The notes below the pieces were generated by a model. It was not told where the DNA came from. It did no database searches and saw nothing but the letters and a program-made list of their open reading frames with translations. Shown here piece after piece: positions 1 through 29,114 of a DNA stretch of 29,114 bases; position 1 is the stretch's first letter; each line of letters begins with the position of its first letter. Made by a program: the position numbers and the translations under genes. Source of the DNA: Rhodospirillaceae bacterium (GTDB taxonomy: Bacteria > Pseudomonadota > Alphaproteobacteria > Puniceispirillales > Puniceispirillaceae); NCBI GenBank assembly GCA_002731315.1, contig PCBG01000002.1:83449-112562 (forward strand), written 5' to 3'.

Positions 1-66
1 GCCGGTACCCGTTGCATTCATAGCATGCTGTAAAGACTCATAAGGTGGGGACTGGTCAGGCATCAT
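1..66 (-). CDS. xdhB: Xanthine dehydrogenase molybdenum-binding subunit, N-terminal fragment (runs off window)
   Basis: Only the first 22 codons are inside the window. The minus-strand reading begins MMPDQSPPYESLQ and continues HAMNATGTG. The pattern His/Glu-Ser, a short gap, then a Thr-Gly pair resembles the start of molybdopterin-subunit xanthine dehydrogenases, where the segment leads into the first (a/b hammerhead) domain. The ATG overlaps the xdhA stop codon (ATGA-type overlap; a second ATG follows directly), which implies translational coupling. The family's large subunit holds the molybdenum cofactor and hydroxylates hypoxanthine and xanthine to urate. The call rests mostly on its position directly after the small subunit, since too little sequence is present for an independent assignment. 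Confidence 0.7.
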   Translation of the reverse strand, partial: MMPDQSPPYESLQHAMNATGTG

Positions 67-1541
67 CCTGCCTCCAGCAAGTCTGCAATGCCTGATTTTC
101 TGCTGGTGCCCACAAGATGCGGTACCGGCGTCCCGGTCATGTCCATCGCATATTTGATCAGCAGGTTCTGCGCCACCTGCATGCGGTAATCGGCCGAGGC
201 GCGCATATCATCAATAGGGTTGAAATCAGATTCAAGTGCCGCCGCGGCAGCGATAAAGCTTTCCATGCAAACCGGTTTTTCCACAAGGCAAGCTTCTGCC
301 TGTCCAGCGCGCTTTGGTGTCGCCGCCATGCCGCCAAATGCCAGCCGGGCTGACGTAATACGCTTTGCCGAAACGGTTATGTTGAATGCACCCATCACCG
401 CCGAAATATCCTGATCGAAGCGCTTTGAGATCTTATAGGCGCGAAAATGCGGCGAAGTGCCTGACGGCACGCGCAGCCCGGATACATATTCGTTAGTCGC
501 GCGATCCTGTTTGCCATAGTCGATGAAGAAATCTTCTAGCGCCAGCAGCCGGTTAGAATCCGGCGCGGTCAGTTCAACCTCGGCCGCCAGTGCAATCAGC
601 ATTGGCGGCAAATCACCAATGGGTGAACCGTTGGCGATGTTGCCACATACTGTGCCGCTCGCACGCACCTGTGTAGACCCGAACCGGCGCATGACCTCTC
701 CAAGGTCGGGCCGGCCCTTTGCCAGCCGGTCCATTGCCATGGCATGGGTCACTGCCGGGCCAATATGCCAATGGGCACCGGCCTTCTTCATACTGTTAAA
801 GCCGTGAACACGTCCAGTCCACAACATTATTGGCAATTTGGCGTGCCCCTTTGTTACCCACAGCCCGACATCGGTGGCACCAGACACAATGGTGGCATCG
901 GGCGTTTCGGCATAAAGCAGGGTAAAGTCTGCGGCGGTTGCCGGTGCCACAAACCGGCAATGTCCATCTGACAGCATCACCGTTTCTTTATGAGCAATAT
1001 CTTTCATCAGCTGCGCCTCACCCTTGCGCCGCGCAGCCTCGAAGGTAGGTGGCACACTGCCTTGGCGCAGCGCGCTGGCGGCATCGGCTATCGGGCGATA
1101 ACCCGTACAACGGCACAGATTGCCAGCTAGCGTTGTATCAATACTGGCGGGGCCCAGCCCGTCACCATTGCACCAGGCCGCAAATAGAGACATCACAAAG
1201 CCCGGGGTGCAGAACCCGCATTGCGATCCATGATGGTCAACCATTACCTGCTGGCAAGGATGCAGGCTGCCATCTGGCGGGGCGATCCCTTCAACTGTTG
1301 TTACCGAAGCGCCTTCCAGCATGCCGAGGAACAAAATACAAGCATTCACTGGATGCCATCTGGCATCACCAGGCCGCAGTACCGCGACAGTACAGGCCCC
1401 GCAATCCCCCTCGGCACAGCCCTCCTTGGAACCGGTCAGCCGTTTCGTCTGACGGAGCCAGTTCAGCAGGGTGGTGTCACCGCGCAGGCCCGATACCGTT
1501 TCGACACGGTTATTCAGCACAAAAGTAATGGTTTCACGCAT
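63..1541 (-). CDS. xdhA: Xanthine dehydrogenase small subunit (2Fe-2S and FAD domains)
   Basis: A 492-residue protein that carries electrons from the molybdenum subunit through two 2Fe-2S clusters to FAD/NAD during oxidation of hypoxanthine and xanthine. The N-terminal ferredoxin domain shows the cysteine pattern GCAEGDCGAC. The second cluster domain shows QCGFCTPG and LCRCTGYRPI. From about residue 175 comes the FAD-binding domain of the CO-dehydrogenase flavoprotein type (IVSGATDVGLW; GTVCGNIANGSPIGDLPP). Together these match the bacterial XdhA layout and its usual length of about 480-500. The reading frame is open upstream to 1619, but the start at 1541 (MRETITFVLNN) is preferred: it begins right at the ferredoxin fold and has AGGAC 7-8 bases upstream. 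It lies 25 bases after uraH and overlaps xdhB, so the three genes form one minus-strand purine operon. Confidence 0.93.
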   Translation of the reverse strand: MRETITFVLNNRVETVSGLRGDTTLLNWLRQTKRLTGSKEGCAEGDCGACTVAVLRPGDARWHPVNACILFLGMLEGASVTTVEGIAPPDGSLHPCQQVMVDHHGSQCGFCTPGFVMSLFAAWCNGDGLGPASIDTTLAGNLCRCTGYRPIADAASALRQGSVPPTFEAARRKGEAQLMKDIAHKETVMLSDGHCRFVAPATAADFTLLYAETPDATIVSGATDVGLWVTKGHAKLPIMLWTGRVHGFNSMKKAGAHWHIGPAVTHAMAMDRLAKGRPDLGEVMRRFGSTQVRASGTVCGNIANGSPIGDLPPMLIALAAEVELTAPDSNRLLALEDFFIDYGKQDRATNEYVSGLRVPSGTSPHFRAYKISKRFDQDISAVMGAFNITVSAKRITSARLAFGGMAATPKRAGQAEACLVEKPVCMESFIAAAAALESDFNPIDDMRASADYRMQVAQNLLIKYAMDMTGTPVPHLVGTSRKSGIADLLEAG

Positions 1542-1566
1542 GCCGGTCCTGTGTCTACCTCCGCGC

Positions 1567-1920
1567 TCAGCTGCCCCGGTAGGTTGAATAACCATAGGGC
1601 GACAGTAACAGCGGCACATGATAATGCGCCTGTGAATCGGCTATTCCGACGGCAATTACAACTTCGTCCAGAAAGGGTGGATCCGGCAGCACGACTCCCC
1701 GGCCCGCGAGATAGGCACCAGCATGGAAAACCAGTTCATACCGTCCGGCTGTCATATCAGCACCTTCCAGCAGCGGCCCATCCACACGTCCGTCATCATT
1801 GGTTGCCACGCTGCACAAAAGCCTGCGCGACTCTCCCTCACGCGCATATAGGTCAATTCGCACGCCTGCCGCCGGACAACCGGCAGCCGTGTCGAGAACA
1901 TGCGTTGTCAGTCGGCCCAT
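1567..1920 (-). CDS. uraH: 5-hydroxyisourate hydrolase (transthyretin-like)
   Basis: A 117-residue protein that hydrolyses 5-hydroxyisourate, the first product of urate oxidation, to OHCU. The family signatures are all visible: N-terminal GRLTTHVLD with His7, Arg45 in the DGRVDGP segment, the [10 protein letters not shown] segment near residues 99-108, and the invariant C-terminal YRGS. These are the residues that line the active site in this family and separate it from vertebrate transthyretin. The frame is open upstream to 2049, but the start at 1920 gives the standard length and has GAGGTG about 8 bases upstream. There is no signal peptide, so the protein is cytoplasmic. It heads the minus-strand operon with xdhA and is divergent from uraD, its pathway successor. 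Confidence 0.95.
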
Positions 1921-2122
1921 GCCGCACACCTCGCCTAGAATTGATCCCTGTTCCACCCGGCGGCACACCACAAGACGGTTCTGATCAACGCGTCCCTTCG
2001 GATATGTGATGCACCTCCACCTTGTCACATCTGACTGGCAGATTGCCAATTAAGGATTGAACAGGCAAACAGTTTTGCAGAAGCTTGGGCCAGTTTCACC
2101 ATTTCATGCAAGGAATCTTTGA
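1921..2122. promoter_or_regulatory. Divergent intergenic region between uraH and uraD
   Basis: These 202 bases separate two purine genes that point away from each other, so promoters for both operons must lie here. The uraD side ends in AAGGA at 2110-2114, a ribosome binding site 8 bases before its ATG. I see no convincing -35/-10 pair and no perfect long palindrome. The region is called from gene orientation only. Confidence 0.4.
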
Positions 2123-2644
2123 ATGGATAATCTGCGCTTTACTATCGCACCTGCTGACCTGCCCGAAGGTGATTTCATGGCAAAATATGGCGGGATCTAC
2201 GAGCACTCGCCCTGGGTGGCGGCCACGCTGTTTGGCGCCGGGCTAGGCCCGCAGGATTCCCACCTTTCGATATTTGCCGGGCGGATGGCCGATATTGTCG
2301 ATGCCGCCGGTCATGACGCGCAGATGGCCTTGCTGCGCGTGCACCCTGAACTGGCCGGCAAGCTCGCCATTGCCGGTGGTTTGACCAGTGAGTCCAATTC
2401 CGAGCAGGCAGGGGCGGGGCTGGGTGCCTGCAGCCCGTCAGAATTTGCCAACTTTCAGGATTTTAACGCACGCTATGGCGCGTCATTCGGCCATCCCTTT
2501 ATCATTGCGGTGCGCGGCCTGACCCGCGGCGATATTCTGGCCGCTTTCCAGACACGGCTGTGCAATGACGCTGCAACCGAATTCGCCACGGCCCTTGCCG
2601 AAGTGCATAAAATCGCCCGCCTGCGGCTGGCTGACCTGTGCTAG
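2123..2644 (+). CDS. uraD: OHCU decarboxylase (2-oxo-4-hydroxy-4-carboxy-5-ureidoimidazoline decarboxylase)
   Basis: A 173-residue cytoplasmic enzyme that decarboxylates OHCU to S-allantoin, the last step of the urate to allantoin route. The family hallmarks are present: the HPELAGK motif with the catalytic histidine at residue 74, the SNSEQ segment near residues 91-95 and FGHPFIIAVRG near residues 140-150. The length matches single-domain bacterial UraD (about 165-175). The start at 2123 is supported by AAGGA 8 bases upstream. It is divergent from uraH and xdhA and lies 39 bases before a FAD-linked dehydrogenase on the same strand. The start and finish of the urate route are therefore in the window, but the urate-oxidising enzyme is not. 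Confidence 0.95.
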   Translation: MDNLRFTIAPADLPEGDFMAKYGGIYEHSPWVAATLFGAGLGPQDSHLSIFAGRMADIVDAAGHDAQMALLRVHPELAGKLAIAGGLTSESNSEQAGAGLGACSPSEFANFQDFNARYGASFGHPFIIAVRGLTRGDILAAFQTRLCNDAATEFATALAEVHKIARLRLADLC

Positions 2645-2683
2645 TCTGGCGCCTTGGAATCAGTGATTGGCGGGATCAGTGTA

Positions 2684-4147
2684 ATGACAGACAAAAATAA
2701 CAATATGGCGAGTGGGGACAGTTTCAAGGCAGATCTTGCCTCCATCTGCGGGTCTGCGCATGTGCTGGACGGCGATGACATAGACGCCCGCTATCTTCGT
2801 GACTGGCTTGGCAAGGCAGAATCGCATCCGGCGCTGGTGGTGCGGCCGCCGGATACAGCAGCTGTCGCCGCGGTAATGCGGCTATGTGCCGAGACGAAAA
2901 CCCCTGTCATTCCCTTTGGCGGCAATTCCGGCCTCGCCGGCGGGACAGTTGCAGCGGCAGGGCAGAATATCCTGCTGCTGTCGCTAGAACGGATGAACCA
3001 GGTGCGCGAGATGAATGCTGCCGGCCGCTTCATGGTGGCCGAGGCTGGCTGTATCATCGAACAGCTGCACGCCGTTGCCGCCTCTGAATCGCTGATGTTT
3101 CCGCTGGTATTCGGAGCCAAGGGCACGGCACAGATTGGCGGAGCGCTCAGTACCAATGCGGGCGGGCTGAATGTTGTGCGCTATGGCAATGCGCGCCATC
3201 TGTGCCTCGGGCTGGAAGTGGTAACGGCAAACGGCGAGGTGATGGACCTGCTACCAGCATTGAAGAAAGACAATACCGGCTATGATTTGGTCAATCTGAT
3301 CATTGGGGCCGAGGGCACACTGGGCATTATTACCGCGGCCAGCCTGGCGCTGGTACCACCGCCGCCCGCACTGGCCACTGCGATGGTAAAGCTGTACGAT
3401 CTCGATGGTGCACTTACGCTGATGAATCTGGCGCAGGCGGAAAGCGGCGGGCGAGTCGAGGCGTTCGAGCTGTTTGGTCGCCTGCATTATGAACTCTGCG
3501 CCCATCACCTGGCGCATGTCACTCCACCTTTTGACGAAGCTGCTGATCTGGCAGTCATGATCGAAATTTCTGCCGGCAGCACGGATGATGCCACTATCGG
3601 TGATGACGGCACCCTGCCACTAGCAACGCAGCTTGAAACCATTCTTGCCAAGGCGCTGGAGGCTGGCTGGATCAGCGACGCGGTTGTCGCAAAGTCGGCG
3701 GCGCAGCGGGCCAATATGTGGGCAATGCGTGAGGATGTGCTAACCGCCATGATGGCGCATGGCAAATGGGTGATGAACGATATCAGCTTTCAGGTGGCCG
3801 ACCTGCCAGCGGCCATTGCCGATCTGGATGCCGCCTTCCGTGCGGTAGCCCCGGGACTCTATGGCACGGCCTTCGGGCATATGGGTGACGGCAATCTCCA
3901 TGTCTGCGCACGCCCCTATGACAAGGACCCGGCGGACTTCCCGCAAGAGGCTGCCGCGATCAAACAGGCCGTACGTGATGTAGTGGCGAAATGGCGCGGG
4001 TCGATCAGCGCCGAGCATGGTATTGGTACCGACAAGAAGACGGATATGAAGGCAATGAAGGACCCGGCAGCCTATGCGATGATGAAATCCATCAAAAAGG
4101 CGCTAGACCCGGACAACCTGCTCAACCCCAACAAGGTGTTGATTTAA
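2684..4147 (+). CDS. FAD-linked oxidase, GlcD / D-2-hydroxyacid dehydrogenase family
   Basis: A 487-residue flavoprotein expected to oxidise a D-2-hydroxyacid (D-lactate, glycolate, D-2-hydroxyglutarate or similar) and to pass electrons to the respiratory chain or a partner. The N-terminal PCMH FAD-binding domain shows TPVIPFGGNSGLAGG, GALSTNAGGLNVVRYG and LIIGAEGTLGIIT. The C-terminal FAD-oxidase domain shows FGHMGDGNLHV, SAEHGIGTDKK and the terminal LLNPNKVL. The order and length are typical of the GlcD/DLD/D2HGDH group. The start at ATG 2684 is chosen over an upstream TTG at 2654, because the TTG has no better ribosome binding site; the extra residues also match no family feature. It follows uraD on the same strand. 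A role in oxidising a 2-hydroxyacid from ureidoglycolate or glyoxylate metabolism is possible, but the substrate cannot be read from the sequence. Confidence 0.88.
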   Translation: MTDKNNNMASGDSFKADLASICGSAHVLDGDDIDARYLRDWLGKAESHPALVVRPPDTAAVAAVMRLCAETKTPVIPFGGNSGLAGGTVAAAGQNILLLSLERMNQVREMNAAGRFMVAEAGCIIEQLHAVAASESLMFPLVFGAKGTAQIGGALSTNAGGLNVVRYGNARHLCLGLEVVTANGEVMDLLPALKKDNTGYDLVNLIIGAEGTLGIITAASLALVPPPPALATAMVKLYDLDGALTLMNLAQAESGGRVEAFELFGRLHYELCAHHLAHVTPPFDEAADLAVMIEISAGSTDDATIGDDGTLPLATQLETILAKALEAGWISDAVVAKSAAQRANMWAMREDVLTAMMAHGKWVMNDISFQVADLPAAIADLDAAFRAVAPGLYGTAFGHMGDGNLHVCARPYDKDPADFPQEAAAIKQAVRDVVAKWRGSISAEHGIGTDKKTDMKAMKDPAAYAMMKSIKKALDPDNLLNPNKVLI

Positions 4148-4241
4148 TGAGGATTAGCTCCAGTCGCGCAGGCCAGTTTTCTTGCCTAAACTGTCAGTCA
4201 GACAGCACTCATCATTTCAGATAAGTGACTGAACAGGTGGG

Positions 4242-5741
4242 TCAGGTGTCACTGCCGGCGTGGAAATTGAACACCGCGCCTTCCTTGATCCCCGATGGCC
4301 AGCGTGCCGTTACCGTCTTCAGCTTGGTGTAGAAACGCACGCCTTCCATGCCGTGGATCGAATGATCACCGAACATCGACGCCTTCCAGCCACCAAAGCT
4401 GTGATAGGCCACCGGCACCGGAATCGGCACATTCACCCCGACCATGCCGATATTCACCTGGCTGACAAAATCGCGCGCAGCGTCCCCGTCTCGAGTGAAG
4501 ATCGCGGTGCCGTTGCCATATTCATGGTCGATCACCAGCTGGCGCGCCTCTTCATAGCTGTTAGGGCGCAATACCGAAAGCACCGGACCGAAAATCTCGT
4601 CTCGGTAGACAGACATGTCCGGGGTCACCTTGTCGAGCAGGGTGCCGCCAACAAAAAACCCGTCCTCATAGCCCTGCAGCCGCAGGCCGCGGCCATCGAC
4701 CACGACCTCGGCGCCATCTTTTTCGCCCTGGTCGATATAGCCTTCGATCCGCGCCTTGGCCTCGGCGGTAATCACCGGGCCCATCTCGACGCCCGGCTCG
4801 TCATACTGGCCGATTTTCAGTGCCCGCACCTTGGGAGCAAGCTGTTCGACAAAGCGGTCAGCCGTTCCATCACCAACCGCCAGCACCGCCGAAATAGCCA
4901 TGCAGCGCTCGCCGGCCGACCCGTAGGCTGCTCCCATCGCCGCATCAACCGCTTGTTCCATATCGGCATCAGGCATGATGATCATATGGTTTTTCGCCCC
5001 GCACAGCGCCTGCACGCGCTTGCCGTTGGCGCAGCCGCGCGAATAGATGTAATGGCCGATCGGCGTCGAGCCAACAAAGCTGATAGCGCCAACATCAGGA
5101 TGATCCAGGATGGCATCGACTGCTTCCTTATCACCATGCACGACATTGAATACACCGTCTGGCGCGCCAGCCTCGGACATTAGCCTCGCTAGCAGCATCG
5201 ATGCCGCCGGGTCGCGCTCTGACGGTTTCAGCACAAAGGTGTTGCCGCAGGCCAGCGCCATAGGGAACATCCACATCGGCACCATGGCCGGGAAATTGAA
5301 CGGCGTGATGCCGGCAACAACACCAACTGGCTGGCGCATCGAAAAGACATCGACACCACCTGCCACCTGCGGCGAATATTCGCCTTTTAGCGCATGCGGG
5401 ATCCCGCATGCAAATTCCACCACTTCTAGCCCACGGGCCATTTCCCCCTTGGCATCGTCAAACGTCTTGCCATGCTGCGATGAAATCAGCCGCGAAAGCT
5501 CGTCTAGATTGGCGCGTACCAGATCGCGGAAATTAAACATAACCTGCGCGCGCTTTGCAGCGGGCGTCGCCGACCAGTTGGGCAATGCCGCACTGGCAGC
5601 TGCAACGGCGGCATTTACCTCATCAGTGCTGGCCAGCGGGACGGATGTCACAGGTTGGCCTGTTGCCGGGTTGAAAACATCCTGGGCGCGGCCGCTGGCT
5701 CCGGCCTTCTCGACACCATTGATGTAATGCATCAAAGTCAT
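4242..5741 (-). CDS. mmsA: Methylmalonate-semialdehyde dehydrogenase (CoA-acylating)
   Basis: A 499-residue ALDH-superfamily enzyme that converts methylmalonate semialdehyde (from valine, thymine or beta-aminoisobutyrate) to propionyl-CoA, or malonate semialdehyde to acetyl-CoA. The catalytic cysteine is Cys280 in SAGERCMAIS. The family-specific features that separate it from hydrolytic aldehyde dehydrogenases are present: FNFPAMVPMWMFPMALACGN, and an Asn (CGAKNHMIIMPDAD) where hydrolytic ALDHs have the general-base glutamate. The start at 5741 has AAGGAAG 6 bases upstream; the frame is open further to 5783 without a better site. It converges with the FAD oxidase gene across 94 bases. Its product would feed the mutAB-encoded methylmalonyl-CoA mutase further along the window, after propionyl-CoA carboxylation. 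Confidence 0.95.
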   Translation of the reverse strand: MTLMHYINGVEKAGASGRAQDVFNPATGQPVTSVPLASTDEVNAAVAAASAALPNWSATPAAKRAQVMFNFRDLVRANLDELSRLISSQHGKTFDDAKGEMARGLEVVEFACGIPHALKGEYSPQVAGGVDVFSMRQPVGVVAGITPFNFPAMVPMWMFPMALACGNTFVLKPSERDPAASMLLARLMSEAGAPDGVFNVVHGDKEAVDAILDHPDVGAISFVGSTPIGHYIYSRGCANGKRVQALCGAKNHMIIMPDADMEQAVDAAMGAAYGSAGERCMAISAVLAVGDGTADRFVEQLAPKVRALKIGQYDEPGVEMGPVITAEAKARIEGYIDQGEKDGAEVVVDGRGLRLQGYEDGFFVGGTLLDKVTPDMSVYRDEIFGPVLSVLRPNSYEEARQLVIDHEYGNGTAIFTRDGDAARDFVSQVNIGMVGVNVPIPVPVAYHSFGGWKASMFGDHSIHGMEGVRFYTKLKTVTARWPSGIKEGAVFNFHAGSDT

Positions 5742-5824
5742 GATCACTTCCTTGCAATAGGGGTTTAGGGAAACCTGAGACAAGATTTACAGGCTTTTCG
5801 GCAAAGCGCAAGATGACTTCCAGC

Positions 5825-6575
5825 CTATGGTGCGTCACTGCCGATCTGTTCCTTGCAACGGGCGATAGAGGCCTGCATTTCCTCGACCCAGCCGGAATCC
5901 GTCGGTGACGGTTCATATGCGTCAAGTATCTGAGGCTACAATGTCATGGCACGTTCCGTCGCGGTGCGGGCGCCGGCATCACGCCAATTCTTGTTGTTTG
6001 AACAGTCCGACAGGAACGAGCTATGAAAGGCGGTTTTGTAGCGTTCCATTGTATTTGCAGTGCCAAAGAAATGCAGGACGTTAAAAACTCTGACCAAGCT
6101 TGATCAGCTTTTGATAGACGGCAAAATTGCCAGTGCGCCGGCCGCCACGAATGTCATGCGCATTCGGCGTCCCTGATACCATGCCAAAATGGATATGATC
6201 GCCACCAATGGTAAGGGCGCGGTGCGGGTTTGTTGGGGTCAGTTGGAATTTGTCTGGGGCGACGGAGAGGGCATCCATGATCAATCCGCGATCCGCGCGC
6301 ACGATCATTGTACTGTTATTGACCTCTGCTCCGGCTGGCTGGAAAATGGCCCGTGTATGGCCACTCATCACCTCAATTCCATATTCCTCGAGAAGGCGTA
6401 GAGAAGCGTTGTGGACAGCCTCTAGATGGTCAGTGCTGAGCGTTGTAAGTGGCGGCATGTGATTCTTCACATCCTGCCAGTCGATCTGCCATCCAGTGCA
6501 TATGGCAGGCAATGCGCCAGATTCGGAGTCCCGCCGCCGCCGGCTTTCAGAACGACTTGCCGTGCGAGCAGTCAT
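5825..6575 (-). pseudogene. mttB: Decayed mttB-family trimethylamine/quaternary-amine methyltransferase gene
   Basis: The first 164 codons (6575 down to 6084) read as the N-terminus of an alphaproteobacterial MttB-family protein: an Arg-rich leader, LSTDHLEAVHNASLRLLEE, then APDKFQLTPTNPHRALTIGG and RRTGNFAVYQKLIKLGQSF. The frame then hits TAA at 6083-6081, inside a run of five T (minus strand). Dropping one T restores the family continuation SFNVLHFFG. The sequence next jumps straight to a recognisable MttB C-terminus (TMERYKTAF, WRDAGARTATERA), so roughly 260-280 codons of the catalytic barrel are missing near 6060. A TAG at 5938-5936 replaces the expected tryptophan, and the tail (ILDAYEP ... 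EEMQASIARCKEQIG) continues in frame to a stop at 5825. An intact relative is about 500 residues. No product can be functional. No corrinoid protein gene is adjacent. Confidence 0.88.
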
Positions 6576-6800
6576 CCTCAAGATATCCTGTGAGCCATGC
6601 GATTTCCCCTGTCTCAGGTTCCGACAGAGCGCCGCGGCCACTGTCACGGGACCGGAAGAAGCTACCCTGAAAAAACATAAATCAGAAAGCAGAACCAGAA
6701 ATCTGCAACGACCTGCAAAATTGGTAAATTTTGGTCTTTTATGGTTGGATTTTTGTGGGCAGCCATTGCAAGACTGTCGCAGACGCGAAGGAGGAATACC
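6576..6800 (+). promoter_or_regulatory. Upstream region of the carnitine operon
   Basis: These 225 bases separate the start of the mttB remnant (minus strand) from the first carnitine gene (plus strand). The part from about 6660 to 6760 is clearly richer in A+T than its surroundings. It contains a perfect inverted repeat (listed separately). The strong ribosome binding site AAGGAGG at 6788-6794 fixes the downstream start at ATG 6801. I could not pick a confident -35/-10 pair. Confidence 0.45.
6716..6733. repeat. Inverted repeat, candidate operator before the carnitine operon
   Basis: The sequence CAAAATTGGTAAATTTTG has two perfect 7-base arms (CAAAATT and AATTTTG) around a 4-base centre. It lies 67 bases upstream of the first gene of the operon, in an AT-rich patch. 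This size and symmetry suit a dimeric helix-turn-helix repressor or activator. No T-tract follows, so it does not look like a terminator. Which protein binds it, if any, is unknown. Confidence 0.4.
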
Positions 6801-7718
6801 ATGCCGATGAACATGAACCGTAATGTTTTCATTACCTGCGCTGTTACCGGGTCCGGTGACACCACCGGAAAGTCGGACAAGGTGCCAGTGACGCCGGAAG
6901 AGATTGCAGATTCGGCGATTGATGCGGCAAAGGCAGGGGCAGCGGTTGTACATTGCCATGCACGCAATCCTGAAACAGGCGCCCCGTCGCGCGACGTGGA
7001 ATTGTTCCGCGAAGTGACAGAGCGCATTCGTGATGCCGAGATTGATGTGGTTTTGAACCTGACAGCCGGCATGGGCGGAGACCTTGTCCTTGGCGGTGTG
7101 GAAACGCCGTTGCCGCCGGACGCAACCGGCACGGACATGGCGGGCGCCAGTGAAAGGCTGAGGCATATCACCGATTGCCTTCCCGAACTCTGCACACTGG
7201 ATTGCGGCACGATGAATTTCGGTCATGGAGAATACATCATGACCAACAGCACCGCGATGCTTGTCGAAATGGCGACACAGATGAAGGCGCTTGGCGTGAA
7301 GCCCGAGATAGAGGTCTTTGACACTGGGCATCTGTGGTTTGCCAGACACCTGGTAGATAAGGGCCACATAGACATGCCGGCGCTGGTGCAGCTTTGTATG
7401 GGAATCCCTTGGGGTGCACCGGATGACCTGAACACGTTGATGGCGATGGTCAATAATATTCCCGAAGACTGGGTCTTTTCCGCCTTTTCCATTGGTCGTA
7501 ATGCGATGGCCTATCCTGCGGCCGCGATTCTGGCGGGCGGCAATGTGCGTGTGGGCCTAGAAGATAATATCTATGTGTCACGCGGGGTGTTCGCAACCAA
7601 CGCACAACTTGTTGAACGCGCAGTGAATGTGATCGAAAACATGGGTGCGTCCGTCATTGGCCCAGACGCTGTGCGCAGCCAACTTGGCCTGACCAAATGC
7701 GCGCCGGTCGCGCGCTAG
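6801..7718 (+). CDS. Beta-keto acid cleavage enzyme (BKACE, DUF849), probable 3-dehydrocarnitine cleavage enzyme
   Basis: A 305-residue metal-dependent enzyme of the 3-keto-5-aminohexanoate cleavage family. The family condenses a beta-keto acid with acetyl-CoA and splits it to acetoacetate plus a new CoA thioester. The Zn-binding pair His51/His53 is visible in VVHCHARNPETG, with the catalytic-site Glu254 in RVGLEDN. Other family motifs are NVFITCAVTGSGD at the N-terminus and LDCGTMNFG near residue 133. The start at 6801 has an ideal AAGGAGG 6 bases upstream; the longer frame from 6741 adds nothing family-like. The gene is followed 12 bases later by the carnitine dehydrogenase-thioesterase fusion. 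By established pathway knowledge, that pairing marks the BKACE as acting on 3-dehydrocarnitine, giving betainyl-CoA and acetoacetate. The substrate is inferred from this context. Confidence 0.92.
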   Translation: MPMNMNRNVFITCAVTGSGDTTGKSDKVPVTPEEIADSAIDAAKAGAAVVHCHARNPETGAPSRDVELFREVTERIRDAEIDVVLNLTAGMGGDLVLGGVETPLPPDATGTDMAGASERLRHITDCLPELCTLDCGTMNFGHGEYIMTNSTAMLVEMATQMKALGVKPEIEVFDTGHLWFARHLVDKGHIDMPALVQLCMGIPWGAPDDLNTLMAMVNNIPEDWVFSAFSIGRNAMAYPAAAILAGGNVRVGLEDNIYVSRGVFATNAQLVERAVNVIENMGASVIGPDAVRSQLGLTKCAPVAR

Positions 7719-7730
7719 GGGGCATATTCT

Positions 7731-9236
7731 ATGCAGAATGAGACAGACAGATCTGCCCGTAAGCCGCGCCTTGCGGCAGTTGTTGGCGGCGGGGTCATTG
7801 GCGGCGGCTGGGTCGCCCGGCTGATCCAGAATGGCATCAATGTGCAGGTTTTCGACCCCGACCCAGAGGCACCGCGCAAAATTGAAGCGGTCATGGCCAA
7901 TGCCGATCACGCCATCGCTAAGCTGACCATGGCACCGATGCCGACCCCCGGCCGCCTGCGCTTTGCCACGAGCATTGCTGATGCGGTAGCCTCCGCCGAA
8001 CTGATTGTCGAGGCAGTGCCTGAACGCCTGGAGGTCAAGCATGCGGTCTATGCCGAAATCGAGGCCGGTGCCAAGCCCGATGCCATCATAAGCTCGTCGA
8101 CATCCGGCATCATGCCGACCGATCTTCAGGCGGGGATGAGGCATCCCGAACGACTGCTTGTCGGCCATCCCTTCAACCCAGTCTATCTACTGCCACTTGT
8201 CGAGCTTGTCGGGGGCAAAACAACAGATGCGGGCACGATTACGCGCGCTGGCGTATATTTTACCAGCATCGGCATGCATCCGCTGCCCCTTGCCAAGGAA
8301 ATTGAAGCCTTTGTGGCAGACCGATTCCTTGAGGCGGTATGGCGCGAGGCGCTATGGCTGGTCAAAGACGGCATTGCCACAACTGAAGAAATAGATGATG
8401 CCATCCGTTTTGGGTTTGGCCTGCGCTGGGCGCAGATGGGGCTGTTCGAGACTTATCGCGTAGCGGGCGGCGAGGCTGGCATGGCGCATTTTATCGCGCA
8501 ATTCGGCCCCTGCCTGAAGTGGCCCTGGACCAAACTGATGGATGTGCCGGAGCTAACCGACGAGCTGGTGCAGACCATTTCTAACCAGTCTGATGCGCAG
8601 TCGGGCATGCATTCTATCCGAGAGCTTGAGCGCATCCGCGACGACAATCTTGTCGCCATCATGCAGGCGCTGAAGTCAAATGACTGGGGCGCCGGGCGCA
8701 CCCTTTCGGCCTGGGAGACCGCGCTTTACGAAGCGGTGGCGGCGGCCACCAACAGCAAAAATATCAATCAGCCGATCGAGACCATGCGCCAGCAGGTGCC
8801 TGCGGCCTGGACCGATTATAACGGCCATATGAACGAAGCCCGCTATCTCGACTGTTTCTCGATAGCCACCGACGCGATGATGCGTCTTATAGGCGTTGAT
8901 GCCGATTATCTTGCCGCAGGCAGCAGCTATTTTACAGTCGAGACCCACATCCGCCATCTGGATGAGGTGACGGCCGGCAATGAAATCTATGCCACCTCGC
9001 AGCTTTTGAGGGGTGAAGGCAAGAAAATGCAGCTCTTTCATCATCTCTACGCGGCAGATGCTGAGGGGGAATACCGCTTGCTGGCCACCGGCGAGCATAT
9101 GCTGATCCATGTCGACATGAGCAGCCGTTCATCCAGCCTGCCGTCCGATGCTGTGGCAGCAAAACTGGCAGAGCTGGCAGCTGCCCATGAAAAGTTGCCC
9201 CGCCCCGAAGGCGCCGGCCGCGCCATCGGCGGCTGA
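7731..9236 (+). CDS. lcdH: L-carnitine dehydrogenase fused to betainyl-CoA thioesterase
   Basis: A 501-residue two-domain enzyme. Residues 1 to about 330 form a 3-hydroxyacyl-CoA dehydrogenase-type NAD domain: Rossmann motif VVGGGVIGGGW at 17-27, SSSTSGIMPTDLQ, and catalytic His146 in VGHPFNPVYLLPLVEL. This matches L-carnitine dehydrogenase, which oxidises carnitine to 3-dehydrocarnitine with NAD+. From about residue 345 a hot-dog (4HBT) thioesterase domain follows: WTDYNGHMNEARYLDCF, then GSSYFTVETHIRHLDEV and LLATGEHMLIHVD. The fusion of these two domains next to a BKACE gene is known for carnitine degraders; there the thioesterase releases glycine betaine from betainyl-CoA. The start at 7731 has AGGGGG upstream. 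It lies 12 bases after the BKACE gene and 15 bases before the acyl-CoA dehydrogenase gene, so they are one operon. Confidence 0.93.
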   Translation: MQNETDRSARKPRLAAVVGGGVIGGGWVARLIQNGINVQVFDPDPEAPRKIEAVMANADHAIAKLTMAPMPTPGRLRFATSIADAVASAELIVEAVPERLEVKHAVYAEIEAGAKPDAIISSSTSGIMPTDLQAGMRHPERLLVGHPFNPVYLLPLVELVGGKTTDAGTITRAGVYFTSIGMHPLPLAKEIEAFVADRFLEAVWREALWLVKDGIATTEEIDDAIRFGFGLRWAQMGLFETYRVAGGEAGMAHFIAQFGPCLKWPWTKLMDVPELTDELVQTISNQSDAQSGMHSIRELERIRDDNLVAIMQALKSNDWGAGRTLSAWETALYEAVAAATNSKNINQPIETMRQQVPAAWTDYNGHMNEARYLDCFSIATDAMMRLIGVDADYLAAGSSYFTVETHIRHLDEVTAGNEIYATSQLLRGEGKKMQLFHHLYAADAEGEYRLLATGEHMLIHVDMSSRSSSLPSDAVAAKLAELAAAHEKLPRPEGAGRAIGG

Positions 9237-9251
9237 AGGAGGAGAAACCCG

Positions 9252-10412
9252 ATGCAGTTCGGATTGACCGAAGAACAGGAAATGATCGTTTCAACGGTCC
9301 GCAGCTTTGTCGAAACCGAGATTTATCCGCATGAGGATAAGGTCGAGGCGCTTGGCCATGTGCCGAAAGAGCTTGGCGAAGAGATCAAAGCTAAGGTTCT
9401 GGAGATGGGATTCTATGCCTCGAATTTTCCCGACAATTTTGGTGGCGGCGGCCTAAACAATCTGGAATTCGCCCTTCTGGAGCGTGAGCTTGGTCGCGGA
9501 TCAATGGCGCTGACGCATTTCTTTGGACGCCCGCAGAACATCCTAATGGCCTGCGATGGCGAACAGGTTGAGCGCTATCTCATGCCGGCTATAAGCGGCG
9601 AGAAGATGGACGCGCTGGCAATGACCGAACCGGACGCCGGATCGGATGTCCGCGGCATGAACACCACGGCACGGCGCAATGGCGGGGATTGGGTGCTAAA
9701 CGGAACCAAACATTTCATCTCTGGCGGCACGCATGCTGATTTCTTTATCGTCTTCGTTGCTACCGGCGTCGATGACACGCCGCACGGCCCAAAAAAGCGG
9801 ATCACATGTTTCCTTGTCGATCGCGGTCATCCCGGATTCGAGGTGTTGCCGGGATACAACTCAGTCTCGCATGCCGGCTATGACAATGTGATCCTGAAAT
9901 TCGATTCGTGCCGTCTTTCTAACGATCAGGTGCTTGGCAAGGTTGATGGTGGTTTTGAGGTGATGAATACATGGCTCTATGCCACCCGAATAACCGTTGC
10001 CACCATGTGTGTTGGCCGGGCGCGTCGCGCCTTTGACTATGCCCTGAATTACGCGACTGACCGCAGGCAGTTTGGCAAGCAGATCGGCAAGTTTCAGGGG
10101 GTAAGCTTCAAGCTTGCCGACATGATCACGGCAATCGATGCTGCCGACTGGCTGACCCTATCCGCAGCATGGCGGCTGGATCAGGGATTGCCGGCGAACC
10201 GCGAGATTGCCTCTGCAAAGCTTTATGCGTCCGAGATGCTGGCGCGCGTCACCGACGAGGCTATTCAGGTCTATGGCGGAATGGGGTTGATGGATGATCT
10301 TCCTTTGGCGCGGTTCTGGCGCGACGCGCGGGTTGAGCGAATCTGGGATGGCACTTCGGAAATCCAGCGGCATATCATCAGCCGCGATCTTTTGCGCCCG
10401 CTCGGTGGATAA
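9252..10412 (+). CDS. Acyl-CoA dehydrogenase, probable gamma-butyrobetainyl-CoA/crotonobetainyl-CoA oxidoreductase
   Basis: A 386-residue FAD enzyme of the acyl-CoA dehydrogenase family. It shows the helical N-terminal domain, the FAD/substrate signature MTEPDAGSDVRGMNTTA and NGTKHFISGG. Next come the electron-transfer and C-terminal domain segments DRRQFGKQIGKFQGVSFKLADM and IQVYGGMGLMDDLPLARFWRD. At the position usually holding the catalytic glutamate (the EGT motif) it has Asp366 (RIWDGTSEIQR). The alternative glutamate position used by isovaleryl-CoA dehydrogenases appears to be Thr. The neighbouring ADP-forming ligase and CaiD-like hydratase suggest that it desaturates gamma-butyrobetainyl-CoA to crotonobetainyl-CoA, with electrons going to ETF. 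The start at 9252 has AGGAGGAG upstream; the stop lies one base before the next ATG. Confidence 0.9.
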   Translation: MQFGLTEEQEMIVSTVRSFVETEIYPHEDKVEALGHVPKELGEEIKAKVLEMGFYASNFPDNFGGGGLNNLEFALLERELGRGSMALTHFFGRPQNILMACDGEQVERYLMPAISGEKMDALAMTEPDAGSDVRGMNTTARRNGGDWVLNGTKHFISGGTHADFFIVFVATGVDDTPHGPKKRITCFLVDRGHPGFEVLPGYNSVSHAGYDNVILKFDSCRLSNDQVLGKVDGGFEVMNTWLYATRITVATMCVGRARRAFDYALNYATDRRQFGKQIGKFQGVSFKLADMITAIDAADWLTLSAAWRLDQGLPANREIASAKLYASEMLARVTDEAIQVYGGMGLMDDLPLARFWRDARVERIWDGTSEIQRHIISRDLLRPLGG

Positions 10413-10413
10413 A

Positions 10414-12456
10414 ATGGACGAGCTATCGCGTCTGTTCCGCCCACAGTCTATTGCCGTATTTGGCGGATGGTGGGCGGAAAATGTTATTGAACAATGTCTC
10501 AAGGCGGACTTTAAAGGGGATATCTGGCCAGTCCATCCGAAACGCGCCGCTATTCACGGCATCCCCTGTTTCCGCAACCTTACGGATCTCCCTTCGGCTC
10601 CAGATGCCGCCTTTCTCGGGATCAACCGGCATGCGGTGGTCGAGGTAACAGCAGATCTGGCAGCCATGGGCTGCGGCGGGGCTGTGTGTTTCGCCTCCGG
10701 ATTCGCCGAGACAGGTGATGATGACTTGCAACAGCAGCTTGTTACGGCGGCGGGAGACATGCCGCTTCTAGGGCCAAACTGCTATGGCGTGCTGAACTAT
10801 CTGGACGGGGCGATGCTCTGGCCTGACCAGCATGGCGGGCGCGCTGTTGATCGCGGCGTCGCCATCATCAGCCAGTCCTCGAACATCGCAATCAATATAT
10901 CGATGCAGGCGCGCGGCCTTCCCATCGCCTATATGGCGTGTGTTGGCAACCAGGCGCAGACAAGCCTTTCCGATATGGCGCGCAGCCTGTTGGCCGATCC
11001 CCGCGTGACCGCCGCCGGCCTCCATGTCGAGGGCATCATTGATGCTAGTGATTTTGCCGCGATGGTTGCAGATGCCGCCGCCGCCGGTAAGAGCATCGTT
11101 GCCATCAAGGCAGGAAAGACCAAAGCAGCGCGCGATGCCGCCAGTTCGCACACTGCAGCATTGGCAGGAGACGGTGCAGCATCCTCGGCCTTTCTGGCGC
11201 GTTGCGGCGTGATTGAAGCCGCCTCGCCGGAAGAAATGATGGAGGTTCTAAAGATCCTGCATCTCTTTGGAAGGTTACCCGACAGCCGGCTCACGGCGAT
11301 GTGCTGTTCAGGGGGTGAGGCCGGCCTGACCGCTGATCTGGCAGGTGACAGACAACTCGACTGGCCAGCGATACCGGAAGACAACCGCGCGCGCCTTGCC
11401 GAGACGCTTGGCCCGCTGGTGGCGCTGGCAAACCCGCTCGACTATCACACGTTTATCTGGGGTGATGAGGCTAAAATGACCGACACTTTCGCTGCGATGA
11501 TGGGCGACTGGGTCGATCTGTCTATTCTGGTCATCGATTTTCCGCGCAGCGATCGATGCGACGATGGAGCGTGGCACCCGGCGGTTGCGGCTATGAAGCG
11601 TGCCGGCGAGATCAGCAGTGCCAGAGTAGCGATGCTTGGCAGTCTGGCCGAGGGTCTGTCCGAATCCTGGGCTATCAGCCTGATCGATCAAGGGATCCTC
11701 CCGCTTTGTGGATTGGAGCATGGGCTTCGCGCGATTGAACTTGCCGCACAGCCTGCCCCGCTATTTGGCTGGCAGCCACACAGCGGCAGCGTGCTGCCTG
11801 GCAGTCGTCATCTTTTAGACGAGGCTACAGCAAAGGCGATGCTGTCCGACGCCGGCTTGCCGGTGCCGCGCGGCGCAACCGCCGCGACACCATCAGATCT
11901 TGCAGAGGCCGCTTCCGGGCTGGCCGCACCTCTGGTGCTTAAAGGCCTTGGCCATCCGCACAAAAGCGAAGCTGGCCTTGTCCGTCTCGGGCTGACACAT
12001 GAGGCGCTGACAGGGGCGGCTGTGGCCATGGAAATGGCAAAGGGGTTTCTGGTTGAGGAAATGGCCCAGACGCCCGCCGCCGAATTGTTGGTCGGGTTGC
12101 GTCGGGACCCGGTCTATGGCGTCAGCCTGACAGTCGGTATAGGCGGGGTGGCAGCCGAGCTTCTTTGCGATGTTGCAACGCTGATCCTACCAGCTGAAAA
12201 GAACGACATACGCGCTGCGCTAAACGAGTTGCGGCTGGCACCGATTCTGACCGGCTATCGCAGACGGCCTGCAGCGGACATCGATGCCGCGGTGGATGCT
12301 ATTGCACAATTGTGCCGGCTAATCGAAACATCACCTGTCATCGACGAAATCGAGGTCAATCCGCTGATGTTGGCGCAGGCTGGTAGCGGTGTGCTGGCCC
12401 TTGACGCGGTGATATGGAACACTGCGCCAATACCGCAAGAGGAGGACGTATCATGA
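10414..12456 (+). CDS. Acyl-CoA synthetase, ADP-forming (CoA-binding, succinyl-CoA-ligase-like and ATP-grasp domains)
   Basis: A 680-residue single-chain NDP-forming acyl-CoA ligase. The N-terminal CoA-binding domain opens with LFRPQSIAVFGG. The succinyl-CoA-ligase-like middle shows GPNCYGVLNY (120-129), IISQSSNIAI and the phospho-histidine loop SHTAALAG with His246. The C-terminal ATP-grasp domain begins near residue 470 (LDEATAKAMLSDAGLPVPRG; APLVLKGLGHPHKSEAG) and ends EIEVNPLM. The reaction is acid + CoA + ATP to acyl-CoA + ADP + Pi, and it is reversible. In this operon it would activate gamma-butyrobetaine, crotonobetaine or carnitine, in place of the AMP-forming CaiC ligase or the CaiB CoA-transferase of enteric bacteria. 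The start at 10414 is taken just after the preceding stop; its ribosome binding site is weak, so coupling is likely. It overlaps the next gene by 4 bases. Confidence 0.9.
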   Translation: MDELSRLFRPQSIAVFGGWWAENVIEQCLKADFKGDIWPVHPKRAAIHGIPCFRNLTDLPSAPDAAFLGINRHAVVEVTADLAAMGCGGAVCFASGFAETGDDDLQQQLVTAAGDMPLLGPNCYGVLNYLDGAMLWPDQHGGRAVDRGVAIISQSSNIAINISMQARGLPIAYMACVGNQAQTSLSDMARSLLADPRVTAAGLHVEGIIDASDFAAMVADAAAAGKSIVAIKAGKTKAARDAASSHTAALAGDGAASSAFLARCGVIEAASPEEMMEVLKILHLFGRLPDSRLTAMCCSGGEAGLTADLAGDRQLDWPAIPEDNRARLAETLGPLVALANPLDYHTFIWGDEAKMTDTFAAMMGDWVDLSILVIDFPRSDRCDDGAWHPAVAAMKRAGEISSARVAMLGSLAEGLSESWAISLIDQGILPLCGLEHGLRAIELAAQPAPLFGWQPHSGSVLPGSRHLLDEATAKAMLSDAGLPVPRGATAATPSDLAEAASGLAAPLVLKGLGHPHKSEAGLVRLGLTHEALTGAAVAMEMAKGFLVEEMAQTPAAELLVGLRRDPVYGVSLTVGIGGVAAELLCDVATLILPAEKNDIRAALNELRLAPILTGYRRRPAADIDAAVDAIAQLCRLIETSPVIDEIEVNPLMLAQAGSGVLALDAVIWNTAPIPQEEDVS

Positions 12457-13244
12457 CCGACAGCGATGTAATCCAGACCCGTACCGAGGGCCATATCTTC
12501 GAGGTGAAACTCGACAGGCCAAAGGCAAATGCCATTGATCTTGTTACGTCACAGCGCATGGGCGCAACCTTCAAATCCTTTCGAGACAACCCGGATCTCC
12601 GTGTCTGTATTGTCCGCACCGCTGGCGAGAAATTCTTCTCCGCAGGCTGGGACCTGAAAGCAGCGGCGGCCGGGGACTCGGTGGTCGGCGACTATGGCGT
12701 CGGCGGCTTTGCAGGGCTGCAGGAATTACGCGATCTAAACAAACCGGTAATCGCCGCGGTAGAGGGCATGTGCGTCGGCGGAGGGTTCGAACTGGCGCTG
12801 TCCTGCGATATGATTCTGGCGACTGAAGCCTCGAGTTTTGCGCTGCCAGAAATCCGTGCCGGCACATTGGCTGATGCGGCAACCATCAAGCTGCCAAAGC
12901 GGATCCCCTATCATGTGGCCATAGATATGCTGTTTACCGGCCGCTGGATGGGTTGCACCGAAGCGCACCGGTGGGGGCTGGTGAACGAGGTGATGTCAGA
13001 TGGTGCGACACTTTATGAGCGGGCGTGGGAACTGGCACGGCTCCTGGCATCGGGCCCACCTCTGGTCTTTGCTGCAATCAAGGAGGTGGCGCGCGAGGCT
13101 GAGGCGGTGAAATTTCAAGACGCCATGAACCGGGTCACAAAGATGCAACTGCCCACTGTTGATACGCTGTATCATTCGGAAGACGGCCAGGAAGGATTTC
13201 GTGCCTTTGCCGAAAAGCGTGATCCAGTCTGGAAAGGGCGCTAG
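12453..13244 (+). CDS. caiD: Enoyl-CoA hydratase/isomerase, CaiD-like (crotonobetainyl-CoA hydratase)
   Basis: A 263-residue crotonase-fold protein. The stretch FFSAGWDLKAAAAG (61-74), followed by YGVGGFAGLQEL, is very close to what I recall of carnitinyl-CoA dehydratase CaiD, where FSAGWDLKAAA and GGFAGL are characteristic. The oxyanion-hole and catalytic region is intact: Glu113 in GGGFELALSCD and Glu133 in FALPEIRAG correspond to the two glutamates of enoyl-CoA hydratases. TGRWMGCTEAHRWGLVNEV follows as in the family. It should interconvert crotonobetainyl-CoA and carnitinyl-CoA. The start at 12453 overlaps the upstream stop (ATGA) and has GAGGAGG before it. It is the last plus-strand gene of the carnitine operon and converges with the ldh-family gene with only 13 bases between stops. 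Confidence 0.9.
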   Translation: MTDSDVIQTRTEGHIFEVKLDRPKANAIDLVTSQRMGATFKSFRDNPDLRVCIVRTAGEKFFSAGWDLKAAAAGDSVVGDYGVGGFAGLQELRDLNKPVIAAVEGMCVGGGFELALSCDMILATEASSFALPEIRAGTLADAATIKLPKRIPYHVAIDMLFTGRWMGCTEAHRWGLVNEVMSDGATLYERAWELARLLASGPPLVFAAIKEVAREAEAVKFQDAMNRVTKMQLPTVDTLYHSEDGQEGFRAFAEKRDPVWKGR

Positions 13245-13257
13245 CTAATCATCCAGT

Positions 13258-14253
13258 TCAGTTCAGGTCGCGAATAGTTGTGACCAGTGCTTCATTGATA
13301 TTACGCGGTCCGGTATCCAGCCTGTTCTTATGACGGCGCGCGCCCGGGATGCGCATGCCTTCAATACTGGACATGCGGTCCATGAATGCCTCGACATGAT
13401 CTTCCCAGCCATCGCCGGCAATCAGCGCTGGTGAGAGGCCGATGATCATCTCGCCACCCCGCGGCGGGCCGCCATCACCATTATCATTCGCCTTGGCTTC
13501 ATAGCTGAATTGCTCACCAGTCAGGCCAGCTGCCAGCAACTCGACCATCAGGGCAATTGCCGACCCCTTATAGCCACCGAAAGGCAGCAGGACGCCAGCC
13601 GCAATTTTTCCTGGATCGGTAGTTTCATTGCCACCAGCATCAAGTCCTGTGCCAAGTGGCACCGACTTGCCATCACGCGCCGCGATCTGAATGTCACCCA
13701 TCGCCATCGCGGCCGTGGCCATGTCATAGCAGACCGGCGAGTTGCCAGGGCGTGGCCAGGCGAAGGAAATTGGGTTCGTTCCAAAAAGCTTTTCACGCGT
13801 GCCGGACGGGGCAACCATGGGCATATAGGCCGTACAGGCAATACCAACGAGGCCACGGTCCGCCAGAAACTCTGTCTCAGGCCACAACGCAGCGAAATGA
13901 TGGACACCCGTCAAGGACAAGGCGGCAACACCAATCTCTGACGTTGCCTCGGCAAGTACCGGCAGGCCGACTGACTGCGCCAGCGGCGCAAAGCAGCCAT
14001 GCCCATCGACATGCACAACCGCCGGGGTTTTTTTTGTAACGGTCGGCTTTGCCTTCCCGTCCACCTTGCCGCTGCGCAGTGCCTTGACATATCCAGGCAC
14101 GCGAAACAGCCCGTGCGAGTGTGACCCGTCGCGTTCGGCGCGCATCACGATATCGGCCAGTGCAGCGGCGTTGGCCTCATCGCAGCCATTGGCTGTCATA
14201 GTGTCATGAGCCAGCGCATAGATCTCGTCGAGTGACATGGTGACAGTGGACAT
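13258..14253 (-). CDS. Malate/L-lactate dehydrogenase (Ldh2) family NAD(P)-dependent oxidoreductase
   Basis: A 331-residue protein of the Ldh2/YlbC/DpkA family, which reduces 2-oxo or cyclic imino acids (malate, lactate, ureidoglycolate, sulfolactate, piperideine-2-carboxylate). The catalytic motif RDGSHSHGLFRVPGYV (41-56) is intact, with GVHHFAALWPETEFL, FGTNPISFAWPRP, the DMATAAMAMGDI segment and the LPFGGYKGSAIALMVELLAAGL segment that lines the active site. The start at 14253 has a perfect AGGAGGT 8 bases upstream. It lies 12 bases downstream of the class II aldolase gene, so the two form one minus-strand unit. Because relatives act on many substrates, the reaction cannot be fixed. A ureidoglycolate dehydrogenase role (purine genes lie 10 kb away) is possible but unsupported by direct linkage. 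Confidence 0.88.
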   Translation of the reverse strand: MSTVTMSLDEIYALAHDTMTANGCDEANAAALADIVMRAERDGSHSHGLFRVPGYVKALRSGKVDGKAKPTVTKKTPAVVHVDGHGCFAPLAQSVGLPVLAEATSEIGVAALSLTGVHHFAALWPETEFLADRGLVGIACTAYMPMVAPSGTREKLFGTNPISFAWPRPGNSPVCYDMATAAMAMGDIQIAARDGKSVPLGTGLDAGGNETTDPGKIAAGVLLPFGGYKGSAIALMVELLAAGLTGEQFSYEAKANDNGDGGPPRGGEMIIGLSPALIAGDGWEDHVEAFMDRMSSIEGMRIPGARRHKNRLDTGPRNINEALVTTIRDLN

Positions 14254-14265
14254 TGCATCTACCTC

Positions 14266-15000
14266 CTAGTGCCGGTATTCCGGCTCTTCCTCATCAAGAA
14301 TGGCGCGAATGGCAACCAGGTGCTGCGCGTGTGCAGCATCATAGCGTTCCCATTGCCTTGCCGTTTTTTCTGCAACTTCATTGCTTAACAGTGACAGTTC
14401 CTGCCCGGTGGACAAGGCTGTAATATAGGTGCGACAGCCGCGTTCATAGTGATAGGCAAGGTCAAAGGCCAGCGCCGGTGTGTCAGCCACGGTCATATAG
14501 CCGTGATTACCCATCATCATCATCTGCTTGTTGCCAAGAAGAGTGGACAGGCGTTCGGCCTCATCGCCAAGCCCCATACCGTCAAAACCGCTATCGATTG
14601 CCACGCGGTTATGGAACCTTGCTGTTGTCTGGTCCACGGCCGGCAACTCCGGTGACTTCAGTGTGCTGAGTGCCGTTGCATAATGCGAATGCAGATGCAC
14701 GATGCAACGCGCCTGAGGGTTGTTACGGTGCATCGCCCCATGGATGGCCCAGGCTGTAGGATCGATCCGTGCACGCAGCTCGTCCGACAGGTCACGGGCA
14801 TCAACCAGCACCATGTCGCTGGCTTTCAGCTTTGAGAAATGAATACCAAAGGGATTCATCAGAAATTGATGGCCGTCATTCGATACGGCACATGAAAAAT
14901 GATTGGCGATACCCTCATGCATGCCTTCGCGCGCTGTCCAGCGAAAAATCGCGGCGAGATCGCAGCGGACAACATCCACGTCAATCATGATATCGGTCAT
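14266..15000 (-). CDS. Class II aldolase/adducin-domain protein
   Basis: A 244-residue protein of the class II aldolase/adducin N-terminal domain family, whose members are divalent-metal aldolases, epimerases or decarboxylases acting on small sugars or hydroxyacids. The metal ligands are visible: His102 and His104 in CIVHLHSHYATALS, and His166 in GNHGYM. The substrate loop EGIANHFSCAV occupies residues 29-39. The frame is open up to 15507, but the start at 15000 is where family similarity begins, and AGGAGA lies 6 bases upstream; the extension overlaps a divergent gene. It sits in an operon with the Ldh2-type gene and is divergent from the betaine-aldehyde-type dehydrogenase. A typical pairing would be oxidation of a hydroxyacid followed by retro-aldol cleavage, but the substrate is unknown. 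Confidence 0.87.
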   Translation of the reverse strand: MTDIMIDVDVVRCDLAAIFRWTAREGMHEGIANHFSCAVSNDGHQFLMNPFGIHFSKLKASDMVLVDARDLSDELRARIDPTAWAIHGAMHRNNPQARCIVHLHSHYATALSTLKSPELPAVDQTTARFHNRVAIDSGFDGMGLGDEAERLSTLLGNKQMMMMGNHGYMTVADTPALAFDLAYHYERGCRTYITALSTGQELSLLSNEVAEKTARQWERYDAAHAQHLVAIRAILDEEEPEYRH

Positions 15001-15139
15001 CGCGGTCTCCTGCTCAAGTCTCCGCAAGACTGCCGCATTGGCGGGTTCAAAGGCAATGCAAAACTGCTGTTCAATTTTCATGGTTGCGCCATTCATGCCA
15101 GCGGAGTGAAATGGGGGAGAATGATGAAAGGATAACGTC
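15001..15139. promoter_or_regulatory. Divergent intergenic region (aldolase operon / aldehyde dehydrogenase)
   Basis: These 139 bases lie between two genes transcribed in opposite directions, so both promoters should be inside. The plus-strand side ends with AAAGGATAA, a usable ribosome binding site for ATG 15140; the minus side has AGGAGA before 15000. I found no clear -35/-10 boxes or long palindrome. Confidence 0.35.
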
Positions 15140-16570
15140 ATGGAGATCTGCAGATCGCTAGTCGGAGGCCGGCCGGTCGCCGGCGCAATGCCATCAATTG
15201 ACAAGAGATACCCGGCCACCGGCGAAGTGATTGCACGGATTGAGCCAGCGGACCAGACCGTCCTCGACCAGGCGGTTGAAGTGGCCGCCACCGCACAGAG
15301 TGAATGGGGTGCGCGTAGCGGCAGTGATCGCGCTGCCATCCTGCAGAAAGCAGCCGATGGTCTGCGCGCCCATAATAACGCCTTGTCACGCCTTGAGGTC
15401 CGTGATGTTGGCAAATCCTTTGCCGAGGCAGTATCCGCAGATGTACCAAGCGGGGCAGATGCCATGGCATTTTTTGCTTCCGTGGCGATGACCGAGGCTG
15501 GTGACATGCATCGCTATGCGGATGCCATTGCTTATTGTGAACGCGTGCCGCTTGGCGTCTGTGCCGGCATTGGTGCCTGGAATTACCCGGTCCAGATCGC
15601 CTGCTGGAAAGCGGCACCGGCGCTGGCTGCTGGCAATGCCTTCATCCTGAAACCATCAGAACTGACGCCGCTTACCGCGCATCTGGTTGCCGAGATTCTG
15701 GCTGATGCCGGCCTGCCGGATGGGCTGTTTCAGATCTTGCACGGAAATTACCAGATGGGGCGGGCTATCTGCGCCCATCCTGGGATTGCCAAGATTTCAC
15801 TGACGGGTGGGGTTGAGACTGGTCGTCTGATCATGACGCAATCAGCGGAAACTCTGAAAAAAGTCACACTAGAGCTTGGTGGAAAATCACCTCTTATTGT
15901 TTTTGCAGATGCCGATTTTGACCTGGCCGTAGAAACAGCGCTTGCCGCCAATTTCTATACGGCGGGCGAAGTATGTTCCAACGCCACGCGAGTATATGTT
16001 GAAGAGGCAATTGCTGTCGATTTCGAGGCGGCGCTGATTGAAGGCGCACGCGCCTTACGCGTGGGCGATCCGATGGCAGATGATGTGCAGATGGGTGCAT
16101 TGATTTCAGAACCGCACCTGAACAAGGTGCTGGACTATGTGGCTATCGGCACGGCCGAGGGGGCAAGGGTTGCCACTGGCGGCAAGCGCTTGCATCCACA
16201 GGGCTTCGAGTCGGGCTATTTCATGGAACCAACCATTCTGACACAGTGCCGTGATGACATGCGCGTTGTCCGTGAGGAAATTTTTGGACCAGTGATGTCG
16301 GTACTGACCTTCAGTGACGAACAGGATGCGATCACGCGGGCAAATGCCACCCATTTCGGCCTCGGGGCAGGGCTGATCACCCGCGATCTGACCCGCGCGC
16401 ACCGTGTCGCCGGACAGCTGGAAAGCGGTAATGTGTGGGTCAATACCTATAACCTGTTGCCGCCTGGCCTACCATTTGGTGGGATCAAGCAATCAGGCTT
16501 AGGGCGTGAAAACTGTGCTTACTCTCTGGATGCCTATAGTGAGATCAAGACCACTTATATCCAGCTTTGA
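15140..16570 (+). CDS. betB: Betaine-aldehyde / 4-trimethylaminobutyraldehyde dehydrogenase family protein
   Basis: A 476-residue NAD-dependent aldehyde dehydrogenase. The catalytic residues are present: Asn148 in GAWNYPVQIACWKAAPAL, Glu245 in TLELGGKSP and Cys279 in TAGEVCSNATRVYVE. The EVCSN-TRV context and IGAWNYP are typical of the betaine-aldehyde dehydrogenase (ALDH9/BetB) branch. The C-terminus NTYNLLPPGLPFGGIKQSGLGREN differs somewhat from enteric BetB. Beside a gamma-butyrobetaine/carnitine operon, the substrate could be betaine aldehyde (giving glycine betaine) or 4-trimethylaminobutyraldehyde (giving gamma-butyrobetaine). No choline dehydrogenase (betA) is next to it, which slightly favours the second reading. 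The start at 15140 has AAAGGATAA upstream. It is followed 30 bases later by an unrelated glycosyltransferase gene. Confidence 0.87.
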   Translation: MEICRSLVGGRPVAGAMPSIDKRYPATGEVIARIEPADQTVLDQAVEVAATAQSEWGARSGSDRAAILQKAADGLRAHNNALSRLEVRDVGKSFAEAVSADVPSGADAMAFFASVAMTEAGDMHRYADAIAYCERVPLGVCAGIGAWNYPVQIACWKAAPALAAGNAFILKPSELTPLTAHLVAEILADAGLPDGLFQILHGNYQMGRAICAHPGIAKISLTGGVETGRLIMTQSAETLKKVTLELGGKSPLIVFADADFDLAVETALAANFYTAGEVCSNATRVYVEEAIAVDFEAALIEGARALRVGDPMADDVQMGALISEPHLNKVLDYVAIGTAEGARVATGGKRLHPQGFESGYFMEPTILTQCRDDMRVVREEIFGPVMSVLTFSDEQDAITRANATHFGLGAGLITRDLTRAHRVAGQLESGNVWVNTYNLLPPGLPFGGIKQSGLGRENCAYSLDAYSEIKTTYIQL

Positions 16571-16600
16571 TCTGGCCGCAGAAAGGGCGGCAAAGACGCC

Positions 16601-17701
16601 ATGTCGATAATTCTGTCAATTACAACTGACCGTAAGCCAGGAGGCATCGCAACGGCGCTGTATTCCTATTCAAAGGCGTTCTCAATGCGGTGCCATCAGC
16701 ATTATGTGCTGCTGCCAAGCGGGTCCGCTGCTATCACACGCCTGTTGCAACTTGAAGGTGTGACCGTTATTAGCATGCCTGCGCCATTTATCCGGCTGCA
16801 TCTGCTAACTCGAGGTGTGTTCAGTCGCAAACTGCGGATGGCTGCAAAGGATGCGGATATGTTGCTTGTCCATAATGCACGCCTGACATCACCCGCACGG
16901 TCACTTGGCAAGCCGGTTGCACTGATCAGCCATTCCGGCAAGATGCGGCATATCAATGCTGCCGATCATCTGGTGGTGCTGACATCCGCTGCGGCAGACA
17001 GAGCACGCGCGGATCTTGCAGCGTCTGGGACACCCTCTGCCACTCGTCCTGATATTCATGTCATTCCGCATGGATTTGCAACTGCCGATGCAAAATCACT
17101 GACGACACAATCAAAGACGGAATTGCGGGTGATGGCGGCGGGTCGCTTTGTCGAAAAGAAGGGATTTGAAATACTGCTGGCCACAGCGGCACAGCTTGAG
17201 GCACGCAAGGTCCGTGTCCATTTCGACCTGTTTGGTGACGGCCCGATCGGTCCTGTGTTGACCAACCTCGCCCGCCAACACGAACTGTCCAATGTCACGT
17301 TTCGCGGATGGCAACCCAACCTGATGGAGATGCTGGGTCAGTTTGATCTGTTTTGCCTGCCGTCAAATGAAGAGCCATTCGGACTGGTCATTGGCGAGAC
17401 CATGCGTCATGGCATACCGATGGTGGCAACACAGACTGACGGGCCGATGGATGTGCTTGGCCATGACGGCATGACAAAAGAAAACACGCTGGCTGCCGGC
17501 GGGTTGCTTGTTACCACAGGCGATGCACAGGCGATGGCAGACGCCATTGCGTTTTTTGCCGCGGACCGAAAGGCGCTGGTTGCGGCAGGACAGGCAGCAC
17601 AAAAGCGGATGGCCAGTGCCTTCAGCATGTCCGCCTTAGCTCACAGGCTGGATCTGCTGATCACGACAATAAGTCAACCTCCAGCGGCAGAGCGGTCGTA
17701 A
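16601..17701 (+). CDS. Glycosyltransferase family 4 (GT-B fold)
   Basis: A 366-residue retaining glycosyltransferase of the GT4 type. The N-terminal acceptor domain begins with a Gly-rich loop (DRKPGGIATALYSYSKAF). The C-terminal nucleotide-sugar domain shows RVMAAGRFVEKKGFEILL near 183-200, FDLFGDGP and the E-x7-E motif EEPFGLVIGE near residue 257. There is no signal peptide or membrane helix, so it is cytoplasmic or peripheral, with a likely role in surface glycan, LPS core or glycolipid assembly; the sugar is unknown. The ATG at 16601 has AAAGGGCGG about 12 bases upstream, a rather long spacing. The 3' end overlaps the convergent Lrp-type regulator by 41 bases. No other surface-glycan biosynthesis genes are directly beside it. 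Confidence 0.9.
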   Translation: MSIILSITTDRKPGGIATALYSYSKAFSMRCHQHYVLLPSGSAAITRLLQLEGVTVISMPAPFIRLHLLTRGVFSRKLRMAAKDADMLLVHNARLTSPARSLGKPVALISHSGKMRHINAADHLVVLTSAAADRARADLAASGTPSATRPDIHVIPHGFATADAKSLTTQSKTELRVMAAGRFVEKKGFEILLATAAQLEARKVRVHFDLFGDGPIGPVLTNLARQHELSNVTFRGWQPNLMEMLGQFDLFCLPSNEEPFGLVIGETMRHGIPMVATQTDGPMDVLGHDGMTKENTLAAGGLLVTTGDAQAMADAIAFFAADRKALVAAGQAAQKRMASAFSMSALAHRLDLLITTISQPPAAERS

Positions 17702-18137
17702 ATTTCAGCTCTTCCATGGCAAAAGAAGAACTGACGTCCGTCAATTGTACCTTGCTGATAAGCTGGCGGTAGAAGGTGTCATAGGCATTCATATCGGCAA
17801 CGACGACACGAAGCATGTAATCCACCTCGCCACTCATGCGGTAAAATTCTACCACTTCCGGCATCTCCGCAATCAACCGTGCAAATTCTGCCAGCCATTC
17901 GGCATTGTGCTGATTTGTGCGCAGCGCCACGAAGACTGACATTGGTACGCCGATTTTCTTGCCATCGAGAAGCGCAACGCGTTTGCGAATGACTCCCGCT
18001 TCCTCCAGCCGCTGGATACGCCGCCAGCAAGGTGTCACTGACAGCCCAACCTTTCGGGCGATTTCAGCAACAGGCTGCGCAGCATTTTCCTGGATTAGCA
18101 CTAAGATTTTTTTGTCAATTGCGTCCATTATGGCCAT
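17661..18137 (-). CDS. Lrp/AsnC family transcriptional regulator
   Basis: A 158-residue DNA-binding regulator. The N-terminal winged helix-turn-helix (about residues 4-60) reads DAIDKKILVLIQENAAQPVAEIARKVGLSVTPCWRRIQRLEEAGVI, the classic AsnC-type pattern (quoted with breaks: IDKKILVLIQENA, VAEIARKVGLS, CWRRIQRLEEAGVI). The C-terminal RAM ligand-binding domain shows VVEFYRMSGEVDYMLRVVVADMNAYDTF. Members bind amino acids and control amino-acid metabolism or transport. The start at 18137 (MAIMDAIDKK) has GGGAGG 5 bases upstream and is preferred over an open extension to 18164. It is divergent from the SAM methyltransferase gene and overlaps the glycosyltransferase gene tail to tail. The ligand and targets cannot be read from the sequence. 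Confidence 0.92.
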   Translation of the reverse strand: MAIMDAIDKKILVLIQENAAQPVAEIARKVGLSVTPCWRRIQRLEEAGVIRKRVALLDGKKIGVPMSVFVALRTNQHNAEWLAEFARLIAEMPEVVEFYRMSGEVDYMLRVVVADMNAYDTFYRQLISKVQLTDVSSSFAMEELKFTTALPLEVDLLS

Positions 18138-18351
18138 GGAAACCTCCCCTCTGGATATCCACACTGTCTGGCTGCCTTTGGCAACAATGCCTAGCAGGCT
18201 ATTTCGTTTTTAAAACAGACTTAAATAAAAAATATTTTTGCGCGCTAGTCATATTTGGCCGTTCGCCGCAAGATTTTACCACAGTGATGCTCTATTGCAA
18301 AGCGATCCCTGTATGCTTGATTTTGCGTTGCTGACAGCGCATGGTCCCGTT
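18138..18351. promoter_or_regulatory. Divergent intergenic region (Lrp-type regulator / methyltransferase)
   Basis: These 214 bases lie between two divergent genes. A strongly AT-rich tract at about 18205-18237 (runs of A and T around TTTTTAAAAC and AAAAAATATTTTT) stands out from the GC-rich surroundings and is the likely promoter or autoregulatory site of the Lrp-type gene. The methyltransferase start could extend into this region (ATG at 18313), so its true length is uncertain. Confidence 0.35.
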
Positions 18352-19281
18352 ATGACAGAGATGCTTCACACCCTGACCAGCCCGCATCTGTTATGCGCAA
18401 CTGACTGGACCGACTATGCGCTTGTCGACACTGGCCACGGGCGCAAGCTTGAGCGTTTCGGGGGGTTTCATTTCATTCGCCCGGAACCACAAGCCATGTG
18501 GGCCCCACGACAGGCGGAAGATGACTGGCGAGCGGATGGTACTTTCGTGCCCGGGCAGGAGCGCACCGAAGGTGATGAGGAAGCCGGCGGCTGGTCGCTG
18601 TCTCCCGCGCTGCCAGACCAGTGGGATATCATTTATGACGGGTTGCGGTTCATCGCACGACCTACACCTTTCCGGCACCTTGGCTTTTTCCCCGAGCAGG
18701 CACCACACTGGCGCTGGTGCGCCGGTCTTATTTCACAGTTCGCCGCCACATATCAGCGCCCGCCCCGCATCCTCAATCTGTTCGCCTATTCCGGTGTGGC
18801 CAGCATTCATGCGGCACGCGCCGGTGCAGAGGTCACCCATGTTGATGCCAGCCGCAGAGCTGTTGCGCAAGCTTTTGAGAACCGCGATGTTGCCGGACTT
18901 CAGGAAGCGCCCATTCGGTTCATCACCGAAGATGCGATGCGCTTTGTCGAGCGTGAAGCACGGCGTGGCAAGCACTATGATGGCGTCCTGCTTGACCCAC
19001 CGAAATACGGGCGCGGGCCAAAGGGCGAACGATGGCGCATCGAAAGCGATCTGATGCCGATGCTGAGCGCCTGTCGGAGATTGCTGTCGGATACACCGCT
19101 GTTCTTACTTTTGACCATCTATGCGATTCGCGCCTCATCACAAGCGGCGCATTTTGCATTATCGGAAACCGTTGCCGGGCTGGGGGGTCATATCAGTTCC
19201 GGCGAGCTTGTCAGCGTCGAGACGCAGGATAATCCACGCGTGATCTCGCAGGCCAATTTCGCGCGCTGGCATGTATTATAG
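18352..19281 (+). CDS. Class I SAM-dependent methyltransferase, RlmI/RlmK-like (COG1092-type)
   Basis: A protein of about 309 residues with a Rossmann-type AdoMet fold. Motif I is LNLFAYSGVASIHAARAGAEVTHVDAS (quoted in parts: LNLFAYSGVASIHAA, VTHVDAS). Motif IV is DGVLLDPPKYGRGPKGERW, the DPPK variant typical of 23S rRNA cytosine methyltransferase relatives. The N-terminal part (WTDYALVDTGHGRKLERFGG, then FIRPEPQAMW) matches the conserved lead-in of alphaproteobacterial members. The start is uncertain: ATGs at 18313, 18352 and 18361 are in frame and none has a strong ribosome binding site; 18352 is chosen because conserved sequence begins soon after it. It converges with a SpoU-type methyltransferase gene, with 22 bases between stops. 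An RNA substrate is likely, but the target base is unknown. Confidence 0.85.
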   Translation: MTEMLHTLTSPHLLCATDWTDYALVDTGHGRKLERFGGFHFIRPEPQAMWAPRQAEDDWRADGTFVPGQERTEGDEEAGGWSLSPALPDQWDIIYDGLRFIARPTPFRHLGFFPEQAPHWRWCAGLISQFAATYQRPPRILNLFAYSGVASIHAARAGAEVTHVDASRRAVAQAFENRDVAGLQEAPIRFITEDAMRFVEREARRGKHYDGVLLDPPKYGRGPKGERWRIESDLMPMLSACRRLLSDTPLFLLLTIYAIRASSQAAHFALSETVAGLGGHISSGELVSVETQDNPRVISQANFARWHVL

Positions 19282-19303
19282 CGCCGGCGCGATGCCGACT
19301 CCG

Positions 19304-20146
19304 TCATGTGGGAGGCTGTCGGTGGCGGAGCGCTTCATATAGCGCCACGCCTGTTGCCACCGCAAGATTGAGCGAATCGGAACGTCCCAACATCGGTATG
19401 CGGATCAGCTGGTCGCAGGACTGCATCAGATGGTCCGGCAGGCCGGCTTGCTCGTTTCCCATCAGCAGGATCAGCGGCCCGTCATAGGCAAGGTCACGAT
19501 AATCCTGGCTTGCCGGCAAGGCGGTGCCGATTGTGCACCCAGGCCAGGCAACAACTAGGTCGAGGAAGCTGCCCGAGTCCATCTGCGCTATTCCGACATT
19601 AAACACCGCGCCCATTGACGCGCGGACAGCTTCTACAGAAAAAGGGTCGGTGCAATCATCAATGAGGATAATCCCGGTAGCGCCGGTGGCATCAGCTGTT
19701 CGCATAATGGTGCCCAGATTGCCGGGATCGCGTACCCGGTCCAGCGCAATCCATAATGGTGGCATGGTGGCGGCAGATTCTGTGCTTGCTGTTTCAGATG
19801 GCAGGTCCGGCGTATCCCAGCGCTGTTCGAAGGCACCAAGCACCATCTGCGGGTTGTCTTTACGGCTGATTCGGCCAAGAAGCGCTTCGGTCATTGGCAA
19901 GGCGCGCCCGCCATCCTTTTCCAATGCCCCCAAAAGGGACTTCACATGGCGGTCATTTTCGCGCCCGGCGAGAAAGGCCAGACGCTGCAAACGCCAGCCG
20001 AGTGAAACTGCCTCGGTGCAGATCCGTGTTCCTTCGGCCAGAAACAAGCCAGTTTGGCGGCGAAATTTACGCTCATGCAATGCGCGCAGGCGCTTTACCT
20101 CGGCATTGCTAGCGCTGGTGATCGGTTCCATATGAGCTGACGCCAT
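19304..20146 (-). CDS. TrmH/SpoU-family RNA 2'-O-methyltransferase
   Basis: A 280-residue SPOUT-class methyltransferase. The N-terminal substrate-binding domain shows ERKFRRQTGLFLAEGTRICTEA. The C-terminal knotted domain has the three SpoU motifs: NLGTIMRTADATGATGII near residue 143, LLMGNEQAGLP, and IPMLGRSDSLNLAVATGVALYEALR near the end. The family 2'-O-methylates tRNA or 23S rRNA ribose; which RNA is modified cannot be told. The frame is open to 20284, but the basic family N-terminus begins at MASAHMEPITS; ATG at 20146 is chosen, with 20131 as an alternative, and neither has a strong ribosome binding site. It is divergent from the AraC-type regulator gene. Confidence 0.9.
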   Translation of the reverse strand: MASAHMEPITSASNAEVKRLRALHERKFRRQTGLFLAEGTRICTEAVSLGWRLQRLAFLAGRENDRHVKSLLGALEKDGGRALPMTEALLGRISRKDNPQMVLGAFEQRWDTPDLPSETASTESAATMPPLWIALDRVRDPGNLGTIMRTADATGATGIILIDDCTDPFSVEAVRASMGAVFNVGIAQMDSGSFLDLVVAWPGCTIGTALPASQDYRDLAYDGPLILLMGNEQAGLPDHLMQSCDQLIRIPMLGRSDSLNLAVATGVALYEALRHRQPPT

Positions 20147-20190
20147 TATTTCACATCGCAACAAAAGAAGGGGCCACCTTATTTTTTGTT

Positions 20191-20229
20191 TTGTTTGCGA
20201 CCCTTTCCATCGTACATAATCGAGCTCGA
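20191..20229 (+). promoter_or_regulatory. Candidate promoter and palindrome before the AraC-type regulator gene
   Basis: A -35-like TTGTTT at 20191-20196 and a -10-like CATAAT at 20215-20220 are separated by 18 bases. A perfect 10-base palindrome TCGAGCTCGA (20220-20229) begins at the last base of the -10 box, a position where a repressor or autoregulator would block transcription. The -35 box matches the consensus poorly (3 of 6). The downstream gene starts at 20314, leaving a leader of about 85 bases. Confidence 0.3.
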
Positions 20230-20313
20230 AACAAACTGCTTTTCTGGCTGCGCCCCAACGACTGATATTGTTGCGAACGGCCATGCCAGAGACGATTTCT
20301 GGGACTATTGGCC

Positions 20314-21303
20314 ATGAGTGCGCCTACAATCAAGTCACTTTTGCAGTATAACAGTGACGAGACCGCACAGAATATCGGTTTCCTTCTGCTGAATGAGTTT
20401 TCGTTGCTTGCCTTTGCATCGGCAATCGAACCACTGCGCTCGGCCAATCGGCAGAGCGGACGTCAATTGTATCAATGGGTCATTGCCAGCCCAGATGGAG
20501 GCCCAGCAGTGGCCAGCAATGGCGTCGAGGTGACGACCGATGGCAACCCCTCAGCGCTACAGGAATGTCGTATGGTTTTTGTCTGTGCTGGCGTCAATGT
20601 GCGCGAGAATACGCACCGTAATATTCTAAACCTTGTCCGCCGCTTGGACCGAAAGGGTGCCGTGATTGGGGCCATCTGTACCGGCACCTATGTGATGGCA
20701 GCTGCTGGTCTTCTTGATGACCGACGCTGCACTATCCACTGGGAAAACATTGACGGGTTAAGTGAAGAATTCCCGGAACTCGAAATTACTAATGATCTGT
20801 TCGAAGTGGATGGCACCCGTGTCACATGCTCGGGGGGTACCGCATCACTCGATATGATGCTTAACCTGATTGCACAGGCACACGGGGCCAACCTCGCAGC
20901 CGAGGTGTCGGACCAGTTTATTCATGACCGCATCCGCGAACCAACCGACCGGCAGCGGATGGAACTTCGCTCGCGCCTCGGTGTCAGCCATCCAAAATTG
21001 CTGGCGGTGGTGAAGACAATGGAAGACAATCTGGAAGAGCCGCTGGCGCAGACCGATGTTGCGCGCATGACAAACCTGTCGACCCGGCAGCTAGAACGCC
21101 TCTTCCGGAAGTACCTGAACACCACACCAACTCGTTATTACCTGAATTTGCGGCTTGCACGCGCGCGGCACTTACTGCGCCAAACATCAATGTCAATCCT
21201 GTCGGTTGCGCTTGCATGCGGGTTTGTGTCTGCGTCGCATTTCTCGAAATGCTATCGTGAGTGTTACGGCAGGACACCCCGAGCTGAGCGCGCACTGGGC
21301 TGA
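20314..21303 (+). CDS. GlxA-type AraC family regulator with DJ-1/GATase1-like domain, GbdR/CdhR-like
   Basis: A 329-residue transcription factor. Residues ~20-190 form a DJ-1/PfpI-like class I glutamine-amidotransferase domain (IGFLLLNEFSLLAFASAIEP; AVIGAICTGTYVMAAAGLLD; CTIHWENIDGLSEEFPEL; VTCSGGTASLDMMLNLIAQAHG). The C-terminal AraC helix-turn-helix pair occupies about 225-325 (TDVARMTNLSTRQLERLFRKYL; SVALACGFVSASHFSKCYRECYG). The DRRCTIHWENI and TCSGGTASLDMML signatures are those of GbdR and CdhR, which activate glycine betaine and carnitine catabolic genes in Pseudomonas; arginine regulator ArgR relatives share parts of them. The start at ATG 20314 is preferred over an upstream in-frame TTG at 20308. 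It stands alone, 7 kb from the carnitine operon, so control of that operon is inference. Confidence 0.9.
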   Translation: MSAPTIKSLLQYNSDETAQNIGFLLLNEFSLLAFASAIEPLRSANRQSGRQLYQWVIASPDGGPAVASNGVEVTTDGNPSALQECRMVFVCAGVNVRENTHRNILNLVRRLDRKGAVIGAICTGTYVMAAAGLLDDRRCTIHWENIDGLSEEFPELEITNDLFEVDGTRVTCSGGTASLDMMLNLIAQAHGANLAAEVSDQFIHDRIREPTDRQRMELRSRLGVSHPKLLAVVKTMEDNLEEPLAQTDVARMTNLSTRQLERLFRKYLNTTPTRYYLNLRLARARHLLRQTSMSILSVALACGFVSASHFSKCYRECYGRTPRAERALG

Positions 21304-21324
21304 ACACACACCGGGCTGAACACA
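21297..21324. repeat. Short direct repeat at the 3' end of the AraC-type regulator gene
   Basis: The 12-base word GGGCTGAACACA occurs at 21297-21308 and again at 21313-21324, a period of 16 bases. The regulator's TGA stop lies inside the first copy. This looks like a local slippage duplication just after the stop codon, with no visible functional role. Confidence 0.6.
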
Positions 21325-21330
21325 GGCAGA

Positions 21331-21735
21331 CTACGCGGCAGTGGACCTGATCGCTGCCAACATACTGGCGAGGCCCGTCTTGCGAGTTGGCGAGAGGTGG
21401 GAATCTAACCCAATTTCTGCCAGAAAACTTTCGTCTGTCGACAAAATTTCCGCAGCCGTGCGATCTGAATAGACCCGCAGCAACAAGGCAATCAGACCCT
21501 GCACAATCGCCGCGTCAGACCCAGCGTGAAACCGGATGGAATCGCCATCCTGTTCGGCGGCAAAATGCACAACTGACTGGCACCCCCGCAACCTGTATTC
21601 CTCGCTGCGATAGATATCAGGAAGCGGCGGCAACTGCCTGCCAAGATCAATCAGCAGCTGATACCTGTCTTCCCAGTCATCAAGGAAACTGAACTCATCA
21701 ATGATTTCGGCGGCAGCGGTGGTAGCTCGGTTCAT
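21331..21735 (-). CDS. sufE: SufE family cysteine-desulfurase sulfur acceptor
   Basis: A 134-residue protein that accepts persulfide sulfur from the desulfurase SufS and passes it to the SufBCD scaffold for Fe-S cluster assembly. The active-site Cys52 lies in EYRLRGCQSVVHF, the invariant family motif. The N-terminal IIDEFSFLDDWEDRYQLLIDLGRQLPPL and the C-terminal SPTRKTGLASMLAAI are also typical. The length is standard (about 135-140). The start at 21735 gives the normal family N-terminus; its ribosome binding site is weak (AGTGAGA). It lies downstream of mutB on the same strand, with 44 bases between. No other suf gene is in the window. Confidence 0.95.
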   Translation of the reverse strand: MNRATTAAAEIIDEFSFLDDWEDRYQLLIDLGRQLPPLPDIYRSEEYRLRGCQSVVHFAAEQDGDSIRFHAGSDAAIVQGLIALLLRVYSDRTAAEILSTDESFLAEIGLDSHLSPTRKTGLASMLAAIRSTAA

Positions 21736-21759
21736 TATGGTCTCACTTTGACGGCAGGC

Positions 21760-21774
21760 TGGCCTGAAAGGCCA
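21760..21774 (-). terminator. Small hairpin between mutB and sufE
   Basis: A perfect 6-base stem (TGGCCT/AGGCCA) with a 3-base loop lies 6 bases after the mutB stop in the direction of transcription. No T-tract follows, so intrinsic termination would be weak. It may instead slow decay of the mutAB message or reduce read-through into sufE. Confidence 0.25.
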
Positions 21775-21779
21775 TCGCG

Positions 21780-23945
21780 CTATGCATGCATTCCGATATT
21801 GCGCCGCCGTGCCAAAAGATCAAGAAGGCGTCCTGCCGCATCGGTTGATTTCGTGCCCGGCGGGAAGACTGCCGCCGCCCCGGCCGCAGTCAGTGCGGGC
21901 ACATCGCCTGGCGGGATCACCCCGCCGACGACAAGTTCTATATGGCGTCCCTCACCGGCATCCAACCGGCGGCGCAGCGCAGGTACTTGGCTCAGATGTG
22001 CAGCTGCCAGTGTCGAGATGCCAACCGCATCAACATCGCCTTCAATAGCCATTTCATAGACTTCATCAGGGCTCTGAAAAAGGGGTCCGATCGTAACCTC
22101 AAAACCCAAATCACCAAAGGCCGAGGCAATAACCTTCTGTCCGCGGTCATGCCCGTCCTGGCCCATCTTCGCAACAAGCAAGCGTGGCGGCCGACCGACC
22201 GCTTCTGTAAAGGCCTCCACACGGTCACGCAGAATTTCAATTTCGGCGCTGGCATGCATATGTGCCTTCCAGATCCCACGAACGCCCTTGATCTCAGCTT
22301 TATGACGGCCAAAGGTTTGTGCCATTGCCTCAGACATTTCGCCAACAGTGGCACGCGCCCGTGCCGCCTCTACCGCAAAGGGCATCAAATTTTCATTGCT
22401 TGCAGCTGCGCTGGCAAGTGAATCCAGCGCAGCCTCCACCCTGGCGCTGTCGCGATCTGCACGAATTTTTTTGAGGCTTGCAACCTGCCGTGCCCGCACC
22501 TCGCCGTTATCAATGCGCCGCACCTGCACTTCGTCACTACCATCAGTGCGGACTGGTGGGGCAAAGCTGTTAACGCCAATAATCTGGCGCGTGCCAGAAT
22601 CGATTTCCGCCTGTGTGGCTGTTGCCACTTCCTCAATCCGCAATTTCGGGACGCCGACCTCGATGGCCATCGCCATACCACCCAGCGCCTCGACCTCTCC
22701 AATGTGGAGCCGTGCCCGCGTTACCAGCCCGGCAGTCAGCTCTTCAAGCAGACGCGACCCACCAAAGGGATCAATAACATGCGCCATATTGGCTTCGCTC
22801 TGCAGATAAATCTGTGTGTTGCGGGCGATGCGCGCCGCATGGTCTGTCGGCAGGCCCAGCGCCTCATCAAGCGAATTTGTATGGAGCGACTGGGTATGTC
22901 CGGCAACGGCGGCGCTGGCTTCGATACAGGTACGCGCCACATTGTTGAACACATCCTGGGCTGCCAGAGACCATCCCGATGTCTGGCAGTGGGTGCGCAG
23001 CATCAGTGATTTTGGATCCTTCGGGTTGAAGTGCTGTTTCATTAGCTCGGCCCATAACAGCCGCGCCGCCCGTAACTTGGCAATTTCCATAAAGTAATGC
23101 ATGCCCGTGGCAAAGAAAAAAGACAGGCGCGGCGCAAAAGAATCGACGTCCAGGCCGGCGGCGATTCCCGCACGTACATATTCCAACCCGTCCGCAAGTG
23201 TGTAGGCAAGCTCCAGATCATTCGAGGCGCCGGCTTCCTGCATGTGATAGCCGGACACAGAGATAAAATTGAATTTCGGCATATGGACCGCGCAATAACG
23301 AAAAATATCCGAAATGATCCGCATCGACGGGGTGGGCGGATAGATATAGGTGTTGCGCACCATGAATTCCTTCAGCACGTCATTCTGAATCGTGCCTGCC
23401 AGCGCCTCTGGCGCCACCCCCTGTTCTTCGGCGGCCGCAATAAAAAGCGCGAGCACCGGCAGCACCGCCCCGTTCATGGTCATAGAAACCGACATCCTGT
23501 CGAGCGGAATATCGCGGAACAGCAAATTCATATCTGCAATTGAATCGATGGCAACACCCGCCATGCCTACGTCATCAGCAACAAGGTCATTATCCGAATC
23601 GTACCCTCGATGGGTTGGCAGATCGAACGCTACTGACAGCCCCATCTGCCCGGCTGCCAGATTACGCCGGTAAAAGGCATTTGATTCCTCGGCCGTGGAA
23701 AACCCTGCATATTGGCGAATTGTCCAGGGACGGGTAGCATACATGGTTGGATAGGGGCCACGTAAGAAAGGAGCTATTCCTGGCAGACCCTCATGTACTG
23801 GCCGCGCTGCCACTGGGTCAAAGACGGCAGCTGCCGGTAGCGCAATCCCTTCGGGCGTTGATGTGGATGGCAAGCCGGTCCCACCTGTTGAGGGACGGTA
23901 GGCCGCCGGCAGCGTGATCTTTGTAAAATCGGGTATCGGGGTCAT
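21780..23945 (-). CDS. mutB: Methylmalonyl-CoA mutase, large (catalytic) subunit
   Basis: A 721-residue adenosylcobalamin enzyme that interconverts (R)-methylmalonyl-CoA and succinyl-CoA. The N-terminal TIM barrel has the diagnostic [48 protein letters not shown] and [11 protein letters not shown]. The C-terminal B12 domain has the DxHxxG motif as GQDGHDRGQ, with the cobalt-ligand His599, and [10 protein letters not shown]. The full length matches MutB/ScpA. The ATG at 23945 overlaps the mutA stop (ATGA), with GAGGGAA upstream inside mutA, so the two chains are translationally coupled. It serves propionyl-CoA assimilation from valine, isoleucine, odd-chain acids and the MmsA reaction. No meaB chaperone or propionyl-CoA carboxylase gene is in the window. 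Confidence 0.97.
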
Positions 23946-25597
23946 AAGTCATTCCCTCGAAGCAACAAAGATGCAAAAAGAGTGATCTTGTCTTCGGCAG
24001 CTGCCAGCTCGGCCGCTGTCATAATGGTCACACCGGCGTCCAATGCGTCTGTTGTCTCGGTCCCGACATCGCCGCAAAGAAAAACGCAGTCGGGCCGCAC
24101 TGTTGCAATTGCTGCCAAATCCGCACCGGGCAATGACAGCGCCTGAAGGCCTGCAATCTGAAGCCAGCGCCGCACCATTCGTTCTGCGCCAGCCGCCCCG
24201 TCATCATCCCCCAGCAGAAGCAGGACGCGAGGGCCTTGGGCAGCAGCAGCGGCTTGGCGCAGATGTTCAACCAGCGCGGCCGGTCGGCGCACGGCGTTAA
24301 AAGCGGGAAGAGCAACCGGCACCGTCTCTGCACGCGGCTGCAATGTTACTCCAACAAGATCTACCTTGCCGCAACGCAGTGCAGTTTCGCGATATTCCGC
24401 CGCGCTGTCTGCCTGTGCCTCAATCATACCGTTTGCCAATGCAGCGCACAGCCCACCTGCCCTTTCAATCTCCTGAAAGGCAGTCCAGCCGGCGGCCGCA
24501 AGGGCGTCCGTTCGTGTTTCAAAGAAGGGCGCGCCTGCCACCGGATCCAAGGTTGTCGATAGCTGCGACTCGGCAATCATCATCGCCTGTGTCATGCGCA
24601 CAAGGCGTGCAGCGGCCGGGCTTTCACCTGTCAGCACATCATGGCCAAATCCAGCAAGTGAGTCAGCGCCGCCGATTGCACCACCCAAAAGCGCTGTGGT
24701 GGTCCGCAGCATATTCACCTCGGACTCAAGCACGGTCATCATGCGCAGGCCGCCATAACCATGTAACCTCAGCGGTGGCGTTGCGGTGCCGTCAACGCCG
24801 CAGGCGGACAAGATACCGTCCCACAGCACGCGCAGCGCACGGCATTTGATGATTCCCGCAAATGTATCCGACGGAAGCGCGACACGTGCTGACATGCGGC
24901 CGGCCATCTGCGCAGGATCAATGCCGCTTGCGGCCCCTGCCCGCAAAATCTCGGCGATGCCCGCAAGGATGAAGCCAAGCTCCTGCGCAGCTGTCAGTCC
25001 CTGATTATGGCGGGTCCAGCCATCCACCCGCATCAGATAATGGTGGGGTACGGCCCGGGATATGGCCACGCCAGCAAGGGCGCAACCGCTGACCAGACTT
25101 TCAGCCGGGTTCTGCCCTGCAAACGGATCAATGCCAAGATCAATTGTCAGTTTGTCTGACGCAATTCCACCATCCGCGGCACACCGCAGCAAGGCGGTAT
25201 AGAGAGCCTGCGGATCATCTGGCGCTTCGAACCCCAGGGTAATCGCCGAAAGGACAACTTGGTCCAGCAACCCTGCGATGCCCTCTGCCTTCGCGCCTGC
25301 AAGCGTCAGCGCTGTTGCCCCGCTGGCAAGCGCATCAAGGATGTCGGCATTTCGGCTGCCCTCTGCCATAGGCTGACTGATGTCCCAGCCATAGACCACC
25401 CGTTGAGCCGGCATGGTCGGCAGCAGCGGTCCACATTCTGCAACATCTTGAATGGCCGGATAGAACGCCGCTGTTGGAAGATTGTCCTCGTCATAGCGTG
25501 TCAGGCTGTCCACAGCAGCGCCCTTGAGGGCTTTGTCGACAATGCGTGCCCATGAAACCGGGTCGGCGGGTTCAAAATATGTCTGTGTCTCGGTCAT
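23942..25597 (-). CDS. mutA: Methylmalonyl-CoA mutase, small (beta) subunit
   Basis: A 551-residue non-catalytic partner of MutB. It has the same barrel plus B12-like layout but is shorter: [20 protein letters not shown] at the N-terminus, [30 protein letters not shown], and [29 protein letters not shown] near the middle. The C-terminal domain lacks the DxHxxG cobalamin motif (it reads [16 protein letters not shown]), as expected for the subunit that does not bind cofactor. The frame is open to 25714, but the start at 25597 ([10 protein letters not shown]) matches the family N-terminus; the ribosome binding site is weak (AAGAAAG). It is first in the mutAB unit and is divergent from the membrane glycosyltransferase gene, with 95 bases between. 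Confidence 0.93.
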
Positions 25598-25692
25598 GCC
25601 GATGGGTTTCTTTCTTGCGCGGGTCAGGCTATCGTTTTGCAGCGTCGCCGGACCATTGCTGACGGCTCTGGATGGCCAGCGAAGGATACCCA

Positions 25693-27198
25693 ATGGTTGC
25701 CGCCAATGCCACACCCTATTCCCCAGCCGAAGGTGGGGGACTGCAGGCTGATCGCCTCGTCCTGCTTCTTCTCATTGGCATAGCCTGCCTGCGCAGCCTT
25801 GCCATTATCGCCACACCGCTGGAGATTGGCGTTGACGAGGCACAATACTGGCTGTGGAGTCAGCAATTTGATTTTGGCTATTTCACCAAACCGCCACTGA
25901 CCAGCTGGATTATTGGCCTGTCCCATTCGATTTTTGGACACCACCAATGGGCTGTCCGCATTCCGGCCCCGTGGCTGCATCTTGCAACCGCGCTTGTTCT
26001 GTGGCGCGCGGGGGGCTGGCTTGGCGGCCCCTCGGCTGGCCGACTCGCAGCTCTTTTGTGGTCAACCCTGCCAGCGGTAGGGCTTGGCGGATTTCTGATA
26101 TCAACCGATACACCGCTGCTGCTGTTCTGGTCGCTTGGCCTCATGATTATCATAGGTATCACTGGTGGCCACCTTGAACGGCATCGTGGCATGGTCGCCG
26201 CGGGTGCGGCGTTCGGGGCCGCCCTTATGGCAAAATATGCGGCCGTTTATGGGCTGTTGGGACTACTGATCTTTGTTCTGCTGCACCGTTTTTGGCGCGG
26301 CCATAACACTGTTTCGATTAAACAAATGGTGTTATTTTGCTTTGGCTGCATGTTATTGGCGAGCCCAAATCTGGTGTGGAATATATCACATGATTTTGCC
26401 ACGGTGCGGCATCTTGGTGAAAATGCAAACCTAACCCGCCAAAGCTATGACATCGGCAATAGCTTGGAATTTCTGGGCGCACAATTCCTGACGGCAGGGC
26501 CTTTGGCATTCGCGCTCATGCTAGGGATACTGCGGCTACACAAGCAAAGGCCGGAAACGGTGTTGTTGTTCGGCTTTTCCGTACCGGCCATGGCGATCAT
26601 CACCCTTCAGGCCTTTCTGAGCGAAGCCAACGCCAACTGGGCCCTTACCGCGATGCCGGCGCTGGTGCTGTGGCTGTCAGTCTGGGGATCGCAGATGCCA
26701 CTGTCGCGCTTGTCGCGGGTAAAGCGAAATTTGGTGCGCAGTGCCATCTTGGTGAATGGGGTGATCTGCACCATCCTCGTTGTGATCTGCTGGACCGGCC
26801 AGACGGGCCCTCTGACCCCCCATTCAGATCCTTTACGCCGGTTACGCGGTTGGCAGGCCTTGGCGGCTGATACGCAACTGGTGCTTGACGCGCACGGGGC
26901 ACAGACCGTTATCGCTGACCGACGCGCCAGCGCCGCGTTGCTAAACTGGCATCTTCATGGCCGCGATGTAGATGTTTTGGTACATGATCACGATGGCATT
27001 CCGTCAAACCATTTTGAGGCAAATCATCCCTGGACACCCCAACTAGGGCGACCCGTCGTGGTGCTGCACACCGATGATAAGCCGCCATCCATAGACGGTA
27101 TTTCATGGGATGATGACGCCACCCTGTCAGACGTGCGGATTTCCAGCAACAGGTCACGCAGTCTTTATCTGTTTACAGGTTTGGAGACAGACCAATAG
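25693..27198 (+). CDS. GT39-family (ArnT/PMT-like) polytopic membrane glycosyltransferase
   Basis: A 501-residue inner-membrane protein with about 10 hydrophobic segments in the first ~370 residues (for example LVLLLLIGIACLRSLAII, LLLFWSLGLMIIIGI, LVLWLSVWGSQM) and a soluble C-terminal part. The first periplasmic loop has the catalytic-type acidic motif GVDEAQYWLWSQQFDFGYFTKPPL, quoted in parts: VDEAQYWLW and YFTKPPLTSW. These are typical of PMT_2 (PF13231) polyprenyl-phosphate-sugar transferases, which modify lipid A, glycans or proteins on the periplasmic face. The start at ATG 25693 has GAAGGA 6-7 bases upstream; an in-frame ATG at 25672 lacks one. The acceptor is unknown. It sits alone between mutA (divergent) and mntR (convergent, 16 bases between stops). 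Confidence 0.9.
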   Translation: MVAANATPYSPAEGGGLQADRLVLLLLIGIACLRSLAIIATPLEIGVDEAQYWLWSQQFDFGYFTKPPLTSWIIGLSHSIFGHHQWAVRIPAPWLHLATALVLWRAGGWLGGPSAGRLAALLWSTLPAVGLGGFLISTDTPLLLFWSLGLMIIIGITGGHLERHRGMVAAGAAFGAALMAKYAAVYGLLGLLIFVLLHRFWRGHNTVSIKQMVLFCFGCMLLASPNLVWNISHDFATVRHLGENANLTRQSYDIGNSLEFLGAQFLTAGPLAFALMLGILRLHKQRPETVLLFGFSVPAMAIITLQAFLSEANANWALTAMPALVLWLSVWGSQMPLSRLSRVKRNLVRSAILVNGVICTILVVICWTGQTGPLTPHSDPLRRLRGWQALAADTQLVLDAHGAQTVIADRRASAALLNWHLHGRDVDVLVHDHDGIPSNHFEANHPWTPQLGRPVVVLHTDDKPPSIDGISWDDDATLSDVRISSNRSRSLYLFTGLETDQ

Positions 27199-27214
27199 AG
27201 GCTTTGGCTGCCGC

Positions 27215-27658
27215 CTATGGCTCGACGCGGCCGCGCCGGATGATCTCGGCAAATACGCGCAACGTTTCATCACTGACGTGATGTTCCACTCCTTCAGCAT
27301 CCTCCTCGGCGACACCAGCAGACACACCGATGGTCACCAGAAAATCGCGCACAATCTGATGGCGGACCTTGCTGGACTCTGCCAGCGCCTTGCCCTTGTC
27401 CGTCAGAAAAATGGATCGGTAAGGCCTAGTCTCCACCAGATCCTCGCGCTGCAGACGCTGGATGATCGCATTTACCGTCGGGCTGGTCACACCAAAGCGG
27501 GCCGCCAGATCAACGGTGCGCGCCTCACCGGTGGAACCAATCAACTCGGAGATCATCTCTACATAATCCTCGGCAACCTCTGACTGATGGGCACGGCGGA
27601 TCCTGTCGAACTTGGCTGCGCTACCAGCAATGTCTGTAGGGATGTTTTTGTCGGTCAT
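27215..27658 (-). CDS. mntR: Manganese-responsive DtxR-family transcriptional regulator
   Basis: A 147-residue metalloregulator. The N-terminal winged helix-turn-helix reads AEDYVEMISELI, TVDLAARFGVTSPTVNAIIQRLQREDLV and SIFLTDKGKALAE. The C-terminal dimer and metal-binding part has EEDAEGVEHHVSDETL, the pattern that holds Mn ligands in Gram-negative MntR proteins. It lacks the SH3 domain of full-length DtxR, which also fits MntR. The start at 27658 (MTDKNIPTD) is chosen over an open extension to 27718 that runs through AT-rich promoter-like DNA. It normally represses mntH or another Mn uptake system; no such transporter gene is within the window. It is divergent from the DUF1244 gene. Confidence 0.9.
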   Translation of the reverse strand: MTDKNIPTDIAGSAAKFDRIRRAHQSEVAEDYVEMISELIGSTGEARTVDLAARFGVTSPTVNAIIQRLQREDLVETRPYRSIFLTDKGKALAESSKVRHQIVRDFLVTIGVSAGVAEEDAEGVEHHVSDETLRVFAEIIRRGRVEP

Positions 27659-27673
27659 GTCTTTAATTTTTCT

Positions 27674-27694
27674 TGACGTCAGTGTCTTATTATA
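27674..27694 (-). promoter_or_regulatory. Candidate mntR promoter with overlapping palindrome
   Basis: On the minus strand a perfect -10 box TATAAT (27689-27694) lies about 30 bases before the mntR ATG, within an AT-rich stretch. The perfect palindrome TGACGTCA (27674-27681) falls where transcription would start, a suitable place for autoregulation. The -35 box at the proper distance is poor (TGGCTA), so the call is tentative. Confidence 0.35.
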
Positions 27695-27845
27695 AAGAAA
27701 AACAAGAAATTTAGCCACATCAAATTTTTTATAATTACTTTAAAATATTGCATGTCGGTATGCAGTTGCGCGGTGCAGGCATGTTGGATATTGTCCGCTC
27801 CACAACCACCTGGTTTGAACCAGCAGCCAGCCGGAGCAATGCCCG

Positions 27846-28145
27846 ATGAGCAAAACAACAGAAACCGCCCTCGAGGCTGCCGCATTTCGTCGCCTTGTCG
27901 GCCATCTACAAAACCGCACGGATGTGCAGAATATAGACATGATGAACCTTGCGGGGTTCTGCCGGAATTGCCTGTCCCGCTGGTACCGGGAAGAAGCCGC
28001 TGAAATGGGAATTGAGATAGAAGACAGCGCATCGCGCAAAATTGTCTATGGCATGGACTATGCCGACTGGAAGGCGAAATTCCAGACCGAGGCAAGCCCC
28101 GAGGCGCGCGCCACCTATGACAAGACGCACAAGCATCAAAGCTGA
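27846..28145 (+). CDS. DUF1244 family protein
   Basis: A 99-residue protein of unknown function, matching the DUF1244 (PF06844) family common in proteobacteria. The diagnostic cysteine motif LAGFCRNCLSRWYREEA occupies about residues 35-51. It is followed by the MGIEIEDSASRKIVYGMDYADWKAKFQ segment (parts: IVYGMDYADWKAKFQ). The length matches the family's usual ~95-105. The two cysteines three residues apart suggest metal or redox chemistry, but nothing is established. The ATG at 27846 has CCGGAG upstream. It lies 37 bases before gapR on the same strand and may be co-transcribed with it and pyrF. Confidence 0.9.
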   Translation: MSKTTETALEAAAFRRLVGHLQNRTDVQNIDMMNLAGFCRNCLSRWYREEAAEMGIEIEDSASRKIVYGMDYADWKAKFQTEASPEARATYDKTHKHQS

Positions 28146-28182
28146 TCAGCCGCTGGCGGCAGCATCTTGAAACGAAGGGAAA

Positions 28183-28443
28183 ATGGTGACAATGGCAATC
28201 ATTTCAGGTACCGGCGCAGGCGCCGAACAACTCACCCAGTTCATTGAACGGATTGAACGGCTGGAGGAGGAGAAGCGCGCCATGATGGCGGATATTCGAG
28301 ACGTCTACAGCGAAGCAAAGGCCACCGGCTTTGAGCCAAAAATCATGCGCCAACTTGTAAAAATGCGTGCCATGGACCGTGACATTCTGCAGGAGCAGGA
28401 TGAATTGCTGCAGACCTATCGCAATGCTGTTGGCCTCGTCTAG
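28183..28443 (+). CDS. gapR: GapR family nucleoid-associated protein (DUF2312)
   Basis: An 86-residue DNA-binding protein of the GapR/DUF2312 family, known from Caulobacter. There it encircles overtwisted DNA ahead of forks and RNA polymerase and stimulates type II topoisomerases. The coiled-coil core is visible: QLTQFIERIERLEEEKRAMMADI, then DVYSEAKATGFEPKIMRQLVKMRAMDRDILQEQDELL (parts: RIERLEEEK, VYSEAKATGF, LVKMRAMDRDILQEQDE). It is near the usual length (about 80-90). The ATG at 28183 follows AAGGG closely; an alternative in-frame ATG at 28192 would give a more typical MAIISGTGAG start. The gene is a marker of alphaproteobacteria and is followed 11 bases later by pyrF. Confidence 0.93.
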   Translation: MVTMAIISGTGAGAEQLTQFIERIERLEEEKRAMMADIRDVYSEAKATGFEPKIMRQLVKMRAMDRDILQEQDELLQTYRNAVGLV

Positions 28444-28454
28444 GGCCCACCAGC

Positions 28455-29114
28455 ATGACGATGGAACCTTTTGGCACCCGGCTTACCGAGGCGCTGCATA
28501 GCACTGGCACGCCGCTTTGCATGGGGATTGACCCGCATGTCGAAATGATACCGCCCTTGTTCGGCAATGCAAGCTCTGCCGGAAGCCCGGATGCCGTCAG
28601 GGCGATTGGTGATTTCGCAATGGCCTGTCTGGATGCGGCAAGGGGACGAGTGGCAGCAATCAAGCCACAGGTTGCTTTTTTTGAGGCGCATGGCCCGCAG
28701 GGGATGCAGGTGCTCGCCGAATTGCAGCGCGCGGCAGTTGATGCGGGCATTCTGGTGGTCATTGATGCCAAACGCGGTGATATCGGCAGCACCTCCAAAG
28801 CCTATGCCGAAGCGTGGATCGGGCATGATGCACCTTTTCCCTCGGATGCCCTGACGGTCAATCCGTATCTGGGAATTGATACGCTGGAGCCGTTCCTAGA
28901 TCGTGCGGATATGCAGGCCGCCGGTCTTTTTGTTCTTGTGCGTACGAGCAATCCAGGAGCTGGCGATTTACAGGATCTGAAGGTCGACGGGCTGCCCGTC
29001 TTTACCCGACTTGCTAAAAGGCTGGCGCCTATAGCTGCCACGCGCAAGGGGGTTCATGGATGGTCATCTATCGGCATTGTCGTAGGCGCAACCTGGCCGG
29101 AAGAGGCAGCCGGC
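28455..29114 (+). CDS. pyrF: Orotidine 5'-phosphate decarboxylase, type 2 (3' end outside window)
   Basis: The first 220 residues of an OMP decarboxylase, the enzyme that makes UMP in the last step of pyrimidine synthesis. The active-site loop IDAKRGDIGSTSKAYAEAW (near residue 98) is the type 2 PyrF signature (DAKRGDIGST). Upstream, LCMGIDPH (about 21-28) and IKPQVAFFEAHGPQGM fit the same subfamily, and VNPYLGIDTLEPF and FVLVRTSNPG follow as expected. The type 2 enzyme is normally about 270 residues, so roughly 50 C-terminal residues lie beyond the window. The ATG at 28455 lies 11 bases after the gapR stop, without a strong ribosome binding site, so coupling to gapR is likely. Confidence 0.92.
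   Translation, partial: MTMEPFGTRLTEALHSTGTPLCMGIDPHVEMIPPLFGNASSAGSPDAVRAIGDFAMACLDAARGRVAAIKPQVAFFEAHGPQGMQVLAELQRAAVDAGILVVIDAKRGDIGSTSKAYAEAWIGHDAPFPSDALTVNPYLGIDTLEPFLDRADMQAAGLFVLVRTSNPGAGDLQDLKVDGLPVFTRLAKRLAPIAATRKGVHGWSSIGIVVGATWPEEAAG

Follow-up and report, generated by a model that had tools for sequence, protein, structure and literature searches.

Does a run of five adjoining genes in a marine alphaproteobacterium of the SAR116 type encode a complete route from gamma-butyrobetaine to glycine betaine? The genes occupy positions 6801-13244, on the plus strand, of a window of 29,114 nucleotides (the whole stretch of DNA that was analysed). By analogy with rhizobia, we consider it highly probable that they form an operon for the aerobic catabolism of gamma-butyrobetaine, crotonobetaine or carnitine to glycine betaine.

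Gene content and key motifs

The first gene encoded a BKACE family enzyme of 305 aa (6801..7718; PF05853, 326 bits). It was followed by a fusion of a carnitine 3-dehydrogenase and a 4HBT_2 thioesterase (501 aa, 7731..9236), an acyl-CoA dehydrogenase with the Pfam N-terminal, middle and C-terminal domains (386 aa, 9252..10412), a fused NDP(ADP)-forming acyl-CoA ligase with CoA_binding_2, Succ_CoA_lig and ATP-grasp_5 domains (680 aa, 10414..12456) and a CaiD-like crotonobetainyl-CoA hydratase with an ECH_1 domain (263 aa from the ATG at 12453; 12453..13244). All five were intact and on the plus strand. The gaps along the operon were 12, 15 and 1 bases, and the ligase and hydratase genes overlapped by a 4-base ATGA. 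The original prediction of five plus-strand genes, separated by at most 15 bases or overlapping, was thus confirmed, and the identities and order it had given them were upheld by domain and family profile matches.

The BKACE protein had both HxH (51-53) and GLED (252), which we take to be metal ligands. Identity to the copy in Rhizobium sp. Pop5 was 71%, and among solved structures 3c6c was the best match. The fusion protein (3HCDH_N, 3HCDH and 4HBT_2 in Pfam) passed the curated carnitine 3-dehydrogenase model NF005716 with 765 bits (cut-off 592). The hydratase was 51% identical to CaiD of E. coli K-12 and 70% identical to the Rhizobium copy, and kept both CaiD Glu positions, in GGGFE and LPE, presumably the catalytic ones. 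The acyl-CoA dehydrogenase was 72% identical to the Rhizobium copy and only 29% to E. coli CaiA. It had an Asp at what we take to be the position of the usual catalytic Glu, as did 19 other operon- or triad-type sequences that were aligned. Two scores are evidence against our reading. The best NCBIfam model of the hydratase was that of crotonobetainyl-CoA hydratase (NF002936), but its 294 bits were below the cut-off of 500, and the acyl-CoA dehydrogenase failed the crotonobetainyl-CoA dehydrogenase (CaiA) model NF002885, with 185 bits and a cut-off of 540. The ligase, the least conserved of the five relative to Rhizobium (48% identity), carried the SHT phosphohistidine motif and the ATP-grasp HKSE motif of ADP-forming ligases.

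Among the window genes adjoining the operon, no transporter was recognised by family profile search. A betaine-aldehyde dehydrogenase-like gene lay downstream (15140..16570, plus strand). Its product passed NF009725 (645 bits, cut-off 593) and was below the cut-off of TIGR01804 (588 vs 669 bits); it points to a betaine context, and its place in the route is putative. Further away, at 20308..21303 on the plus strand, was a GbdR-like AraC/GATase1 regulator (NF052371, 416 bits, below the cut-off of 480), which was retained in three other loci (L004, L006 and L009) and is possibly a regulator of the betaine genes.

Predicted route

The gene set, the families, their order and conservation and the key motifs were observed; every substrate named here is assigned by analogy with the rhizobial pathway. 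The NDP-forming ligase would yield gamma-butyrobetainyl-CoA, which the acyl-CoA dehydrogenase would convert to crotonobetainyl-CoA and the CaiD-like hydratase to L-carnitinyl-CoA. Free carnitine would then be formed from L-carnitinyl-CoA. The odds are about even that the reversible ADP-forming ligase frees it, so that activation would cost no net ATP, the alternative being the fused thioesterase. The dehydrogenase domain would convert carnitine to 3-dehydrocarnitine, BKACE would turn this and acetyl-CoA into acetoacetate and betainyl-CoA, and the thioesterase domain would convert betainyl-CoA to glycine betaine. Excerpts from the literature describe two of these activities in Sinorhizobium meliloti proteins: BcoAB was used as a gamma-butyrobetaine:CoA ligase (PMC8364193), and SM2011_c01638 is said both to oxidise carnitine and to turn betainyl-CoA into glycine betaine (PMC12482172).

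Conservation and linkage

The nearest relatives of the locus were SAR116 assemblies. Among 20 ligase loci, 10 had all five genes and one more had four before the locus ended. Six loci had only the triad of acyl-CoA dehydrogenase, ligase and hydratase; a carnitine dehydrogenase was found elsewhere in the genome in all four of the triad genomes tested. We also surveyed 101 genomes, a single sample from the order to which a SAR116 genome belongs, mutually related and of unstated completeness. At the thresholds used, all five families were present in 29 of them and formed an uninterrupted run in 22. BKACE was above threshold in 45 genomes; four with weaker matches only (45-46% identity) were excluded from this linkage count, as were weaker second BKACE matches in other genomes. 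For the remaining genes each genome was represented by its best row, which for the ligase was a paralogue in G013, G017 and G021.

Outside this order, the same five genes were found in the same order and strand on plasmids of Rhizobium sp. Pop5 and SU303, where the annotations include carnitine 3-dehydrogenase and carnitinyl-CoA dehydratase, and in Pseudorhodobacter turbinis. The search for the five families together in one neighbourhood, by which the prediction was to be checked, was therefore positive in 22 of the 101 genomes and on both Rhizobium plasmids. The five genes also recurred, in unchanged order, in two Granulosicoccaceae assemblies. We did not accept their operons as identical, since the dehydrogenase match ended at residue 342 in one (L012) and 349 in the other (L014), so that no fused thioesterase was matched. 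A Sinorhizobium numidicum plasmid was rejected as a full example despite good ligase and hydratase matches: in that stretch identity fell to 30% for BKACE and 26% for the acyl-CoA dehydrogenase, and nothing there matched carnitine dehydrogenase. The plasmids of Phaeobacter G2 and Paracoccus seriniphilus, also rejected, had BKACE and carnitine dehydrogenase, no ligase or hydratase being annotated within 10 kb on either side. Because the linkage was repeated across lineages, a chance association of the five genes can be rejected.

The two halves of the operon are separable. Nine of the 41 genomes with a carnitine dehydrogenase had no acyl-CoA dehydrogenase of the operon type above the threshold, some perhaps cut by contig ends (at least one, G077, had its locus near such an end), and the reverse case was seen in one genome of the 101. 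Carnitine use therefore does not need the acyl-CoA dehydrogenase. This separability, and the distance of the enzyme from CaiA, would suit an upper half that serves mainly the uptake or salvage of carnitine or crotonobetaine and not gamma-butyrobetaine, the acyl-CoA dehydrogenase being dispensable or acting on another acyl-CoA. We find this improbable. The acyl-CoA dehydrogenase adjoined the carnitine dehydrogenase in 29 of the 32 sampled genomes with both, and the ligase in 28 of the 32 with both; it was also well kept: in each of the 33 genomes with such a gene, the best match shared 67-93% identity with the window protein. A route from crotonobetaine only would have no need of it.

Paralogous operon and other possible substrates

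Some relatives possessed a second, paralogous operon of the same enzyme families, with a GbdR-like regulator, CaiD2, a carnitine dehydrogenase-like gene without the thioesterase, BKACE2, dehydrogenase2 and ligase2. The family set alone thus leaves the substrate unfixed, and the substrate in the window could be a longer or different betaine (delta-valerobetaine or homocarnitine) or a sulfonium analogue, for instance gonyol. According to an excerpt of PMC11773067, homocarnitine does occur as a metabolite. This reading is nevertheless very improbable: the window copy had a fused thioesterase and was above the carnitine 3-dehydrogenase cut-off, whereas the three second-operon dehydrogenase paralogues that were scanned had 300-317 bits, below the L-carnitine dehydrogenase cut-off of 414.

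SAR116 bacteria live among producers of DMSP, and the best solved relative of the ligase was the DMSP lyase DddX (7cm9, 176 bits). We therefore considered an operon handling DMSP or another sulfonium compound, with the ligase acting as an ATP-dependent DMSP lyase of the DddX type. This is scarcely credible and was rejected because Glu432, required for DddX cleavage (PMC8163506, in excerpt), was not retained: it aligned with Cys in the window ligase, and across 15 operon- or triad-type ligases the position was Cys in 14 and a gap in one. Trp391 of DddX aligned with His, and no part in DMSP cleavage is apparent for carnitine dehydrogenase or CaiD.

The upstream methyltransferase

Upstream of the operon and divergent from it we found the remains of a corrinoid methyltransferase gene of the MTTB family (PF06253), a pseudogene at 5828..6575 on the minus strand that was absent from the earlier reading of the window. 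It consisted of N- and C-terminal pieces, 87% and 84% identical to an intact 521-aa copy in another locus (L001), the first beginning with the ATG at 6575. About 810 bp of the middle had been lost at a short direct repeat, and the frame had changed. Each piece alone matched PF06253, with no full-length match to it in the window. In relatives the reading frame was open: the gene was intact and divergent from the operon in seven of the 20 loci. Among the matches listed for the 101 genomes, 30 of the 31 genomes with this methyltransferase subgroup also held carnitine dehydrogenase (Fisher 2e-15, which overstates independence since the genomes are mutually related). The association was weaker for the other MTTB group (31 of 39 genomes, 2e-10, among the matches listed). 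The groups were assigned by bit score among these matches, and a partial gene in G064 was counted in. In the one pair compared, from L006, both copies were MtgB-like: the operon-linked copy had 311 bits to the solved MtgB 9yce, versus 353 for its paralogue, which adjoined a DAO+GCV_T oxidoreductase. In a protein search with the methyltransferase, the best 120 of 7994 matches mostly lacked protein names.

In SAR116 the route may be coupled to a dedicated MTTB-family methyltransferase that depends on cobalamin, differs from the MtgB-like paralogue and is adapted to gamma-butyrobetaine, carnitine or the resulting glycine betaine. The second operon may use the same chemistry to degrade a homologous betaine or a sulfonium osmolyte, for example homocarnitine/delta-valerobetaine or gonyol. 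We offer this joint proposal tentatively and think it rather unlikely. No bacterial operon of this kind was described in the excerpts among the matches listed for gonyol, valerobetaine and BKACE.

Comparison with known systems

The pathway itself is already known from root-nodule bacteria, and the operon is a further example. Bazire et al. reportedly worked it out enzymatically in S. meliloti in 2019, with five enzymes said to cover seven steps. The enzyme families are the same five as in the window, and gene order was compared through the two Rhizobium plasmids. Unlike the window, these carry an ABC transporter and a divergent GlxA-type regulator beside the operon, where the window, from a SAR116-type marine host, has the broken MTTB-family gene. 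The predicted route from gamma-butyrobetaine to glycine betaine accounts for the gene set better than its rivals do, and rhizobia have identical five-gene operons; the novelty that the prediction implied is lost, the same route being attributed to S. meliloti.

The enteric cai operon (caiTABCDE of E. coli K-12) shares the CaiD-like hydratase and a member of the acyl-CoA dehydrogenase family. Membership in the cai type was rejected, as the CaiA and CaiD model cut-offs were missed and neither CaiB nor CaiC had a blastp match (E <= 1e-3) among the five operon proteins. The expectation of an activation enzyme unlike the enteric one accordingly held. Unlike the cai system, the window route is proposed to be oxidative and to lead onward to glycine betaine.

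In Pseudomonas aeruginosa the dehydrogenase and the thioesterase are separate proteins. An excerpt of PMC12482172 gives its path from carnitine through 3-dehydrocarnitine and betainyl-CoA to glycine betaine, by the carnitine dehydrogenase and BKACE steps shared with the window; that excerpt assigns the final part to DhcAB and mentions no gamma-butyrobetaine half. An Arctic SAR11 island, likewise from a marine alphaproteobacterium with carnitine dehydrogenase and BKACE, encodes an oxygenase instead, gamma-butyrobetaine dioxygenase (BBOX), and the excerpt names no CoA-linked dehydrogenase, ligase or hydratase (PMC12421898).

Significance

Surface seawater is rich in SAR116 bacteria. The presence of the complete CoA-linked route as one run in about a fifth of the genomes sampled from the order (22 of 101) suggests that both gamma-butyrobetaine and carnitine do serve as nutrients in that habitat, feeding the glycine betaine pool. 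This route differs from the oxygenase route reported, in the excerpted source, for Arctic SAR11. As a pathway the window operon is ordinary; its use is as an ecological record. Two side observations, the methyltransferase linked to it and the paralogous operon, offer testable leads to what becomes of betaines in the sea and, possibly, of sulfonium osmolytes.

The five-gene operon

Five genes formed a single tight run on the plus strand of the window (6801-13244), spaced by 12, 15 and 1 bases and with an ATGA overlap between the last two. Because of this tight spacing and the overlap, it is very likely that they share a single transcript. In searches against Pfam and NCBIfam, the first gene was identified as BKACE, the second as a carnitine 3-dehydrogenase with a fused thioesterase (exceeding the curated cut-off), the third as an acyl-CoA dehydrogenase and the fourth as a ligase with fused CoA-binding, Succ_CoA_lig and ATP-grasp regions. 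The fifth was an enoyl-CoA hydratase, for which crotonobetainyl-CoA hydratase was the top model, with a score below its cut-off. The original prediction of five plus-strand genes from these families, overlapping or at most 15 bases apart, was thus borne out. Malate/lactate dehydrogenase-like (Ldh2) and class II aldolase-like genes adjoined the operon on the minus strand (13258-15057), and both were retained at 10 of 20 ligase-matching loci from other genomes (L001-L010).

In the proposed route, the ligase would convert gamma-butyrobetaine to its CoA ester, which would be oxidised to crotonobetainyl-CoA and then hydrated to carnitinyl-CoA. Free carnitine would be released from the latter; the option that we favour for this step, the ADP-forming ligase run in reverse, has about an even chance of being correct. 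Carnitine would be oxidised to 3-dehydrocarnitine, BKACE would cleave this product with acetyl-CoA, and hydrolysis of betainyl-CoA would yield glycine betaine. We infer every one of these substrate assignments.

Conservation and linkage in relatives

The five families proved to be recurrent neighbours in the joint neighbourhood search that had been suggested along with the original prediction. Scanning genome contigs with the ligase recovered 20 loci (L001-L020), the nearest of which, L001, came from a SAR116 assembly and encoded operon proteins 92-97% identical to those of the window. All five genes were found at 10 of the 20 loci. Four were found at L011 before the locus ended, L005 and L008 started within the dehydrogenase, and L015 had the ligase only. 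L013 and L016-L020 had only the acyl-CoA dehydrogenase, ligase and hydratase; for all four of these six triad loci that were tested (L013, L016, L017 and L019), a full-length carnitine dehydrogenase match was present elsewhere in the genome. The flanking mmsA, Ldh2, class II aldolase, BADH, GbdR-like regulator and mutase genes shared their order in several relatives, not each of them in all.

The five genes, with their order kept, were also found on plasmids of Rhizobium sp. Pop5 and SU303 and on a Pseudorhodobacter plasmid. Identity between Pop5 and the window was 71% for BKACE, 55% for the carnitine dehydrogenase, 72% for the acyl-CoA dehydrogenase, 48% for the ligase and 70% for the hydratase. 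In 101 genomes sampled from the order of the L002 genome, at the family thresholds used, the carnitine dehydrogenase was detected in 41, the acyl-CoA dehydrogenase in 33, the ligase family in 32, the hydratase in 31 and BKACE in 45, 41 of these counted as operon-type. The five families occurred together in 29 of the 101 genomes and as one uninterrupted run in 22; in the remaining seven the set appeared to be broken by contig ends, separate loci or a paralogous ligase. One in-frame stop was reported in the carnitine dehydrogenase matches of three genomes (G025, G026 and G039) and likewise in several BKACE matches from a few genomes.

A second, paralogous operon

Some relatives possessed a paralogous cluster of CaiD2, a carnitine dehydrogenase-like gene, BKACE2, dehydrogenase2 and ligase2. 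It comprised the same families with no fused thioesterase and was found in L047 (4532-11743), L048 (2205-10129), L049 (2681-9990) and, split over two contigs, in L050 (5945-8601) and L051 (1152-4408). The carnitine dehydrogenase-like protein was 311-319 aa long in L047, L048 and L050, where it lacked the thioesterase, and had a longer frame in L049. The three second-operon dehydrogenases scanned scored 300-317 bits, under the L-carnitine dehydrogenase cut-off of 414. A GbdR-like regulator accompanied the cluster in three of the four cases (L047, L048 and L049), and in L047 it was adjoined by an OpuAC-type betaine ABC transporter. A copy of Ldh2 (79% identical) also adjoined the second operon in L047.

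Key residues

The hydratase retained both Glu positions of E. coli CaiD, and in the ligase both HKSE and the phosphohistidine motif SHT were intact. In the motif IWDGTSEIQ of the window acyl-CoA dehydrogenase (9252-10412), Asp replaced the Glu of the related solved enzyme 1ukw, at what we take to be the catalytic base position, usually Glu. This Asp was found in all 24 proteins aligned (20 operon- or triad-type rows and four paralogues), while E. coli CaiA has Gly at the same place. The window ligase (10414-12456) had Cys, within the motif DRC, at the place of Glu432 in the ATP-dependent DMSP lyase DddX. Of 15 ligases of the operon and triad types, 14 shared this Cys and one had a gap; the three paralogous ligases had Asp or Asn there and no Cys.

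An upstream methyltransferase pseudogene

The interval separating mmsA from BKACE held, on the minus strand (5828-6575), an MTTB-family methyltransferase pseudogene in two pieces, which did not figure in the original prediction. By comparison with L001, it lacked approximately 810 bp at a short direct repeat and had a frame change. Stop-free, divergent MTTB copies occupied the same place at seven of the 20 loci (L001, L002, L003, L004, L006, L007 and L009). No MTTB match was found at this place in L010 and L011, where the gap was only about 0.3-0.4 kb.

This MTTB subgroup was present in 31 of the 101 genomes, 30 of which also had the carnitine dehydrogenase; 11 of the 41 genomes with carnitine dehydrogenase had no member of the subgroup. 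It adjoined BKACE in only five of 30 genomes, was close to BADH or aldolase genes in L039, L040, L042 and L044, and had other surroundings in L037, L038, L041 and L043. Demethylation of glycine betaine via MtgBCD has been described for marine bacteria (PMC12478193). A separate MTTB paralogue in L045, adjoining a DAO+GCV_T oxidoreductase, matched the solved MtgB with 353 bits, versus 311 bits for the operon-linked copy of L006, in the one pair compared. On a Ruegeria conchae plasmid (L056, 668-9796), the acyl-CoA dehydrogenase, ligase and hydratase again had an MTTB gene nearby, but this gene belonged to a distant subgroup and shared no more than 30% identity with its SAR116 counterparts. An FAD oxidoreductase gene was also close by in L056, and its product shared 36% identity with the L045 DAO+GCV_T protein.

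Relation to known pathways

Bazire et al. reportedly described l-carnitine metabolism in S. meliloti in 2019, with gamma-butyrobetaine converted to glycine betaine by five enzymes in seven steps. Two further papers support this: in one, S. meliloti BcoAB was used for making gamma-butyrobetainyl-CoA (PMC8364193), and the other states that the S. meliloti dehydrogenase additionally turns betainyl-CoA into glycine betaine (PMC12482172). The operon's kind of pathway, from gamma-butyrobetaine to glycine betaine, is therefore already known. Literature searches on SAR116-type bacteria and carnitine-related metabolism gave no such route in SAR116 among the matches listed, going by titles and the start of abstracts, which is weak evidence. 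The closest case, in a paper on Arctic marine genomes (PMC12421898), was a SAR11 island, distinguished by the oxygenase that it carries. The pathway reading of the operon in this SAR116-type bacterium is well supported.
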